Source: Nocardia brasiliensis
Lineage (GTDB): Bacteria; Actinomycetota; Actinomycetes; Mycobacteriales; Mycobacteriaceae
Direction: 5' to 3'
Length of the DNA: 64,000 nucleotides
Assembly (NCBI RefSeq): GCF_011801125.1
Contig: NZ_CP046171.1
Coordinates: 7,688,001 to 7,752,000 of the forward strand
Every line of letters starts with the position of its first letter. The first letter of the stretch is position 1. Below are positions 1 through 64,000 of this stretch, one piece after another. Both the position numbers and the translations under genes were made by a program. The notes under the pieces are model-generated. The model was given only the letters and a program-made list of their open reading frames with translations, searched no databases and was not told where the DNA came from.

Positions 1-833
1 ACCGGCGGCGCGGCCCGCGGCGGCACCGGCGGCCGCATCCCCGGACCGGGCATGCCACGCCCCGGCATCGGCGGCCGCGCAGCCCACCCCGGCCCGCCCT
101 GCGGGGCGAACATGGGCGGGTAAGGCGGCCGCACCGCGCCGGAAGACACTGCGGCCCAAGCCGCTTCATTCGGGAGAGGCGCGGTGCCCGGACCGTGCAT
201 TCCCTGCGGCGCAACGATGCCCGCCGCAGGAACACCCTGCGGCGATCCACCAACGCCCGGGACCTGGCCCATCGGCACCGCCCCTGCCGTCGTGGGTGCG
301 CCCGGCGCACCCGAGGACGCGGATGGAACATCCGTACCGGTGCCCGGAGCGGCAGCCGAGCCCTGCACACCCGTCGCCGGGGTCGCAGCAGCGTTCGCAC
401 CGTGCGTCGCTGCTTCGTCAGGAGCCGAGCCTGCCCCCGAAACCGCGTCCGATCCGTGCGGCCGCGGACCCGTCGCCGCGCCGGAGGCGAAGCCCGCGCC
501 CGAATCCTGCGCCTGCGGACCCGAGCCCGTGGCCTGTCCCGGAACCTCGGTACCGAGCGCGCCCGAGCTGGTCTCCTGCGAACCCACCCTCAGGGTGGGG
601 CCTGCCAAGGCCGGCGGCACCTGCCCGGCGCCGAGATCGACGGCGGTTCCCGGCACCGACCCCTCGGCGCGACCGCCTTCCAGAGCCGAAACCCCGTGCG
701 CCCCAGCGGAACCTGTCACTACCTGAATACGCAACAGCTCCAGGTCCCGTCCGAGCACACCCATCTGCGTCCCCAACGCAGCGAATTCCCCCGAAAGGCG
801 CGAGATCAGCGCCGGATCGATAGATGTGGTCAT
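1..833 (-). CDS. Pro/Ala/Gly-rich hypothetical protein (N-terminal part)
   Basis: Minus-strand frame opening at ATG 833 and still open at the window edge, so only about 277 N-terminal codons are visible. Residues 1-40 contain a leucine-rich, probably helical segment (SGEFAALGTQMGVLGRDLEL). The rest is low-complexity Pro/Gly/Ala/Ser/Thr sequence, ending in Pro-Pro and Gly-Met-Pro repeats. No enzymatic motif is visible. Nocardial multi-pass DUF2339-type membrane proteins can carry such an N-terminal disordered region, so this is one possibility, but the part that would decide it lies outside the window. The frame is supported by the absence of stops over 833 bases and by a sensible N-terminus; function is unknown. 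Confidence 0.65.
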   Translation of the reverse strand, partial: MTTSIDPALISRLSGEFAALGTQMGVLGRDLELLRIQVVTGSAGAHGVSALEGGRAEGSVPGTAVDLGAGQVPPALAGPTLRVGSQETSSGALGTEVPGQATGSGPQAQDSGAGFASGAATGPRPHGSDAVSGAGSAPDEAATHGANAAATPATGVQGSAAAPGTGTDVPSASSGAPGAPTTAGAVPMGQVPGVGGSPQGVPAAGIVAPQGMHGPGTAPLPNEAAWAAVSSGAVRPPYPPMFAPQGGPGWAARPPMPGRGMPGPGMRPPVPPRAAPP

Positions 834-1108
834 GCACCCATGCTCGCCCCGCCGACCCACGCGAACATGAGTAGTAACCCCTGCTGACGACCCGAGATCT
901 ACCCGAATACCGGCACGGCTCGGCCACGCGACAGCGCGCGGCGACGATATGCAGGATTCGCGCACGCGACCCGCCCCGCGGTGCACGTTTTTCCCGCGGC
1001 GATCTGGTGTTCCAGCGGAAATTCACGCCACGGCACCGGTGCGGCGACGCAAGCGGATCGTGGCTCGAATACTCGGTGTCCATCCGCATTCGGGAAAGGA
1101 CAACAACA

Positions 1109-2150
1109 TTGAGTGCGACACCAGCGAGTGACCACCCCGGGGTGACCTTGCTCGACGGGTTCGTCCCGGTGATCGACCTGTCGGCCAGGCACCATGCCGA
1201 CGGACGCCGGGCGATCGCGCGGGCGATCGGACAGGCCTGTGCGAACTCGGGCTTCTTCACCATCGTCGGCCATGGCGTGCCTGCCGACCTCATCGCTCGG
1301 ATGTGTGCGTCGAATCGGGAGTTCTTCGAGCTGCCCGACGCGATGAAGGACCGGGTCGCACACCGGCCCGGGGTGTCGGGGTTCCGGCGCATGGCGGGCG
1401 CCACCGCACACAGCCTGGACCAGCCGTCGCCGCCGGACCTGTGCGAAGTCTTCGCCGCACACGTGACCGGAGAGCTGAGCGAGGCGCGACGCGCGCGTCT
1501 CGGCGACTATTGGGCCTCGTGGAAATTGGCCAATATCTGGCCCGAGGTGCCCGCGGATTTCGCGGACGTCTGGCACGAATATCTCGCCGCACTCACCGAA
1601 TTGGCGGGCGATCTCATGCGGTTGTTCGCGCTGGCACTCGAATTGCCGGAGACCTTCTTCGACGCCCTGTTCGACCGTCACGTCTCCTCAGTGGCGGTGA
1701 ACTACTACTTCCCGCAGCGCGCGGCGCCGCTACCCGGCCAGTTGCGCCGCGGCGCGCACACCGACTGGGGCAGCCTCACCATCCTTTACCAAGACACCGC
1801 CGTCGGCGGCTTGCAGGTACGCCACGGTGCCGGTGCGTGGCAGGACGTCCCGGCGGTGCCCGGCGGCTTCATCGTCAACATCGGCGATCTGATGGCCCTG
1901 TGGACGGCGGGCCGCTGGGTCTCCACCATGCATCGCGTGATCAACCCCGAACAGGGTGATTCGTCGTCACGGCTGTCGATTCCGTTTTTCTACCTCCCCA
2001 ACCACGACGCCGGCCATCGATCCGATCGGCGCCTTCGCCGACCGGGCCGCACCGCGGAAATTCGACGTCGACACCGCGGGACAATGGATCTCGCGCAAGA
2101 TGCAGAAGACCTTCGCGGCCGATCCACAGCACTACCGATCGGCAGGCTGA
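1109..2150 (+). pseudogene. 2-oxoglutarate/Fe(II) oxygenase (isopenicillin N synthase-like), frameshifted near its 3' end
   Basis: TTG start at 1109 with Shine-Dalgarno GGGAAAGGA eight bases upstream. The reading starts SATPASDHPG and has the non-haem dioxygenase N-terminal domain (FVPVIDLS ... GFFTIVGHGVP). The double-stranded beta-helix core has the HxD pair (GAHTDWGS), the distal His (TMHRVINP) and the 2-oxoglutarate-binding RxS (SRLSIPFF). The frame shifts by one base around 2009-2015, after FFYLPNHDA. The family-like C-terminus (IDPIGAFADRAAPRKFDVD ... ISRKMQKTF) continues in another frame to the stop at 2150. Without the shift the product would be about 346 residues, the usual length. 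All catalytic residues precede the shift. As read, translation would run on into the antisense of the next gene. Either a real mutation or a sequencing error; the substrate cannot be inferred. Confidence 0.75.
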
Positions 2151-2184
2151 TCCCACACCGACCCGGTCCGACCGGCGGGGCGGG

Positions 2185-2886
2185 TCAGTGGCCCATCATC
2201 CGGCGCCAGTGCGCCATGAAGGGGTGTTTGGCGGTGAGCGAACCGAAACGGATGCGGCCCCGGACCACGAGGTGCAGCGGGCCGATGGGCGGCCCGGTGC
2301 GCACCTTGTTGTTGACGCTGGAGCCGATCAGGTCCACCTCGTTGAGGTCGACGGTGGCTTCGCGCGGCACGATGAGGGTGAGCGAGCTGCAGAAGTCGTC
2401 CACGTTCACCTCGACCACCTGGGTGGACATGATCGCCTCGGTGAAATCGAGGGTGACGCCGGAGAGCCAGCTGTCGAGGTGCAGGGTGGGCGCGACCTGC
2501 CACGGCCCGCGCCGGTTCACCCCGGACAGCCTGCTGCGGATCACGCCGCCGTTGCCGGTCACCGGGCCGACCGGCGGCGGCACCGGACGATGCTTCACGA
2601 ACGAGGGCGTGGTGTTCACGAACGCCGACGGCTGCGCGGTGGGCTGACCGACCAGCCGCACCCCGGGCAGATCGATGAGTACGGCGTTGAGCTCGCCGCG
2701 GGTCTTCGCGGCCAGCGCGGTGTCCATCCGCTCGGTGAACTCGCCGAGCGAGAGCATGCCGAGTCCGACGGCACGCTGCAGCAGCTGCCCGACGTGTTCG
2801 CGTTCGGCGTCGGACACGCGCAGATCCCGGTCGCCGATCGCGTCACCGGGGCCGACGCCGTGGGATGTCGATTCGGGTCCGCCCAT
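2185..2886 (-). CDS. DUF1707 domain protein with C-terminal cell-wall-stress (LiaF-like) domain
   Basis: 233 residues. Residues about 20-75 match the DUF1707 (SHOCT-like) helical domain: DLRVSDAEREHVGQLLQRA, LSLGEFTERMDTALAAKTRG. The C-terminal third (LDFTEAIMSTQVVEVNVDDF, VDLNEVDLIGSSVNNKV) looks like the beta-helical DUF2154/LiaF C-terminal fold found in actinobacterial envelope-stress proteins. A Pro-rich linker joins them. No membrane segment is seen, unlike many DUF1707 proteins. It converges with the oxygenase and lies 82 bases beyond the 5' side of nothing else; the next minus gene downstream in the text (response regulator) ends at 2969, so a separate promoter is likely. Molecular function is unknown; a role in envelope sensing is inferred from the family. 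Confidence 0.8.
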   Translation of the reverse strand: MGGPESTSHGVGPGDAIGDRDLRVSDAEREHVGQLLQRAVGLGMLSLGEFTERMDTALAAKTRGELNAVLIDLPGVRLVGQPTAQPSAFVNTTPSFVKHRPVPPPVGPVTGNGGVIRSRLSGVNRRGPWQVAPTLHLDSWLSGVTLDFTEAIMSTQVVEVNVDDFCSSLTLIVPREATVDLNEVDLIGSSVNNKVRTGPPIGPLHLVVRGRIRFGSLTAKHPFMAHWRRMMGH

Positions 2887-2968
2887 GGCTTCGAGATTAC
2901 CGATTCGCCGTCCCCTGCGGATCAGGGCGATCCCGGATTCCGCATGGCGAGTTCGTACCTCCGCCGGA

Positions 2969-3637
2969 CTACTCCAGGCCCTGCTCGATCGCGTAGCGGG
3001 TCAGCTCGACCCGGTTGGCCAGCTGCAGCTTGCGCAGCGTCGCCTGCACATGGTTCTCCACGGTGCGATGACTCAGGTTGAGCCGGGACGCGATCTGCTT
3101 GGCGGACAACCCTTTCGCTACCATGCGCAGCACCTCGGTCTCCCGTTCGGTGAGCGCGGGACGGTGCGGCTCGTCGGGCTCGGCAGGCGCCGTTGCCATC
3201 CGCCGATACTCGCCGAGCACCAGCCCGGCGAGGCCCGGGGTGAACACCGGCTGCCCGGCCGCGGTCGCGCGCACCGCCTCGATCAGCTCTGCCACCGACG
3301 CGCTCTTCACCAGGTACCCCGAGGCACCGGCCTTGATCGCGTCGAGCACGTCGTCGCGTTCGGCCGAGGCGGACAGCACGAGCACCCGGCTCTGCGGCGA
3401 GACGCGCAGCACCTCGGCGGTCGCCTGCGCGCCGTTCCCGTCGGTCAGCTGCATGTCCATCAGCACCACCGCGGGTCGCACCGCGGCGGCCCGCCTGGTC
3501 GCGCTGCCCACCCCGTCCGCGGTGGCGACCACCTCGAACCCGGCCTCGGTGAGATCGCGCGACACCCCGTCCCGCCACATCGGGTGGTCGTCCACCACCA
3601 TCACCGAAATCGCTTCGGCGCCAGCACTGTCGGTCAT
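2969..3637 (-). CDS. NarL/LuxR-family response regulator
   Basis: 222 residues starting MTDSAGAEAIS at 3637. The receiver domain has the acidic pair (VMVVDDHP), phospho-acceptor Asp (VLMDMQLTDG), switch Ser (VLVLSAS) and Lys (GYLVKSAS). The C-terminal LuxR helix-turn-helix covers roughly residues 155-220 (LTERETEVLRMVAKGLSAKQI, SHRTVENHVQATLRKL). It is the last gene of a three-gene minus operon with permease and kinase; its ATG overlaps the kinase stop in an ATGA arrangement, indicating translational coupling. It should be phosphorylated by the adjacent kinase and bind DNA as a dimer. Targets are unknown; the co-transcribed permease or the divergent cyclase are natural candidates. Confidence 0.93.
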   Translation of the reverse strand: MTDSAGAEAISVMVVDDHPMWRDGVSRDLTEAGFEVVATADGVGSATRRAAAVRPAVVLMDMQLTDGNGAQATAEVLRVSPQSRVLVLSASAERDDVLDAIKAGASGYLVKSASVAELIEAVRATAAGQPVFTPGLAGLVLGEYRRMATAPAEPDEPHRPALTERETEVLRMVAKGLSAKQIASRLNLSHRTVENHVQATLRKLQLANRVELTRYAIEQGLE

Positions 3638-4812
3638 ACTCCGCTCCTCGGTACCCGGAATTCCCATTCGGTGCCGAAGCCGACCCCACCGTCGATCTCG
3701 GTGAGCAGGTCGGCGGTGCCGCCGAGGGCGGCGATCCGTCCGACGATGGACCGGGAAACACCCAGTCGCCCTTCGGCTTCGGCTTCGGCCAGCCGCCCCG
3801 GCGCGATGCCGACGCCGTCGTCGCGCACCGAGATCACCACTTCCTCGCCCGTGTCCTCCAGCAGCACATACGCTTTCGCGTCCGGGCCGGCGTGCAGCTC
3901 GACGTTGGACAGCGCGTTCGCGACGGCGGCCGCGATCTCGCCCGCCGCCCAGCGCCCGATCGGCACCGGCTCGCCGGGGGTGGAGACGAACACCGTCGGC
4001 TTCGCGTGCACGGTGAGCAGCGGCCGCAGATCGACCTCGGCCCCGCCGGCATCGCCGCGGTCGGCCTGTTCGCTGATCAGGACCCGCAGCGCCACTTCCT
4101 GTTCCCCGGCGCGCTGCGCGAGTTCCTCGGTGGGACCGCCGATTTCGGTGCCCCGCCGCTTGATGTAGCTGAGCACCTGGAGCACTCCATCGTGCACTTC
4201 GCGCGAAAGCCGTTCCCGCTCTTCGGCGGCGGCGGTCAGCCGAACGGCGCGTTCGAGCTGCTCCTGGGAGCGGCGCGCGGTGTTCGCGGCCAGCCCGAGA
4301 GCCAGCCCGACCGAGACGAGCACCGGCACCGTCGCGTCGGTCCACACGTCCTGTCCCCACTGGTCACGCACGGTCAGCGCCGCCGAGGCGATCAGCGCGC
4401 CGGAGAGCACGCCCGCGATCGGCCCGCGCAGGATCGCCGCGCCGATCACCGCGTTGGCGGCCCAGAGCGTGGTCGGCAGCGTCTGATGCCCGTGGTACCA
4501 GTCGTAGTCGGCGACCAGCCTGGTCGCGGCCATCAGGGCGATCACAACGACGTGGTCGCCGAGCACCACCCAGCCGCGCAGCCGCCGCACGTCGGGAAAT
4601 TGCCACTGCGACAACATGATCGCCGATGCGCCCGACCAGACCGCCATCAACGCGATGAGCACCCAGCTCAGCCGCTGGTTGTGGTAATACGGCACCGAGG
4701 AGACCTGCTGACCGACCGCGTACAGCAGGGTGACCAGGCGCAGCGCCTGTACGGCCCGCCACAGCGGCGTGGTCGCCGCGTCGGAGCCGGGCTCAGCCGC
4801 GCGGCGAGCCAT
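3634..4812 (-). CDS. MacS-like membrane sensor histidine kinase
   Basis: 392 residues from ATG 4812 (a GTG at 4815 directly before it is an alternative). The N-terminal half has about five or six membrane segments (LRLVTLLYAVGQQV, WVLIALMAVWSGASAIML, HVVVIALMAATRLV, VLVSVGLALGLAANTA). A HisKA_3 dimerisation helix with the phospho-acceptor His follows (EERERLSREVHDGVLQVLSY). The HATPase has a degenerate N-box (AAAVANALSNVELHA) and clear G-boxes (VRDDGVGI, GRLGVSRSIVGRIAALGG, GVGFGTEWEF). This is the NarL-partner kinase class that actinobacterial annotation often calls MacS-like. The gene overlaps the upstream permease stop by about 20 bases and the downstream regulator by 4. The signal is unknown. 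Confidence 0.9.
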   Translation of the reverse strand: MARRAAEPGSDAATTPLWRAVQALRLVTLLYAVGQQVSSVPYYHNQRLSWVLIALMAVWSGASAIMLSQWQFPDVRRLRGWVVLGDHVVVIALMAATRLVADYDWYHGHQTLPTTLWAANAVIGAAILRGPIAGVLSGALIASAALTVRDQWGQDVWTDATVPVLVSVGLALGLAANTARRSQEQLERAVRLTAAAEERERLSREVHDGVLQVLSYIKRRGTEIGGPTEELAQRAGEQEVALRVLISEQADRGDAGGAEVDLRPLLTVHAKPTVFVSTPGEPVPIGRWAAGEIAAAVANALSNVELHAGPDAKAYVLLEDTGEEVVISVRDDGVGIAPGRLAEAEAEGRLGVSRSIVGRIAALGGTADLLTEIDGGVGFGTEWEFRVPRSGV

Positions 4813-6043
4813 CACCGGGTCCAGGCGTGGCGGGCCGCGCCTCGGGCGTCTCGGCCGCGGCCTTCGTCAGGGTCGCCGCCACATCGAAGCGGTGCGGGTC
4901 GGGCTCGTCGGGTTCGATCTCCCCGGTTTGCAGGTCCTCGAACAACTCCTCCGGGCTCTCCGCGAGCAGCGAGCGGATGGCGGTGTTCATCACCGCGACG
5001 AACGGCACCGCGAGCAAACCGCCCGCGATCCCGCCGAGCACCACGCCCGCCGTGATCGCGAGCACCACCGCCAGCGGATGGATGCTCACCGCCCGGCCGA
5101 GCAGCAACGGTTGCAGCACATGGCCTTCCAGCTGCATCACCGCGATGATGATGCCGAGCACGATCAACGAGGTGATCAGTCCCTTGGTCACCAGCGCGAT
5201 GAACACCGCGACGAACCCGGCGACGAACGCGCCGATGATCGGGATGAACGCGCCGATGAACACCAGCGAGGCCAGCGGAAGGGCCAGCGGCACACCGAGA
5301 ATGCCCAACCCGGCGCCGATGCCGATCGCGTCCACCGCCGCCACGGCGACGGTGGCGCGCACGAACCCGACCAGCGTGCCGAAACCGAGCCTGCCCGCGG
5401 TGCGCACCCGCTCGCGCTGCGGAGTCGGCACGATCCGGGTGACGAAATGCCAGATCTGATCCCCGCCGTAGAGGAAGAAGATGAGGATGAACAGCGTCAG
5501 GAAGATGCCGGTCAGCAGCTCGAAGATGACCCCGGCGGTGGTCAGCGCCCCGCTGGTGAGCCGGTCCTGATTCGACTGGATGGTCTTGACGATCTGGTCG
5601 CCGGCATTGCGGATCTGATCGTCGCTCATGTGCGGCGGGCCGGTGATCAGCCAGTCCTGAATCTTGTGAATGCTGTTGGTGAACTCGTCGGACAGTTGCG
5701 GCACGCCGGCGACGAACTGCTCGACGACGAAGGTCATGATGCCCGCGACCAGCCCGAGCGAGCCGACCAGCGCGACGAACACCCCGACCGAGCGTGGCAC
5801 GCCCAACCGCTGTAGCCAGTCCACCAGCGGCGCGAGCAGCGCGGCCGCGAGCAGCGCGATCGCCAGCGGGATCACCACCGTCGCCAGCTTCTGGATGATC
5901 GCGATCAACGCCAGCGCGACCGCGAAGAGGATAAGCAGCCGCCAGCCCCACTCCGCCGACACCCGGACGATCGGATGCACGGAGTCGGCGGCAGGCCGGG
6001 TCGACGCGGCTTTCCGCTTCGGGTTCGGCTCGGGGGCACTCAC
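4793..6043 (-). CDS. AI-2E family transporter (PerM-like membrane protein)
   Basis: 416 residues from GTG 6043. Eight or so hydrophobic segments, including paired helices at residues 35-90 (LLILFAVALALIAIIQKLA, VGVFVALVGSLGLVAGIM) and a C-terminal block (GAFIPIIGAFVAGFVAVFIA, SIHPLAVVLAITAGVVLGG). The LEGHVLQPLLLGRAVSIHP stretch is the hallmark of the AI-2E/UPF0118 family. No Shine-Dalgarno is seen, but a -10 box TAAGCT (6056-6051) lies 7 nt before the GTG, so a leaderless transcript is likely. It is the first gene of the operon with the histidine kinase and response regulator; a C-terminal acidic tail follows the last helix. The family includes Na+/H+ antiporter-like and AI-2-export proteins; the substrate here is not known. 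Confidence 0.9.
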   Translation of the reverse strand: MSAPEPNPKRKAASTRPAADSVHPIVRVSAEWGWRLLILFAVALALIAIIQKLATVVIPLAIALLAAALLAPLVDWLQRLGVPRSVGVFVALVGSLGLVAGIMTFVVEQFVAGVPQLSDEFTNSIHKIQDWLITGPPHMSDDQIRNAGDQIVKTIQSNQDRLTSGALTTAGVIFELLTGIFLTLFILIFFLYGGDQIWHFVTRIVPTPQRERVRTAGRLGFGTLVGFVRATVAVAAVDAIGIGAGLGILGVPLALPLASLVFIGAFIPIIGAFVAGFVAVFIALVTKGLITSLIVLGIIIAVMQLEGHVLQPLLLGRAVSIHPLAVVLAITAGVVLGGIAGGLLAVPFVAVMNTAIRSLLAESPEELFEDLQTGEIEPDEPDPHRFDVAATLTKAAAETPEARPATPGPGDGSPRG

Positions 6044-6050
6044 CTCGCCG

Positions 6051-6056
6051 AGCTTA
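6051..6056 (-). promoter_or_regulatory. Leaderless -10 box TAAGCT for the AI-2E/two-component operon
   Basis: TAAGCT on the minus strand fits TAnnnT and ends 7 nt before GTG 6043, which places the transcript start at or next to the start codon. No Shine-Dalgarno lies in between. The divergent cyclase promoter is about 135 bases away. Confidence 0.55.
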
Positions 6057-6190
6057 ACCGGCACAACAGGGCAAAGTCGCGCGTCGACCCGCCCTGTGCC
6101 GCGCCCGAACCTGGGCTGAGCCGCGCCTGAGCCCAGGCTGAACCGCACCGGCGCGACAGCGCCGCGGCGATGGACGCGTGATCGAAACGC

Positions 6191-6196
6191 TAGATT
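6191..6196 (+). promoter_or_regulatory. Leaderless -10 box TAGATT for the cyclase gene
   Basis: TAGATT lies 7 nt before GTG 6204, with no Shine-Dalgarno. This supports GTG 6204 as the start rather than the TTG codons at 6195 or 6198, which would lie inside or directly against the -10 element. Confidence 0.55.
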
Positions 6197-6203
6197 GTTG
6201 GTT

Positions 6204-7757
6204 GTGTCAGCGCCCCTGGAAGCGGTCAAACAGACCATGCGAACGCGCTGGCCGCTGTACCTGGCATCGATGCTGCTGGCCAACGCGTTCGGCGCGGTGC
6301 TGGTGTGGGCGTTCATCCAGTACGGCCTCCCAGTCCCCGAGGACGCGCAGTCCGGTGCCAGGAACACCGGCCTGCTGGTTCCCGGCCTGGTGTTCATCAC
6401 CGGCGGCATGCTCAGCGCGGTCGCGTCCGCGCTGATGCTGCGCCCGGTGATGCGCTGGCAGATGCGCGGCGGGCCGCCGAGCAGGCAGGAACAGATGGCC
6501 GCGCTGCACGCGCCGCTGCGCCAGGCGATCCTGCACCTGGCGCTATGGCTGATCGGCGGCGCGATCCTGGCCGGCCTGATCATTTCGGAGGAACCCAAGC
6601 TGGCCGGCGCGGTGATCGTCACCGAGTGCATGGCCGCCACCATCGTGTTCGGCTTCACCTACATGCTCGGCGAGCGGATCCTGCGCCCGGTCGCCGCCGA
6701 GGCGCTGACCGCGGGCACCTTCGATCACACCCTGACCCCCGGTGTCGGCACCCGGATGGCCATGACCTGGGGCATGGGCACCTTCGCGCCGACGATCGCC
6801 ATCGTGCTGCTGTGTATCACGCAGATCTCCTCGGACGTGAAGTTCTCCGCGCAATCGCTGGCGATCTCCATCCTGCTGCTCTGCGGCGTGGTCATCCTGC
6901 AGGCGCTCGCGCTCTCGATGCTCACCGGTTCCAGCATCTCCGACCCGGTGCGCCAGCTCAGCCAGGCCATCGACCGGGTGCAGGAGGGCGCGCGCGACGT
7001 CCAGGTCGAGGTCTTCGACGGCAGCGAGATCGGCCTGCTGCAGGTCGGCTTCAACCGGATGATGGAGGAGGCCGCCAAACGCCGCCAGTTGCAGGAGCTG
7101 TTCGGCCAGCACGTGGGCGAGGAGGTGGCCCAGCGCGCGCTGGACTACGGCACCGAGCTCGGCGGTGAGACCCGGTTCGTCGCGGTGCTGTTCGTCGATA
7201 TGGTCGGCTCCACCGCGACCGCAGCCGAGCGCCCGCCCACCGAGGTGGTGAGCCTGCTCAACGAGTTCTTCCGGATCGTGGTCGACGTCATCGACCGGCA
7301 CAACGGCTTCGTCAACAAGTTCGTCGGCGACGCCGCGCTGGCCATCTTCGGCGCACCGCTGGACCGCCCGGACGCACCGACCGCGGCACTGGCCGCCGCC
7401 AGGGAACTGCGCGAGGTATTGCGGCAGGTGCCCGGTCTCGACATCGGGATCGGGGTGTCGGCCGGGCTGGCCGTCGCCGGAAATATCGGCGCGGCAAATC
7501 GTTTCGAATACACGGTGATCGGAGATCCGGTCAACGAGGCATCCCGGCTGACCGAGCTCGCCAAAGACCAGCCGGGGCGCACCCTGGCCTCCGGCAGCGC
7601 GCTGTATTTCGCCGATGAAAGCGAGCAGGACAAATGGGAAACCGGCGAAGAGGTACAACTGCGTGGCCGCCGCCGAAAAACCCTGCTGGCCTGGCCGAAA
7701 GAAAGCGTCCGGCATACCGAGGAGGCAGACGCCGAAACGGTGCGTTCGTTAGGCTGA
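6204..7757 (+). CDS. Membrane-anchored class III adenylate/guanylate cyclase with HAMP domain
   Basis: 517 residues from GTG 6204. Six membrane segments fill residues about 10-230 (YLASMLLANAFGAVLVWAF, GLLVPGLVFITGGMLSAVA, LAISILLLCGVVILQALAL). A HAMP linker follows (ISDPVRQLSQAIDRV ... NRMMEEAAKRRQLQELF), then the cyclase homology domain. Catalytic residues are present: metal-binding Asp in FVDMVGSTA and FVGDAALAIFG, the purine-contacting Lys in FVNKFVGDA, and Asp, Asn and Arg in VIGDPVNEASRLTE. This is the architecture of the mycobacterial Rv1318c-Rv1320c/Rv3645 group, so cAMP synthesis is expected. It is divergent from the AI-2E/two-component operon and followed after 4 bases by a membrane-protein gene that has its own promoter-like box. 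Confidence 0.93.
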   Translation: MSAPLEAVKQTMRTRWPLYLASMLLANAFGAVLVWAFIQYGLPVPEDAQSGARNTGLLVPGLVFITGGMLSAVASALMLRPVMRWQMRGGPPSRQEQMAALHAPLRQAILHLALWLIGGAILAGLIISEEPKLAGAVIVTECMAATIVFGFTYMLGERILRPVAAEALTAGTFDHTLTPGVGTRMAMTWGMGTFAPTIAIVLLCITQISSDVKFSAQSLAISILLLCGVVILQALALSMLTGSSISDPVRQLSQAIDRVQEGARDVQVEVFDGSEIGLLQVGFNRMMEEAAKRRQLQELFGQHVGEEVAQRALDYGTELGGETRFVAVLFVDMVGSTATAAERPPTEVVSLLNEFFRIVVDVIDRHNGFVNKFVGDAALAIFGAPLDRPDAPTAALAAARELREVLRQVPGLDIGIGVSAGLAVAGNIGAANRFEYTVIGDPVNEASRLTELAKDQPGRTLASGSALYFADESEQDKWETGEEVQLRGRRRKTLLAWPKESVRHTEEADAETVRSLG

Positions 7758-7761
7758 CCGG

Positions 7762-8850
7762 GTGACGGCCCACGGGGAACTGGCCGGAGAACCTGCGCCG
7801 GCGCACACGGACGAGACCCGCCGTGGCAAATTCTGGTGGCTCAAATGGGTCGCCGGTATCGCCCTGCTGGCATTGTTGATCGGCGAGGGCGTCTATCTGT
7901 GGCCGCGGCTGCACGAATCATGGCGAAAACTCAGCGAAATTCATTGGGGCTGGGTCGCCGCGTGTATTTGGTTGCAGGCGTTGTCGATGAGTGGATTCGG
8001 CCGGGTGCAGAAACAACTGCTGAACGCGGGCGGCGTCGAGGTGAGCCAGCGTAAATCCGTCGCGGTGGTCTACGGCGCCACCGCCATGTCCGTCACGCTG
8101 CCCGCGGGCCAGGTGTTCTCCACCGCCTTCACCTATCGGCACACCCGCCGATTCGGCGCGAGCCCGATCGTGGCGTCCTGGCAGCTGGTGTTCTCCGGCG
8201 TGGTCGCCGCCGTGGGTCTCGCGCTGCTCGGCGTCGGCGGCACGCTGCTCTCCGGCGGCACCATCGGCCCGTTCAAGCTGGTCTTCTCGCTCGCCGCGGT
8301 CGTCGCGCTGGTGTGGGGCGGCAACTACATCTCGCGCAATCCCGGCTCGCTGGAGGCGCTGCTGCGCCGGGCGCTCGGGCTGGTGAACCGACTGCGCAAA
8401 CGACCAGCGGGCCAGGGCGCGAGCAAGATCGGCGACGTGCTGGCGCAATTGGAGTCGGTGGAGCTGGGCAAGCGCGACGGGGCGCTGGTCGCGCTCTGGG
8501 CGCTGGTGCACCGCTTCGCCGACGTGGCCTGCCTCGGCGCGGCCTGCTATGCCGTCGGCGGCGACCCGCGCCTGGCCGGGCTGCTGCTCGCCTTCGCGCT
8601 CGGCAAGGCCGTCGGCTCGATCCCGTTCGCCCCCGGCGGGATCGTCTACGTCGACGCGACCCTCATCTACGGTCTCACCGCGGCCGCGGGCCTGCCCGCC
8701 GCGCAGGCGGTGGCCGCCGCGTTCGTCTACCGCATGGTGAGCTTCATCCTGGTGGCGATCGTCGGATGGATCGTGTTCCTCTTCCTGTTCCGCACCCCGC
8801 AGGACGACGACGCCGAGTACGAGAAGGAATTCTCCCAGCGGCGGTTCTGA
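7762..8850 (+). CDS. Lysylphosphatidylglycerol synthase transmembrane-region (UPF0104) protein
   Basis: 362 residues from GTG 7762. Seven or eight membrane helices and the conserved family motifs ATAMSVTLPAGQVFSTAFTY and IPFAPGGIVYVDATLIYGL, plus YRMVSFILV near the C-terminus. These belong to the LPG_synthase_TM (MprF flippase-like) family. No catalytic aminoacyl-transferase domain is attached, so a role in lipid translocation or polyprenyl-lipid handling is likelier than lysylation. TAGGCT (7750-7755) six bases before the GTG suggests independent leaderless transcription, although the gene starts only 4 bases after the cyclase stop. The Asp/Glu-rich C-terminal tail (DDDAEYEKE) is probably cytoplasmic. 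Confidence 0.85.
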   Translation: MTAHGELAGEPAPAHTDETRRGKFWWLKWVAGIALLALLIGEGVYLWPRLHESWRKLSEIHWGWVAACIWLQALSMSGFGRVQKQLLNAGGVEVSQRKSVAVVYGATAMSVTLPAGQVFSTAFTYRHTRRFGASPIVASWQLVFSGVVAAVGLALLGVGGTLLSGGTIGPFKLVFSLAAVVALVWGGNYISRNPGSLEALLRRALGLVNRLRKRPAGQGASKIGDVLAQLESVELGKRDGALVALWALVHRFADVACLGAACYAVGGDPRLAGLLLAFALGKAVGSIPFAPGGIVYVDATLIYGLTAAAGLPAAQAVAAAFVYRMVSFILVAIVGWIVFLFLFRTPQDDDAEYEKEFSQRRF

Positions 8851-8910
8851 ACGCACCCGGCCGAACACGCAGCGCCGCAGGTGCTTCACATTCGGCGCGG
8901 CCGCGCCCAC

Positions 8911-8916
8911 TACGCT
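8911..8916 (+). promoter_or_regulatory. Leaderless -10 box TACGCT for the DUF3054 gene
   Basis: TACGCTGACC then GTG. The same wording (TACGCTGACG then ATG) precedes menC at 61080, and TAGGCTGACC precedes the UPF0104 gene at 7750. Spacing to the start codon is 7 nt. Confidence 0.5.
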
Positions 8917-8923
8917 GACCCGC

Positions 8924-9304
8924 GTGAAGAAACTGGTGCCGTTGGTTGTCGATGCGCTCCTGGTGATCTTGTTCTGCGCGATCGGCAGGCGAAGCCACGA
9001 CGAAGCGGTACTCACCGGCCTGCTGCGCACGCTGTGGCCGTTCGCGATCGGCCTCGCCATCGGCTGGCTGGTCGCCGTTGCCGCGGCGAGCAGGCTGTTC
9101 GGCGATGCCGGGCGGATCGCGCGGTTCGACGGAACGGCGCTGTGGCCCACCGGGATCCTGGTCTGGCTCGGCACGCTCGGCGGCGGCATGCTGCTGCGGG
9201 TGGTGAGCGGTCAGGGCACCGCGTTGAGCTTCGTGCTGGTCGCGGGCGTGGTGCTGGCGCTGTTCCTGCTCGGCTGGCGAGCCGCCATCAAAGCGTTGAA
9301 CTAG
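8924..9304 (+). CDS. DUF3054 family membrane protein
   Basis: 126 residues from GTG 8924. Four hydrophobic helices; the first contains the DUF3054 signature (VVDALLVILFCAIGRRSH), followed by LLRTLWPFAIGLAIGWLV and a conserved WPTGILVWLGTLGGGMLLR. The -10 box TACGCT at 8911-8916 is 7 nt upstream, with no Shine-Dalgarno, so the mRNA is probably leaderless. The 3' end overlaps the stop of the convergent penicillin-binding lipoprotein gene by 4 bases. Function of the family is unknown. Confidence 0.85.
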   Translation: MKKLVPLVVDALLVILFCAIGRRSHDEAVLTGLLRTLWPFAIGLAIGWLVAVAAASRLFGDAGRIARFDGTALWPTGILVWLGTLGGGMLLRVVSGQGTALSFVLVAGVVLALFLLGWRAAIKALN

Positions 9305-10977
9305 GGATCCGGGGTCGCCAGCGAGCGCAGCATCCGCACCGCCATGCGCGCGGTCGCGTCGGTACTGTCCACATCGTTGATGTGGACCGCGAAGGCCAGG
9401 TCACCCATGTTCGCGATGAGCCAGCCGTCGCGGCCCGCGGTCGCCGCGAAACCGGTGACGTCGCGATACATCCGTAGGCTCGTGAACTCGGGGGCATTGG
9501 TCGCGTCGCGCAGCATCGCGCGCAGCCGCTCGGTGATCTCGGGCGAGAGCGGGGCGAGCTGCGCGTCGGTGGTGCTCGGCCGCGCGACCTCGATCAGCGG
9601 CGGCGGCACCGAGCCACGGGCGATCGCGGCCGCGGCGATCGCCATGCCGAACGGGCTGGCCAGCACCGCGTCCGAGCCACCGCCCTGGCGGACCTGCTCG
9701 CTGCGGCCCGCGACGGCGAGCCGCCCGGTCACCTCGTCGAGACCGGGCACCTTGAAGTCGACGCCGACACCGAGCGCGGGCGCGAACTCGGCCGCCTCCG
9801 GCACCGGAACATCCTGCGGCGCCTTACCTTTGGTGATCGCGGCGATGGCGCGGAACAGCTCGATATTGCCGCCGACCGGGTACAGCCCGGTGAACGCCAC
9901 CGGCCCGTGCTCGCTGGCCTGGGTGTTCTGCGCGACCGCGACCACCGCGCCGCTGGAGGGCTGGATCGCCACGATCGACGCGGGCGTCGGCGCGCTGACC
10001 ACCGCGTCCTCGGCGGCACGCTGCAACCGCTGGTCCATGGTGCCCGCGATATCCGGACCGGGCGGGCCCTGCTCGCCGGCCAGCTGTGTGACGAACCGGC
10101 CGTCCTGCTCGAATATCTGGACGCCCCAACCGGAATGCTGATCCTGGCTCTCCTGCTGCACCTTGCGCAGCGCGTCCAGCATGGGCGACCAGACGCGGCG
10201 GTCGGTGGAGATGAGCCGCTGCTGCTTTTCCATCACGACACCCGGGATCGGCGCCATATCCGGTTCCAGCAGCTCGAAGTCGGATTCGCGCAGGTTCACC
10301 GCGACCACCGGCTTGCCCTGCGAGGTGGCCACCTGCTGCATCAACGACGGTCCGGTGATCAGCGGGGCGACCGGCTCGATCGCCTTGGCCAGCGCGGTGG
10401 TCGAGCCCACCGGATCTGGCATCTTCGCCGGGTCGAGCTTGATCACGTTGATCGGCTGCTCGGTCATCAGCGGCTGACCCGCGATGTCGTTCACCTTCGG
10501 CGCGGGCGCGGGCTGGGTGCGCACCAGGCGCACGGTGCGGTTGTGATCGAGCTGCGGCATGACGATCGCCGGATCCCACGAGATGCGCCAGCCGATCGCG
10601 AGCTTGCGCACGTTGCCCTGCAGGCTGTAGTTCCAGTTCTTGCGGTCGCCGAAGTTCCAGTCGGCGTCCATGCTGAAGATGGCCGATTCCGCGTCGAGCC
10701 CGATGAATTGCGTCTTGCGGTAATCCACCTTGCCCGGCTGCAGGCCGGCGAACATTTGCTTCAGGGTTGCCGATGCCGCGGTGGGATAGGACGTCAGTTC
10801 CGAGGCCCGGGTGTAGTCCTGTTTGTCGAGCAACTCGGTGAACCGCTCGACGACCTCCTCGGCCTCGTTCTTACCCTCGTGTATCCCGCACGATCCCATC
10901 GCGATCGCAAGCGCCGCCACCCCCGCGAGTGCCATAGCGCCCCGGACGCGGAAGCGGCGGGATCCCCACACATCCAT
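9301..10977 (-). CDS. NTF2-like/penicillin-binding lipoprotein with degenerate transpeptidase active site
   Basis: 558 residues from ATG 10977 (GTG 10986 is an alternative). A signal sequence ends in a lipobox-like AIAMGSCG, so it is probably a lipoprotein. Residues 35-150 form the NTF2-like N-terminal domain of MecA-type PBPs (VVERFTELLDKQDYTRASEL, WNYSLQGNVRKLAIGWRISW). A dimerisation and transpeptidase-like region follows. The catalytic landmarks are gone: at the place of the PPGSTFK serine-lysine motif it reads PVGGNIE (Ser to Gly, Lys to Glu), and where KTG is expected it reads ATAGRDGW. The fold-defining context is otherwise kept (VAFTGLYP, ASPFGMAIAAAAIARG). It resembles mycobacterial Rv2864c-like proteins in layout. 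I infer a non-catalytic scaffold or regulator of peptidoglycan synthesis rather than a transpeptidase. Confidence 0.85.
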   Translation of the reverse strand: MDVWGSRRFRVRGAMALAGVAALAIAMGSCGIHEGKNEAEEVVERFTELLDKQDYTRASELTSYPTAASATLKQMFAGLQPGKVDYRKTQFIGLDAESAIFSMDADWNFGDRKNWNYSLQGNVRKLAIGWRISWDPAIVMPQLDHNRTVRLVRTQPAPAPKVNDIAGQPLMTEQPINVIKLDPAKMPDPVGSTTALAKAIEPVAPLITGPSLMQQVATSQGKPVVAVNLRESDFELLEPDMAPIPGVVMEKQQRLISTDRRVWSPMLDALRKVQQESQDQHSGWGVQIFEQDGRFVTQLAGEQGPPGPDIAGTMDQRLQRAAEDAVVSAPTPASIVAIQPSSGAVVAVAQNTQASEHGPVAFTGLYPVGGNIELFRAIAAITKGKAPQDVPVPEAAEFAPALGVGVDFKVPGLDEVTGRLAVAGRSEQVRQGGGSDAVLASPFGMAIAAAAIARGSVPPPLIEVARPSTTDAQLAPLSPEITERLRAMLRDATNAPEFTSLRMYRDVTGFAATAGRDGWLIANMGDLAFAVHINDVDSTDATARMAVRMLRSLATPDP

Positions 10978-11385
10978 GTCGCCCACTCTTCACTCTTGTC
11001 ACTCCAGTAACAAGACCACCGTACCTGAAAAAGACCTGTCTGCGGTGCCTCCGCCGCACGGACGTTACCCATGCTCAGCATCTCGATTGTGCCCGAAATC
11101 TCCCGTCTCGGGGGTCCGATCTCGATCGGTGTCCAGTGCTACGGCGACAACCGGCGCCGCTACCGTACCGGGCACTCGCGCAAAGTTGTGCACTTACTGA
11201 CTTACTCGGCGTTTCGGATCAATGGGTACCCAGACCGCGTCCGGACGAACCCTAGAACAGCCATCGGTACCGGTGGCTGAACCTGCGGCGAACTCTGTTC
11301 GCACAGAGCGGAACCAATGCCTCGACATGCGACGTAATCTTGTAATTACTGTAAGTGGGACAAAACGGTAAGTAGGTGATCCCCC
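10978..11385. other. 408-base intergenic region with repeated GTAAGT words
   Basis: Divergent upstream region between the PBP-like gene and the 204-residue conserved gene. No convincing coding frame. It contains ACTTAC twice (11192 and 11200, 8-base period), a GTAATTAC palindrome (11342-11349) and GTAAGT at 11351 and 11368, 17 bases apart and just before the ATG at 11386. The last 60 bases are locally AT-rich for this genome. I read it as regulatory DNA. Confidence 0.4.
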
Positions 11386-12000
11386 ATGAGACAGCACCAC
11401 CGGGGACGGAGCTTCGGACGACCGGGCGGCTGGCAGCAGGCCGACCTGCCCGACCCCGCCGACGCGGCGGATTGGTTCGCTGGCAGGTTGCCAGATGACT
11501 GGTTCACCGGTCCGCCCGTGCTCGAGATCGACCGGGACGAGATCGTCGTCATCGGCGAACTGCCGATCCCGCGGCCCGAGAAAACCGCCGCCGCCGACAC
11601 TCCCGCGGACGGCGACGCCGAAGCACCGACCGACGAGGTGCCGCGGGCGACCAAGGAGGGGGCCGTCTCCCGCTTCCGTGAATCCACCCGGCCCGCCCGG
11701 ATGCAGATCGCCGACGAAGCGCAACGCCGCTACGGCCGCAGCGTCGCGTGGGGCGTCTCGGTCGACGGGGAACGCCTCCTGTTCACGCACCTGGCCGTGC
11801 CCGTGATGACGCGGCTGCGCCAGCCCGAACGCAAGGTGCTCGACACACTCGTCGACGCCGGCGTGGCGCGCTCCCGCGCGGACGCGCTGGCCTGGACGGT
11901 GAAACTGGCCGGGCAGCACGCGGAATCGTGGCTGGCCGAGCTGCGCGACGCGATGCGCAAAGTCGATGATCTGCGCGCGGAGGGCCCACAGGGCCTTTAG
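11386..12000 (+). CDS. Conserved actinobacterial hypothetical protein
   Basis: 204 residues from ATG 11386; no clear Shine-Dalgarno. I do not recognise a named family. Residues 1-60 are rich in Trp and Asp/Pro ([22 protein letters not shown]) and contain a strand-like stretch ([18 protein letters not shown]). An Ala/Asp/Pro linker follows. The C-terminal half is helical and basic ([50 protein letters not shown]), with a segment that reads like a ribbon-helix-helix or degenerate HTH ([18 protein letters not shown]). Soluble, with no signal peptide. It is followed after 26 bases by aroQ, which has its own promoter. DNA or protein binding is possible but unproven. Confidence 0.75.
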
Positions 12001-12013
12001 GGCGACCAGGGCC

Positions 12014-12019
12014 TAATGT
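12014..12019 (+). promoter_or_regulatory. Leaderless -10 box TAATGT for aroQ
   Basis: TAATGT ends 7 nt before ATG 12027, with no Shine-Dalgarno between. This implies aroQ can be transcribed independently of the gene just upstream. Confidence 0.5.
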
Positions 12020-12026
12020 TGCGAGC

Positions 12027-12467
12027 ATGTCCGCATCTGGCCCGATCCTGGTTCTCAACGGCCCGAACCTGAACATGCTCGGCACCCGACAGCCGGAGGT
12101 CTACGGGTCGGCCACCCTCGACGACGTCGTCGAGCTCTGCAGGCAGACCGCCGAACGGTACGGTCGCGAGATCACGGCATTTCAATCGAATTCCGAAGGG
12201 GCACTGATCGACCGGATCCATCGGGCGCGCGGTGTCGAATCGGCCATCGTGATCAATCCCGGCGGACTCACCCACACCTCGGTGGCGCTGCGGGACGCGC
12301 TGGTGATCCCGGAGGTCCCGATCGTCGAGGTGCACATCAGCAACGTGCACGCGCGCGAGGAGTTCCGGCACCACTCCTACATCTCCCCGATCGCCACCGC
12401 GGTGGTCGCGGGCATGGGCATCCAGGGTTACGCCGCGGCCATCGAATTCCTGGTCCGCTCCGCCTGA
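12027..12467 (+). CDS. aroQ: Type II 3-dehydroquinate dehydratase
   Basis: 146 residues, the normal length for the dodecameric type II enzyme. It dehydrates 3-dehydroquinate to 3-dehydroshikimate in the shikimate pathway. Landmarks: [18 protein letters not shown] with the lid Arg and catalytic Tyr region, [13 protein letters not shown], the substrate-binding [17 protein letters not shown], and the catalytic His in [15 protein letters not shown]. The [17 protein letters not shown]-terminal motif is complete. The rest of the shikimate genes are not in the window, so this is a stand-alone copy. It converges with a deazaflavin-type reductase gene. Confidence 0.97.
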
Positions 12468-12493
12468 TCGCGAAAGCGCGGCGAGCCGGGCTT

Positions 12494-12940
12494 TCAGCCG
12501 ATCCGGAAGACGGGAAAGCCGGGAGCGATGGCGGCGAGCTCTTCGTCGGTGGCGTCCTTGTTGACCCCCTCGAAGAACTTGCCCACCTCCCAGCCCCACT
12601 TCCGCAGGTAGAGCCGCAGCAGCGGCACCTTGTCCGCATCGGCGACCTCGGTCGCGGTGAACTGCTCGACCTTGCGACCGAGCCGCAGTTCGCCGCCGCC
12701 CGCGACCCGCAGATTACGCACCCACTGGGTGTGCCCGCGCGGGGCGACCAGGAATCGCGCGCCGTCCTCGCGCACCATCGGATTGACCATCGTGGTCCGC
12801 CACTGTCCACTCTTGCGCCCGCGCACCGCGAGCAGCCGCGAACCCGCCACGCTGATGCCGATCCGGGGCAGCCAGTTGGCGATCCGGTTGACGATCGGAT
12901 CCAGACCGGAGGGGCCGATGTAGCGGGTGCCGAGGTCCAT
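12494..12940 (-). CDS. Nitroreductase-family deazaflavin (F420)-dependent oxidoreductase
   Basis: 148 residues from ATG 12940, preceded by AGGAGTGAAGAA (12952-12941), a clear ribosome site. The split beta-barrel F420-binding family (Ddn/Rv3547-like) is indicated by SRLLAVRGRKSGQWRTTMVNP, the central FLVAPRGHTQWVRNLRVAGGGELRLGR-type stretch (read as two blocks around residues 70-95) and the C-terminal FPVFRIG. Such enzymes reduce quinones, nitro compounds or related substrates with F420H2. Two copies of a GAGCACTGCTC palindrome lie 18 and 70 bases upstream, so expression is probably repressed by a TetR- or MarR-type protein encoded elsewhere. Confidence 0.9.
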   Translation of the reverse strand: MDLGTRYIGPSGLDPIVNRIANWLPRIGISVAGSRLLAVRGRKSGQWRTTMVNPMVREDGARFLVAPRGHTQWVRNLRVAGGGELRLGRKVEQFTATEVADADKVPLLRLYLRKWGWEVGKFFEGVNKDATDEELAAIAPGFPVFRIG

Positions 12941-12957
12941 TTCTTCACTCCTTGCGT

Positions 12958-13021
12958 GAGCACTGCTCTCTGTTGCGATAAGCGTCCCACACATGCAATC
13001 GGAAAGCAAGAGCACTGCTCT
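12958..13021 (-). promoter_or_regulatory. Twin palindromic operators upstream of the deazaflavin oxidoreductase
   Basis: GAGCACTGCTC occurs at 12958-12968 and 13010-13020; each is a perfect inverted repeat GAGCA-N-TGCTC, and the second extends to AGAGCACTGCTCT (13009-13021). Centres are 52 bases apart, close to five helical turns. Both precede the ATG at 12940. The form suggests a TetR-family dimer site pair flanking the promoter. Confidence 0.6.
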
Positions 13022-13114
13022 CTTTTGACGAAGAGGCAGGTGCGGCGAGCTATCCACACTTATGCACAGCCCGGTGCGCGCTGGGGATGAATCCGCGCGC
13101 CGCACAATGTGGAG

Positions 13115-14236
13115 ATGACACGGGAAGACCCGCGCCGGGTGGTGCTCGCGCCGGACAAGTTCAAGGGGTCGCTGACCGCCCCGCAGGTCGCGGCGGCGCT
13201 CGCGGCGGGCATCACGCGCGTCGCGCCGACGGTCACGGTCGAGCAGGTGCCGGTCGCCGACGGCGGCGACGGCACCGTGGACGCCTTCGTGACCGCGGGC
13301 TGGCGACGGGTGGAGCTGGTCGCGCCCGGCCCGACCGGCGTCGTCACGAACGCCTCGTACGCGATGCGGGGCAGCACCGCCGTCATCGAACTGGCCGCGG
13401 TAGTCGGACTGGTGAAACTACCAGGGGGACAAACCGATCCACTGGAAGCGAGCACCTACGGGCTCGGTGTCGCGCTCGCGCACGCGCTCGACAACGGCGT
13501 CACCGAGATCGTGCTCGGCCTGGGCGGCAGCGCCTCCACCGACGGCGGGGCGGGCATGGTGCAGGCGCTGGGCGGGCGCATCCTGACCGCCGACGGGCGC
13601 GAATTGCCAAGGGGCGGCGCGGCTTTGACGCAAGCGGCCCGGCTCGACCGGTCCGGCCTGCACCAACGGCTGCGGGCCTGCACCGTTACGGTGGCCTCCG
13701 ATGTGGACAATCCCCTGCTCGGCTCCGCGGGCGCGGTGGCGGTCTACGCGCGCCAGAAGGGCGCGAGCGCAGCGGATCTCGGCACACTGGAAGCAGCACT
13801 GCGCAACTGGGCACAACTGGCCGGGCCGGAGTTCGCGGACCGGCCGGGCGCGGGCGCCGCGGGCGGCACCGGCTTCGGGGCACTCGCCGTGCTCGGCGCG
13901 CAGGTGCGCAGCGGCATCGAGGTGATCCTCGAATTGCTGGATTTCCGAACGCTGCTCGCCGGCGCGACGCTGGTCGTCACCGGCGAGGGCGCCTTGGACC
14001 GGCAGAGCCTGCACGGTAAGGCGCCGATCGGCGTCTGCGCGGTCGCGAACGCCCTGCGCGTCCCCGCCGTCGCGGCCGTCGGCCGAACGCTGCTCAGCGC
14101 CCGGGAGATTCGCGCGGCGGGCTTCGCCGAGTGCTACGCGCTCGCCGATCTCGAACCGGACCCGGACCGCTCGATGGCCGCCGCCGCGACACTATTGGAG
14201 CAGGTCGGGGCGAAGATCGCCCGGCATCAGCTATGA
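13115..14236 (+). CDS. Glycerate kinase (GK type I family)
   Basis: 373 residues from ATG 13115 (GTG 13109 is an alternative). Phosphorylates D-glycerate, feeding it to lower glycolysis. Family motifs: VVLAPDKFKGSLTAPQVAAAL at the N-terminus, VPVADGGDGTVDAF, VLGLGGSASTDGGAGMVQALG, VASDVDNPLLG, and the C-terminal TGEGALDRQSLHGKAPIGV. Length and order are those of GlxK/GarK. A CACAAT box six bases upstream of ATG 13115 may be a leaderless -10. It stands alone; the downstream minus gene is an HxlR regulator. Confidence 0.95.
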   Translation: MTREDPRRVVLAPDKFKGSLTAPQVAAALAAGITRVAPTVTVEQVPVADGGDGTVDAFVTAGWRRVELVAPGPTGVVTNASYAMRGSTAVIELAAVVGLVKLPGGQTDPLEASTYGLGVALAHALDNGVTEIVLGLGGSASTDGGAGMVQALGGRILTADGRELPRGGAALTQAARLDRSGLHQRLRACTVTVASDVDNPLLGSAGAVAVYARQKGASAADLGTLEAALRNWAQLAGPEFADRPGAGAAGGTGFGALAVLGAQVRSGIEVILELLDFRTLLAGATLVVTGEGALDRQSLHGKAPIGVCAVANALRVPAVAAVGRTLLSAREIRAAGFAECYALADLEPDPDRSMAAAATLLEQVGAKIARHQL

Positions 14237-14291
14237 GATGTCCGCCGCCGTGAGTCGAGCACCGAGCGGCATGCCACGGGGCTGACGCCGC

Positions 14292-14642
14292 CTAACTCGC
14301 CGAGGCCAGCAGGTTGCCGAGCAGTTCGGCGCGGTGCCGTTCGCCCCATTCCTCGAGCGGCCGCAACGCGGCGGCCAATTCCTGACCGAGCGGGGTGAGC
14401 GAGTACTCGACGCGCGGCGGCACCTCGGGAAAGACCTCGCGGTGCACGACGCCGGAGGCCTCGAGCTGACGCAGGTTCTCCGCGAGCACCTTTTCGCTGA
14501 CGCCGGTGAGCAGGCGGCGGATCTCACCGAACCGCTGCGGGCTGGCGCCCAGTGCCCACATCAGGTGCAGTTTCCACTTGCCGCCCACCACGTCGATCGC
14601 CACGGACATGCCGCACACATCGTGATCCGCGTCACTACTCAT
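14292..14642 (-). CDS. HxlR-family transcriptional regulator
   Basis: 116 residues from ATG 14642, with GAAGGAG about 11 bases upstream. Winged-helix HxlR signature: DHDVCGMSVAIDVVGGKWKL with the conserved Cys, LGASPQRFGEIRRLLTGVSEK, LAENLRQLEASGVVHREVF, and YSLTPLGQELAAALRPLEEWG. It is divergent from the imine-reductase-like dehydrogenase starting at 14787, and the 144 bases between the two starts probably hold a shared operator. HxlR proteins often sense electrophiles or redox change through the N-terminal Cys. Confidence 0.92.
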   Translation of the reverse strand: MSSDADHDVCGMSVAIDVVGGKWKLHLMWALGASPQRFGEIRRLLTGVSEKVLAENLRQLEASGVVHREVFPEVPPRVEYSLTPLGQELAAALRPLEEWGERHRAELLGNLLASAS

Positions 14643-14786
14643 GTTCCCCGCACTCCTTCTGACCTCATCTCGAACCTCGAGGTAAGCAACCACACCTGAA
14701 CGTGCGGTCTTCCCGACCCTACCTGCGGCAACGACTATTGCTCTCGGCGCCGAACCCACCGAAATCGAGAACCGAAGGGACACACA

Positions 14787-15668
14787 ATGTCCGATCAGAC
14801 CACCCCCCGTTCCGTCTCCGTCGTCGGCCTCGGGCCGATGGGTCAGTCCATGGTCCGCGCCTTCCTCGACGCCGGTGTCGAGGTGACGGTGTGGAACCGC
14901 AGCACCGACAAGGTCGACGCGATGGTCGAACTCGGCGCCAAGCGGGCCGACACCGTCGCCGCGGCGTTGGCGGCCAACGAGGTGACGGTGCTGAGCCTCA
15001 CCCACTACGCCGCCATGTACACCGTGCTCGAGCAGGCGAGCGCGCAGCTGGCGGGCAAGGTGATCGTCAACCTGTCCTCGGACTCCCCCGAGCAGGCGCG
15101 CAAGGGCGCCGAGTGGGTGCGCTCGCACGGTGCCGAATTCCTTTCCGGCGGTGTGATGTCGGCGGGCGACAACCTCGTCCATCCCGCGTCGTACATCTTC
15201 TACAGCGGCCCGCGCGAGGTCTTCGACGCGCACGCCGAACTGCTGCGTCCGCTGAGCCCGCAGGAGTACCTCGGCACCGACGACGGTCTGGCACAGGTCT
15301 TCTACCAGGGCTTGCTGACCATGTTCCACCCGTGGCTGCTGGCCTTCGACCAGGCGACCGCGATGATCGAGCGGTCCGGCAACAGCATCGCGCAGTTCAT
15401 TCCGTTCGCCGTCCGTTCCGCGGCCGCGTACCCATACTTCATGGAGGAGTTCGCGGTCGCCAACCAGAACGGCGGCTGGGCCACGCTGGCCAGCCTGAAG
15501 ATGATGGACGCCGGCGCGCAGCACATCATCGATGCCAGCGAGGAGGTCGGTGTCGACGCGACGTTCTCGCACACCGCACAGGCCTTTTGGCGCAAGGCGG
15601 TCGCGGCCAGCGAGGAGCAGGGCACGGCCGTCTCCACCTTCGCCCTGCTCGGCGGCGGCCGCGCGTGA
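14787..15668 (+). CDS. NADPH-dependent imine-reductase-like/beta-hydroxyacid dehydrogenase-family oxidoreductase
   Basis: 293 residues. Rossmann fold at the N-terminus (SVSVVGLGPMGQSMVRAFL, VTVWNRSTDK with an Asn-Arg-Ser that fits NADPH), followed by VIVNLSSDSPEQARKGAEWV and an all-helical dimerisation domain. The second half (FYQGLLTMFHPWLLAFDQAT, LASLKMMDAGAQHIIDASE) is like imine reductases and reductive aminases rather than 6-phosphogluconate dehydrogenase. The usual catalytic Lys of beta-hydroxyacid dehydrogenases is not evident. Shine-Dalgarno GAAGGGA lies about eight bases upstream. Divergent from the HxlR gene, which likely controls it. Confidence 0.85.
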   Translation: MSDQTTPRSVSVVGLGPMGQSMVRAFLDAGVEVTVWNRSTDKVDAMVELGAKRADTVAAALAANEVTVLSLTHYAAMYTVLEQASAQLAGKVIVNLSSDSPEQARKGAEWVRSHGAEFLSGGVMSAGDNLVHPASYIFYSGPREVFDAHAELLRPLSPQEYLGTDDGLAQVFYQGLLTMFHPWLLAFDQATAMIERSGNSIAQFIPFAVRSAAAYPYFMEEFAVANQNGGWATLASLKMMDAGAQHIIDASEEVGVDATFSHTAQAFWRKAVAASEEQGTAVSTFALLGGGRA

Positions 15669-15693
15669 GCACCGACTAGCCAGAGCCGGGACC

Positions 15694-15724
15694 GATGACC
15701 GCCGCCGACCCAGCGGCGGTCATC
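15694..15724. terminator. Hairpin between the convergent dehydrogenase and XRE genes
   Basis: GATGACCGCCGC (15694-15705) pairs perfectly with GCGGCGGTCATC (15713-15724) across a 7-base loop. No T-tract, as is usual in high-GC actinobacteria. Its position between convergent stops fits a bidirectional terminator. Confidence 0.7.
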
Positions 15725-15772
15725 CCTCGTTCCGGTACGGCCGTCCGGCGCCCGACCGAGACCTCCACCGGC

Positions 15773-16009
15773 TCAAGCTGTTCCGGTGCCCAGCCGAGGA
15801 AAGGGCTGAGTGGAGAACACCACTTCCACCGCGACCTCGAAGTAGGCCGCGATGCGCAATGCCAGATGCAGGCTCGGGCTGTATTCGCCGCGCTCGAGGT
15901 AGCCGATGGTCTGGTAGTGCACACCGAGCGCCTCCGCCAACTCGCGCCGCGAGATACCGCGCTCGGCACGCAGCATCGCGATGCGGTTGTAGATGACCTC
16001 AGTAGGCAC
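15773..16009 (-). CDS. Small XRE-family helix-turn-helix regulator
   Basis: 78 residues from GTG 16009 (VPTEVIYNRI). A single Cro/C1-type HTH covers nearly the whole protein: IAMLRAERGISRRELAEALG, VHYQTIGYLERGEYSPSLHL, ALRIAAYFEVAVEVVFS. This is the small stand-alone YozG/XRE type normally paired with a membrane protein. Here the upstream partner is only a 34-codon ORF whose stop overlaps this gene's beginning (TGA 16001-15999, GTG 16009), so the regulator is probably translationally coupled to it. Minus-strand TTGTCC/TACGCT promoter-like boxes with a 17-base spacer lie near 16170-16138. Confidence 0.88.
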   Translation of the reverse strand: MPTEVIYNRIAMLRAERGISRRELAEALGVHYQTIGYLERGEYSPSLHLALRIAAYFEVAVEVVFSTQPFPRLGTGTA

Positions 16010-16103
16010 GCCGCATCGCCTCCACGCGGCGCTCGGCCACACTGGAGCCGGACTCGCGCCGCGGATTTTCGATGTCGAGGACGATCTCCCGACCTACTGT
16101 CAT
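15999..16103 (-). CDS. 34-residue small ORF coupled to the XRE regulator
   Basis: ATG 16103 with Shine-Dalgarno GGAGGG five bases upstream (16112-16107), stop TGA at 16001-15999. The product starts MTVGREIVLDIENPRRE and ends ERRVEAMRRAY; it is basic at the C-terminus and has no membrane segment. The frame overlaps the XRE GTG start by 11 bases in a different frame. It may be a leader peptide or a remnant of the membrane-protein partner usually found with such regulators. The strong ribosome site is the main reason to believe it is translated. Confidence 0.5.
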   Translation of the reverse strand: MTVGREIVLDIENPRRESGSSVAERRVEAMRRAY

Positions 16104-16189
16104 TGTTCCCTCCGATGGCGGGTATCCCTCATTTCGTAGCGTATCTACTACATTCCGCCCGGACAACGCTCAGCCCCCGACATCAACCG

Positions 16190-16245
16190 TTGACATGCAG
16201 CCAAACGGCTGCCTATTCTCGCAACATGCAGCCGAACGGATGCAT
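16190..16245 (+). promoter_or_regulatory. Promoter with two operators for the ArsR-SRPBCC gene
   Basis: -35 TTGACA at 16190-16195 and -10 TATTCT at 16214-16219 with an 18-base spacer. The palindrome GCAGCCAAACGGCTGC (16197-16212) fills the spacer exactly; its arms GCAGCC/GGCTGC are perfect. A second copy with one mismatch, GCAGCCGAACGGATGC, sits at 16228-16243 over the probable transcript start. The two are 31 bases apart, three helical turns. This is an ideal layout for autorepression by the ArsR domain encoded just downstream. Confidence 0.8.
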
Positions 16246-16261
16246 ATATCGAGAAGGTGGC

Positions 16262-17065
16262 ATGGACGAGGTCTTCAAAGCCCTGGCCGACCCGCACCGC
16301 AGGCGTTTGCTGGACAGTCTCAACGCGCGCAACGGGCAGACCCTGCGCGAACTGTGCGCGGGGCTGGCGATGGCCCGCCAGTCGGTCAGCAAGCACCTCG
16401 CGGTGCTCGAGGCGGCGAATCTGATCAGCACCCGCCGCAGCGGCCGCGAGAAGCTGCACTACCTCAATGCCGAGCCCATCAACGCCATCACCGAGCGCTG
16501 GATCAAACGGTACGACCGCGGGCGAGTGCACGCACTCGCGGATCTGAAACAAGCATTGGAGGCAAATCCCATGAGCGACAACACTTTCGTCTACACCACC
16601 TACATCAAGACCACCCCGCAGCGGCTGTGGCAGGCGCTGACGGACCCGGCGTTCACCAGCCGCTACTGGGGCGCCACCTTCGACACCGACTGGCGGACCG
16701 GCTCGGAAATGGTGTGGCACCAACAGGATTGGCATTGCAAGGACCCCGAGCAGGTGGTGCTCGTCGCCGAGCCCTACACCACTCTGTCCTACACCTGGCA
16801 CACGTTCGACGCCGAGTTCGCCACCGCCTTCGAGATGAACCCCGACGAGGTCGCCGCCTGGGCACGCGAACCGCGCTCCAAGGTGACCTTCGAACTCGAG
16901 CCCGCGGGCGAGGTGGTCAAGCTGACGGTCGTGCACGACGGTTTCGCGCCGGGCAGCAGGGTGCTGGAAGGCATCAGCGGCGGTTGGCCCGCGATCCTGT
17001 CCGGACTCAAGACGCTGCTCGAGACCGGCGAGAAGCTGCCGGATCCGGAACCGGCGCAGCCCTGA
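16262..17065 (+). CDS. ArsR-type HTH regulator fused to an SRPBCC (AHSA1-like) domain
   Basis: 267 residues from ATG 16262 with GAAGGTGG about six bases upstream. Residues 1-95 are an ArsR/SdpR winged helix (VFKALADPHRRRLLDSLNAR, MARQSVSKHLAVLEAANLIS). Residues 103-255 are a Bet v1-like SRPBCC domain (TYIKTTPQRLWQALTDPAFT, YWGATFDTDW, LTVVHDGFAPGSRVLEGISG). In many actinobacteria these are two adjacent genes; here the sequence runs through in one frame with an internal Met at the join (LEANPMSDNT), where the second protein would normally start. No ArsR metal-binding Cys cluster is present, so this is a ligand-type rather than metal sensor; the SRPBCC cavity may bind a hydrophobic ligand and control DNA binding. 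Confidence 0.88.
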   Translation: MDEVFKALADPHRRRLLDSLNARNGQTLRELCAGLAMARQSVSKHLAVLEAANLISTRRSGREKLHYLNAEPINAITERWIKRYDRGRVHALADLKQALEANPMSDNTFVYTTYIKTTPQRLWQALTDPAFTSRYWGATFDTDWRTGSEMVWHQQDWHCKDPEQVVLVAEPYTTLSYTWHTFDAEFATAFEMNPDEVAAWAREPRSKVTFELEPAGEVVKLTVVHDGFAPGSRVLEGISGGWPAILSGLKTLLETGEKLPDPEPAQP

Positions 17066-17126
17066 CGGCAGGGCGGACGCGGCCGGGGCCGTTGTATATT
17101 CGGACTCCGGCGGCGAGGGGTTTGCG

Positions 17127-17495
17127 GTGGCTGTACCGAGTGATGAGTTTTTCCGGATCATCGAAGCGCTGGTCGACGTGCGCGGCAACCCCGGCGAGAA
17201 GTACACCTCCTACAAGGTGCGCGGGAAGGTGTTCGGCTACTACTGGCCGCGCACCAAGACCGTCGGCCTGAAGCAGACACTGTGCGAGCAGCGCGCCCTG
17301 ATCGCCGAGCGACCGCAGGTCTTCGAAGAACAGTTCACCGCAGGCGGTTTCGGCTGGGTCGTCGTCCACCTGGACGGCATCGATGCCGACGAACTGGCCG
17401 AGCTCGTCTTCGAAGCCTGGCGGCTGTCGGCCCCCGACACGCTGCTCGCCGAAGTCCCGGACTGGAGCCCGGCACCGCACCGGCAATCGAAGTGA
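17127..17495 (+). CDS. MmcQ/YjbR-family protein
   Basis: 122 residues from GTG 17127, with GAGGGG about seven bases upstream and a TATATT box at 17095-17100. The CyaY-like MmcQ/YjbR fold is indicated by FFRIIEALVDVRGNPGEKYT, VRGKVFGYYWPRTKTVGLK, GGFGWVVVHLDGIDADELAEL and the C-terminal VFEAWRLSAPDTLLAEV. Often annotated as DNA-binding, with little experimental basis. It lies 61 bases from the ArsR fusion on the same strand and could be read through from it. Confidence 0.85.
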   Translation: MAVPSDEFFRIIEALVDVRGNPGEKYTSYKVRGKVFGYYWPRTKTVGLKQTLCEQRALIAERPQVFEEQFTAGGFGWVVVHLDGIDADELAELVFEAWRLSAPDTLLAEVPDWSPAPHRQSK

Positions 17496-17555
17496 ACCCG
17501 GCGCGGTGTCATGATCGTTCAGGTCCCGCTGCGCTATTCGCTCGGGTTCGCAACG

Positions 17556-18206
17556 TCAGACGCGGATCCGGATCGGGTCGTCTGGCCGATACTGGTGCGG
17601 GGGTGCGACGATCCGCCGGGTGTGCGCGTAGACCGCCGCGTGCACCCGATCCCGGACACCGAGTTTGGCCAGCACATTGGACACATGGGTCTTGACGGTC
17701 TGCTCACCGACTCCGAGCGCCGCGGCGATCTCCGGATTCGTATAGGCCTTTGCGATCAGCTGCAACACCTGATGCTCACGGGCGGTGAGGTTTTCGACCT
17801 CGGGCGCGCTGGGGAACGGTTCGCTGCCACCGGTCAACCGGGTGACCAGCCGGCGGGTCAGGTTCGGGTCGATCAAGGCGTCACCCCGGGCCGCCATTCG
17901 GATGGCCGAGATCAGGCCGTCGGCGGGCAGCGTCTTCACCAGAAAGCCCGTCGCGCCGAGACAGAGTGCGCGATAGAGGTTTTCGTCGGAGGCACTGCCG
18001 GTGAGGGTGAGAATGCGGGTGCCGCCGCCCAGCGCCGCGACCGCGTCGACGGCCGCCGGACTGTCGAAACCGGGCAGGTCGAGGTCGATCAGCGCCACGT
18101 CGGGCCGCAGGCGCTCGAGCTCGCGCACCGCTGCGGCACTGTGATCGGCCTCCGCGACGCATTCGATATCCGGCTGGGTGCCGATCGCCGCGCGCAATCC
18201 GGACCG
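17556..18206 (-). pseudogene. NarL/LuxR response regulator lacking its N-terminus
   Basis: Beginning at the junction near 18206 the frame reads RSGLRAAIGTQPDIECVAEA, then VALIDLDLPGFDS with the phospho-acceptor Asp, ILTLTGSASDENLYRALCLG, FLVKTLPADG and a full LuxR HTH (LTAREHQVLQLIAKAYTNPEI, GEQTVKTHVSNVLAKLGV). The first 14 or so residues (beta-strand 1 and the metal-binding acidic pair) are missing, and no start codon with a ribosome site precedes it in this frame. Directly upstream is a secY fragment in a different frame. Without the acidic pair it could not be phosphorylated normally. No partner kinase is present. I call it a pseudogene. Confidence 0.8.
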
Positions 18207-18634
18207 AGTTGGCCCCGCGCGGCGAGAGCGACCAGCGTCGAGCCCTCCAGCACCGCCAGCGCCATCGCCAGGTAGCGGGTGTACTGCGTGATCTTCGCCT
18301 GACCGGTGGCGCCCTCCTTGCGCAGTTCCTCGAAGCGCGGGATCACGACCGTCAGCAGCTGCGTGATGATCCCCGCGGTGATGTAGGGCGTGATGCCGAT
18401 CGCGAACACCGAAAGGTGCAGCATCGCGCCGCCGGAGAACAGGTTGATGAGCTGGTAGATGCCCGCGGCATCGCCGCCGGAGGCGAGCGCGACACAGGTA
18501 CGCACCGCCGCGAGGTCGACGCCGGGCGAGGGCAGTGCCGCACCGAGGCGATACAGCGCGAGCAGCCCGACGGTGCAGAGTATTTTCCGCCGCAGCTCCG
18601 GAGTCCGAAAGGCCGGTACGAGGGCGGAAAGCAC
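18206..18634 (-). pseudogene. secY paralogue fragment (first about 143 codons)
   Basis: GTG 18634 with a strong Shine-Dalgarno AGGAGGA four bases upstream. The first 143 residues are unmistakable SecY: VLSALVPAFRTPELRRKIL, YRLGAALPSPGVDLAAVR, GIYQLINLFSGGAMLHLSVF, AIGITPYITAGIITQLLTVV, IPRFEELRKEG, GQAKITQYTRYLAMALAVLE. This covers TM1, the plug and TM2-TM3 of a protein normally about 430-440 residues. Similarity stops at AARGQL; the frame continues nonsensically through the response-regulator DNA to a stop at 18089. A 181-residue product could be made but not a working translocon. The housekeeping secY should be elsewhere in a ribosomal operon. Confidence 0.85.
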
Positions 18635-18784
18635 GGGTCCTCCTGACGAAAGGCAGTGTCGGACAGGGGAATGCCTGCCGTTGCCTTCGCACGGTACGGA
18701 GCATCGACCTCGGCCCACGTCGCCCGCGAGTCGGAATTCGTCCTCCCTCCATCGGGGGAAACGTGGGCGTGGCCGCCGCGTGCC

Positions 18785-19474
18785 TCAGATGCGAACCAGC
18801 ACCTGGTCCAGGGACTTACGGGTCAGATTGGGGACAACGGAGTCCTCGGCGGGGTACCCGATGGGGATGACCGCGAAGGCCTTCTCGTTGCGCGGACGGG
18901 CGAGCACCTCGGCGAGGAACTTCATCGGGCTCGGCGTGTGGGTCAGCGCGGCCAGGCCGCTCAGATGCAGCGCGGTGAGCAGCATGCCAACGGCGATGCC
19001 GACCGATTCGTCGCCGTAGTAGTGCTTATAGGTGGTGCCGTCCTCGCGTAACCCGTAACGCTGCTGGAAGACCACCAAAAGGTAAGGGGCATCGGTCAAG
19101 TGCGGCTTGTGCTCGTCGGTGCCGAGCGGACGCAGCGCAGAGAGCCATTCCTCGCCGAGCCGCCCGCTGTAGGAGATGCGCTCCTCGGCTTCGGCGGCCG
19201 CCCTGATGCGGGCACGCACCTCGGGATCCTGCACCAGCACGAAGGTCCACGGCTGTTGATGCGCACCGGAGGGCGCGGTGTTGGCCACCGCGATGGCGTC
19301 GAGCACGAGTTGCTCTGGCACCGGATCGGTGGCGAACATCCGCACGGTGCGGCGCTCGTCCATCCTGGCGCGCAGCACGGCGGAGGCGGCGAGCGCCTGC
19401 TCGGCCGGAATCCGGTTCGGGTGGTAGGGAATCGGTTCGTACGGGTGCCCATGCAGCGGAGTCCACGTCCTCAT
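18785..19474 (-). CDS. Nitroreductase-family protein (iodotyrosine-deiodinase-like)
   Basis: 229 residues from ATG 19474. FMN-binding signatures of the NfnB/BluB/IYD superfamily: ARMDERRTVRMFATDPVPEQ (phosphate-binding Arg residues), ANTAPSGAHQQPWTFVLVQD, ESVGIAVGMLLTALHLSGLA, and the C-terminal AFAVIPIGYPAED. The internal helical lid (ISYSGRLGEEWLSALRPLGT ... LVVFQQRYG) resembles iodotyrosine-deiodinase homologues more than classical nitroreductases. Expected to reduce a small aromatic or halogenated compound with NAD(P)H; substrate unknown. Flanked by the pseudogene junction and a secreted hydrolase. Confidence 0.88.
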   Translation of the reverse strand: MRTWTPLHGHPYEPIPYHPNRIPAEQALAASAVLRARMDERRTVRMFATDPVPEQLVLDAIAVANTAPSGAHQQPWTFVLVQDPEVRARIRAAAEAEERISYSGRLGEEWLSALRPLGTDEHKPHLTDAPYLLVVFQQRYGLREDGTTYKHYYGDESVGIAVGMLLTALHLSGLAALTHTPSPMKFLAEVLARPRNEKAFAVIPIGYPAEDSVVPNLTRKSLDQVLVRI

Positions 19475-19580
19475 AGGTGGAGTGTGGGCCGCGCCACCGC
19501 GACAGACAACGCCGCACCGCGATTACTGTCCACTCCGCCAGACGTGCGCCGACGCCGAAACCGCGCCGGGGCGGCATCGC

Positions 19581-21170
19581 TCAGCGGTCCGGGATCGGCG
19601 CCTCGGGCGCTTCGGTGATGGTGACCTGGCCGGTACGCAGGTAGGTCATGACGGCGTCGTCGACTACCTGGTTGCCGCGGGCGAAGTTGCCGTGGTCGCC
19701 GCCGGCCACCGTGATGAGCGAACCGTTGAGCGCGTGCGCCATCGCGGGGCCGCCTTCGTATTTGGTGAGGGCGTCGTGGCGGCTCTGCAGCACCAGCGGC
19801 GGGGTGGCCAGGCCCGCCCCGCTGATCTTCACCGGTGTGGTGACGGGTTTCCATGTGCCGCAGCTCATTCCGGAACGCACCAGGTCGGCGCGCGCGTCCA
19901 TCGCGTTGCCGCCCGAGACGATCGTCGCGACCGCGGCGCCGATCACGTCCAAGCGACCGGGAATCGCGTTCTCGTTGCAGGTGATCGCGGCGAACACGAA
20001 CCGCCCGGTGGGGTCGGTGGCGGTCGCGCCCGCGATGGCGCGCAGCCGTCGCACGTTCGCCGGATCGGCGACCGCCTCGGACATGGCGCGCGCGAACGCG
20101 GGCCAGAAGGTGCGGGTATAGCTGGCGACGGACGTCGCGCCGAGCAGCGGCCCCTGCGCGGAGACGCCGCCGGAGATCAAGGTGCGCACCAGATTCTGCA
20201 GCTTGCCCGCCTGCTCGACGCTGCCGCTGTACCCGTCGCGGGCGATCTCGGCGAGCGGCTCGGGCAGCGCGCCGGGCAGGTCGGCGAGGCTGGCCGGCGG
20301 CGGGGTCAGGTTGGCGTACCAGCCGCCGCCCTGATCGGCCGCCAGCCGCACCCAGTGCTGGTAGACCTGCAACGCGGTGTCACCCAGGTGGTATTCGGCG
20401 CTGTGCTCGGCGATCCAGGCGAACAGGTCGTCGAGGCGCTGTTTGCCCGCGATCTGCTGCTGGGCGAACTCCTCGGTCCACACCCAGTCGGGATTGACGT
20501 TGGAGTCCAACACCATTCGCTCGACGCGGTCCGGAAACAGCGAGGCGTACACCGCGCCGAGGTAGGTGCCGTAGGAGGTGCCGAGGTAGCTGATCCGGTC
20601 CAGCCCGAGCGCGGCCCGCACCGCGTCGAGATCACGCGCGGTGTTCGCGGTGGTGATGGTGTCGAGGTAGCCGGGCCGCGACGCCTCGCAGGCCTGCTTG
20701 ATCTCGGCGCGATTGCCGCCGCCCAGCGAAACCTGGGCGCCCTCTTCTGCTTTCACCGCGCCCGCACACAGCAGCGGTGTGGCCCAGCGCAACCCGCGCG
20801 GCTGCACCGCGACCCGGTCGTAGTGGGCGGCCAGCTCGGCGGGCACCACGTCGGTGCGCGATCCCCAGAAGTCCAGTCCGTCCGCGCCGGGTCCGCCTGG
20901 ATTGGCGAACAGCACACCGCGGCGCTCCCCGCTCGCCGCGATCCGGCTGACGGTCAACTCGATCCGCGGTCCGTCCGGGTCGGCGTAGTCCATCGGCACC
21001 TCGACGACCGCGCACCGCACCCCGTGCCCGGCGACCACGGCGCCGTCCGGGCAGGCGCCGAAGTCGACGCCGGGCGCGGCAGTGGCGAAACCGGGCACGA
21101 TCGATGGACCGAGCAGGCACACGGCGCCCATGGCGAGCGCCGCCCGCGCGAACAGCCCTACCTTCATCAT
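19581..21170 (-). CDS. Secreted alpha/beta hydrolase with TAP-like C-terminal domain
   Basis: 529 residues; ATG 21170 or 21167, with GGGAGG upstream. A Sec signal peptide spans residues 1-31 (VGLFARAALAMGAVCLLGPS, cleavage near ATAA). The alpha/beta hydrolase fold has LFANPGGPGADGLDFWG as the oxyanion region, the nucleophile Ser in YLGTSYGTYLGAVYASLFPD and the catalytic Asp/His near LQSRHDALTKYEG and VAGGDHGNFARGN. The C-terminal block SGMSCGTWKPVT...LVLQSRHD is the TAP-like domain of Streptomyces tripeptidyl aminopeptidases and mycobacterial proteases such as Rv2223c. Likely an extracytoplasmic peptidase or esterase. Confidence 0.92.
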   Translation of the reverse strand: MMKVGLFARAALAMGAVCLLGPSIVPGFATAAPGVDFGACPDGAVVAGHGVRCAVVEVPMDYADPDGPRIELTVSRIAASGERRGVLFANPGGPGADGLDFWGSRTDVVPAELAAHYDRVAVQPRGLRWATPLLCAGAVKAEEGAQVSLGGGNRAEIKQACEASRPGYLDTITTANTARDLDAVRAALGLDRISYLGTSYGTYLGAVYASLFPDRVERMVLDSNVNPDWVWTEEFAQQQIAGKQRLDDLFAWIAEHSAEYHLGDTALQVYQHWVRLAADQGGGWYANLTPPPASLADLPGALPEPLAEIARDGYSGSVEQAGKLQNLVRTLISGGVSAQGPLLGATSVASYTRTFWPAFARAMSEAVADPANVRRLRAIAGATATDPTGRFVFAAITCNENAIPGRLDVIGAAVATIVSGGNAMDARADLVRSGMSCGTWKPVTTPVKISGAGLATPPLVLQSRHDALTKYEGGPAMAHALNGSLITVAGGDHGNFARGNQVVDDAVMTYLRTGQVTITEAPEAPIPDR

Positions 21171-21366
21171 GTTTCGTACCTCCCCGGGCCGCCGCCACGC
21201 ACACGCGCGCGACCCCCGATCAAGAGCATTCTGCGCAGGTAGGAGGCAACAGACAAGTCGAACATCGGTTTTCGCCGGTCAGCACGCGGGCCGCGACGGC
21301 GGGCAGCATAGAGCCGGATGTGCCGTGGAATACGCGGATGACGTCGCACGGGAGTAGCGTCGAGCC

Positions 21367-21678
21367 ATGTCGACCGAGGTCCGTCTCAACACCGCATTGG
21401 AACGTTTCGAGATCCATGTCGACGGTGCGCTCGCCGGATATGCCGATTTCCAGGACACCCAGTCCGAACGCGCGTTCGTGCACACCGAGATCTACCCCGA
21501 CTACGAGGGTCAGGGTTACGGCCGCGACCTGCTCGAGGCCGCGCTGAACAGCACCGCCGCGGATCTGCTCGGCGCGTTGCCGATGTGTCCGATGGTGCAC
21601 CACTTCATCCAGACCAGGCCGGAATACCTGGTGATGGTGCCGCACTGGGCGCGCGACAGCCTGAACCTGCCTCAGTAG
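21367..21678 (+). CDS. Small GNAT acetyltransferase (YjdJ/CG-type)
   Basis: 103 residues. Short single-domain GNAT fold with acetyl-CoA loop YEGQGYGRDLLEAAL (Q/R-x-x-G-x-G variant) and the family C-terminus CPMVHHFIQTRPEYLVMVP. Strands FEIHVDGALAGYADFQ and RAFVHTEIYPDY precede it. The TAGCGT box at 21355-21360 ends 6 nt before the ATG and no Shine-Dalgarno is present, so it is probably leaderless. It converges with the acyltransferase gene, overlapping its stop. Substrate unknown. Confidence 0.88.
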   Translation: MSTEVRLNTALERFEIHVDGALAGYADFQDTQSERAFVHTEIYPDYEGQGYGRDLLEAALNSTAADLLGALPMCPMVHHFIQTRPEYLVMVPHWARDSLNLPQ

Positions 21679-22433
21679 GCCGCGACGGCCCCGTCGAGCG
21701 CCTGCTGCAGATCGGTGCGGACCAGCCGCGCGATATCGCCCGGCTTGGCAGGCAGCTCGGTGATCGGCACGCCGAAGTAGAAGCTGGCCGACTTGGCCTG
21801 CTCCTTCGTCGGCTGCACCGCGGGATCGTCGCGCTTGCCGTAGCTCAGTCCCATCGACACCAGCACCGGCGCGGCGCCGAGCTTCATCGCGCGGAACGCG
21901 ATGTGCCCGATCCCGCTGCCGACCGGCTGCACCTGGCTCGGGTCGACCTCGTTGCAGGTGCCCTCGGGAAACACCGCGACCCCGTCACCACGGGCCATCC
22001 GCTGCGCGCAGATGTCCATCATGCGTTGCCCCGCCGCGTTCACCGCGCGAATCCCGTGGTCCTTGCCGCGGAAAACCGGGATGCCGCCCATCATGTCGAT
22101 CTTGCGCCGCTGTTCGGGTTCCTCGAAGAGCTCGTCCTTGGCCAGCACTCGCACCCGCCCGATCACCGGGCGCAGCACGCTGCGCCACGCCGCCGCCGCG
22201 ACGGTGTACGGATCGTTCTCGGAAAGATGATTGATCGAGATCAACAGCGGTCGGCCCTGTTTTATCGCCGCGCGTAAACCCGCGCGGGCGCCGTCGGCAT
22301 AGGCGATGCGCGGATAGTAGCGACGGCTGAGAATGGCGTACGCACCCCAGGCTTTCAGCCGGTTCTGACGGTGCTCGAGATAGAAGTCGTACACGGTATC
22401 GCTGTTCTCGAGGCGCACCTCGGGAGGTTCCAT
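21672..22433 (-). CDS. 1-acyl-sn-glycerol-3-phosphate acyltransferase-like (PlsC family)
   Basis: 253 residues from ATG 22433. Carries the HX4D acyltransferase motif (LISINHLSENDPYTVAAA), the glycerophosphate-binding block (VAVFPEGTCNEVDPSQV), and GGIPVFRGKDHG between them. Longer variants exist upstream in frame, but the sequence before this Met does not look conserved. No membrane anchor is clear, so it is probably a peripheral membrane enzyme. It would acylate lysophosphatidic acid or a related lipid. The stop overlaps the convergent acetyltransferase stop by several bases. Confidence 0.88.
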   Translation of the reverse strand: MEPPEVRLENSDTVYDFYLEHRQNRLKAWGAYAILSRRYYPRIAYADGARAGLRAAIKQGRPLLISINHLSENDPYTVAAAAWRSVLRPVIGRVRVLAKDELFEEPEQRRKIDMMGGIPVFRGKDHGIRAVNAAGQRMMDICAQRMARGDGVAVFPEGTCNEVDPSQVQPVGSGIGHIAFRAMKLGAAPVLVSMGLSYGKRDDPAVQPTKEQAKSASFYFGVPITELPAKPGDIARLVRTDLQQALDGAVAAY

Positions 22434-22549
22434 GACACGGACTCTACGACGCCGCGCCGCGGCCGGTTCGGGGCCCCGAGCCGAAATCCGATCGCCGGAA
22501 CTGCGCCGCAGAAGGAGCAAATCACCGAAACAACTGCGATGATGTCCGA

Positions 22550-23194
22550 GTGGCACGCGCAGACGACCCGGATGATCGGAAAACTCGCGGCGGGCACGGC
22601 GACCGCAAGCGGCGCGATTTCCGGCACGGCGAGCAGGTGGTGCGCGCCGGCACCCTGTTGGTGTCGGCGACCGAACTCGCGGAACCGACCTTCCGGCGCA
22701 CCGTGGTCTACATCATCGAGCACAACGAGGCGGGCAGCCTCGGCGTCGTGCTGAACCGGCCGAGCGATACCGCCGTGCACGACGTGTTACCCCGCTGGAC
22801 AGAGCTGGCCGCCGCGCCGCGCACCCTGTTCATCGGCGGTCCGGTCAAACGTGACGCGGCGCTGTGCCTGGGCACCCTGCGCGTCGGCGCGAGCATCGAC
22901 GGCGTGCCCGGCCTGCGCCGGATCGACGGACGCGTGGTGCTCGTCGATCTGGACGCCGATCAGGAAGAAATCGGCCGGCTGGTCGAAGGCATCCGTATTT
23001 TCGCAGGTTATGCGGGCTGGACCTTCGGACAGCTGGAAGGCGAATTGGAAAACGACGACTGGATCGTATTGTCCGCGTTGCCGTCCGATCCGATCAGCAC
23101 CGGCCGCCGGGATTTGTGGGGCCATGTATTACGCCGCCAGCCCCTGCCGCTTTCCCTGCTCGCCACCCACCCGATTGAACTAGAACGCAACTGA
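22550..23194 (+). CDS. YqgE/AlgH family protein
   Basis: 214 residues from GTG 22550. A charged N-terminal extension of about 28 residues (ADDPDDRKTRGGHGDRKRR) precedes the UPF0301 domain: VVRAGTLLVSATELAEPTFR, VVYIIEHNEAGSLGVVLNRP, LFIGGPVKRDAALCLGTL, IRIFAGYAGWTFGQLEGELE. Similar in layout to mycobacterial Rv0038. Function of the family is poorly defined. Its 3' end contains what looks like the ECF promoter for the next operon. Confidence 0.92.
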   Translation: MARADDPDDRKTRGGHGDRKRRDFRHGEQVVRAGTLLVSATELAEPTFRRTVVYIIEHNEAGSLGVVLNRPSDTAVHDVLPRWTELAAAPRTLFIGGPVKRDAALCLGTLRVGASIDGVPGLRRIDGRVVLVDLDADQEEIGRLVEGIRIFAGYAGWTFGQLEGELENDDWIVLSALPSDPISTGRRDLWGHVLRRQPLPLSLLATHPIELERN

Positions 23195-23203
23195 CACCGT
23201 GTA
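23176..23203 (+). promoter_or_regulatory. ECF-type promoter candidate for the sigma/anti-sigma operon
   Basis: TGAACT (23176-23181), 16-base spacer, CGTGTA (23198-23203), overlapping the stop of the YqgE gene. The TGAAC/CGTG form is typical of ECF autoregulated promoters, and close to what is described for SigL. About 125 bases upstream of the sigma start. Confidence 0.5.
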
Positions 23204-23328
23204 CTCGTCGAACGGCATCACAACGAGACGACGTTCCGGCGAGATCCTGGGTAACTCATGGAGCCCGCCGAGCATCCGGCGAGGCAATCGAGCGCCGGCC
23301 CGCGACGTGAGTTCGGAGGCACCTACCT

Positions 23329-23865
23329 GTGCGGTTGATACGCGGAGAGGCGGAGCACCCCGACGACCAGAGCGAGTTGTTGCGGGTCCTCTACGACGAG
23401 CACGCGTCCGCCCTGTGGCGCTACACCCTCGGTTTGGTGCGCGATCCGGGCCGGGCCGAGGACATCGTGCAGGAGACGCTGCTGCGGGCATGGCAACGCC
23501 CGAACGTGCTGGATCAGGCCACGACTTCGGCGCGCGCGTGGCTGTTCACCGTGGCGCGCAATCTCGCCGTGGATGAACACCGCAGCGCCCGCAACCGGCG
23601 CGAGTACCGCACCGACGCACCGCCGGAGCGGGCCGCGCCGGACCAGGCCGACCGCGCACTGGACAAATGGCTGGTCGCGGACGCGCTCGGCAAGCTGAGT
23701 TCCGACCATCGGGAGGTGATCGTGCGGGCCTACTATCGGGGCCTGTCCACCCAGCAGATCGCCGAGGAACTCGATATTCCGCCCGGCACGGTGAAGTCCC
23801 GAATGCACTACGGCATGCGGGCGTTACGACTGGCACTACAGGAGATGGGGGTGACGAACCAGTGA
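23329..23865 (+). CDS. sigL: ECF RNA polymerase sigma factor, SigL-like
   Basis: 178 residues from GTG 23329 with GGAGG nine bases upstream. Sigma region 2: LLRVLYDEHASALWRYTLGL, EDIVQETLLRAWQRPNVLD and WLFTVARNLAVDEHRSARNR. Region 4: ALGKLSSDHREVIVRAYYRG, STQQIAEELDIPPGTVKSRM, HYGMRALRLALQEMGV. The pattern is very like mycobacterial SigL, including the C-terminal ALQEMGVTNQ. It overlaps the following anti-sigma gene by 4 bases (GTGA), the usual coupled arrangement. Mycobacterial SigL controls envelope and protein-modification genes; the regulon here is unknown. Confidence 0.92.
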   Translation: MRLIRGEAEHPDDQSELLRVLYDEHASALWRYTLGLVRDPGRAEDIVQETLLRAWQRPNVLDQATTSARAWLFTVARNLAVDEHRSARNRREYRTDAPPERAAPDQADRALDKWLVADALGKLSSDHREVIVRAYYRGLSTQQIAEELDIPPGTVKSRMHYGMRALRLALQEMGVTNQ

Positions 23866-24587
23866 CGGACCTTGCCGACGACTACACCACGTGGGATGCC
23901 CCGTACGTACTCGGCGCCCTGACTCGCACCGAACGTCAGGAGTACGAGGCACATCTCGCGAGCTGCACCGCCTGCCAGGCCGCGGTCGCGGAGCTGGCCG
24001 GCCTGCCCGGCATGCTCGCGATGGTGGACCAGGACACCGCGCTGGCGATGATCGAGCCGCCCGCAACCCTTGCCGCCGAGGCGGATCCGGCCGAGACCGG
24101 GCCGCAACCACCGCGGTTGCTGCCCCGCCTCGCCGCGGCCGCCGAGCGGCGCAGGCGGCGCGGCCGCTGGGTCACGATCGCGGCGGCCGTCGCGTCGGCC
24201 GCCGCGGCCGTCGCGATCGCCGTGCCGGTCGTCAGCACCGTGACCGCAGCCGATTCGCCGACCGCCGCAGCGGTTTTCGCGCAGCGACAGATGGATCCGC
24301 TGGTGCCCACGCCGGTGCAGGCCAGCTTCAAGCTGCTCGCGAACGACGGCAAGGCGACGGTCGAGCTGTCGTGCAGCTACGCCGCGGGCGGTCCGGACTA
24401 CAACGCGGACTTCCAGATGTGGATGACGCTGAAGGACGGCCGCACCGCCGAATTGGCCGGCTGGACGGCCGGACCTGGCGACGCCCTGACCTTGACCAGA
24501 ACCACCGAGGTGGCGCCGGAGCGGATCCAGAGCGTGGAGATCCGCTCGCCGCAGACGGGGCAGACGATCCTGCGGGCAGCGGTCTAG
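23862..24587 (+). CDS. Membrane anti-sigma factor (RslA-like, zinc-binding)
   Basis: 241 residues from GTG 23862. The N-terminal ZAS domain has the HxxxCxxC zinc motif (AHLASCTACQAAV) after YVLGALTRTERQEYE. One membrane helix near residues 105-130 (WVTIAAAVASAAAAVAIAVP) is preceded by a basic cytoplasmic stretch (AERRRRRGRW). The C-terminal extracytoplasmic domain is the RskA/anti-sigma-K type (ELSCSYAAGGPDYNADFQMW, RTAELAGWTAGPG). It should hold the SigL-like factor inactive until the zinc site is oxidised or the protein is cleaved. Confidence 0.93.
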   Translation: MTDLADDYTTWDAPYVLGALTRTERQEYEAHLASCTACQAAVAELAGLPGMLAMVDQDTALAMIEPPATLAAEADPAETGPQPPRLLPRLAAAAERRRRRGRWVTIAAAVASAAAAVAIAVPVVSTVTAADSPTAAAVFAQRQMDPLVPTPVQASFKLLANDGKATVELSCSYAAGGPDYNADFQMWMTLKDGRTAELAGWTAGPGDALTLTRTTEVAPERIQSVEIRSPQTGQTILRAAV

Positions 24588-24599
24588 CGTCGACGGCGC

Positions 24600-25370
24600 T
24601 CACGCCGTCTTGCGCCGGAAGATCGCAGTGGCCCAGCAGAATCCACCGATGGTCAGCACCAGGCACCACCCGATCGCGATGATCGCGTTGCTGCCGATCG
24701 CACCGCCCATCAACAGCCCGCGCACGGTCTCGGTGATCGGCGTGAACGGCTGATACTCGGCGAATTGGCGCAGCCCGGCCGGCATCGTGTCGGGCGCGAC
24801 CAGTCCGCTGCCGAGGAACGGCAGCATGATGATCGGGAAGACGATGTTGCTCGCGCCCTCGGCGTTCGGCGACAACAACCCGAGCGCGACGGCGAGCCAG
24901 TTCAATCCGAAGATCATGAACGTGAGCAGGCCGAGCGCCGCGAGCCATTCGACCGGCGTCGCCGCCGGGCGCCACCCGATCAGCAGCGCGACCACGCCCA
25001 TGACCGCGATGCCGAGCAGCGCCTGCAGCAGCGCACCGAGCACGTGGCCGGTCAGCATCGAGGACTGGGTGATGCCCATGGTGCGGAACCGGTTCACGAT
25101 GCCCTTGTCGGCGTCGTTCGCGATGGACACCGCCACCGACGCGGTGATGTAGGCGGGCACCATCAACAGCATCCCAGGCACGAGATAGTCGACATAGTTT
25201 CCGCCGGAGGACTTTTCGAGCGCGCCGCCGAAGACGAACTTGAAGATGAGCAGCAACAGTGTCGGCATCATGATGACGCCGATGCTCATGCTCGGATAGC
25301 GCTTCGCGTGAGTCAGGTTGCGCCGCAACATCGTCGCCGAATCGGCGAGGGCAAGGGACATGGCGCTCAT
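24600..25370 (-). CDS. ABC-2 type exporter permease (DrrB-like)
   Basis: 256 residues. Six membrane segments typical of ABC-2 permeases (SIGVIMMPTLLLLIFKFVFG, YVDYLVPGMLLMVPAYITAS, LLGIAVMGVVALLIGW, LGLLTFMIFGLNWLAVALGL), with the DrrB-like ANDADKGIVNRFRTMGI loop and EYQPFTPITETVRGLL before the last helix. The start overlaps the ATPase stop by 4 bases (ATGA). Together they should form a drug or lipid exporter; substrate unknown. Confidence 0.93.
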   Translation of the reverse strand: MSAMSLALADSATMLRRNLTHAKRYPSMSIGVIMMPTLLLLIFKFVFGGALEKSSGGNYVDYLVPGMLLMVPAYITASVAVSIANDADKGIVNRFRTMGITQSSMLTGHVLGALLQALLGIAVMGVVALLIGWRPAATPVEWLAALGLLTFMIFGLNWLAVALGLLSPNAEGASNIVFPIIMLPFLGSGLVAPDTMPAGLRQFAEYQPFTPITETVRGLLMGGAIGSNAIIAIGWCLVLTIGGFCWATAIFRRKTA

Positions 25371-26347
25371 ACGAGGGACTCCTTTTCGGAGGTGGGGCGG
25401 CCGGTGAGGGTGAGGAAGACATCGTCGAGATCGGGTGTGTGCACAGCGAGGCCGTCGACCTGGATCTGCGCGTAGTCGAGCCGATCGAGCACGGCGCGTA
25501 GCGATTTCACGCTGCCATCGCTCGGCACCGCGAGCGTGAGGTCCGCGGTGTCGTCGTCGGCGGCGACGCTGCCCGCCACCACGCCGAACGCGGCGGAGGC
25601 CGCGAGCAGGTCGGCGCGCGCGGCGAAACGCAACCGGATGTGGCCGCCCGGCACCATTCGCTTCAGCTCCGCCGCGGTGCCCTGTGCGACGATGCGGCCG
25701 TGGTCGAGCACGGCGATGCGGTCGGCCAGCTGGTCGGCTTCCTCCAGGTACTGGGTGGTGAGAAAGACCGTCACGCGGTAGTCGTCGACCAGGCCGCGGA
25801 TCATCTCCCAGATCACCCGCCTGCTGCGCGGATCGAGCCCGGTGGTCGGCTCGTCCAGGAAGATGATGCGCGGATCGCCCACCAGCGTCATCGCCAGGTC
25901 CAGCCGCCGGGTCATGCCGCCGGAGTAGGTGGACGCGGGCTTGTCTGCGGCCGCCACCAGGTCGAAACGTTCCAGCAGGTCGGCCGCCAGCCGCCTGGCG
26001 TCACGGCGCGGCAGATGGTGCAGATCGCTCATCAGCAGCAGGTTCTCCCGGCCGGTGAGCAGTTCGTCGACGGCCACGAATTGGCCGGTGACACCGATGA
26101 TTTCGCGCACCGCGGCCCGCTCGGCCGCGACGTCGTAGCCGCCGACCCGCAGCTCACCGCCGTCGGCGTGGCCGAGCGTGCTGAGAATCTGCACGGTGGT
26201 GGTCTTGCCCGCGCCGTTCGGGCCGAGCAGCGAATAGATCGTGCCCTCGGGGACGACGATGTCGATCCCGTCGAGCACCACCTGCTCGCCGAATGCTTTG
26301 CGCAAGCCCAGCGCCGAAATGGCGGGTGCGCGATGACTGTTGACCAT
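25367..26347 (-). CDS. ABC exporter ATP-binding protein (DrrA-like)
   Basis: 326 residues from ATG 26347, with AAAGGGA upstream. Walker A LLGPNGAGKTTTVQIL, signature STYSGGMTRRLDLAMTLVGD, Walker B IIFLDEPTTGLDPRSR, switch region VTVFLTTQYLEEADQLAD. The C-terminal DrrA-specific domain (residues about 230-320) ends with the DLDDVFLTLTGRP motif. Translationally coupled to the permease. A long imperfect palindrome at 26367-26399 lies just before the start, and an EXLDI-family gene is immediately upstream on the same strand, both pointing to local regulation. Confidence 0.94.
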   Translation of the reverse strand: MVNSHRAPAISALGLRKAFGEQVVLDGIDIVVPEGTIYSLLGPNGAGKTTTVQILSTLGHADGGELRVGGYDVAAERAAVREIIGVTGQFVAVDELLTGRENLLLMSDLHHLPRRDARRLAADLLERFDLVAAADKPASTYSGGMTRRLDLAMTLVGDPRIIFLDEPTTGLDPRSRRVIWEMIRGLVDDYRVTVFLTTQYLEEADQLADRIAVLDHGRIVAQGTAAELKRMVPGGHIRLRFAARADLLAASAAFGVVAGSVAADDDTADLTLAVPSDGSVKSLRAVLDRLDYAQIQVDGLAVHTPDLDDVFLTLTGRPTSEKESLV

Positions 26348-26366
26348 GGCGGTCCCTTTCGATATA

Positions 26367-26399
26367 GATCAGTGAATGCGCATGTGCGCATGACTGATC
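26367..26399 (-). promoter_or_regulatory. Nested palindrome upstream of the ABC exporter genes
   Basis: GATCAGT (26367-26373) pairs with ACTGATC (26393-26399), and inside it ATGCGCA (26376-26382) pairs with TGCGCAT (26385-26391). It lies 20 bases before the ATPase start at 26347 with no T-tract, so an operator is more likely than a terminator. Two dimers of a repressor could fit. Confidence 0.55.
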
Positions 26400-26474
26400 G
26401 ACACCGCACCCGATGTTCCGGGGCGGCGGGAGGGCCGATCAGTCGCTGTCCAGTTGTCCGAGAGCCGGATTCGG

Positions 26475-26990
26475 CTAGATGTCGAGGTCTTCGATCTGGG
26501 GACGCTTCGCCAGATCGACCGCCCGCTCGTAGAGCTTCGGAGAAAGCTTGCCTTTCAACTCCTCGATCGTGTCCACGATCTCCAGGACGTAGTCACCCCA
26601 GTCCTGTTCGCCGACACCGAGCATGCGCCGCCAGTTCGTCAGATCCTTGAGCCAATTTGCAGATTGGGGATAGTCGGACCAGTCGTTGTAGTGCGCGTGC
26701 AGCACGTACTTGCCCTTGCGACTGCGGTACACGCGGATGTGTTCCAGCCGCTCGTCGGTGTACTCGCTCGACTCGATGAGCAGCACGCCGGAGAAGCGGA
26801 CCTGCCGGACACCGTTGTGGCCGACCCGGACGATAATTTCGTCGAACCCCTCCTGACGACCCTCTTCCAGCTCGATGAAACGGCGCAGCGCCGTGGTCAC
26901 CGCTCCGGAGAGATTGCCGCCAACCAGCTCCTGGGCGCGCTGGAACAGCGCCAAGTCGTCATCGGCAACATAGATCGTCTTATTGGGCAT
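26475..26990 (-). CDS. EXLDI-family protein, probable ribbon-helix-helix regulator
   Basis: 171 residues from ATG 26990, ending in the family-defining motif (RPQIEDLDI). Residues 1-45 look like a ribbon-helix-helix or coiled N-terminus (KTIYVADDDLALFQRAQEL, GNLSGAVTTALRRFIELEEG). The centre (VRQVRFSGVLLIESSEYTDE, IRVYRSRKGKYVLHAHYNDW, WEDYVLEI-like block near residue 130) is the conserved EXLDI body. It lies directly upstream of the DrrAB-like exporter genes on the same strand. A repeat array within its own promoter suggests autoregulation. Base composition is slightly less GC-rich than its neighbours, which hints at transfer of the cassette. Confidence 0.85.
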   Translation of the reverse strand: MPNKTIYVADDDLALFQRAQELVGGNLSGAVTTALRRFIELEEGRQEGFDEIIVRVGHNGVRQVRFSGVLLIESSEYTDERLEHIRVYRSRKGKYVLHAHYNDWSDYPQSANWLKDLTNWRRMLGVGEQDWGDYVLEIVDTIEELKGKLSPKLYERAVDLAKRPQIEDLDI

Positions 26991-26996
26991 GATCCG

Positions 26997-27025
26997 ACTA
27001 TACGTAGATGTATACGTACATACAA
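26997..27025 (-). promoter_or_regulatory. Leaderless promoter of the EXLDI gene with TATACGTA repeats
   Basis: On the minus strand, -35 TTGTAT (27025-27020), 17-base spacer, -10 TATAGT (27002-26997), then 6 nt to ATG 26990. On the plus strand TATACGTA occurs at 26999-27006 and 27011-27018, a 12-base period, filling the spacer. Short direct repeats on one helical face fit a ribbon-helix-helix repressor. Confidence 0.7.
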
Positions 27026-27192
27026 GTGTTGCAGGACAATAGCCTCAGCCCTTTCGTGGAGATACATCTTCTTGTAGGTTGCTGAACATTCACTGAGATT
27101 TACTCAGCCGACGCTGCCTGAGCTCAGGAACTCAATCGGCAGGATGCTGGGTGCGCGCGAATGCCGCCCGGCGAAGCGAAAAGGGTGCTGTG

Positions 27193-27963
27193 GTGATCTC
27201 TCCGAAGAACCTGAGGAAGCTGCCGGCGCTGCTGGCCCCCGCGGTCGGTTTGCTCGTCTCGACGCTGCTGGTGGGTACGGCGGCACCCGCGTCGGCCGAG
27301 TTCGTCGACCCGGCCACGCTGAACGTCCGCATCGGCCACCAAGAGGTGAAACCCACGCTCGACGGCTTCGCCATCATGACCACCGAGGCCAACACCGACG
27401 CCAGGGTCATCCCGCCGCTGGACGGCAGTCCGTTCAGCCGCGAGGCATTCCTGTCCGGCATCGGCATCGGACAGGTGGACGGGCCGCCCGCCGGGCACGT
27501 CGCCAGCGCGGTGATGGAGGTGGGCTACGAGGTCGGCTATCCGATGTCGTTCGCGCCGAACGGCATCACCGTCACGCTGAACTCGCCCTCGGTCTCGGTC
27601 TCCGGCGCGGTCCGTCCCGAAATCTCGGCCGGGGTCACCCCGCAGATCAATCTCGCGCCCACACCCGGCGCTCAGATCGAGTTCCCGCTCAGTGCCAAGC
27701 TCGGCGCCGAACTGGGCGCGCAAGCCACGGTACTGCCGTCGCAGCAGCTGTCCTTCCAGGTCGGGCACGGCGGAATCACCGAGGTGTCGCTGGCCAAGTT
27801 CACGCTGACCCAGCCCCTCGCCTACGCGGATCTGTCCAACACCCATATCACCGTCACCGGGGCCCTCGGCCCGGTCACCATCCGCACCTTCGTGAAGTTC
27901 ACCCTGGTCACCGCCGCGGGCCAGACCAGCGACGCGGTGTACAGCGACCCCATCTCGCTCTGA
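27193..27963 (+). CDS. MspA-family outer-membrane porin
   Basis: 256 residues from GTG 27193; AAAAGGG seven bases upstream favours this over GTG 27190 or ATG 27151. Signal peptide of about 30 residues (LLAPAVGLLVSTLLVGTAAP, cleavage after ASA). The mature part is beta-rich with MspA landmarks: DGFAIMTTEANTDARVIPPL, SREAFLSGIGIG, VMEVGYEVGYPMSF, and a C-terminal TFVKFTLVTAAGQTSDAVYS. MspA porins form octameric channels through the mycolic-acid outer membrane, so the gene also supports a mycolate-producing host. Confidence 0.93.
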   Translation: MISPKNLRKLPALLAPAVGLLVSTLLVGTAAPASAEFVDPATLNVRIGHQEVKPTLDGFAIMTTEANTDARVIPPLDGSPFSREAFLSGIGIGQVDGPPAGHVASAVMEVGYEVGYPMSFAPNGITVTLNSPSVSVSGAVRPEISAGVTPQINLAPTPGAQIEFPLSAKLGAELGAQATVLPSQQLSFQVGHGGITEVSLAKFTLTQPLAYADLSNTHITVTGALGPVTIRTFVKFTLVTAAGQTSDAVYSDPISL

Positions 27964-27981
27964 GCACTACCGGGCGCGCAC

Positions 27982-27999
27982 CGGTTCACCGTTGAACCG
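27982..27999. repeat. Short inverted repeat after the porin gene
   Basis: CGGTTCA (27982-27988) and TGAACCG (27993-27999) with a 4-base loop, 20 bases after the porin stop. Could be a weak terminator or an operator for the biosynthetic operon starting at 28083. Confidence 0.35.
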
Positions 28000-28082
28000 T
28001 CTGCCGGGCTCACCCGTATCACCTTTGTACGCAGGATGTGATCTCGCGGGCCCGGCACACCGGACCGCGGGGAGGAGTGCCG

Positions 28083-29771
28083 ATGCAGACCCGGGTCGTG
28101 GACTATCTCGTGCAAGTAGTCGCGGACCTGGGCGTACGCCACATCTTCGGCGTGGACGGCGCGAACATCGAGGACCTCTACGACGCCCTCTTCGACACCG
28201 CCCACGATGTCACCGGCGTGATCGCCAAGCACGAGTTCGGCGCGGCGACCATGGCCGACGGTTATGCCCGCTCGACCGGCGGGTTCGGTGTCGTAGCCGC
28301 CACCTCGGGCGGCGGCGCGATGAATCTCGTTGCGGGTCTTGCCGAATCATTCGCCTCCCGAGTCCCGGTACTCGCGCTGGTCGGCCAGCCGCCGACCGCG
28401 CTGGAAGGCAACGGCGCCTTCCAGGACACCAGCGGACGGGCGGGCACCATCGATGCCGCTCGCATGTTCGCGGCGATCACCCGCTACTGCGCCCGCGTCG
28501 AGACCGCCGCCGACCTGCCCGATCAGGTGGCGGTGGCGGTCGCCGCGGCCCGCCGCGGCGGCCCCGCGGTGCTGTTGCTGCCCAAGGACGTGCAGCAGTG
28601 CGACCTGGGCCGGCTGCCGCCGTTCCGGTTGCCCGCCAAGACTTATCGGCGCGACGGACCCGGCCTGGCGCAGGTGGTCACCGCCCTGCGCACGGCCCGA
28701 CGGACCGGCAAGATCGTGCTCATCGCCGGTGACCAGGTGGCCAGGGACAACGCCCGCGCGCAGCTGGCCCGCCTGGCCGTGGCGCTGGACGCCGTGGTCG
28801 GGGTCGCGCCCGACGCCAAGGACACCTTCGACAACACCGATCCCGGCTTCTGCGGGGTCGCGGGCAGCATGGGCCATCCCGAACTCGCTGCCGCACTACG
28901 GAACTCGGCGTTGTGCCTGATCATCGGCACGCCCATGCCGATCACGGCGCGGACCGGCCTGGAAGACGCGCTGGCCTGCACCACGGTGGCCGCCCTCGGC
29001 GCCGTGCCGACGCATCTGCCCGCACTGCACGCGACGAGCACCGATCTCGCTCGCACGCTGGACGAACTCGCCGACGAATTCGACACCGCCGCGACTACCC
29101 GCGATCCGCGGCCCGCCACCGCGCTCACCCCGCTGCGGGTGCCCGCCGCGACCGGCCCCGGGCTGCGCTACCGCGAGATCGTCGAAACCATCGAGGCGGC
29201 ACTGCCCACGGGCACCGACATCTTCGCCGACGCGGGCAATACCGGTGCGGCGGTGGTGCATCAGCTGCGGGTGCCGCGCGGTGGCCGGTTCACGGTGGCG
29301 CTCGGCATGGGCGGTATGGGCTATGCCTTCGGCGCCGCGATCGGCTCCGCCTTCGCGCGGCGCGGCGGCGGCAGGCGCACCGTGGTCGTCGCGGGTGACG
29401 GCGCGTTCTTCATGCACGGCCTGGAACTGCACACCGCGATCGAGCACGCGCTGCCGGTCACCTTCATCGTGTTGAACAACAACGCGCACGCCATGTGCGT
29501 CACCCGCGAGCAGCTCTACTACCGGGATCGCTACAGCTACAACAGGTTCCGGCCCGCGCAGCTCGGTGACGGCATCGGCGCGATGTTCCCGACGCTGCCC
29601 GCCGTCTCGGTGCGCGCACCCGGCGAGCTCGCCGCGGCGCTGCGCGCCTGCTTGGAAAGCCATGGGCCGTCGTTCCTTTCGATCGACGTCGACCCCGACG
29701 AGATCCCCCCGTTCTTGCCTTTCCTGACCACCACCGACACCTCGAGGAGCAGAAATGACCGCAGCGCGTAG
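28083..29771 (+). CDS. Thiamine-diphosphate-dependent enzyme (acetolactate synthase-like)
   Basis: 562 residues from ATG 28083, with GGGGAGG seven bases upstream. N-terminal Pyr domain with the catalytic Glu (VIAKHEFGAATMADGYARST), central domain, and C-terminal PP domain with the ThDP motif (VVAGDGAFFMHGLELHTAIE ... FIVLNNNAHAM). RRGGPAVLLLPKDV and LGMGGMGYAFGAAIGSAFAR are typical of the acetolactate synthase/benzoylformate decarboxylase superfamily. It is not a housekeeping IlvB: no regulatory subunit follows, and it is coupled to SRPBCC, KASIII and aminotransferase genes. Decarboxylation of an alpha-keto acid with carboligation, giving an acyloin or aldehyde, is the likely chemistry; substrates are unknown. 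Confidence 0.9.
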   Translation: MQTRVVDYLVQVVADLGVRHIFGVDGANIEDLYDALFDTAHDVTGVIAKHEFGAATMADGYARSTGGFGVVAATSGGGAMNLVAGLAESFASRVPVLALVGQPPTALEGNGAFQDTSGRAGTIDAARMFAAITRYCARVETAADLPDQVAVAVAAARRGGPAVLLLPKDVQQCDLGRLPPFRLPAKTYRRDGPGLAQVVTALRTARRTGKIVLIAGDQVARDNARAQLARLAVALDAVVGVAPDAKDTFDNTDPGFCGVAGSMGHPELAAALRNSALCLIIGTPMPITARTGLEDALACTTVAALGAVPTHLPALHATSTDLARTLDELADEFDTAATTRDPRPATALTPLRVPAATGPGLRYREIVETIEAALPTGTDIFADAGNTGAAVVHQLRVPRGGRFTVALGMGGMGYAFGAAIGSAFARRGGGRRTVVVAGDGAFFMHGLELHTAIEHALPVTFIVLNNNAHAMCVTREQLYYRDRYSYNRFRPAQLGDGIGAMFPTLPAVSVRAPGELAAALRACLESHGPSFLSIDVDPDEIPPFLPFLTTTDTSRSRNDRSA

Positions 29772-30465
29772 CGATTCCCGAAGCAGCGGTGGCCAGGCGA
29801 CGGACGGGTCCGGCAGCGCCCTGCCCGCCCTCAGCGATTTCCCGGACGAACTCGTCCCGGGTGTGCTGCGCATCGAGAACTCCGACAAGGACGCCACCAC
29901 CCCGATCATCATGGACATGCTGCGGTCGGTGTACCCGCACGACCAGATCTTCGGCGAGTACTGTCCGGTGCAGGCCTATATCGCCGCGCCGCCGCGCGAA
30001 GTGTACGAATATCTGGCCGATACGAGGTCGCTGGAGGAATGGACCTACAGCCTGCGCGGCTTCGTGGAAACCGAGGAGCCCGGCCTGTGGCTGGCCTACG
30101 ACCGGCTCGGCGACCAGACTCAGATCTTCACCAGGACCGTGGCCAATCCCGAGGCGATGACCGTGGACTACCACTGCGCCTGGGACCAGTCACGGCACCT
30201 GTGGATGATCTACCTGCTGCGGGTGATCGACGCCCAGGTCGTGTTCGACAAGCCGGGATCGGTTGTGCTGTGGGTCAATTGCAAGCATCCCTTCTACGAC
30301 GAGAACCCCTACCCCGAGACCGCGCCGCCGCGGCGCCCGGTCTGGGTCGGTGACTTCTGGGAGATGTTCTCGGCCGGGCACCAGCTGGAAATGGACAACC
30401 TCAAGGCGATCTGCGAGTACCGGGCGGCCAACGGTCTTCCGGTCAAGCCCGACTGGATGAAGTGA
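29755..30465 (+). CDS. SRPBCC-family protein of the biosynthetic operon
   Basis: 236 residues; the ATG lies 17 bases inside the ThDP gene, so the two are coupled. A Ser/Gly-rich N-terminus is followed by DELVPGVLRIENSDKDATTP and a START/SRPBCC-like domain (QAYIAAPPREVYEYLADTRS, EEWTYSLRGFVETEE, VDYHCAWDQSRHLWMIYLLR). It ends WEMFSAGHQLEMDNLKAICE, typical of the C-terminal helix closing the cavity. Similar proteins in secondary metabolism act as cyclases or bind reactive intermediates. No catalytic residues can be assigned. Confidence 0.8.
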   Translation: MTAARSDSRSSGGQATDGSGSALPALSDFPDELVPGVLRIENSDKDATTPIIMDMLRSVYPHDQIFGEYCPVQAYIAAPPREVYEYLADTRSLEEWTYSLRGFVETEEPGLWLAYDRLGDQTQIFTRTVANPEAMTVDYHCAWDQSRHLWMIYLLRVIDAQVVFDKPGSVVLWVNCKHPFYDENPYPETAPPRRPVWVGDFWEMFSAGHQLEMDNLKAICEYRAANGLPVKPDWMK

Positions 30466-30472
30466 GACCCGT

Positions 30473-31495
30473 ATGAGTTCGTTTCCCACAGTCAGCCTGG
30501 TCGACGTCGCGAGCTATCTGCCCGGCGAGCCGGTCGGCACCGAATACTTCACCCAGTTCTCCCGCTCGGACCGGATGGCGAAGAACGTGATGTTCCGCTC
30601 GCCCAAGGCCCGCCACCACGTGGACCGCGACGAGACCGCGGTCGACATGGTCGAGCGCGCGGTCGCCCCGCTGATCGAACGCCATGGGGCGCGGTTCATC
30701 TCGGAGATCGACGTGCTGATCACGCACACCCAGCTGCCGACGAATCCGGTGCTCGGCTGCGGGCCCGAGGTCGCCCGGCGCCTCGGTGCGCGACCCGGCT
30801 TCGTCTACGACGTGCACAACGGCGGGTGCGCGGCGTTCGTGCACATGATGTCGATGGCGCGGATGGTCCTGCAGACCACCGACGCGCGCACCGCGTTGAT
30901 CGCGGCGACGCAGAACTGCGCGGGACCGGTGTTCACCCAGCCGGAGATCCGCAAGCTGGCCCAGGCGCCGGTGCCCGGCGACGGGTGCGGGGTCGGCCTG
31001 CTGGTCAAGGACGACAGCTCGCCGATTCTCGACATCGAGTGCCGCACCTACCCCGAGTTCGCCGGCGACATGGAGTTCTCCACCAACGGCGAGCGCAAGT
31101 ACTGGGAGCCCGGCGAGGGCCAGGGCTGCGTCAGCTTCACCGAATCGAAGATCACCAAGGTGTTCGCGCGCGGCAACCGGTTGGTGCCGGAGGTGGCGCT
31201 GGCGGTGTGCGACCGGATCGGGGTGAAGGGACGCGACATCGACACCTTCGTCACCAACCAACCCAACCGCTTGTTCCTGCGCAACTGGCACGACGCGCTG
31301 GAACTGCCCGCCGAACGCCATCCGGACACCTTCGACATGTGCGGAAACCTGTTCGCCGCAGGCATTCCGGTGACTCTGGACGTGGAGAACCGCGCGGGCA
31401 GGCTGCGCGCGGGCTCGGTCGTGCTGCTGTCGGCCTTCGCGCACGCGGGCGATTTCGCGGCCGCGGCGGCCGTCCGGTGGGGCGCGGCCGGATGA
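30473..31495 (+). CDS. KASIII (FabH)-like condensing enzyme or acyltransferase with altered triad
   Basis: 340 residues. Thiolase fold with the catalytic Cys in VYDVHNGGCAAFVHMMSMA and the FabH Asn region in DTFDMCGNLFAAGIPVTLD. The active-site His, normally in an HQAN/HQPN motif, is Asn here (FVTNQPNRLFLRNWH). A Cys-Asn-Asn site is unlikely to decarboxylate malonyl-ACP normally, but could still transfer an acyl group to an O, N or C nucleophile, as described for other KASIII relatives in natural-product pathways. It sits 7 bases after the SRPBCC gene and overlaps the aminotransferase start (ATGA), so all four genes are co-expressed. Confidence 0.87.
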   Translation: MSSFPTVSLVDVASYLPGEPVGTEYFTQFSRSDRMAKNVMFRSPKARHHVDRDETAVDMVERAVAPLIERHGARFISEIDVLITHTQLPTNPVLGCGPEVARRLGARPGFVYDVHNGGCAAFVHMMSMARMVLQTTDARTALIAATQNCAGPVFTQPEIRKLAQAPVPGDGCGVGLLVKDDSSPILDIECRTYPEFAGDMEFSTNGERKYWEPGEGQGCVSFTESKITKVFARGNRLVPEVALAVCDRIGVKGRDIDTFVTNQPNRLFLRNWHDALELPAERHPDTFDMCGNLFAAGIPVTLDVENRAGRLRAGSVVLLSAFAHAGDFAAAAAVRWGAAG

Positions 31496-32526
31496 ACGTG
31501 CGGCTCGTCGAGGAGACCAGGCCGTCGCGGCAACCCCGCGGCGCCGCCACGGCGCCGCGTTTCGACCTGGCCCTGAGCGAGAATCCCTTCCCGCCACTGC
31601 CTTCGGTGCTGCGCGCGATGCACGCCGAACTGGCACAGGCGAATCGGTACCCCGAGTTCCTGCCGGACCGGTTGCCCCGGCTCATCGCCGGGCATCTCGG
31701 CGTGTCCGCGGATCAGATCGTGGTCGGTGCGGGCGCGACGGGGGTGGCGCTGCAGATCATCCAGTCGCTGACCAGTGCCGGTGCCGGAATCGTCTACGGC
31801 GCACCGACTTTCGACGGCTATCCGATCATGGCCGAGATGACCGGACTCGACGCAGTGCCGGTACCGCTGACCGCCCGCGGCGACCAGGACCTGTGGGCGT
31901 TGGCCCGGGCCGTCGACAAGCGCACCGGATTGGTGGTGGTGTGCCGCCCGCACAATCCGACCGGCACCGTGGTCACGGCCGGGCAGTTGGCCGCGTTCCT
32001 GCGCACGGTGCCCGCCCGCGTGCCGGTGATCCTGGACGAGGCCTATGTCGAATTCCTCGATGCCGCCGCCCATATCGACCCCGGTGCCCTGCTGCGCAAA
32101 CACGCGAACCTGCTTTTCCTGCGTACCTTCTCGAAGGCGTACGGCCTGGCGGGGCTGCGCATCGGCTACGCCTTCGGCAGGCCGGAACTGATGGCCAGGG
32201 TGCGCAAGCTGCAGTTGCCGTTCGGAGTGAGCTCGACCGCGGCGGCCGCGGTCGCCGCCTCCTATGCCGCCGCACCGGAGCTCGCCGCGCGCACACTACG
32301 CATCACCGCCGCACGCGAGGCACTGCGCACGGCGTTGCGCCGTCGCGGCATCGAGGTACCGCGCAGCCAGGCGAACTTCCTGTTCCTGCCCGGCCCCGGC
32401 GTGGCCACCGCGCTGCGCCGGGCCGGTATCGCCGCGAAGGCGTATCCCGATGGCAGCGCACGCATCTCGGTCGGCGACCCCGACGCCGATCAGGCGGTGC
32501 TGCGCGCACTGGAGGGGCTGCGTTAA
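31492..32526 (+). CDS. PLP-dependent aminotransferase (HisC/aromatic type)
   Basis: 344 residues from ATG 31492. Fold type I aminotransferase: substrate-binding LALSENPFPPLPSVLRAM, VVGAGATGVALQIIQSL, VVCRPHNPTGTVVTAGQLA with the Asn, LDEAYVEFLDAA with the Asp/Tyr, Schiff-base Lys in LRTFSKAYGLAGLRIGYAFG, and the carboxylate-binding Arg in ARISVGDPDAD. It belongs to the histidinol-phosphate/aromatic aminotransferase subgroup, but the context is not histidine biosynthesis. It may supply the alpha-keto acid for the ThDP enzyme, or aminate its product. The stop overlaps that of the convergent symporter gene. Confidence 0.88.
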   Translation: MNVRLVEETRPSRQPRGAATAPRFDLALSENPFPPLPSVLRAMHAELAQANRYPEFLPDRLPRLIAGHLGVSADQIVVGAGATGVALQIIQSLTSAGAGIVYGAPTFDGYPIMAEMTGLDAVPVPLTARGDQDLWALARAVDKRTGLVVVCRPHNPTGTVVTAGQLAAFLRTVPARVPVILDEAYVEFLDAAAHIDPGALLRKHANLLFLRTFSKAYGLAGLRIGYAFGRPELMARVRKLQLPFGVSSTAAAAVAASYAAAPELAARTLRITAAREALRTALRRRGIEVPRSQANFLFLPGPGVATALRRAGIAAKAYPDGSARISVGDPDADQAVLRALEGLR

Positions 32527-33527
32527 GCGGCGGGCTTCAATTCCCCTGCCTCGCCTGGCTCCTCGGCCTGCTTGCCCCAGCGCTGCGATAGCGCGGCACA
32601 GGTGATCAGCTGGATCTGATGGAACATCATCAGCGGCAATACGATCAGGCCCACCGGCTGGCTCGCGAACAGCACCGTCGCCATGGGCAGCCCGGTCGCG
32701 AGGCTCTTCTTGGAACCGCAGAATACGATCACGATGCGGTCCGCGCGGGAGAAGCCCGCGAAGCGGCCGATCAGCATGGTCAGGGTGATGACGAGCGCGA
32801 GCAGCACACAGCAGACACCGGCCAGCGCGAGAATCCGCCACGGCGAGAGCATGTGCCAGATGCCCTCCACCATGCCCGCGCTGAACGCGGCATAGACGAC
32901 GAGCAGGATCGAGCCGCGGTCCACCAGCTTCGTCGGCTCGGCATAGCGGCTGAGCCAGCCGATCACCTTCGGCCGGATCAGCTGACCGATCGCGAACGGC
33001 ACCAGCAGCTGCAGCACGATGTCGCCGATCGACGAGAAGTCCACGCTGGCATGGCCGGTGGTGTTCATCAACAGGATCACCAGCAGCGGGGTGATGAAGA
33101 CACCGAGCAGGTTCGAGGTGGTCGCGCTGACGATCGCGCCGGGCACGTTGCCCTTCGCGATCGAGGTGAACGCGATCGAGGACTGCACGGTGGACGGGAC
33201 CAGGCACAGGAACAGCAGGCCGGTGTACAGGTCGTCGGTCAGCACGCTCGGCACCAGCACCCGCGCCGCGAGTCCGAGCAACGGGAAGGCGACGAAGGTG
33301 CAGGCGAGCACCACCAGATGCAATCGCCAGTGCGTCAGGCCGGCCAGCGCCTCCTTCGGCGAGAGCCGGGTGCCGTACAGCAGAAAGAGCAATGCGATGG
33401 CAATCTTCGTCAGCACGTCGACCACGTCCGCCGCGGTACCTCTGGCCGGGAAAACGCTGGCCAGGGCGACGGAAGCGAGGATCGACAGGATGAATCCGTC
33501 GATATAGAACTTGCTGAGGAATCGCAC
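32523..33527 (-). CDS. Bile acid:sodium symporter-family transporter (SBF-like)
   Basis: 334 residues from GTG 33527. Nine or ten membrane segments (FYIDGFILSILASVALASVF, LTKIAIALLFLLYGTRLS, LHLVVLACTFVAFPLLG, YTGLLFLCLVPSTVQSSIAF, LTMLIGRFAGF). Family markers of the SBF-like/YfeH subgroup: LCLVPSTVQSSIAFTSIA, GAIVSATTSNLLGVFITPLL, IVFCGSKKSLATGLPMA. Exports or imports an organic anion; being convergent with the biosynthetic operon, a link to its product is possible but unproven. The N-terminal upstream extension is not conserved-looking, so the shorter start was chosen. Confidence 0.9.
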   Translation of the reverse strand: MRFLSKFYIDGFILSILASVALASVFPARGTAADVVDVLTKIAIALLFLLYGTRLSPKEALAGLTHWRLHLVVLACTFVAFPLLGLAARVLVPSVLTDDLYTGLLFLCLVPSTVQSSIAFTSIAKGNVPGAIVSATTSNLLGVFITPLLVILLMNTTGHASVDFSSIGDIVLQLLVPFAIGQLIRPKVIGWLSRYAEPTKLVDRGSILLVVYAAFSAGMVEGIWHMLSPWRILALAGVCCVLLALVITLTMLIGRFAGFSRADRIVIVFCGSKKSLATGLPMATVLFASQPVGLIVLPLMMFHQIQLITCAALSQRWGKQAEEPGEAGELKPAA

Positions 33528-33665
33528 AGCCCAGGCTAACGCCGCGGCACCCCTGCGCGACTCCTGAGCAGTGCGTACTTCCTCACATCCCATGAATTGC
33601 GCGGCGGCCGCGGCGGAACGCGATCTTCGGCGCCCGCGGTGCCGGGCCACCGGCGCGAACGGGGT

Positions 33666-33992
33666 TCAGCGCCGCGACGACCACCGCGCACGTTTGCTTG
33701 CCCTGCCCAGCAAAGGTGCTGGTAGATCCAGATATTGCGCGAAGTCCACCGCATCGGCGGCGGTCGTGGTCTTGGGCTTGCCCGCGGCCCAGGCGATGAA
33801 TAGCGGGGTGAAGTCGGCCCCGCAGGCGTGGGCCAAGCGGGGGTAGCGGCGGGCCACCTCGCCGGCGCGTTTGCGCAGCAGGGCGTGGGCGGCCGCGGCA
33901 AGGTCCTCGGGGTCGAAGCCGGTGGGGGCGGATGCGCCCGCGACGAGAGCGCGGATCAGCGCGGCTTGGCGGGCGGCGAGTTCGTCGCTCAT
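33666..33992 (-). CDS. SCO6045-like partner protein of a DUF692 enzyme
   Basis: 108 residues; ATG 33992 overlaps the DUF692 stop (ATGA), so the two are coupled. Helical protein (ELAARQAALIRALVAGASAP, EDLAAAAHALLRKRAGEVAR) with a C-terminal stretch typical of the SCO6045-like domain (RLAHACGADFTPLFIAWAAG, DAVDFAQYLDLPA). In Streptomyces the same gene follows a DUF692 gene. By analogy with the small partners that bring peptides to DUF692 enzymes (MbnC, DUF2063 proteins), it may recruit the substrate. Confidence 0.82.
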   Translation of the reverse strand: MSDELAARQAALIRALVAGASAPTGFDPEDLAAAAHALLRKRAGEVARRYPRLAHACGADFTPLFIAWAAGKPKTTTAADAVDFAQYLDLPAPLLGRASKRARWSSRR

Positions 33993-34861
33993 GGGCGCGG
34001 TGCTCGCGCGCGGCCAGTGATCGAGGGACGGTCGGCCGCGACGGCGATCGCGTCCAGTTCGTCGAGGAGTTCGGCGGCGGGCGGGTAGTTGCCGTCGCGT
34101 TCGAGCATCAAGGGCACCGGATGCCGGGCGGTGAACGCACCGACGAGGGCGAGCACGTCGGCCGGGACGGGGTCGGTGTGCGTGTCGTGGTAGCGGCCAC
34201 CGGCTTCGTGACCGCCCGCGACGTGACAGTAGGCGACCCGGTCGGCGGGCAGGCGCAAGAGTTCGGCCAGCGGATCGCGGGCCCGATTACGGGCATTGGC
34301 ATAGATATTCGCGAGGTCGAGCAGTAGGTACACCCCGGTCCGCTCCACCAGTTCGGTGAGGAACTCCGATTCGGTGTACTCGTCGTCGGGCCAATCGAAC
34401 AGCGCGGCAATGTTTTCCACGGCCAGCGGCACGCCGAGCCCGGCCTGGGTCCTGGTGATGTTGCGGGCCAGCACCGTCAGCGCCGCGGCCGAGCGCGGCA
34501 CCGGCAGCAGATGCCCCGCCTCGATGCCGTCGGCCCGCACGAACGCGATGTGCTCACTCACCAGCGGCGCGCCGAGCGCGACCGCGGCGGTGCCGAGCTG
34601 TGCGATCCGTCGGTCCTCGACCGGGTCGGCGCCGCCGAGCGACAACGAAACACCGTGCGGCACAACGGGGATACCGCGTCCGACGAGCGCGGCCAACTCG
34701 GCGGGCGGCACAACGCGCGGCCCGCGCAGCCGGGATCGCCGCATGGGTAGTGCTTCCGCGATGACCTCGCAGAAGCCAAGGCCGGCCAATTGGGCGATGA
34801 CACCGCAGATCTCCGGACGCCAGCCGATGCCGAGCGCCCCCTCGGGCAGCAGCCCGGTCAT
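33989..34861 (-). CDS. DUF692 (MbnB/TglH-like multinuclear iron oxygenase) family protein
   Basis: 290 residues from ATG 34861. TIM-barrel family of non-haem multinuclear iron oxygenases that modify cysteines in ribosomal peptides. Likely metal ligands and conserved motifs: VVPHGVSLSLGG, LVSEHIAFVR, LAVENIAALF, LLLDLANIYANARN, VAYCHVAGGHEAGG, DTHTDPVP, LMLERDGN. N-terminal LGIGWRPEICGVIAQLAG fits the family start. It lies 15 bases after a membrane protein with a Cys-Gly tail and is coupled to a SCO6045-like gene. I infer post-translational modification of the tail cysteines; no product is known. Confidence 0.9.
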   Translation of the reverse strand: MTGLLPEGALGIGWRPEICGVIAQLAGLGFCEVIAEALPMRRSRLRGPRVVPPAELAALVGRGIPVVPHGVSLSLGGADPVEDRRIAQLGTAAVALGAPLVSEHIAFVRADGIEAGHLLPVPRSAAALTVLARNITRTQAGLGVPLAVENIAALFDWPDDEYTESEFLTELVERTGVYLLLDLANIYANARNRARDPLAELLRLPADRVAYCHVAGGHEAGGRYHDTHTDPVPADVLALVGAFTARHPVPLMLERDGNYPPAAELLDELDAIAVAADRPSITGRARAPRP

Positions 34862-34876
34862 CGCCCGGCCGGACCG

Positions 34877-35800
34877 TCAGCCACCACAGCCGCCACCCCC
34901 GCCACAGCCTCCGCCACCACCACAGCCACTACCGCCACCGTCCCCGCTGCCACCGCCGTCGCTCCCCCCGGACGAGCTCGGCGGCTCGACCGCACCGGCC
35001 AGCCCCGGATCGAGCGACAACAGCGCGGCGCCACCGAAGATCGCGGCCGCGAGCGCGGCGCTCTCCGCCCCGTAGGTGGAGTAGGCGGGTGAATTGGACG
35101 GGCGCAGATGCAGGCCGCTGGTCGTCGCGTTGGCACGGGCTCGATGGCCGAACGGGGTCAGCCGTGGCTTGCGCACCAGGAACCAGTAGCAGAGCAACTG
35201 TGCCAGGAGCGCGAACACGAGGAAGGCGACCGGGTTGTCGTTGAGCAGGCCCGCGATGAGCCGCACCACGCCGACCGCCATCACGATCAGCGTCGGCAGG
35301 CCCGCGTCCCAGATCCGACGCTTGAATTCCGCGTCAGGGAAGTAGCCGCGCTTGACCATGGACTCGCGCATCTCCGCGCGGGTGCCGGACAACGCGGCGG
35401 TGAGCGCGGCCACCGTCGGCTTGGTCCCGGCGACGATGCGCCGATAGACCGCGACGGTGAACGGGTCCAAGCGGAACTCGTCGGCCTGCTCCAGTGGCCG
35501 GGCCGGCGCCGCGCTCGAATCGATGAGGTCGGCGCTGCGCAGCCGGGCCAGCGCCGTGAGCACCGCACGCCGATCGTCGAAGAGCAGGCCCAGCTCGGGC
35601 AGGGACAGTTCGGCGCCGGGGTGTGCGGGGGCGGAGTCGGGCGCGGCCCGCGTCACCCGTAGCCGCAGCCACACCCCGAGTGCCAGCGCGAGCAGCGCGA
35701 ACGGCAGATAGATCGCCAAGAAGTCGGGCCCGGAGATGCCCCAGGTGTCACCCGCGGCGACCACGAGGTCGGAGCTCGTGCTCCGGTCGAACGTACCCAT
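34877..35800 (-). CDS. TIGR04222-type membrane protein with C-terminal Cys-Gly repeat tail
   Basis: 307 residues from ATG 35800 (GTG 35806 possible). Membrane segments near residues 25-45 (FLAIYLPFALLALALGVWL), 165-205 (LIVMAVGVVRLIAGLL, VAFLVFALLAQLLCYWFLV) and 255-270. The soluble middle (ELSLPELGLLFDDRRAVLTA, FRLDPFTVAVYRRIVAGTKP) is the TIGR04222 core. The last 30 or so residues are almost only Gly, Ser and Asp with three Cys in the pattern SGC-G5-C-G5-C-GG. The neighbouring DUF692 gene makes this tail a candidate peptide substrate fused to its membrane anchor. Confidence 0.87.
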   Translation of the reverse strand: MGTFDRSTSSDLVVAAGDTWGISGPDFLAIYLPFALLALALGVWLRLRVTRAAPDSAPAHPGAELSLPELGLLFDDRRAVLTALARLRSADLIDSSAAPARPLEQADEFRLDPFTVAVYRRIVAGTKPTVAALTAALSGTRAEMRESMVKRGYFPDAEFKRRIWDAGLPTLIVMAVGVVRLIAGLLNDNPVAFLVFALLAQLLCYWFLVRKPRLTPFGHRARANATTSGLHLRPSNSPAYSTYGAESAALAAAIFGGAALLSLDPGLAGAVEPPSSSGGSDGGGSGDGGGSGCGGGGGCGGGGGCGG

Positions 35801-35949
35801 ATCCACCCCGGAGTCGTGCCAGTAGTTTCCCCAGTATGGGACCGCCCCACACCGGTGTGAACCGGATTCCGTGCGTTGACCGGATCGAAACCCGGGTGAA
35901 TAGGGTCACCGGCGGGCCGGTGGCACGGTTCGGCCGGACGAAACGGGGC

Positions 35950-36357
35950 CTAGGTCGCGGGCTGGCAGGTGTCGCGCAGTGAGCACCCGCCGCACGCGCT
36001 GCCGCAACCGCCGAGCTCGGCGGGCGGCGCGATCGCCTCGGCCTTCGCCGCCGCCGCGTTGGCGCCCGCGCCGAGGGTGAACAGCGCGAGCACGGCGACA
36101 CCCGCGGCGACGAGCAGCGCCGCGAAACCACCCGCGGCGAGTACGACGAGTCCACCGGCGAACAGCAGCGCTCCCGCGGCCAGCGAGGTGGGGGCGGCGA
36201 CGCGATTGGCGATCCGGAAGGTCTCGTCATCGGAGAGGGCGGCCTCGGTGTGCACCCCGACGAAGCGGTTGCGCGGCAGCCGGCCGCTCAGCCCGAGCGC
36301 TCCGGTCGCGAGGGCGACGAGGCCGAGCACGAACAAGGCGAGAGCGACTACGAACAC
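35950..36357 (-). CDS. SdpI-family membrane protein with C-terminal Cys cluster
   Basis: 135 residues. Helices at the N-terminus (VVALALFVLGLVALATGALG) and residues 55-98 (LAAGALLFAGGLVVLAAGGF, LLVAAGVAVLALFTLGAG). Between them RLPRNRFVGVHTEAALSDDE is the SdpI/YhfL-type loop. After the last helix an Ala-rich linker leads to GGCGSACGGCSLRDTC, a C-x3-C-x2-C-x5-C cluster that could bind metal or be modified. SdpI proteins are immunity or signal-sensing membrane proteins. It is 150 bases upstream of the Cys-tail/DUF692 genes on the same strand. Confidence 0.85.
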   Translation of the reverse strand: MFVVALALFVLGLVALATGALGLSGRLPRNRFVGVHTEAALSDDETFRIANRVAAPTSLAAGALLFAGGLVVLAAGGFAALLVAAGVAVLALFTLGAGANAAAAKAEAIAPPAELGGCGSACGGCSLRDTCQPAT

Positions 36358-36709
36358 CCATGCAGGCTATCGCATCGGTCGACTCCGGCTACCGACAGCT
36401 CCCGCGCAACCACCCAGCACATGGCAGGCCACCACTGCGGACGAGCGCTTTCCACACTGCGCCGAAACGGCTCCGCAACGCAGCAACCAAACGCACTGTT
36501 GGGTCCGCCGAGATGAGAACGCCGACGCCGGGGCGACGCGAAACCGGTGTGCCGCAGCGACATACCGACGGGTGGGTAACCTCGTACGGAAGATCGGCAC
36601 GCCCGCGCGAGCGAGGTCTGCGCAGCCCGATTTTCAGTACCGCGGTGTGCACGTTCTACCCTGATAGACGAAGTTTGTCGGGGATCGGCGATAACAAGAA
36701 GGCAGGACC
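36358..36709. other. 352-base intergenic region before leuS
   Basis: No believable coding frame; short frames here lack ribosome sites and family-like sequence. TACCCT at 36657-36662 could be a -10 box for leuS, 48 bases upstream. I looked for a T-box leader (specifier loop, antiterminator GGTGG) and did not find one. Confidence 0.3.
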
Positions 36710-39556
<2,847 letters not shown>

Positions 39557-39566
39557 TCCACCGAAC

Positions 39567-39612
39567 TCGGCCCCTTCCCGCTCCGACGCACACCGGAACA
39601 GGAAGGGGCCGA
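39567..39612. terminator. Bidirectional terminator after leuS
   Basis: TCGGCCCCTTCC (39567-39578) pairs perfectly with GGAAGGGGCCGA (39601-39612) and is followed by AGCCTTTTCC. It sits between leuS and the convergent SDR gene, so it can end both transcripts. Confidence 0.85.
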
Positions 39613-39621
39613 AGCCTTTTC

Positions 39622-40323
39622 CTAGCTCGGCATCGGGCGCAGCACGATCTCGGTCGGGTGCGCGTCGCGCGGCGTCTCGACCGCGGTGCGCACCGCGCCC
39701 GCAACGGTCTGCGCGCGCAGGAACTGCTCCGGCTGGTAATCCCTGCCCTCGTGCGCGATGATCGCGCGCTGCATGTCGGTGTCGATCCGGCCGGGGTGGA
39801 TGGCGGTGACGCGCAACGCGGGCTCCTCCAGCCGCAGTGCATCGCCGAAGGCCCGCAGCGCGAACTTACTCGCGGCATAGGAAGCCCAGCCCGCGTTGGC
39901 GCGCAGGCCCGCACCCGAATTGATCAGCACCACATGGCCGTTCGCGACGCGCAGGGCAGGCAGCAGCAGCCGGGTCAGCTCAGCGACGGCGATCACGTTG
40001 GCTTCCAACGTGTGTCGCCACTGATCTACGGTGGACTCGGCGATGCTGTTCAGATCCGCGACACCCGCGTTGTGCACCAACACATCCAGCCGCGGTATCT
40101 GCGCGGTCGCCGCGGCCACCGCCGGATAGTCGGTCAGCTCGACCGGCCACGCGGTCGCGCCGGGCAGCTCGTCGAGAACAGGGCGCAGCGCCTCGGCCGA
40201 TCGCGCGCCGAGCAGCAGGTCGTGCGTCGGCGCGAGCTCTCGGGCGATCGCGGCGCCGAGCCCGCGGCTCGCACCGGTGATCAGCGCGGTCGGCTTCGGG
40301 GTGCTGGTCACGGCATTGGTCAT
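39622..40323 (-). CDS. Short-chain dehydrogenase/reductase
   Basis: 233 residues from ATG 40323. Classical SDR: cofactor motif ALITGASRGLGAAIAREL, LLLGARSAEAL (Arg suggests NADPH), VLVHNAGVADLNSI, active-site Ser in VVLINSGAGLRANAG and YxxxK in WASYAASKFALRAFGDAL. TACGGT (40336-40331) ends 7 nt before the ATG, so probably leaderless. Substrate unknown; the gene stands alone between leuS and a divergent glycosidase. Confidence 0.92.
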   Translation of the reverse strand: MTNAVTSTPKPTALITGASRGLGAAIARELAPTHDLLLGARSAEALRPVLDELPGATAWPVELTDYPAVAAATAQIPRLDVLVHNAGVADLNSIAESTVDQWRHTLEANVIAVAELTRLLLPALRVANGHVVLINSGAGLRANAGWASYAASKFALRAFGDALRLEEPALRVTAIHPGRIDTDMQRAIIAHEGRDYQPEQFLRAQTVAGAVRTAVETPRDAHPTEIVLRPMPS

Positions 40324-40330
40324 GCGCCCC

Positions 40331-40336
40331 ACCGTA
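40331..40336 (-). promoter_or_regulatory. Leaderless -10 box TACGGT for the SDR gene
   Basis: Minus-strand TACGGT, 7 nt before ATG 40323, no Shine-Dalgarno between. Confidence 0.5.
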
Positions 40337-40518
40337 ATGGCCCAGGAAAACAGAGCGATGCACGCATATATCGATCGACAATCTCGAGCAGCGAAATACG
40401 GACGGGGCATTCGAGAGTGACAACCGCCGCGCACGAGCCCCCCGCCACCAGGTGGGACGAGGCCGAGTCGGACATCACAGAACGCGCGTACTTGCGGGTG
40501 GCACCGCAGAATAGGGGG

Positions 40519-41856
40519 ATGGCACACCCGGGATTCACCCCAACGCAGCTCGCGGCCCGCGCCGCGTACCTGCTGCGTGGCAACGACCTGGGCACGATGA
40601 CCAGCGCGGCGCCGCGCCTGTACCCGCACATGTGGAGCTGGGACGCCGCGTTCGTCGCGGTCGGCCTGGCACCGCTGAGCGTGGAACGGGCCGTGATCGA
40701 ACTCGACACGCTGCTGTCCGCGCAGTGGAAGAACGGCATGATCCCGCACATCGTCTTCGCCAACGGCGTCGACGGCTACTTCCCCGGCCCCGCGCGGTGG
40801 GAGTGCCGCAGGCTGGCCGCGAACGCGCCGGACGGACCGGACACCTCCGGCATCACGCAGCCGCCGGTGCACGCCATCGCGGTGCAACGCATCCTCGACC
40901 ACTCACGCAGGCACGGCCGCAGCACCCGCGCGGTCGCGGAGGACTTCCTGCAGCGGCGCTGGCCCGATCTGGTGCGCTGGCATCGCTGGCTGGCCCACGC
41001 CCGCGACCCCAAGGAGACCGGCCGGATCACGCTCTATCACGGCTGGGAATCCGGCATGGACAACTCGCCACGCTGGGATCGGGCCTACGCCAACGTGATT
41101 CCTGAGGATCTACCGCCCTACCGGCGTGAGGACACCGCGGTGGTCGCCGACCCCACCCAGCGCCCGAGCGATCGCGAGTACGACCGCTATCTGTGGCTGG
41201 TCGAGCAGATGCGGCGGGCGGGCTACGACGACTACCAGCTCTCCTCGACGATGAGTTTCGCCGTCGAGGACGTGTTCGTCACCGGGATCTTCGCGCTGGC
41301 GTGCGAGGTGCTCGCCAATATCGGCGAGGAGTACAAGCAGCCGCACGCGGACGTGCGCGAGCTGTACTCGTGGGCCGAGCGCTTCCGCGCGGGCGTCATC
41401 GCGACGACCGACGCGCGCACCGGCATCGCCCGGGATTTCGATGTGCGGTTGCAGCGCTGGATCAGCACCGAGACCTTGGCGATGTTCGCGCCGCTGCTGT
41501 GCGGCGGGCTGCCCCGGGATACCGAGCGCACCCTGCTGCGCACGTTCGAGGGTCCGCGATTCTGCGGGCATCCCGACCTGCGCTACGCGCTGCCGCCGTC
41601 GACCTCGCCGGTCTCGCGCGACTTCCGCTCCCGCGAGTACTGGCGTGGGCCGGTATGGCCGGTGATGAGCTGGCTGTTCTCCTGGGTCTTCGCCCGGCGC
41701 GGCTGGGCCGAGCGCTCGTTCATGCTGCGCGCCGAGGGCCTGCGCCAGGCCAGCGACGGCAGCTTCGCCGAGTACTACGAACCGTTCACCGGCGAGCCGC
41801 TTGGCAGCATGCAGCAGTCGTGGACCGCCGCGTCGGTACTGGACTGGCTGGGCTGA
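40519..41856 (+). CDS. GH63-like glucosylglycerate hydrolase
   Basis: 445 residues from ATG 40519. (alpha/alpha)6-barrel glycosidase of the MGH1/GgH type: LYPHMWSWDAAFVAVGLAPL, QWKNGMIPHIVFANG, YHGWESGMDNSPRWD with the likely general acid Asp, and the C-terminal YEPFTGEPLGSMQQSWTAA with the Glu and Gln-Ser-Trp-Thr-Ala motif. The family member from Mycolicibacterium hassiacum hydrolyses glucosylglycerate and mannosylglycerate during recovery from nitrogen starvation. No signal peptide, so it acts in the cytoplasm. No partner genes are adjacent. Confidence 0.9.
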   Translation: MAHPGFTPTQLAARAAYLLRGNDLGTMTSAAPRLYPHMWSWDAAFVAVGLAPLSVERAVIELDTLLSAQWKNGMIPHIVFANGVDGYFPGPARWECRRLAANAPDGPDTSGITQPPVHAIAVQRILDHSRRHGRSTRAVAEDFLQRRWPDLVRWHRWLAHARDPKETGRITLYHGWESGMDNSPRWDRAYANVIPEDLPPYRREDTAVVADPTQRPSDREYDRYLWLVEQMRRAGYDDYQLSSTMSFAVEDVFVTGIFALACEVLANIGEEYKQPHADVRELYSWAERFRAGVIATTDARTGIARDFDVRLQRWISTETLAMFAPLLCGGLPRDTERTLLRTFEGPRFCGHPDLRYALPPSTSPVSRDFRSREYWRGPVWPVMSWLFSWVFARRGWAERSFMLRAEGLRQASDGSFAEYYEPFTGEPLGSMQQSWTAASVLDWLG

Positions 41857-41950
41857 AGCGCGCGGTTCGCGTGCCGTTGGGTAAATGTTCCGCAACTGCA
41901 CCTTACGCAACACTGGTCACAGACAGATCAAATAGCTATCGTCGAACGCC

Positions 41951-42685
41951 ATGGACATCCCGCGTTGGAGCTCGACCATCCGTCGCCGCGGTTCGGCGCT
42001 GACCCTGATCGCCCTCACCGGCATCCTCACCGCAACCACGCAGGCGACCGCGGTGGCGACGCCGACCGGTCCGGACGTCTCGTCCTGGCAGCACATCGAC
42101 GGGCGGCTGATCGACTGGTTCGCGGTCAAACGCTCCGGCCACGACTTCGCCATGGTGAAGGCCACCGAGGGCTTGAGCTACATCAATCCGTACTTCGTCC
42201 CGGACAGCCTGCTGATGCGCGCGGCGGGCGTGGCGCGCGGGACCTACCATTACGCTCGGCCGAACCTGCCGCCCGAGCCGCAGGCCGCGCTGTACGCGAC
42301 CGTGGTGCTCGGCCAGAACGGCGCGCTGGACCTGCCCCCGGTGCTCGACCTGGAGACCGCCGGCGGACTGCCGCCTGCCGCGCTGATCGACTGGACGCAC
42401 CGGTATCTCAACACCGTGCAGGCCCTCACCGGGCGCGTGCCGATCATCTACACCTATCCGAACTTCTGGCGCACGGCGATGGCCGACACCAACGAGTTCA
42501 CCCGGTTTCCGCTGTGGATCGCCGACTACCGGGACAACGACGACCCCGAGGTGCCGGGCGGCTGGCCGCACTGGACGTTCTGGCAGACCACCGACAGCGG
42601 CCGCATCGACGGCATCGCCGGCAACACCGACCTCAACCGATACAGCGGCGCGCAAGGCGATTTCGCCCGCTTCGCCAACATGTAG
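41951..42685 (+). CDS. Secreted GH25 lysozyme-like muramidase
   Basis: 244 residues with a signal peptide (RRRGSALTLIALTGILTATT, cleavage near AVA). GH25 landmarks: GPDVSSWQHIDG with the first Asp, FAMVKATEGLSYINPYF, GTYHYARPNLPPEPQAA, the catalytic Asp-x-Glu in PVLDLETAGGLPPA, and the Trp-rich end WTFWQTTDSGRIDG. Expected to cleave peptidoglycan glycan strands outside the membrane. TATCGT at 41937-41942, 8 nt before the ATG, may be a leaderless -10. Confidence 0.93.
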   Translation: MDIPRWSSTIRRRGSALTLIALTGILTATTQATAVATPTGPDVSSWQHIDGRLIDWFAVKRSGHDFAMVKATEGLSYINPYFVPDSLLMRAAGVARGTYHYARPNLPPEPQAALYATVVLGQNGALDLPPVLDLETAGGLPPAALIDWTHRYLNTVQALTGRVPIIYTYPNFWRTAMADTNEFTRFPLWIADYRDNDDPEVPGGWPHWTFWQTTDSGRIDGIAGNTDLNRYSGAQGDFARFANM

Positions 42686-42746
42686 GCGCACCGGGCGCGG
42701 TGACATAGCTAGTGGGATCGGCCATGGTCTCGACCAGGCCGAAAAT

Positions 42747-42789
42747 GAATGCCGCGCCGCTCCGCGCGATTCGGAGGGACGCGGCATTC
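42747..42789. terminator. Bidirectional hairpin between the lysozyme and a convergent membrane gene
   Basis: GAATGCCGCG (42747-42756) pairs perfectly with CGCGGCATTC (42780-42789); the interior CTCCG/CGGAG can pair as well. Confidence 0.75.
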
Positions 42790-42797
42790 GCCGGCGT

Positions 42798-43598
42798 TCA
42801 GGCATTAACGGCGAGGGCGATGACGACCTCTTGCTCGACCTCCGGCAGGTAGTGCACCCGCAGGATGCGCCCGACCTGCACCTGGCCGACGCTGCCGGGG
42901 GCAAGGAACTTCTCCACGAGGGTGCTGAAGGTCGAGCCGTCCGGCCGGGTCACCACCAAGCCGAGGGCGATCTTCGAATGGCCGTCGCGGATCTCACCGG
43001 TGACCGAGAGCGAGCGCACCACCGCCTCGGTGGCGATGCCGCGCTCGGCGATGTCGAGCTTGCGCCGCGTGGTGATGCCCTTGCGGATCATCGACTCGTT
43101 CATGGCCTGCTGGGCCCGCGCGGTATCGCCGGAGAGGTCGACCTCGACCTTGTCGGTGCGGTCGGGCAGATAGCGCACCGGCAGCACCACCCCGGGCCGC
43201 AACAGTGCCAATTCGGTCAGCGGCACAATCATTTTCGCGGTGGCGACAAAGGTCTTGCCGTCCGCGCCCTCGACCGCGAACTCCACCCGGACCTGCGGCT
43301 GATCGTTGACGGTCACGCCGGTCCGGCCGACCGATCTGATCGTCCCGAGCCCGAGCAGGCCGTTGCGGAACGCGGCGCTGTTGCGGCCGGTGAACGCCGC
43401 GGCGATGCCTTCGCCGGTCACCGCGAAGAGCACCGGCACGAGGGTGAGCGCGACGATCGGCAGCGCCAATTGCCAACCGAACCAGCCCATTCCGGCGGGT
43501 TCGTAGGCATCGGTGCGGACGTAGGTCAGGCCGTGGAAGAGGTAGTAGCCGATGGCGAGCGCCGCGAGCGCGGCGGCGGACCAGCGCAGGGTTTTCAT
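42798..43598 (-). CDS. Two-TM hypothetical protein with duplicated DUF3592-like domains
   Basis: 266 residues from ATG 43598 with AGGAG nearby. Two membrane helices (SAAALAALAIGYYLFHGLTY, LALPIVALTLVPVLFAVTG). Residues 85-155 and 175-265 are two related beta-rich units, each with a change-of-property strand and a final YLP motif (GVVLPVRYLPDRTDKVEVDL, VGRILRVHYLPEVEQEVVIA). An SHOCT-like helical linker lies between (ARAQQAMNESMIRKGITTRR). No known enzyme motif. It lies after the LpqH-like gene's terminator and has its own ribosome site. Confidence 0.75.
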   Translation of the reverse strand: MKTLRWSAAALAALAIGYYLFHGLTYVRTDAYEPAGMGWFGWQLALPIVALTLVPVLFAVTGEGIAAAFTGRNSAAFRNGLLGLGTIRSVGRTGVTVNDQPQVRVEFAVEGADGKTFVATAKMIVPLTELALLRPGVVLPVRYLPDRTDKVEVDLSGDTARAQQAMNESMIRKGITTRRKLDIAERGIATEAVVRSLSVTGEIRDGHSKIALGLVVTRPDGSTFSTLVEKFLAPGSVGQVQVGRILRVHYLPEVEQEVVIALAVNA

Positions 43599-43619
43599 GA
43601 TGCTCCTGGTGGATTCGAG

Positions 43620-43661
43620 CCCGCCCCGTCGTCGGGCGCATGGCCACGACGACGGGGCGGG
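43620..43661 (-). terminator. Terminator after the LpqH-like gene
   Basis: CCCGCCCCGTCGTCG (43620-43634) pairs perfectly with CGACGACGGGGCGGG (43647-43661), a 15-base stem with a 12-base loop. Confidence 0.8.
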
Positions 43662-43691
43662 GTGGGTGGAAAGGGTTGGGGCCGAGGGCGT

Positions 43692-44228
43692 TCAGCCGCC
43701 GACGATGGCCGAGCAGGCGAAGGTGACGTCGAACTTCGAGGTCTTGGGGCCCGCGAGCGGGTTGGTCAGATCGGGAGCGCCCACTCCCTCGCCGGAGATC
43801 TTGTAGGTGTTGCCGTCCTTGGTGAGGGTGGCCGAGCCGCCCGGCATGCCGTTGCCGAAGCCGATCGCGTAAGGTTGGCCGGATTCCCCGCCCTTGGTGC
43901 CCGCGAAGCCCACCGCCTGGACCGTGTCGGTCCCGGTGATGGTGGCGCTCACCGAGAGGTTGCCGTAGGTGGGGTTGGCGGTATCGGTGAGCGCGAGCGC
44001 CAGCGTGCCTGCCTGCTTGGCGCAGGTGGTGGTGAACGTCGCGGTGAGCGCCTTGCCGTCGACCGAGGCGGACGACTTGCCCGCCGGTGCCGGGTCGCCC
44101 TGCGCGGACGGTGCCGCGGCGCCCGAGGACTTGGCCGGGGCACTGCTCGCGTTGTCGCTACACCCGGTAACGAACAGCGCGGTCGCGGCGGCGGTGACGA
44201 GGGCGGCGGTGACGGACTTGGTGTTCAT
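43692..44228 (-). CDS. LpqH-family (19-kDa antigen-like) lipoprotein
   Basis: 178 residues. Lipoprotein signal with lipobox FVTGCSDN (Cys 23), followed by a Ser/Ala/Pro-rich linker and the LpqH beta domain: KALTATFTTTCAKQAGTLAL, LSVSATITGTDTVQAVGFAG, ATLTKDGNTYKISGEGVGA, KFDVTFACSAIVGG. Two Cys of the mature domain can form the conserved disulphide. LpqH proteins are abundant surface lipoproteins of mycobacteria and relatives, known as TLR2 ligands in Mycobacterium tuberculosis. Confidence 0.93.
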   Translation of the reverse strand: MNTKSVTAALVTAAATALFVTGCSDNASSAPAKSSGAAAPSAQGDPAPAGKSSASVDGKALTATFTTTCAKQAGTLALALTDTANPTYGNLSVSATITGTDTVQAVGFAGTKGGESGQPYAIGFGNGMPGGSATLTKDGNTYKISGEGVGAPDLTNPLAGPKTSKFDVTFACSAIVGG

Positions 44229-44374
44229 GATGGTTCCTGACTGTCTGTGGAGGGCCCGATGCCTTCCTGGAGTTCGGTCAGCCCGGTGTGGCTGGGCCGA
44301 TACGAGAAAGGTAGGAACGGTTCGCGCCCTACCGATCCCAGGTTTGCTCGGGTCCGAATCCGATAAATGTCCGT

Positions 44375-44380
44375 TAACCT
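44375..44380 (+). promoter_or_regulatory. Leaderless -10 box TAACCT for the CHAT operon
   Basis: TAACCT ends 6 nt before ATG 44387 with no Shine-Dalgarno between. No other promoter is seen inside the four-gene operon. Confidence 0.55.
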
Positions 44381-44386
44381 GGTCGA

Positions 44387-45733
44387 ATGCGACGACCGCG
44401 CGCCATGGTGCTCGACGAGGTGTGGCGCGAACTCGACGGCGTCGAACCGCTCAGCGGTCCGCACGGCGGGCCGCTACGCCGCACGGTGAAACTCGTGCTC
44501 GATCCGCTGGTGATCCGGCCCGTGCGACATCCGCTCTGCGCGGGCCCGATCCTCTCCGCCGACGGCGCGGTGCTGCTCGCCACCCGGGTACATGCCGCGG
44601 CCGACGTCCTGCGCGCCACCGCGGCCTGGTTCACCGTGCTCAAGCAGGTGCGCCGCGCGTTGCGGATCACCGAGGGCAATCCACAGGACCTGTACTTCCA
44701 GCGCTGTTTCGAGCTCGCGACGACGGCGGGCATGCCGGACCTCGAGCGCGACCGCGCGGTCGCCGAGGCGACACTGCGCGACGTGCACGATCTGGCGGCG
44801 GGCCGGACCACCCAGGCACTGAAGGAGTACGTCACGCAACGCACCCCCGAGCTCGCCGAGCTGATCGAGATCGCCTGGCGGCGCAGGCCGTTGACCGACC
44901 CGGCGGATGTCGCGCACACCGCCGCGATCGCCGGGCTGCTCGACGCGTGCGCCGCCGCCAGACAGGGGCAGCGCCGGGACAGCGGTCAGGCGAGCCTGGA
45001 CGGCCTCGTCGCCGCGCACGCGGGCACGCATACCGGCATCCGGCTGTGGCAGGACGAATCCGGCTGTTCGGCAAGTGAGCTCGGACTCACGGTGTACCCG
45101 GTGCCGCAGCCGCCCGAGGTCGGCGCCTCCGCCGCCACCGCCACCCTCGGCTTGCCCTTCGACCGCAGCGTCTACGAGCGGGTGTTCACCGCGTTGCAGG
45201 CCTCGACCGAGCGGACCGACCTACCACCGATTCCCGAGCTGGTGCGCACCGAGATCGCCCGGAGCTGTTCGCCATGGGCCCTTTTGGACGAGACGCTGCG
45301 GGTGACGGCGACGATCGGGCTCGAACTCGCGCTCGGGCTCGCCCCGATCGGCGCGCGCGAGCGGGGCCCATCCGATCGCCCCGGCGCCGATACCGCCGCG
45401 CACCGCGTCATCAACAGCCGCTGGCAGCGGGAAGCCTATGTGCTGCAAGCCCGGAGGTTGGTGGTCGGCGACGGCACCGCACCCCGGCCCACCGGGCCGC
45501 TCGCGGCCATCGCCGCGGAGTTGTGCACACCATGGCGGCCGTACCTGCGGCGGCTGTGGGTTCGGCTGCACGGCCGCGACATTCGGGAGTTCGCGGTGTT
45601 CGACCCGGAGGAACTGTGGGATCTGCTCGACGGCGTCGCCCGCTCGGTCATCCTCGATCACCGCACCAGGGTCAAGCAGGCGCTGAGTGTCATGGCGGCC
45701 GAGCCGGATTCGACCGAATCGAGGGCGAGCTGA
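44387..45733 (+). CDS. CHAT-operon protein 1, unknown function
   Basis: 448 residues. I do not recognise a family. Mostly helical, with few charged loops: LDEVWRELDGVEPLSGPHGG, AADVLRATAAWFTVLKQVRR, YFQRCFELATTAGMPDLERD, then EEVTQRTPELAEL-like helices. The second half includes DRSVYERVFTALQASTERTD and FDPEELWDLLDGVARSVILD. No signal peptide, membrane segment or nucleotide-binding motif. It is the first gene of a tight operon; its stop and the next start share one base (TGATG). A structural or adaptor role with the CHAT protease is possible. Confidence 0.8.
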   Translation: MRRPRAMVLDEVWRELDGVEPLSGPHGGPLRRTVKLVLDPLVIRPVRHPLCAGPILSADGAVLLATRVHAAADVLRATAAWFTVLKQVRRALRITEGNPQDLYFQRCFELATTAGMPDLERDRAVAEATLRDVHDLAAGRTTQALKEYVTQRTPELAELIEIAWRRRPLTDPADVAHTAAIAGLLDACAAARQGQRRDSGQASLDGLVAAHAGTHTGIRLWQDESGCSASELGLTVYPVPQPPEVGASAATATLGLPFDRSVYERVFTALQASTERTDLPPIPELVRTEIARSCSPWALLDETLRVTATIGLELALGLAPIGARERGPSDRPGADTAAHRVINSRWQREAYVLQARRLVVGDGTAPRPTGPLAAIAAELCTPWRPYLRRLWVRLHGRDIREFAVFDPEELWDLLDGVARSVILDHRTRVKQALSVMAAEPDSTESRAS

Positions 45734-46926
45734 TGAACGACGCGGTGCGCATCCGCCGAACCGAGAACGGGCTCGTGGTGATCGCCGCGGCCGGGGCGCC
45801 GACGGTGCTCGACCCGGCGGCACGGCTCGACGTCACGGTGCTCGAGGTGCTGGGCGGCCATCTGACGTGGCACCTGCTCGACGGCACGACGCTGCCCGCC
45901 GCGGTGCTCGAGCGCGTCGAACTCGCGCAGGAATGGCTGTGGGCGGTGTTCGGCGAGCAGGTCGCCCTCGCCGTCGAAGCGGCCGAGGACGTCGAACTGC
46001 CTGTCACGCCGGAACTTCCGGACCTGACGCCGGCCGCATGGCGGCTCGCCTATGCGCACTGGGCGAGCCGGTGGTGGCCCGCATCGACCATCGACGGCAT
46101 CGCGCCGCTGGACGAGCGGCTGCTGCTGGACGAGATCGCCGCGCTGAGTGCCGAATGCGAGATGCTCCTCGACGGTGCCGATCTGGCGGCCGACGAGGCA
46201 GACCTGCCGGTGTTCGTCGGGCGCGCCGAGGACTACGCCTTGGCCGCCGGACCCGCGATGACCCCGCCTGGCGGCGCGCTGGTGCTGGCCAGGGGTACCA
46301 CCGGCTGGAATTGGCGACGCTGCCCGCCCGGCCTGCTCGACGCCGCCGAACGCGCGATCTCCTGGACGGTGCTGCGCGCCGACGGCCGAACCACCGTCAC
46401 CGTCCGCGCCGTCGCCGCCCCGGGTCTGCGCGGTCCCGTACCGCTCCACCTGCGCCCGCACGCCCTGGTACACACCTCCGCCGGGCCGGTGCACACAGCA
46501 CTGACCCTGCACGGCGACGCGTGGACCGGCGAGGTAGCGGCCCCGGCCGACGCGGATCCCGCTGTGCGAATCGAGGTTTCGGTTCCAGGGGTCGGCGACC
46601 CCGGTCTCTCCGACAACGAGCCGGCCAGCTCCGACCCGAACGGCAACGAACCGCGCAGCGGTGCGGCCCTCGGCAGCGAGTCGGGCGACGCGGACCGGGG
46701 CTCCGGGGAACCGAGCGACGCGGGGTTGCGCCGCGAAGGGCCGGGCAACGGCGGGCGGCGTGACGGCGGATCGCATGCCGGGGTAGGCGGCACCGACTTG
46801 GATGGGCCGGAGATCCGCCGCCGCATCAGGGATTTCGCTTCCGATCGGCTACGCCGCGCCGCCGATCCTGGCGCCGGGGCGTTGGCGGCCGAAACCGCGG
46901 CCGCTGCTACGGATTCGGACTTCTGA
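45733..46926 (+). CDS. CHAT-operon protein 2, unknown function
   Basis: 397 residues. The N-terminal 130 residues form a compact, Trp-rich domain (LAQEWLWAVFGEQVALAVEA, WRLAYAHWASRWWPASTIDG). The middle is beta-rich (TVTVRAVAAPGLRGPVPLHL, LHGDAWTGEVAAPADADPAV). A long disordered Gly/Ser/Asp/Asn-rich stretch (about residues 290-350) precedes a short basic helix (IRRRIRDFASDRLRRAA). No recognised family. Translationally coupled to its neighbours on both sides. Confidence 0.8.
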   Translation: MNDAVRIRRTENGLVVIAAAGAPTVLDPAARLDVTVLEVLGGHLTWHLLDGTTLPAAVLERVELAQEWLWAVFGEQVALAVEAAEDVELPVTPELPDLTPAAWRLAYAHWASRWWPASTIDGIAPLDERLLLDEIAALSAECEMLLDGADLAADEADLPVFVGRAEDYALAAGPAMTPPGGALVLARGTTGWNWRRCPPGLLDAAERAISWTVLRADGRTTVTVRAVAAPGLRGPVPLHLRPHALVHTSAGPVHTALTLHGDAWTGEVAAPADADPAVRIEVSVPGVGDPGLSDNEPASSDPNGNEPRSGAALGSESGDADRGSGEPSDAGLRREGPGNGGRRDGGSHAGVGGTDLDGPEIRRRIRDFASDRLRRAADPGAGALAAETAAAATDSDF

Positions 46927-46927
46927 G

Positions 46928-48454
46928 ATGGACACCGGCACATCGGACGACGGTCGCGCGCTGCTCGCCGCGGGCGCCGAAGCCTACTCCCGCGGCGACA
47001 CCGCCGAGGCGCTGCGCATCTTCGAGGATGCCGCCCGCACCACCACCGGGGACGTGCGGATCGGCGCCATCGTCAACGCGGCGAGCATGGCCGATGAACT
47101 CGGCGAGCACGCGACGGCACTGCGGCTATACCGGGAGGCGCTGGCGGCGATGCCGCAAGACGCGCCGCGGCTGCGCCCCAACGCGCTGGTCAACATGTCC
47201 CAGGCGCTCCAGCATCTCGGTGAACTGGACGCGGCACAGGAGGCGTTGGAGCAGGCGCGCGCGTTGCTGGCCGCGAGCACCGATCCGGAGCAGGGCGTGC
47301 TCCGGGTCGCCTGCCTGCTGTCGCTGACCGCCGTCGCGCTGCATCGGCAGCAGTGGGCCTACGCCGCCGAGCTGGCCACCGAATCGCTGGACGCGGCACG
47401 GCGGTTCGCACCAAAGCTGGCGGGCCATCCGCTGATGAACCTGGCCGCCACGTATTTCGAGACCGGGCGCCGCGAGTTGGCGGTCGACCTCACCCGGCAG
47501 GCGCTGGCCGCGTTCGACGCGGCCGGTGATCGCAACGCGGTGGCCGAAACCCAGCAGAACCTGGCCACCATGCTGGTCCGGTTGGCACGCTTGGACGAGG
47601 CCGAGGCTCCGTTACAGACCAGCCAGCGGTATTTCGAGCAGGCCGGGCTCGGCCATCGGGCCGGCATCGGGCTCAAGACCCTGGCCTTTCTCGCCGAGGG
47701 GCGCGGCGAGCTCACCCGGGCACAAGAGCTTTACGAGCGCGGCCTGGCCTACTTCGTCGAGTCCGGTGCGGTGCTCGACGCCGCGGACCTGCGCATGCGT
47801 TTGGCCACAGTGGCTTTCAAGAACGGCGACGCGGCGCAATGCGAGGCGCTGCTCGCGCAGGCGTTCACCGCCTACGCCGAGCGCGGCCTCGGATTGCACT
47901 GCGCCCAGCTCGACTACTGGCACGCCACGCTGCTGGAAGGCGCTGTGGATGCCGCGGAGTCGCCATCAGCACAACTGCTCGCCCAGGCCGTCGAGATCGC
48001 GGTGCCCGCGGCGCTCGCCATCGACGCGGTCCGCTACACCCTGCCCAACGGCACCCAGCGTGATCAGTGGAATCGGCAGATCGCCGACCCCGCCATGCGC
48101 CTGGCGTTCCGTTTCGCCTATCTGTCGGGCAATGGCTTATTGCTCGCCGACCTCATCGAAACCCAGTGCGCGGGAACTACTTTGAACCTCGATCGCGCCG
48201 AGCGCCCGGCCACCGCGCAGCTGCCGCTCGAGCTGTTCGAGCCGCCCGCCGAGCCGACGGCCGATCCCGGCGTCAGCGCGCTACAGCTCGGCGCGGCACT
48301 GGCCGAGGTGGCCGCCGCGGCGGGATTGCCGGTGTCCTCGCCGCCCCGCCTGGCTTTGGCCGCGGAGGGCCGCATCGCGTTGGCTCCCTATATCGCCGCC
48401 GCCGAACAGCGGTACGGACGCGTGATCCGCGACAGCAAGGTGCTCACCGTATGA
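46928..48454 (+). CDS. CHAT-operon TPR-repeat protein
   Basis: 508 residues from ATG 46928. At least six tetratricopeptide-type helical pairs between residues 5 and 330 (AAGAEAYSRGDTAEALRIFE, LVNMSQALQHLGELDAAQEA, MNLAATYFETGRRELAVDLT, ETQQNLATMLVRLARLDEAE, GLKTLAFLAEGRGELTRAQE). The C-terminal third is different, ending EQRYGRVIRDSKVLTV. Its stop overlaps the CHAT gene start (ATGA). TPR proteins next to CHAT proteases commonly act as the regulatory or recognition partner. Confidence 0.88.
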   Translation: MDTGTSDDGRALLAAGAEAYSRGDTAEALRIFEDAARTTTGDVRIGAIVNAASMADELGEHATALRLYREALAAMPQDAPRLRPNALVNMSQALQHLGELDAAQEALEQARALLAASTDPEQGVLRVACLLSLTAVALHRQQWAYAAELATESLDAARRFAPKLAGHPLMNLAATYFETGRRELAVDLTRQALAAFDAAGDRNAVAETQQNLATMLVRLARLDEAEAPLQTSQRYFEQAGLGHRAGIGLKTLAFLAEGRGELTRAQELYERGLAYFVESGAVLDAADLRMRLATVAFKNGDAAQCEALLAQAFTAYAERGLGLHCAQLDYWHATLLEGAVDAAESPSAQLLAQAVEIAVPAALAIDAVRYTLPNGTQRDQWNRQIADPAMRLAFRFAYLSGNGLLLADLIETQCAGTTLNLDRAERPATAQLPLELFEPPAEPTADPGVSALQLGAALAEVAAAAGLPVSSPPRLALAAEGRIALAPYIAAAEQRYGRVIRDSKVLTV

Positions 48455-49710
48455 CGCGGCAGCCGACCGTCCTGGTGCGCATGGCGGACGCGGGCGATGT
48501 GTACATGTCCTGGCGCTGGCCCGACGGCACCGCGGCGCGCGGCGCGGCCATGCTGCCCGGCGGGCCGGTACTCGAGGCGGTGCGACGGCTGAGCGCCGCG
48601 TTGCCGCAGCCGGCCCGGCCGGGCGGGCTCGAACACGCGATGACGAACGGCGCGTTCGCCGCATATGACACCGAATATCCGATAGCCCAGGCTCTTTCCC
48701 GCGCGCTGCTGCCGCAGGGGCTGGCGATCCAGCTGTATGAGCTGTGGCAGCAAGGCATTCGACCGCATATCCGGCTGCAACCTTCGCCGCGCGTCGCGCA
48801 GGTGCCGTGGGAGCTCCTCGCGCCCGCACCCGAGCTGCGCCTGATCGATATCGCCGACGTGAGCCTGCTCGCGCCCGCCGGAATCGTGCGGGCGCCGGGG
48901 CGCACCGCCCGCAGCTGGGCACACACCCGGTGCGAACCCGTTGTCGCCGTGCTCGATCCGCGCATCCCCGGCTTCCGCGCGGACTCGACGCTCGGCTCGG
49001 TCCTCGGCCGGATGCCCGCCGACGCCCCGCTCACCCGCCGCATCGCCGGCTACGCCGACCGGGACCGCCTGCGGCCGGCCGTCGCCGTGCCGACCGAGAT
49101 CTTCCGCCGCACCGACCTCGACCGCAGCTGGCTCGGCGAGACGCTGCGGGCCGGTGCGAGCAGGCTCGTCTACGTCGGCCACGTCACCGCCGCGCCACCC
49201 GAGTCCGGCCAGAGCGAAGCCGCGCAACTGCATCTGTCCTGCACCGCCGACACCCTGGGCTTCGCCGAACCCGACCGCACCCATCGGCCGTTGTCCGCCA
49301 AGGACTTCCTGCTCGGCACGCACACCCTGGCGGCGACACCGGCACACGGGCCGGACCTGTGGCCGCTGCCGAGCCGGGTCGCGCTGATCGCCTGCGAGAG
49401 CGGCGGCGACCTGCGCTTCACGGAGGCGCTCGGCCTGACCGCGGCCATGATCAACGGTGGTGCCGAACTGGTGACGGCGAGCCGCTGGCCGTTGCCCACC
49501 GACCTCGCCTTCCATCGGATCGCAGGCGCCCCATCGCACGCGCACCCGCTGCAGCAGGCGATCTGCGCGATCGACGCGGCCCACGAAACCGAGGACCCGA
49601 TCACCGCGCTGGCCGAATGGCAACGCGCGCAATTGAACCGGTGGCGCGACGCGGGCACGATCGAGTACTCGCCGCTACTGTGGTCGGCCTTCGCCACCCT
49701 GCTCGCCTAG
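48451..49710 (+). CDS. CHAT-domain (caspase-like) protease
   Basis: 419 residues. The C-terminal half is a CHAT domain with the catalytic His in RLVYVGHVTAAPPESGQSEA and the catalytic Cys in RVALIACESGGDLRFTEALG, followed by LTAAMINGGAELVTASRWPL. The N-terminal half has a beta-rich region and a block typical of CHAT proteins (PHIRLQPSPRVAQVPWELLA). Both catalytic residues are intact, so proteolysis (cleavage after specific residues) is likely. It is the last gene of the operon and presumably kept silent until its TPR partner senses a signal. Confidence 0.9.
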   Translation: MTRQPTVLVRMADAGDVYMSWRWPDGTAARGAAMLPGGPVLEAVRRLSAALPQPARPGGLEHAMTNGAFAAYDTEYPIAQALSRALLPQGLAIQLYELWQQGIRPHIRLQPSPRVAQVPWELLAPAPELRLIDIADVSLLAPAGIVRAPGRTARSWAHTRCEPVVAVLDPRIPGFRADSTLGSVLGRMPADAPLTRRIAGYADRDRLRPAVAVPTEIFRRTDLDRSWLGETLRAGASRLVYVGHVTAAPPESGQSEAAQLHLSCTADTLGFAEPDRTHRPLSAKDFLLGTHTLAATPAHGPDLWPLPSRVALIACESGGDLRFTEALGLTAAMINGGAELVTASRWPLPTDLAFHRIAGAPSHAHPLQQAICAIDAAHETEDPITALAEWQRAQLNRWRDAGTIEYSPLLWSAFATLLA

Positions 49711-50006
49711 GGCACGACCTGGCCCCGGCCGCGGACCGGCCGCACCACCGTGGGGTCGACGCCGAGCACATCGAGCATCTGCGAGATGGACATCGCCTGC
49801 ACCTCGCCCGCGTAGTCCGGCCGGGACGCGTCCGCCAGATCCGCGTACTGGTGCAGCCGTTCGTAGTCGGCCATCGTCATGATCACCGCGATCTCGGTGT
49901 CGCCGTCGGTGACGATGGCGTCCGCGCCGGTTGCCACCACTTCGCGGACGACGGCCGCGACGGCCGACGGCAGTTCGTGCAGAGTGCGCGTATTCGAGTT
50001 GGGCAT
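49707..50006 (-). CDS. Phd/YefM-like antitoxin, apparently without a toxin
   Basis: 99 residues from ATG 50006 (ATG 50015 possible). The N-terminal part matches Phd/YefM antitoxins (TRTLHELPSAVAAVVREVVA, DAIVTDGDTEIAVIMTMADY ERL). No RelE, Doc or PIN toxin gene is beside it: downstream is the convergent CHAT gene, upstream an intergenic region and a hydrolase. The start codon lies inside an imperfect inverted repeat (50001-50031) that could be an autorepression site. It may act on a distant toxin or only as a repressor. Confidence 0.75.
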   Translation of the reverse strand: MPNSNTRTLHELPSAVAAVVREVVATGADAIVTDGDTEIAVIMTMADYERLHQYADLADASRPDYAGEVQAMSISQMLDVLGVDPTVVRPVRGRGQVVP

Positions 50007-50031
50007 GCTCCGCATTCGGAGCGGTATGCCC
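50001..50031 (-). promoter_or_regulatory. Inverted repeat covering the antitoxin start
   Basis: GGGCAT-g-CTCCG (50001-50012) and CGGAG-cggt-ATGCCC (50017-50031) form an imperfect dyad around 50014. It overlaps the start codon, as in autorepressed antitoxin genes. Confidence 0.4.
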
Positions 50032-50134
50032 CTTTGGATCGGCGTGTCACCGATTCGTTAACTCGAAGGCCATGTCCCGCCCCGCGGTGCGCGCGGACGC
50101 TCGCGAAAAGGTTGCCGGGCGAACGTGTCCCGAC

Positions 50135-50974
50135 TCAGGACCGATGGGCGAGCAGGTGCCGCATGATCAATCGGGTCAGGTCTTCCGGGGCCTGCTCGGG
50201 AATCCAGTGCGAGACGTCTTCGAGCATTTCGAAGCGATAGGGGCCGGTCACGTACTGCCGCGTGGCGAGCGCGGCGGTGGAGCCGATGACGCTGTCCTCG
50301 GTACTCCACACGTACAGCGTGGGCACCGTCACCTCGCCGACCCGCCCCGACAAATGCGCTGCCCGATACCAATTCAGCGCCGCGGTCAACGCTTCGGGCT
50401 GACCGAGCCGATCCACATAGTGCTCGACGCGCTCCTCGGGGACCTTCCATTCGAAGAGCCGCCGCAGGCCGATCGCGCCGTCCGCGAGCAGGGCCCGCTC
50501 GGCGGTGCGCGGCTCGCGCAACCGTGCCACGTACTGCGACCGCAGCGCCTGGTCCTCGTCGTCTTTCAGCGCCTGCTGCAGCGCGGCGGGATGCGGTTGC
50601 GAGACGGCGGTGAAGGTGCGCAGCCGCTCCGGATACCGCGCGGCCACCGCCCAGCCGACGTATCCGCCCCAGTCGTGCCCGACCAGATCGAAGCGCTGCC
50701 AACCCAATTCGTCCGCGATGGCGAGCACGTCGCCGACCAGTTCGTCGAGCCGGTACTCGGCGGGCCGCTGCGGGCGCACCCCCGCGGAATACCCGCGCTG
50801 ATCGGGTGCCACCACGTAGCACCCACCGCCGCCGAGCGTGTGCAGCTGAAACTCCCACTCGATGGCCGCCTCCGGAAACCCGTGCAGCAGCATGACCTCA
50901 CGACCACGCACATCCCCGCAGGCCAGCGCGTCGAACGTCCCCGCAGCGGTGGAAATCTTCGTCGCCTCGATCAC
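50135..50974 (-). CDS. Alpha/beta hydrolase (epoxide-hydrolase-like)
   Basis: 279 residues from GTG 50974. HGFPEAAIEWEFQLHTLG is the oxyanion HGxP motif, the nucleophile Asp is in DLVGHDWGGYVGWAVAARYP, the acid lies near LYVWSTEDSVIGS and the His is in EDVSHWIPEQAPEDL. A cap domain between strands 6 and 7 fits the epoxide-hydrolase subgroup. TAGAGT (50987-50982) ends 7 nt before the GTG, so the transcript is probably leaderless. Substrate unknown. Confidence 0.92.
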   Translation of the reverse strand: MIEATKISTAAGTFDALACGDVRGREVMLLHGFPEAAIEWEFQLHTLGGGGCYVVAPDQRGYSAGVRPQRPAEYRLDELVGDVLAIADELGWQRFDLVGHDWGGYVGWAVAARYPERLRTFTAVSQPHPAALQQALKDDEDQALRSQYVARLREPRTAERALLADGAIGLRRLFEWKVPEERVEHYVDRLGQPEALTAALNWYRAAHLSGRVGEVTVPTLYVWSTEDSVIGSTAALATRQYVTGPYRFEMLEDVSHWIPEQAPEDLTRLIMRHLLAHRS

Positions 50975-50981
50975 CCGGACG

Positions 50982-50987
50982 ACTCTA
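50982..50987 (-). promoter_or_regulatory. Leaderless -10 box TAGAGT for the epoxide-hydrolase-like gene
   Basis: Minus-strand TAGAGT, 7 nt before GTG 50974, which supports that start over upstream in-frame codons. Confidence 0.5.
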
Positions 50988-51068
50988 GTGCGCCAGCGCT
51001 CGGCACCCTGGCGGCCGCCGATAGCGTGGCGACGTACCGTGATGGTGTGGGTAGAGAGGACGATCATC

Positions 51069-51842
51069 GTGCGCAATGACCGCTTCGCGGCGCGAGGTGG
51101 CTTCCTCCGGCGCGTCCTGCTGCCGCAGGACGCGGTCACCGACGACTATCCGTTCACGCTGCCCGTGGTGCGGCAGTTGGCAGGCTCGCCGGGTTTGAGT
51201 CTGGCGCCGGGTGTCACCTTTCTGGCGGGTGAGAACGGTTCCGGCAAGTCGACGCTGCTCGAGGCCATCGCGGTCGCGGCCGGGTTCAATCCGGAGGGCG
51301 GCAGCCGGCACTTCCACTTCGCCACCCGGGCCAGCGAATCGTCGCTGGGGGATCATCTGGTCCTGCAGCGCGGCATCAACAAACCGCGCAACGGCTTCTT
51401 CCTGCGGGCCGAGTCGTACTACAACGTGGCGTCGGAGATCGAGCGACTCGATCGCAGTGGCGGCCCGCCGCTGCTGCCCGCCTACGGCGGCGTCTCACCG
51501 CACGAGCGCTCCCACGGCGAATCCTTCGTCGACCTGGTGATCCACCGGTTCGGGCCACAGGGGTTGTATCTGCTGGACGAGCCCGAGGCGGCGCTGTCGA
51601 TTCGCGGCTGCCTGGCGGTGCTCGCCCGCTGGGCGGAACTCGCCGACCAGGGCAGCCAACTGATCGTCGCCACCCACTCCCCCGTCCTGCTCGCGCTACC
51701 GGGCGCGAGCATCCTCGAAATCGCCGAGGACGGCTCGATCACCCCCGTCGACTACGACGACGCCCTCCCGGTGCGCCTCACTCGCGACTTCCTCGCCGCC
51801 CCGGAAAAGTTCCTGCGCCACCTGCTACCCGACGAGCACTGA
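51069..51842 (+). CDS. AAA/ABC-type ATPase of the OLD/RecF-like group
   Basis: 257 residues from GTG 51069, with GAGAGGA seven bases upstream. Walker A FLAGENGSGKSTLLEAIAVA, signature region YGGVSPHERSHGESFVDLVI, Walker B LYLLDEPEAALSIRGCLA and H-loop LIVATHSPVLLALPGASILE. It is a stand-alone predicted ATPase, single domain, without transporter permease or nuclease. Similar proteins occur across bacteria and are of unknown role; some relatives are part of defence or repair systems. Confidence 0.88.
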   Translation: MRNDRFAARGGFLRRVLLPQDAVTDDYPFTLPVVRQLAGSPGLSLAPGVTFLAGENGSGKSTLLEAIAVAAGFNPEGGSRHFHFATRASESSLGDHLVLQRGINKPRNGFFLRAESYYNVASEIERLDRSGGPPLLPAYGGVSPHERSHGESFVDLVIHRFGPQGLYLLDEPEAALSIRGCLAVLARWAELADQGSQLIVATHSPVLLALPGASILEIAEDGSITPVDYDDALPVRLTRDFLAAPEKFLRHLLPDEH

Positions 51843-51892
51843 CCGGGCCAAGCCCAGAACACGGTGGGTCCGATGGCTTGGCCGGTCGGAGG

Positions 51893-52189
51893 TCAGTGTT
51901 CGTCGTAGTGGCCGTCGTGCGCGGCGTGGCGGTGGCCGTCGTGCAGGTAATCGAGGTGGTCGCCGTGTTGGACGGACTCGTGGCCGCAACCCTCGCCGTG
52001 CTGGTGGGTGTGGTTCGCGTGTTCGGTGTGGGTCGGCGGCTCGCACTCGTCGTAGTGGCCGTCGTGCTCGCGATGCAGGTGGCCGTCGTGCGCGTAGTCG
52101 ATGTGATCGCCGTGCTCGACCGCGGTGTGCCCGCAACCGGGGCCGTGCGCGTGATCGTGTGCGGTGTGCTGCAGATGCGCTGTCGTCAT
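51893..52189 (-). CDS. Histidine-rich tandem-repeat protein
   Basis: 98 residues from ATG 52189 with GAGGGAGA just upstream. About 27 residues are His. Two copies of a roughly 31-residue unit: GCGHTAVEHGDHIDYAHDGH and GCGHESVQHGDHLDYLHDGH, each ending EHDGHYDE or AHDGHYDE, separated by a linker with alternating His. One Cys opens each unit. No signal peptide, so probably a cytoplasmic metal (Zn, Ni or Co) buffer or chaperone. No metal transporter or regulator is adjacent. Confidence 0.82.
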   Translation of the reverse strand: MTTAHLQHTAHDHAHGPGCGHTAVEHGDHIDYAHDGHLHREHDGHYDECEPPTHTEHANHTHQHGEGCGHESVQHGDHLDYLHDGHRHAAHDGHYDEH

Positions 52190-52347
52190 AGTTCTCCCTC
52201 TTTCCCAACCTGGACAGATAGAGCTTGTGATCGACAACACATTAACATCTGCGCATCAATGAAGGTTGCTGGCGGTGCGCCAGCGCACCGGAGAAGCCGC
52301 GGCGTCCGACGCGCTGCAGGAACGCGGACGCCACGGCACCGCAGACG

Positions 52348-53073
52348 TTAGAGCACCTGCGACAGAAAACGTTGCAGGCGCGGTGTCTGCGCGTTGTCGA
52401 ACAACGCGTCAGGCGTCCCGGTCTCCACCACCTGACCCGCGTCCATGAAGACCACGCTGTCGGAAACCGTTCGGGCGAAGCCCATTTCGTGGGTCACCAC
52501 GATCATCGACATACCGCCCGAGGCCAGATCGGCCATCAGCGCGAGCACGCCCTTGACCAGCTCCGGGTCCAGCGCGGAGGTGGCCTCGTCGAAGAACATC
52601 ACCTCCGGCTTCATCGCCAGCGCGCGGGCGATCGCGACGCGCTGCTGCTGCCCGCCGGACAGATTGGCCGGACGCGTGTCGACCTTGTCGGACAACCCGA
52701 CGATCTCGAGTTGCTCCACCGCGAGCGCGCGGGCCGCTTCCTTGGACAGACCGCGCAGTTTGCGCGGACCGAGCGCGACATTGTCGGCCACGCTCTTGTG
52801 CGGGAACAGGTTGAAGTGCTGGAACACCATGCCGATGCGCTGGCGCAGCTTGTCCGGGTCCTCGGTGAGCACCGATGTGCCGTCCAGCAGCACATCGCCG
52901 CGATCCGGCTCGTGCAGCCGGTTCAGCACGCGCAGCAGCGTCGACTTGCCCGAGCCGGACGGCCCGATGACCGTGGTGGTCTTACCCGCGTCCACGTGGA
53001 TGTCGATACCGCGCAGCACGTGGTTGTGCCCGAGCGTGAGGTGCAGTCCGGTACCGGTGAGGGAGGCACTCAT
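52348..53073 (-). CDS. Polar amino-acid ABC transporter ATP-binding protein (GlnQ-like)
   Basis: 241 residues. Walker A TTVIGPSGSGKSTLLRVLNR, Q-loop GMVFQHFNLFPHKSV, signature NLSGGQQQRVAIARALAMKP, Walker B VMFFDEATSALDPELV, H-loop IVVTHEMGFARTVSDSV. This is the GlnQ/HisP subfamily. It follows the fused binding-protein/permease gene after 4 bases, completing one importer. Confidence 0.96.
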   Translation of the reverse strand: MSASLTGTGLHLTLGHNHVLRGIDIHVDAGKTTTVIGPSGSGKSTLLRVLNRLHEPDRGDVLLDGTSVLTEDPDKLRQRIGMVFQHFNLFPHKSVADNVALGPRKLRGLSKEAARALAVEQLEIVGLSDKVDTRPANLSGGQQQRVAIARALAMKPEVMFFDEATSALDPELVKGVLALMADLASGGMSMIVVTHEMGFARTVSDSVVFMDAGQVVETGTPDALFDNAQTPRLQRFLSQVL

Positions 53074-53077
53074 GGAA

Positions 53078-54874
53078 TTATCCGCGCCCTTCCGTGATCG
53101 TGGCGGCCTCGACCGGGTCGATCGGCCGGTCCGGCCTGCCGGTGCGCATGCGCCGGTCGATGTAGTTCACCAGGTGGGTGAGCGGGATGGTCAGCAGCAG
53201 GTAGACCAGGCCCGCGGCGACCAGCGGCGAGAGGTTTCCGGTCTGCGCGTTCAGGTCCCGGCCGACCGCGAACAGCTCGCGCTGGGTGGCGAGCAGACCG
53301 AGGAAGTAGATCAGCGACGAATCCTTGATCAGCGCGATGAACTGGTTCATCAGCGCGGGCAGCACGCGCCGCACGCCCTGCGGGATCACCACCAGCGTCA
53401 TCGACTGCCGGTAGCCGAACCCGATGGCACGGGCCGCCTCGAGCTGCCCGGCCTCGACGGACTGGATGCCCGAGCGGAAGATCTCGCCGATATAGGCCGA
53501 GGCCAGCAGGGCCAGCGCGACCGCGCCCAACCAGTACGGGTTGTTCCCGGTCACGTTGCGCGCCACCGGCCCGATGCCGAGGCCGATCAACAGAATGATC
53601 ACCACGGCGGGCAGCCCGCGGAAGATGTCGGTGTACACCCGGGCAGGCCAGCGCAACCACCGCGTCCTGGAAATGCCCGCCACCGCGAGCAACATGCCGA
53701 GCACGGTGCCGAGCACGCCCGAAACCACCGCCAGGATCAGGGTATTCGGCAGACCGGTCTTGAACAGATCGGGAAAAGCCTTGCGGTACAGGGACCAATC
53801 GAAGAACGTGTCCCGCAATTGTTGCAGCGTGGATTTCGGCGCGCTCTGCGCGGCGTCTTCGGGCTGGCGCGCGGCGGCAAGGGCGGCGAAGTCCGGAAGT
53901 TGCGGCAGCGGTGCGGCCTTGGAGCCCGGCTGCCAGCCCGGCGGCAGTTCCCGCGGCACCCAGTCCTGGTAGAGCTTGGCATAGGTGCCGTCGGCGATCA
54001 CGGCGTCGAGGCCGCTGTTGAGCGCGTCGATCAGCGGCTGGTTGTGCTTGGCCACCGCGTAGCCGACGAAGTTGTCCAGGCTGAAGGTGTTCTGCGACAC
54101 CGTCGTTCCGTCGCCGGGCTTGATCGCGCCCTCGGCCTGCGCGGACGGCGCCACCCAGGCGTCGACCTGACCGGACTTCAGATTGGCGTAGGCGGTGTTG
54201 TAGTCGGGGAACTTCACCGGGTCCAGGTGCAGCGTGTTGACGACGAACTCGTCCTGCACCGTGCCCTGCACGACCGCGATCCGGCTGCCGCTGTCGAGGT
54301 CCGAAAAGCCTGCGATCGCACTGCCTGCCGGGGTGACCAGCGAGAAGTAGCCGAAGTCGTAGCCGTTGGTGAAGCCGACCAGCTGCCTGCGCGCGTCGGT
54401 GGTGGTGATGTTCGATGAGCCGACGTCGAAGCGCCCGCCCGCGACCTGCGCGAGCAGCCCGGCGAACTCGGTGCCCGAGAATTCCACTTGCAGACCGAGT
54501 TTCGCGCCGATCGCGCGCAGCAGCTCGTTGTCGAAGCCGGTGAAGGCGCCCGCGCCGTTGACGCAGATGCTCGGCGGCGCGTCGGAGAGCGTGCCGACGC
54601 TGAGCTTGCCTGGCGTGATCAAGCCCAGTTTCGAGACGTCGATCGCGGACACCGGCGCGGTGGTCGCGGTGGTGTATTTGTCCGCGCCCGCGGTCTGCGC
54701 CGAGGCCAGGTTGGTCGGCGCGGCCGAGGCGGCGCTCACCCCCGGCGGGGAACACAGGTTGCGCTCCGAGGACGCACCATCGGAGCCGGAACCGCACGCC
54801 GTGGCCGCGAGACCAACGGCGAGCAATATCACGGCGATCAACGCACGAGACCGCACAGCGGGCAGACCAGCCAT
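53078..54874 (-). CDS. Fused amino-acid ABC transporter: lipoprotein binding domain plus permease
   Basis: 598 residues from ATG 54874. Lipoprotein signal (ALIAVILLAVGLAATACGSG). Residues 75-330 are a family 3 solute-binding domain (LGLITPGKLSVGTLSDAPPS, FTGFDNELLRAIGAKLGLQV, RFDVGSSNITTTDARRQLVG). Residues about 380-580 are a HisM-type permease (LFKTGLPNTLILAVVSGVLG, RGLPAVVIILLIGLGIGPVA, EAARAIGFGYRQSMTLVVIP with the EAA loop). With the GlnQ-like ATPase it forms a polar amino-acid importer, probably for glutamine or glutamate-like substrates. TAGGGT 8 nt upstream may be a leaderless -10. Confidence 0.93.
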   Translation of the reverse strand: MAGLPAVRSRALIAVILLAVGLAATACGSGSDGASSERNLCSPPGVSAASAAPTNLASAQTAGADKYTTATTAPVSAIDVSKLGLITPGKLSVGTLSDAPPSICVNGAGAFTGFDNELLRAIGAKLGLQVEFSGTEFAGLLAQVAGGRFDVGSSNITTTDARRQLVGFTNGYDFGYFSLVTPAGSAIAGFSDLDSGSRIAVVQGTVQDEFVVNTLHLDPVKFPDYNTAYANLKSGQVDAWVAPSAQAEGAIKPGDGTTVSQNTFSLDNFVGYAVAKHNQPLIDALNSGLDAVIADGTYAKLYQDWVPRELPPGWQPGSKAAPLPQLPDFAALAAARQPEDAAQSAPKSTLQQLRDTFFDWSLYRKAFPDLFKTGLPNTLILAVVSGVLGTVLGMLLAVAGISRTRWLRWPARVYTDIFRGLPAVVIILLIGLGIGPVARNVTGNNPYWLGAVALALLASAYIGEIFRSGIQSVEAGQLEAARAIGFGYRQSMTLVVIPQGVRRVLPALMNQFIALIKDSSLIYFLGLLATQRELFAVGRDLNAQTGNLSPLVAAGLVYLLLTIPLTHLVNYIDRRMRTGRPDRPIDPVEAATITEGRG

Positions 54875-54961
54875 GATGGACAACCCTAGCGGCGGACCGG
54901 TTGCTAACCCGCAGCTACCCCGACGGCACCGCGAACGGGACAAGTCGGACCAGGAATACGC

Positions 54962-54988
54962 GAATTCGGATCACCGTGATCCGAATTC
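54962..54988. promoter_or_regulatory. Perfect 27-base palindrome upstream of the amino-acid importer
   Basis: GAATTCGGATCAC (54962-54974), one central C, then GTGATCCGAATTC (54976-54988). It lies 88 bases before the importer start and 56 bases after the upstream oxidoreductase stop, both on the minus strand. No T-tract follows. Operator or terminator. Confidence 0.6.
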
Positions 54989-55043
54989 CGCCGCACCGCC
55001 CCGTCCCGGCCCGGCAATCCGGCGCCGACCGGGCCGAACGCCG

Positions 55044-55838
55044 TCAGGCGAGCCCGCTGACCTGCTCGGGGTTGACCTCGTCGCGCCAGCGAAGCGCGCG
55101 CTCCACCGTGCTCAGGTCGTAGTCGGGCCCGCTGACACCGACCGTGAAGGTGGACACACCGGCGGCGACGAAGGCGGGCGCCTGCTCGAGCCCCGGCCAC
55201 GGCACCGAACGCTCGATCCTCGTGTCGTCGGTGCCGACCGCGGCACAATGCTCGGCGAGCACCTTGTTCTTGTGCACGAGCTGGTCCAGGTCGGCGAAGC
55301 TGTGCCACATGTGCGCGTACTCGGCGACCAGGCGCAGCGTCTTGCGCTCGCCACCACCGCCGATGAGGATCGGGATCTGCCTGGTCGGCGCCGGGTTCAG
55401 CGCGCGAAGCCGCACGGTGAGCCTGGCCATGTTCTCCTTCAGCAGCGCGAGCCTGCTGCCCGCCGTGCCGAACTCGTAGCCGTACTGGTCGTAGTCCTTC
55501 TGGAACCAGCCCGCACCGATGCCGAGGATGAGCCTGCCGTCGCTGATGTGATCCACCGTGCGCGCCATATCGGCGAGCAGGTCCGGGTTGCGGTAGCCGC
55601 CGCCGGTGACCAGCGCGCCGATCTCCACCCGTTCGGTCTGCTCGGCGAGCGCGCCGAGCATGGTCCAGCACTCGAAGTGCGCGCCGTCCGGGTCGCCGGT
55701 GAGCGGATAGAAGTGATCCCAGTTGAAGACGATGTCGACGCCCGCGTCCTCGGCACGGCGCACGGCATCGCGGATCAGCCCGTACTTCGGCGCGTGCTGC
55801 GGCTGTAACTGAACTCCGATCCGAACCGGGCGGCTCAT
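55044..55838 (-). CDS. LLM-class F420-dependent oxidoreductase
   Basis: 264 residues from ATG 55838. TIM-barrel luciferase-like family: RIGVQLQPQHAPKYGLIRDA, FNWDHFYPLTGDPDG, ALVTGGGYRNPDLLADMART, ILGIGAGWFQKDYDQYGYEF, PILIGGGGERKTLRLVAEYA. The GIGAGW block and the Rv-type TIGR03560-like layout fit an F420-dependent enzyme. The start codon overlaps the stop of a 13-codon leader ORF. Substrate unknown. Confidence 0.92.
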   Translation of the reverse strand: MSRPVRIGVQLQPQHAPKYGLIRDAVRRAEDAGVDIVFNWDHFYPLTGDPDGAHFECWTMLGALAEQTERVEIGALVTGGGYRNPDLLADMARTVDHISDGRLILGIGAGWFQKDYDQYGYEFGTAGSRLALLKENMARLTVRLRALNPAPTRQIPILIGGGGERKTLRLVAEYAHMWHSFADLDQLVHKNKVLAEHCAAVGTDDTRIERSVPWPGLEQAPAFVAAGVSTFTVGVSGPDYDLSTVERALRWRDEVNPEQVSGLA

Positions 55839-55876
55839 GCTCGCGCCTCGGTGATTCGCTCACTGCGTTCGCTCAT
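55835..55876 (-). CDS. 13-residue leader ORF coupled to the LLM oxidoreductase
   Basis: ATG 55876 with a perfect GGAGGAG seven bases upstream (55890-55884), product MSERSERITEARA, stop TGA at 55837-55835 overlapping the ATG of the oxidoreductase (ATGA). The oxidoreductase itself has no ribosome site of its own other than this ORF, so its translation is probably initiated by re-initiation. I recall the same peptide at many nocardial gene starts, which suggests a dispersed translational-leader element. Confidence 0.5.
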   Translation of the reverse strand: MSERSERITEARA

Positions 55877-55950
55877 AGCAATGCTCCTCCCTCGCTGTTC
55901 GGCCCCTGATCGAGGCTACTCGCGGCGGCCGATGCCCGACGGCACCCCGC

Positions 55951-56964
55951 TCAGGCGCGACGCGGCCGGAAGGTGCTGCGGTCGGTGAGCAGGACCGTGA
56001 AGGTCAGCGCCCAGGCGCCCACCGCCACGACCAGCAGCAACTCGCCGAGCAGGTGCAGCGCGGGCACGCCGACGGCGGCGCCGGTGGACAGCGCCGCGAC
56101 GGCGGTCATGCCGAGCGGGAAGACGGTGGCCCAGCGGCGGATGTCGTAGCCGGGTCGCGGGCGCAGCACCTCGGCGACCAGCAGCACGGCGTAGCCGATC
56201 AGGTTGAGCCCGAGCACGATCAGCGCGACGATCCGGAGCAGGCCGTGCATGCCGCCGGTCAACTGGTGGGCCGCAACGAGTTTCGACGCCACCAAGGCGG
56301 AGATGGCCAGCGCTCCGGTGGCGATCCACTGATCACCCGCTCCGGTCCACACCTGTGCGACATCGAAACGCGCCAATGCCCCGACATAGAGCAGCAGGCC
56401 GAGGGAGAAGAACACCGCCGTGGCGAGGATCAGCCAATCCCCGGCGCCGGCCAGTGCCAAAGTGCCAGCCAGTACCGCGAGGCCCTGCGTCGAGACGCAC
56501 ACCAGGAACACCGCGCCCGGCATCCGCCGCCGGGCCTGGCGCAGCACCGCGTTCAGCAGGACCGGCCAGACCAGCGTCGCCGCGGCCAGCAGCACCGCCG
56601 CGACACCGAGCAGACCCAGCTGCGCGAGCCGGGTGCCGAGCACCGTCGTCGCCGCGATCCCCGTCAGCGCGGGCGGCGTATCCGCCTCGGACAACCAGCG
56701 AGATCTGTTGCGCAGCAGCCGTTCCGCGAAATCGAACACCAGCACCAGCCACACCACCGCGGCCAGCACCAGCCCACTCAACGACACCACCTCGAACCCG
56801 GTCAGATGCAACCCGACCGACACAATGCCGGTAGCCATCACAAACGACCCCGCCGCAGGCGGAAGCTCCCGCCACCATCGCCGCGCCACCCACCCATCCC
56901 AACCCACCCCCACCCCCAGGTCAACCAACACCCCAGCCCGCGCGTCGCCGCACGTCACATGCAC
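55951..56964 (-). CDS. SLAC1/TehA (TDT) family transporter
   Basis: 337 residues as drawn from ATG 56964; a GTG about 13 codons in (before LVDLGVGVGWDGW) is an alternative. About ten helices in the TDT pattern: GSFVMATGIVSVGLHLTGF, GLVLAAVVWLVLVFDFAERL, WLILATAVFFSLGLLLYVGA, ALAISALVASKLVAAHQLTG, YDIRRWATVFPLGMTAVAAL with the conserved Phe-Pro-x-Gly. Family members are anion channels or tellurite/C4-dicarboxylate/sulfite exporters. Substrate here unknown. Confidence 0.88.
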   Translation of the reverse strand: MHVTCGDARAGVLVDLGVGVGWDGWVARRWWRELPPAAGSFVMATGIVSVGLHLTGFEVVSLSGLVLAAVVWLVLVFDFAERLLRNRSRWLSEADTPPALTGIAATTVLGTRLAQLGLLGVAAVLLAAATLVWPVLLNAVLRQARRRMPGAVFLVCVSTQGLAVLAGTLALAGAGDWLILATAVFFSLGLLLYVGALARFDVAQVWTGAGDQWIATGALAISALVASKLVAAHQLTGGMHGLLRIVALIVLGLNLIGYAVLLVAEVLRPRPGYDIRRWATVFPLGMTAVAALSTGAAVGVPALHLLGELLLVVAVGAWALTFTVLLTDRSTFRPRRA

Positions 56965-57126
56965 CGAGAACTGGCCGCGAACGCTGTGACGTTCTCCCTA
57001 CCAACGATCGATTCCGCGCGAATTCGGGCAATTCGAGCAGGATTCGCGCAGAGCCAGTAATATCGCGGGTCAACCCTTACTCGGATCGTCCGGCACGTTC
57101 CTGCCGGTGATGGGAAGTGATTTCGC

Positions 57127-58209
<1,083 letters not shown>

Positions 58210-58226
58210 GTCACGGTTCCGCCGGC

Positions 58227-58250
58227 CCGACCCGCACCGGACCGGGTCGG
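58227..58250 (+). terminator. Hairpin after the UgpC-like gene
   Basis: CCGACCCG (58227-58234) and CGGGTCGG (58243-58250), 8-base stem and 8-base loop, 18 bases after the stop. No T-tract. Confidence 0.5.
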
Positions 58251-58308
58251 CGGATACCCCCGAGCCGCGTCGGCAACAGTCGCGCGGAATTCGAAACGTG
58301 TTGCGACT

Positions 58309-58821
58309 TCAGGATTTCGGCGCTCGCTTGCGCCGCTTCGCAGCCATGTAGTCATCGTTCAACCGCACCCCCAGCTCTTCGAGTGCGATCTCGTGCCCCG
58401 ACTCGCTGCGGACCTGCACCCGCACCGGCGCGCCGGTGGCCTCCTCGACGAGCAGTAGCGGCGCCGGGCCCGGTTGCAGGTAGGTGTCGCCCCACTGCAT
58501 CAGGGCCAGCACGGCAGGGAGCAGGTCGCGGCCCATGTCGGTCAGCACGTATTCGTGCCGGGTGCGTTTGCCCTGCTCCTGGTAGGGCCGCTTGGCGAGC
58601 AGGCCCGCCGTGGTGAGCTTGCGCAGCTGCGCGGCCGCGGCCGCGTCGGTGATGCCGACGCGCTGGGCGAACCCGTCGAACCGGGTGGTGCCGTAGTAGG
58701 CCTCGCGCAGGATCAGCACGGCCGAGCGGGTACCGATCAGGTCCATCGCCTTGGCGATCGAGCAGTCCGTCGCCTGCCACGCACTCAGATCGGCCAACGG
58801 GCCCTCCATCACTGCTGCCAT
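58309..58821 (-). CDS. HxlR-family transcriptional regulator
   Basis: 170 residues from ATG 58821. Winged helix with SAWQATDCSIAKAMDLIGTR (conserved Cys), GTTRFDGFAQRVGITDAAAA, LRKLTTAGLLAKRPYQEQGK, HEYVLTDMGRDLLPAVLALM. The C-terminal 50 residues carry an extra domain (LLLVEEATGAPVRVQVRSES). TATGCT (58834-58829) ends 7 nt before the ATG, supporting this start as leaderless. It diverges from the thiolase gene and may regulate it. Confidence 0.9.
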   Translation of the reverse strand: MAAVMEGPLADLSAWQATDCSIAKAMDLIGTRSAVLILREAYYGTTRFDGFAQRVGITDAAAAAQLRKLTTAGLLAKRPYQEQGKRTRHEYVLTDMGRDLLPAVLALMQWGDTYLQPGPAPLLLVEEATGAPVRVQVRSESGHEIALEELGVRLNDDYMAAKRRKRAPKS

Positions 58822-58828
58822 GACCGAC

Positions 58829-58834
58829 AGCATA
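58829..58834 (-). promoter_or_regulatory. Leaderless -10 box TATGCT for the HxlR gene
   Basis: Minus-strand TATGCT, 7 nt before ATG 58821. It favours this Met over the one at 58809. Confidence 0.5.
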
Positions 58835-58933
58835 TCCGAGCTGACTTGCCACAACTATCGCCAGGGGTAACCTGACTATGTATTGATAGAGCCAGGCATG
58901 GTCGCCCGGTTCTCGGTTCGGAAAGGTTGCACC

Positions 58934-60103
58934 GTGAGAGACGCGGTGATCGTCGAAGCGGTACGCACCCCGATCGGCAAGGGCAAGCCGAACGGCGCGT
59001 TACACGAGGTCAACGCGGTGGATCTGCTCGCGCACAGCCTGCGCGAGGTGGTCAGCCGCAGCGGCGTCGACCCGGTACTCATCGATGACGTCGTCGGCGG
59101 CATCGTCACCCAGGTCGGCGAGCAGGGCATGAACATGACCAGGCGGGCCGCGCTCGCGGCGGGCTATCCCGAATCCGTCGCCGCCACCACGGTGGACCGG
59201 CAGTGCGGCAGCAGCCAGCAGGCCATCCACTTCGCCGCGCAGGGCGTGCTCGCCGGTGCGTACGACATCGTCGTCGCCGCAGGCGTCGAGTCGATGGGAC
59301 GAGTGCCCATGGGCGCCAACCTGATCGGTTCCGACGATAGCTCCGGCATCGGCTTCGCCGAGCGGTACCCGCAGGGCCTGGTGCCACAGGGGATCAGCGC
59401 CGAACTGATCGCCGCCAAGTGGGGCCTGAGTCGGACCCAGCTCGACGAGTTCGCCCTCGGCAGCCACGAAAAGGCCGCGCTGGCAACAAAGAACGGACTG
59501 TTCGCGCGCGAACTCGCCCCACTCGGCGGACTGCTCACCGACGAGGGCATCCGGGTCGGCAGCACCTTGGACACGCTCGCCGCGCTGCGCCCCGCCTATT
59601 ACGACGAGGCGATGGCCGCCCGCTTCCCGCAGATCGGCTGGGCGATCACGGCGGCATCGGCGAGCCAGGTCAGCGACGGCAGCGCCGCGGTGCTCATCAT
59701 GACCAGCGAGCGCGCGCGAGAACTCGGCCTGCGTCCGCTGGCCCGGCTGCACAGCTTCGCGGTGGCGGGCGACGATCCGTTGCTGATGCTTACCGCAGTC
59801 CTCCCGGCGACCCGAAAGGTGTTGCGGCGGGCCGGACTTCAGCTCTCCGACATCGATCTGTTCGAGGTCAACGAGGCCTTCTCACCGGTCGTGCTGGCCT
59901 GGGCGCAGGAGACCGGCGCCGACCTCGCCAAGGTCAATGTCAACGGCGGCGCGATCGCCATCGGCCACCCGCTCGGCGCCTCCGGCGCCCGCCTGGCCAC
60001 CACACTGGTGCACGCCATGCAGGACCGCGGCGCCCGCTACGGCCTGCAAACCATGTGCGAGGCAGGCGGGTTGTCGAACGCGATGATCCTCGAACGCCTC
60101 TGA
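58934..60103 (+). CDS. Thiolase (acetyl-CoA C-acyltransferase)
   Basis: 389 residues from GTG 58934, with GGAAAGG about 7 bases upstream. Nucleophilic Cys in TTVDRQCGSSQQAIHFAAQG, LFEVNEAFSPVVLAW, catalytic His in VNVNGGAIAIGHPLGASGAR and second Cys in GLQTMCEAGGLSNAMI. The N-terminal RDAVIVEAVRTPIGKGKPNG is the usual thiolase start. Degradative or biosynthetic acetyl-CoA chemistry is possible; steroid- or fatty-acid-type thiolases of actinobacteria look like this. Divergent from the HxlR regulator. Confidence 0.95.
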   Translation: MRDAVIVEAVRTPIGKGKPNGALHEVNAVDLLAHSLREVVSRSGVDPVLIDDVVGGIVTQVGEQGMNMTRRAALAAGYPESVAATTVDRQCGSSQQAIHFAAQGVLAGAYDIVVAAGVESMGRVPMGANLIGSDDSSGIGFAERYPQGLVPQGISAELIAAKWGLSRTQLDEFALGSHEKAALATKNGLFARELAPLGGLLTDEGIRVGSTLDTLAALRPAYYDEAMAARFPQIGWAITAASASQVSDGSAAVLIMTSERARELGLRPLARLHSFAVAGDDPLLMLTAVLPATRKVLRRAGLQLSDIDLFEVNEAFSPVVLAWAQETGADLAKVNVNGGAIAIGHPLGASGARLATTLVHAMQDRGARYGLQTMCEAGGLSNAMILERL

Positions 60104-60108
60104 TCGAT

Positions 60109-60137
60109 CGGTGCCCACCCCGCCGGGGTGGGCACCG
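60109..60137. terminator. Bidirectional terminator between thiolase and a small membrane gene
   Basis: CGGTGCCCACCCC (60109-60121), GCC loop, GGGGTGGGCACCG (60125-60137): a perfect 13-base stem exactly filling the space between the two convergent stops. Confidence 0.85.
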
Positions 60138-60476
60138 TCATACCGCGACCAGCACGATCGTCACCAGCAGGCCGACCACCCAAGCCCCGATGATCACCGG
60201 CACCGCCACCACCGGGGTCCAGCCGACCGGCCTGCGCGCCCTGACTCTCCCCGCCATCAGCAGCACCGCCCACAGCACCGCGCCGACGATCCCCGCGAAC
60301 GCGACGAACTGCGCGATCCCCAGGTACCGCCGCGCCCCGCCGTCGGCGTCCTCCCATGCCACCACGTCGTAGACCGACACGAATGCCGCTACGACCCAGG
60401 CGAACCCGATCACGAACATCGACCCGAGCACGGCTCGCGCGATATCCGCTCCCCACCCCCGTAATTCCGATCTCAC
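60138..60476 (-). CDS. Small hypothetical membrane protein
   Basis: 112 residues. Three helices: SMFVIGFAWVVAAFVSVYDV, LGIAQFVAFAGIVGAVLWAV, VVAVPVIIGAWVVGLLVTIV, with RVRARRPVGWTP as a basic loop. I do not recognise a named family. The N-terminal RSELRGWGADIARAVLG is probably cytoplasmic. Its stop is set directly against the terminator. Confidence 0.7.
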   Translation of the reverse strand: MRSELRGWGADIARAVLGSMFVIGFAWVVAAFVSVYDVVAWEDADGGARRYLGIAQFVAFAGIVGAVLWAVLLMAGRVRARRPVGWTPVVAVPVIIGAWVVGLLVTIVLVAV

Positions 60477-60642
60477 CCCCCATTCCTGCCCGCAACGTCA
60501 CCACCCCAAACGCCCGGCCGGTACGAAACCTGCCGACAACCTCGTTCACCCCAAGATGTTGCGCGGCCGGACCGTCGACTGAGATCGTTCTGCACGCGTC
60601 GCCGGGTCCGGGGGTCGATCGCCGGACCCGCGCGCGGGTGTC

Positions 60643-61002
60643 CTAGACCTGGCTCGCGAGGGACGCGCCGCAGACGAACGAGCCCACGATCACGGCCATG
60701 GCGAGGATCGGCCAGTAGAACATCAGCCAGCGCTTCACGGCGGCGACGATGATCATGACGAGGGAAACGACGAGGGCTGCGGCGGTGCCGCCCCAGGAGA
60801 CGGCGAAGGCGGCGTTCAGATACTCGTCGTGGCAGGTGCGGCCCGACCCGCAGGCATCGGCGGCGAAGGCGAAGAAAACAGTCAAGTAGGCGGCGATCAG
60901 GCCCGCTACCACGGCGGCGCAGTAGAGGACGATGGTGAGGATCACGTCCCAGGTCCGCTGTGGCGGCCGGGCCGTCTGCTGAGCGGCCGGGTAGTAGGTC
61001 AT
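60643..61002 (-). CDS. Small hypothetical membrane protein
   Basis: 119 residues from ATG 61002. A short Pro/Gln-rich N-terminus (YYPAAQQTARPPQRTWD) is followed by three helices: VILTIVLYCAAVVAGLIAAY, WGGTAAALVVSLVMIIVAAV, FYWPILAMAVIVGSFVCGAS. Two Cys in the first outer loop (ACGSGRTCHDEY) could form a disulphide. Family unknown to me. Divergent from menC, 90 bases away. Confidence 0.72.
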   Translation of the reverse strand: MTYYPAAQQTARPPQRTWDVILTIVLYCAAVVAGLIAAYLTVFFAFAADACGSGRTCHDEYLNAAFAVSWGGTAAALVVSLVMIIVAAVKRWLMFYWPILAMAVIVGSFVCGASLASQV

Positions 61003-61079
61003 GGCTTCAGCATCGCAGGGCAGGCAGCGGGCGGGTACCGCAAAACTACTCAGGCCGGGTGAGAGGTTTCCGCGCCGGT

Positions 61080-61085
61080 TACGCT
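61080..61085 (+). promoter_or_regulatory. Leaderless -10 box TACGCT for menC
   Basis: TACGCT, 7 nt before ATG 61093; the surrounding wording TACGCTGAC repeats that at 8911. Confidence 0.5.
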
Positions 61086-61092
61086 GACGCCG

Positions 61093-62070
61093 ATGACCGA
61101 TCACGTGCTCGAGAGTTTCGTCTACGCCATCCCGATGCGCACCCGGTTCCGCGGTATCACGGTGCGCGAGGGGATGCTGATCCGTGGACCGCTCGGCTGG
61201 GGTGAGTTCTGCCCGTTCGTCGAATACGACGACCGGGAGGCCGCCGGGTGGCTGGCGACGGCGCTCGAACAGGTGAGCATCGGCTGGCCGGACCCGGTCC
61301 GCGACCGGATCCCGATCAACTGCACGGTGCCCGCGGTCGATGCCGAGCGCGCGCACGCGATCGTGGCGGCGTCAGGCTGCGGCACGGCGAAGGTGAAAGT
61401 CGCCGACCATCCCGACGCACTGGCCGAGGATCTCGCGCGGGTCGAGGCCGTGCGTGACGCGCTTGGCCCGGCGGGGGCGATCCGGGTCGACGCCAACGCG
61501 GTGTGGGACGTCGCGACCGCGGTCACCCACATCAACCGGATCGACCGTGCCGCAGGCGGTTTGGAGTATGTCGAGCAGCCGTGCCGCACCATCGATGAGC
61601 TGGCGGCGGTGCGCAAACAGGTCGAGGTCCGCATCGCCGCGGACGAATCGATCCGGCGCGCGGAGGACCCGCTGCGGGTCGCGGTCGCCGGCGCCGCCGA
61701 TATCGCGGTGCTGAAATGCACTCCGCTGGGCGGGGTCCGGCGCGCGCTGCGGGTGGCCGAGGCCGCCGGGTTGCCCTGTGTGATCTCCTCGGCGCTGGAA
61801 ACCAGCGTCGGGCTGGCCGCGCAGCTCGCCCTCGCCGGCGCGCTCCCCGAACTCGGCTTCGCCTGCGGGCTCGGCACGTTGTCACTGCTCACGGGGGACG
61901 TGGTGGACGACTCGCTGCGCCCGGTCGACGGATATCTGCCGGTGCCGCGCACCGCACCGCATCCCGACCCCGCGCTGCTCGAGCAATACCGGCAACGCGA
62001 CCCGGAGCGGGTCGCCTGGTGGCAGGACCGCCTCCGCCGCACCTTGCCGCTGGCCACCGCCTCGACCTGA
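61093..62070 (+). CDS. menC: o-Succinylbenzoate synthase
   Basis: 325 residues. Enolase-superfamily enzyme converting SHCHC to o-succinylbenzoate in menaquinone biosynthesis. Catalytic Lys pair in GCGTAKVKVADHP, metal ligands Asp in AIRVDANAVWDVATA, Glu in LEYVEQPC, Asp in IAADESIRRAEDP, and second Lys in IAVLKCTPLGGVRRA. N-terminal capping part ESFVYAIPMRTRFRGITVRE fits actinobacterial MenC. Other men genes are not in the window. Confidence 0.96.
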   Translation: MTDHVLESFVYAIPMRTRFRGITVREGMLIRGPLGWGEFCPFVEYDDREAAGWLATALEQVSIGWPDPVRDRIPINCTVPAVDAERAHAIVAASGCGTAKVKVADHPDALAEDLARVEAVRDALGPAGAIRVDANAVWDVATAVTHINRIDRAAGGLEYVEQPCRTIDELAAVRKQVEVRIAADESIRRAEDPLRVAVAGAADIAVLKCTPLGGVRRALRVAEAAGLPCVISSALETSVGLAAQLALAGALPELGFACGLGTLSLLTGDVVDDSLRPVDGYLPVPRTAPHPDPALLEQYRQRDPERVAWWQDRLRRTLPLATAST

Positions 62071-62092
62071 ACGACGCACTCGCGGCGAACAC

Positions 62093-62605
62093 TCAGCCAA
62101 GGCGGACCCCGCAGCCCAGCATCGTCGCGCGCAGCACTAGCGCCGCTTCGGGACCGATAACGCCGTCCACCAATTCCAGGTAGCGGGTGCAGAATTCGGG
62201 ACCGTGCGGGGCGACCTCGCCGGGCTCGGCCTCCAGGTGATGGGCGAGTTCGTGCAGGACAACGAGTTCACGCAGCGCCCACGCCGTGCCACCGGTGTGC
62301 AACGGGACGGCGAGCACCGCGTCGGCGGACTCGTAGTGCGCGGCGGTGGCCCCCGCCCTGGCCCGCACCCGCACCGGCACGCCCGCGCGATCCCATTGCG
62401 CCCGAACCCAATTCAGGGCCAGTACCTTGCTCGCATAGACCTGCACCGAATCGACGGAGGCGAAACGCCGCTCGATCGGCAGCGTGATGTGTGAGCCGTA
62501 CAGCTCGACGGTGCGGTTGCCGTGTTCGTCGGCTCGGTCGAATACGCCGCGCACCAACTGCTCCGCGTCGTACACCTTGGCGCGCTGCGTATCTCGCACG
62601 CTCAC
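62093..62605 (-). CDS. TIGR04338-family metallohydrolase
   Basis: 170 residues from GTG 62605. Zinc-protease-like motif HELAHH in ALRELVVLHELAHHLEAEPG, with a later HGPEFCTRYLELVDG that supplies the third ligand. N-terminal RDTQRAKVYDAEQLVRGVFD and SITLP-like strand fit TIGR04338, a family found in mycobacteria and nocardiae. Substrate unknown. It is next to a DUF2786 gene on the same strand; the two occur together in related genomes and both resemble parts of SprT-type or phage-derived proteins. Confidence 0.88.
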   Translation of the reverse strand: MSVRDTQRAKVYDAEQLVRGVFDRADEHGNRTVELYGSHITLPIERRFASVDSVQVYASKVLALNWVRAQWDRAGVPVRVRARAGATAAHYESADAVLAVPLHTGGTAWALRELVVLHELAHHLEAEPGEVAPHGPEFCTRYLELVDGVIGPEAALVLRATMLGCGVRLG

Positions 62606-62780
62606 GACGCCCCGCCGATCGCGTATCGAGGGTCGTCGCGCCGCCCACCGCCACGCGACGTCGGACTGTGGCTCGAAGCACTCGGCTGACGCACGCCCAC
62701 GAGCATCGTCCTACGCACCCGAACGCGCGACCCGAGCCGGAATTCGGCACCTGAGGCACCCGACCGCGCGCGCACCGCAC

Positions 62781-63647
62781 TCACGCCGACCCGCTGCCCT
62801 TGCCTCGCGACTTGCGCGCCGTCAATTGCCCACGCGCGGCGCCGAGTTCGGGCGAGGTACCCAGACGCGCCGCTTTGCCCGCCCGGTCGCCCGCGCGCCG
62901 TGCCGCGGCGGAATGCCCGGCCGAGTCCTGCGGTCCGCGCCACGTACCCCGCGCCTCGGAGGTACGCGCGTAGAAGTCGGTGAGTTCGATCTCCTTGTCC
63001 CGCAACGCCAGCGCGGTGCCGGTGGCGGGCGCGTCGGCGGGCGCCACCTCCGCCTCGACCTCGGCCTTGACCGCGGCGAGGCGCTGCCCGATCCGCGCGG
63101 CGAAGGCCATCTGGAAGTTCAGCCGGGCCGTCACGCCCGCGACGGGCGCCTGCACCCGGCGTTGCACCCTGCGACCCCAGCGCTTTTCGGTGACGACCTT
63201 CTCCACCGTGGCCGACCGGTACTGGCCCGACTTGATGTACTGATCCGAGGCGCGGACCATCTGCACGAGCAGACTCGCGTACAACGCCTCGCAAGTATCG
63301 ATGTCGGAGTCGAAACCGTAGGCGTACACCTGGGTCGAGGTGCGAGCGACATCGCAGCGCACATCGTTGGCGGTCGCGATCGCGACGAACAATTGCACGT
63401 ACGTGCGCAATCCACGCTTGCCCGGCTCGCCGATCGGGATGATCCGCTGCACCGGGGTCGGCCTGCGTTCACGCCCCGCGACGTGCGCACGCGCCACCGT
63501 CAGATCGATGGACGAGCGCGTCGCGAGGCGCTGCGCCGCGGCGAGGAACGCCTCGGCCTCGTGTTCGTTGTCGGTGGACTCGGCCTGGCGCAGCAGTCCG
63601 CCGATGCGTGTCAGCATCCGTTCGGGAACCGGGTTCGGCGATGTCAT
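62781..63647 (-). CDS. DUF2786 domain protein
   Basis: 288 residues from ATG 63647 (GTG 63650 also possible). N-terminal DUF2786: MLTRIGGLLRQAESTDNEHE, AEAFLAAAQRLATRSSIDLT. The middle (RTYVQLFVAIATANDVRCDV, FDSDIDTCEALYASLLVQMV) is the usual DUF7168-like follow-on. The C-terminus is basic and repetitive (ARRAGDRAGKAARLGTSPEL, ARKSRGKGSGSA), suggesting nucleic-acid binding. TAAGCT (63661-63656) lies 5 nt before the GTG and 8 before the ATG. Confidence 0.85.
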   Translation of the reverse strand: MTSPNPVPERMLTRIGGLLRQAESTDNEHEAEAFLAAAQRLATRSSIDLTVARAHVAGRERRPTPVQRIIPIGEPGKRGLRTYVQLFVAIATANDVRCDVARTSTQVYAYGFDSDIDTCEALYASLLVQMVRASDQYIKSGQYRSATVEKVVTEKRWGRRVQRRVQAPVAGVTARLNFQMAFAARIGQRLAAVKAEVEAEVAPADAPATGTALALRDKEIELTDFYARTSEARGTWRGPQDSAGHSAAARRAGDRAGKAARLGTSPELGAARGQLTARKSRGKGSGSA

Positions 63648-63790
63648 CACCTGCGAGCTTAGGCGGCTGGACGCGGCGGCGTAGCGAGGACTTCCCGCCA
63701 CATGCCCCCGAGTAACTCCCACACCATGTATCTTGCGTTGTGCAACCGGCAGGGTGTGCTAATGCTCACGATCGATCTGGAGTGTCCGCG

Positions 63791-64000
63791 ATGGCTGTGA
63801 AAAAGGTGTCGTCCCTACGTACGTCGCTCGTACCGAAGGCCGCGATGGCGGCTGTCTCGGTCGCGCTGCTGACGGCGACGTTCACCAGCGCCTGCTCCAG
63901 TGACAGCGGCGGCAGCCCGATCAACCAGAACCTGGACGGGCGCGGCCCGATCACCTACGTCGAGGGCAAGGACACCACCGAGACCGGTGCGGTCAAGCAG
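63791..64000 (+). CDS. Solute-binding lipoprotein, probably LpqY-like sugar ABC component (partial)
   Basis: First 70 codons only; the frame is open at the window edge. ATG 63791 with GGAG eight bases upstream. Lipoprotein signal with lipobox (AVSVALLTATFTSACSSDSG), then NQNLDGRGPITYVEGKDTTE, the beginning of a family 1 sugar-binding protein in which a strand and the ligand-side loop start after the linker. The match to trehalose-binding LpqY of mycobacteria is by general pattern, not residue by residue. Permease genes would be expected downstream. Confidence 0.75.
   Translation, partial: MAVKKVSSLRTSLVPKAAMAAVSVALLTATFTSACSSDSGGSPINQNLDGRGPITYVEGKDTTETGAVKQ

Follow-up and report, generated by a model that had tools for sequence, protein, structure and literature searches.

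A candidate operon for MNIO modification of a cysteine-bearing membrane-protein tail in Nocardia brasiliensis

We analyzed 64,000 nucleotides of Nocardia brasiliensis (contig NZ_CP046171.1, positions 7,688,001 to 7,752,000; the whole stretch is called the window here) and identified a three-gene operon that encodes a TIGR04222 membrane protein with a Cys-bearing tail, an MNIO (DUF692) enzyme and a small SCO6045-like protein. We consider it probable that the operon is self-contained and that a complex of the MNIO with the small partner oxidizes the tail cysteines of the TIGR04222 protein, giving an anchored copper or redox ligand. From sequence comparisons, the case for the substrate and the partner is well supported and stronger than before, for a kind of system that is already published; we infer the chemistry and function of the operon.

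According to the available text of Antoine et al. 2025 (PMC12452194), MNIO genes are preceded by genes for more than 1,000 signal-less proteins that carry Cys, and TIGR04222 proteins account for 40% of these; the text predicts that the Cys-containing Gly/Ser tails of the TIGR04222 proteins lie outside, and considers a subset of them probably MNIO-modified. It assigns a PME-type 2 partner to 10% or more of the TIGR04222–MNIO clusters, many of which seem to have no partner, and it counts 490 of 1,372 TIGR04222 genomes as being without an MNIO. The trio in the window fits the putative TIGR04222–MNIO precursor group, with the domain above cut-off, Cys residues close to the C terminus and an adjoining MNIO. 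Because PMC12452194 proposes it, the central idea of the initial annotation, that an MNIO with a small partner modifies the Cys tail of an integral membrane protein, was already in print as a hypothesis; the MNIO, the partner and the Cys-tail substrate of that interpretation are supported, and its novelty and an always-linked Cys tail are not. No modification product of TIGR04222 tails is reported in the available text of PMC12452194, and literature searches returned no experiment on one.

The operon, the MNIO and its small partner

Reading of the sequence located all three contiguous minus-strand genes where the initial annotation had placed them. The features of the operon and its upstream neighbor are as follows.

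33666..33992, minus strand: small MNIO partner, 108 aa, SCO6045-like C-terminal-domain family (from the PF26136 label, the structure model and fusions)
33989..34861, minus strand: MNIO (DUF692, PF05114), 290 aa (PF05114 253.3 bits, cut-off 25)
34877..35806, minus strand: TIGR04222 membrane protein gene (NCBIfam TIGR04222 106.9 bits, cut-off 43)
34880..34987, minus strand: tail segment, TIGR04222 residues 274-309 (from sequence; low model confidence)
34924-34922, 34906-34904 and 34888-34886, minus strand: codons of tail Cys295, Cys301 and Cys307 (from sequence)
35833..35861, minus strand: promoter-like element TTCACA-N17-CATACT, 5' of the operon (from sequence; putative function)
35950-36357, minus strand: SdpI-family protein with a nearly fixed C-terminal Cys motif of the GGCGSACGxCSLRDxC type (from Pfam and relatives)

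The start of the partner gene and the stop of the MNIO gene share ATGA at 33989-33992, an overlap that agrees with the translational coupling suggested earlier. The promoter-like element reads TTGGCA-N17-CATACT in the nearest relatives, and the block surrounding CATACT is conserved in the 8 relatives whose upstream region could be aligned to the window (a ninth was cut), 3 of which have another upstream context. From this conservation where upstream genes differ, transcription of the operon apparently starts from a promoter of its own. The TIGR04222 protein is 309 aa long when counted from GTG; because the ATG at 35800, six bases past this GTG, is conserved in all 8 relatives with readable upstream sequence whereas the GTG is not (2 of the 8 have GTA there), the true start is probably the ATG. 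A profile search of the whole 7,949,490-base contig returned one MNIO match and one TIGR04222 match, and the closest named relatives of the operon's proteins are those of Nocardia. Elsewhere in the window, a gene for an SBF-like (bile acid:Na+ symporter-like) transporter starts just 3' of the partner gene (32523-33650, minus strand), and an msiK RNA (RF01747; 46.9 bits, gathering score 33) lies at 57065-57122 on the plus strand.

We placed the iron ligands of the MNIO by eye on an alignment to TglH (8hci) and 3bww and counted them over 138 sequences. The ligand set is His69, His104, Glu149, Asp182, Asn185, His213, Asp226, His228 and Glu254, against His71, His107, Glu151, Asp184, Asn187, His216, Asp229, His231 and Glu258 given for TglH in the available text of PMC10880893. 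All nine TglH ligands are present, each conserved in 132-135 of the 138 sequences with 3-5 gapped, which bears out the DUF692 assignment with a multinuclear-iron ligand pattern and answers the comparison with TglH that had been proposed as a check. TglH Asn73, described in the same text as a key catalytic residue that orients the substrate Cys, corresponds to Val71 in the window; among the 138 sequences this position is V, I, L or T in 132, Y in 1 and a gap in 5. The nearest NCBIfam model is BufB (NF050167; 175.9 bits, cut-off 310), followed by HvfB (NF003818; 144.9 bits, cut-off 360), and MbnB (TIGR04159) scores 28.6 bits, far under its cut-off of 325. Because it falls below both of the first two cut-offs, the window MNIO is a relative, not a member, of BufB/HvfB. 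A second MNIO type in the genus (L130-L134) occupies a locus without TIGR04222 and without the small partner; its neighbors at L130, L132, L133 and L134, named from their translations, are a conserved helical-looking protein of ~250 residues, a glycosyltransferase-like gene and a LuxR-type regulator, and by gene content these four look like another peptide pathway.

Searched against Pfam and NCBIfam, the partner gave nothing above cut-off and no PF26136 match, and it gave no match to the Pfam signature of DUF2063 (PME-type 1) at E up to 0.1. Despite this, its SCO6045-like identity is upheld by the precomputed label PF26136 on the identical database protein P0001 and on 92 listed relatives, and several sources name the relatives 'SCO6045-like C-terminal domain-containing protein'. 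Its structure model (pLDDT 86.4, five helices) matched, with weak scores, MbnABC chain C (the best match in Foldseek), NGO1945 (3dee) and TglHI chain A, so that MNIO partners stood at ranks 1, 2 and 11 of 24 in Foldseek and at ranks 1-4 of 101 in VIA-align, likewise with weak scores. (The alignments behind the structure models contained 49 of the 92 listed relatives of the partner and 66 of the 120 listed relatives of the TIGR04222 protein.) The partner lies within 2.5 kb of 139 of the 140 TIGR04222 genes that sit within 1.2 kb of an MNIO, and it is fused to the MNIO in 3 of 138 MNIO frames in the first set and in 7/7 and 80/80 Streptomyces loci, the 80 being named loci and a biased choice (the top 80 among 509 relatives of a single fusion protein that itself has a Cys-tail neighbor). 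Locus L300 of S. griseus has a fused MNIO-partner gene next to a Cys-tail gene. Adjacency, fusions and the fold ranking, weak as its scores are, thus support the early proposal that this protein is the small partner of the MNIO. As a lead to function, for SCO6045 itself the available text of PMC4991794 gives a 3.0-fold increase with H2O2 in wild-type S. coelicolor, alongside cysteine-biosynthesis genes, and no gene increased in a mutant without hbpS-senS-senR.

Tail cysteines and the presence of an MNIO

The TIGR04222 protein ends in GCGGGGGCGGGGGCGG, and its final 18 residues, GSGCGGGGGCGGGGGCGG, contain 3 Cys with exactly five Gly between them, as first described for this TIGR04222-type membrane protein. 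The tail is of a Gly/Ser/Asp type and terminates in Cys-Gly-Gly. The AlphaFold2 model of the protein (pLDDT 86.8) has helices at 26-53, 170-188 and 194-211 and a broken helix at 247-273, and the tail is poorly modeled, with residues 278-291 and 306-309 below 50.

TIGR04222 and the MNIO occur together. Among 148 genomes of the genus, an MNIO was found in 64/64 with TIGR04222 above cut-off and in 2/84 others (G308 and G313, both of which carry the second MNIO type), while the 37 genomes with only sub-cut-off TIGR04222 matches, mostly to proteins of ~545 residues, include 0 with an MNIO. The corresponding counts were 61/70 against 3/130 in 200 genomes of the order and 10/11 (the exception being G372) against 5/285 in 296 genomes of the phylum. 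When genera instead of genomes are counted in the order sample, which lessens but does not fully remove the effect of kinship, TIGR04222 is present in 19/20 MNIO genera and in 4/40 others.

For locus-level analyses we built profiles iteratively from the window's proteins rather than using those of NCBI. The tail set comprised 190 stop-terminated TIGR04222 frames from the neighborhoods of matches, after 2 of 192 profile matches without a stop, and frames with more than 5 X and under 70 residues, were dropped; one match in the genus (G264:C25, 43 bits, over the cut-off) was left out of the locus set. At least two Cys in the last 60 residues were found in 119/121 TIGR04222 proteins encoded within 350 bp of a same-strand MNIO (18 genera), in 20/29 at a greater distance from the MNIO in the same locus, in 11/31 from genomes whose MNIO sits elsewhere, and in 1/9 from MNIO-less genomes. 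In 120 tails encoded next to an MNIO, counted without L110, the final 40 residues hold 2387 Gly, 1129 Ser, 527 Cys, 187 Asp and 182 Ala, together with 56 Val, 23 Glu, 12 Trp, 5 Arg and 1 Lys. Because Cys is common while Arg, Val, Glu and Trp, which are likewise one base from Gly codons, are scarce, we infer that the tail Cys is kept by selection; judged by this composition, the Cys richness of MNIO-adjacent tails is not due to chance.

The sequence CGG forms the exact end of 109 of the 119 MNIO-adjacent Cys tails in the order, compared with a mean of 3.2 and a maximum of 11 for shuffled tails. This Cys-Gly-Gly end is particular to the order (Streptomyces 1/60), and the available text of PMC12452194 contains no statement on it or on the charge of Cys-less paralogues. 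Genus g19 has both kinds of protein: 20 MNIO-adjacent proteins with 3-6 Cys and 11 unlinked paralogues without Cys. These paralogues (L172, L175 and L176, for example) are conserved, have no MNIO neighbor, and carry short Arg/Pro-rich Cys-less tails; they offer a natural control without Cys and perhaps have an older function. At L110 (G212), the TIGR04222 domain, a Cys tail and the MNIO share a single open frame in which the intervening stop is missing, and this is either a substrate–enzyme fusion or an error in the sequence of the draft genome.

Orientation of the tail and alternative readings

We compared charge and hydropathy in the 149 proteins, out of 190, that reach 150 bits or more. No Lys or Arg occurs in the last 40 residues of 127/134 Cys-tail proteins, whereas 13/15 Cys-poor proteins have at least three there, and Streptomyces shows an equal charge split (60/61 Cys tails and 45/46 Cys-poor ones). 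The median hydropathy of segment 247-273, a possible fourth membrane crossing, is 1.66 in Cys-tail proteins and 1.05 in Cys-poor ones. Under the positive-inside rule, the scarcity of Lys and Arg gives the Cys tails the look of exported segments, unlike the tails of the Cys-poor proteins. Thus, charge and hydropathy favor an outside tail, as predicted in the available text of PMC12452194, and the broken helix at 247-273 in the AlphaFold2 model does not. The charge pattern of the window's protein, with helix 1 N-out and the loop past helix 3 inside, would fit a tail that stays in the cytoplasm, in a topology of three helices with the N terminus out and the C terminus in, where the modified tail would serve as a metal or redox buffer at the inner face: the positive charges following helices 1 and 3 place residues past 211 inside, and there is weak likeness to DUF2207_C (15 bits, cut-off 33). 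We regard this cytoplasmic placement, a variant of our preferred explanation and compatible with its chemistry, as somewhat doubtful, given the hydropathy and charge of the Cys-tail proteins.

Streptomyces supplies the main counter-cases to a fixed pairing of MNIO and Cys tail. In the phylum sample, 5/7 Streptomyces MNIO loci adjoin TIGR04222 and 1 of those 5 (G447) has a Cys tail; three of these genomes have extra TIGR04222-like frames that are unlinked and contain one Cys close to the end. At the 80 named Streptomyces loci, the biased choice described above, a Cys-tail TIGR04222 lies downstream of the MNIO in 60, with another copy that is Cys-poor in 36 of these; 10 have a Cys-poor TIGR04222 only, 5 have none and 5 are cut by contig ends. 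Because of these loci, an MNIO of this type can exist without a linked Cys tail. The initial annotation had counted such unpaired MNIOs against itself, and they do occur (4/5 and 15/80 of the Streptomyces loci). It had also proposed comparing tails for conserved Cys spacing, and we found the spacing to be loose, from 3 to 23 residues with a mode of 6, which argues against a single rigid metal site.

Both results would suit a reading in which the tail Cys escape modification and serve themselves as metal ligands or disulfide partners, the MNIO acts on another peptide that is unlinked or was missed, and a shared stress response explains the adjacency: a Cys-tail TIGR04222 is missing at these Streptomyces loci (4/5, and 10 + 5 of the 80 selected), and so loose a spacing leaves no fixed motif. 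This reading is unlikely, since every genome of the genus with TIGR04222 over the family cut-off has an MNIO (64/64) and Cys tails are rare in genomes without one (1/9). Nor did a clear extra companion gene emerge: beyond the components of the trio, no neighbor family exceeded 26/64 loci in the genus or 20/59 in the rest of the order, in a count where a companion could be hidden in the large components, in which overlapping frames are merged. We conclude that the Cys tail of the membrane protein is the probable substrate, as first suggested, on the evidence of the co-occurrence, of the tail Cys in 119/121 MNIO-adjacent proteins against 1/9 in MNIO-less genomes, and of the Cys tail at 60 of the 80 selected Streptomyces loci.

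The MNIO might instead modify other residues of the tail (Ser, Gly, Asp or the C terminus), with Cys as a handle or a later ligand. The available text of PMC12452194 describes small-group MNIOs that modify Asp, Asn or Phe, and the pooled tails hold twice as much Ser as Cys, but the residue that tracks the MNIO is Cys, there is one Ser only in the window's last 18 residues, and BufB and HvfB, the nearest among characterized models, represent enzymes that modify Cys, all of which makes this alternative quite improbable. As the substrate, the SdpI-like protein encoded 143 bp upstream on the same strand, with its own Cys motif in the tail GGCGSACGGCSLRDTC, can be set aside almost entirely, since it has a relative in 146/148 genomes of the genus with or without an MNIO, its motif is almost fixed and has no long Gly runs, and elsewhere it is often on the opposite strand or kilobases distant. 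With a presence this wide, the SdpI-family gene is a core gene independent of the MNIO, and its product may hold a metal site.

Proposed chemistry and relation to known systems

In our preferred explanation, the MNIO would act in the cytoplasm in a complex with a small DUF2063/MbnC-like partner, as suggested by fusion, coupling and fold ranking. The complex would take the unstructured C-terminal Gly/Ser tail as its substrate, consistent with co-occurrence, adjacency and the split between Cys and Cys-less proteins, and the enzyme perhaps enters from the Cys-Gly-Gly carboxy end kept in this order. The tail Cys would be oxidized, most likely with the loss of four hydrogens each to give a 5-thiooxazole, by analogy with the nearest BufB/HvfB-like enzymes, to whose products the available text of PMC12668002 assigns 5-thiooxazoles (-4 Da per Cys, ~305 nm); we hold this product for the window MNIO with modest confidence. 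Almost without positive charge, the tail would probably lie outside the membrane, held by the TIGR04222 helices. Its likeliest use, the weakest step of the proposal, would be soft-metal (copper) binding or redox protection; copper binding by relatives is described in the available texts of PMC12668002 and PMC12452194.

The operon resembles several known systems. It shares with the TIGR04222–MNIO clusters of PMC12452194 the Gly/Ser Cys tail, the MNIO and, in some of them, a PME-type 2 partner; many of those clusters are said in the available text to be partner-less, whereas here a partner of one family accompanies 139/140 genes or is fused. The bufferins and captophorins (BufABC, HvfABC, FonABC) are alike in the nearest MNIO profiles, a Cys-then-Gly target and an exported product, but their substrate is a small secreted peptide and the candidate here is the tail of a multi-helix membrane protein, the window partner has no DUF2063 match, and the window MNIO is under the BufB and HvfB cut-offs. 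TglHI (3-thiaglutamate) has the same nine iron ligands, a Cys near the C terminus and a partner with a fold match of weak score, and differs in having Asn73 where the window has Val71; the tail Cys of the window are genome-encoded and multiple. MbnBC (methanobactin) likewise pairs an MNIO with a small helical partner, and MbnABC chain C is the top Foldseek match (weak score), but the MbnB model reaches only 28.6 bits here and the putative substrate in the window is a membrane protein.

More tentatively, we suggest that the modification places a row of thiooxazole-like ligands on the tail of a resident membrane protein, with no peptide made, and is read in from Cys-Gly-Gly in this order. The result would be a permanently anchored copper or redox polymer in many Actinomycetota, with the SCO6045-type family as its dedicated recognition factor. 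If the proposal is true, an integral membrane protein would join small peptides as a target of MNIO chemistry, through a system that spans 18 genera of the order and Streptomyces, and the proposal would account for a puzzling family of low-complexity Cys/Gly tails. It would also provide the partner protein that the 2025 survey (PMC12452194, in its available text) reports missing in many clusters, and it would define a minimal set for the recognition of a protein substrate by an MNIO, with three genes here and two in Streptomyces.
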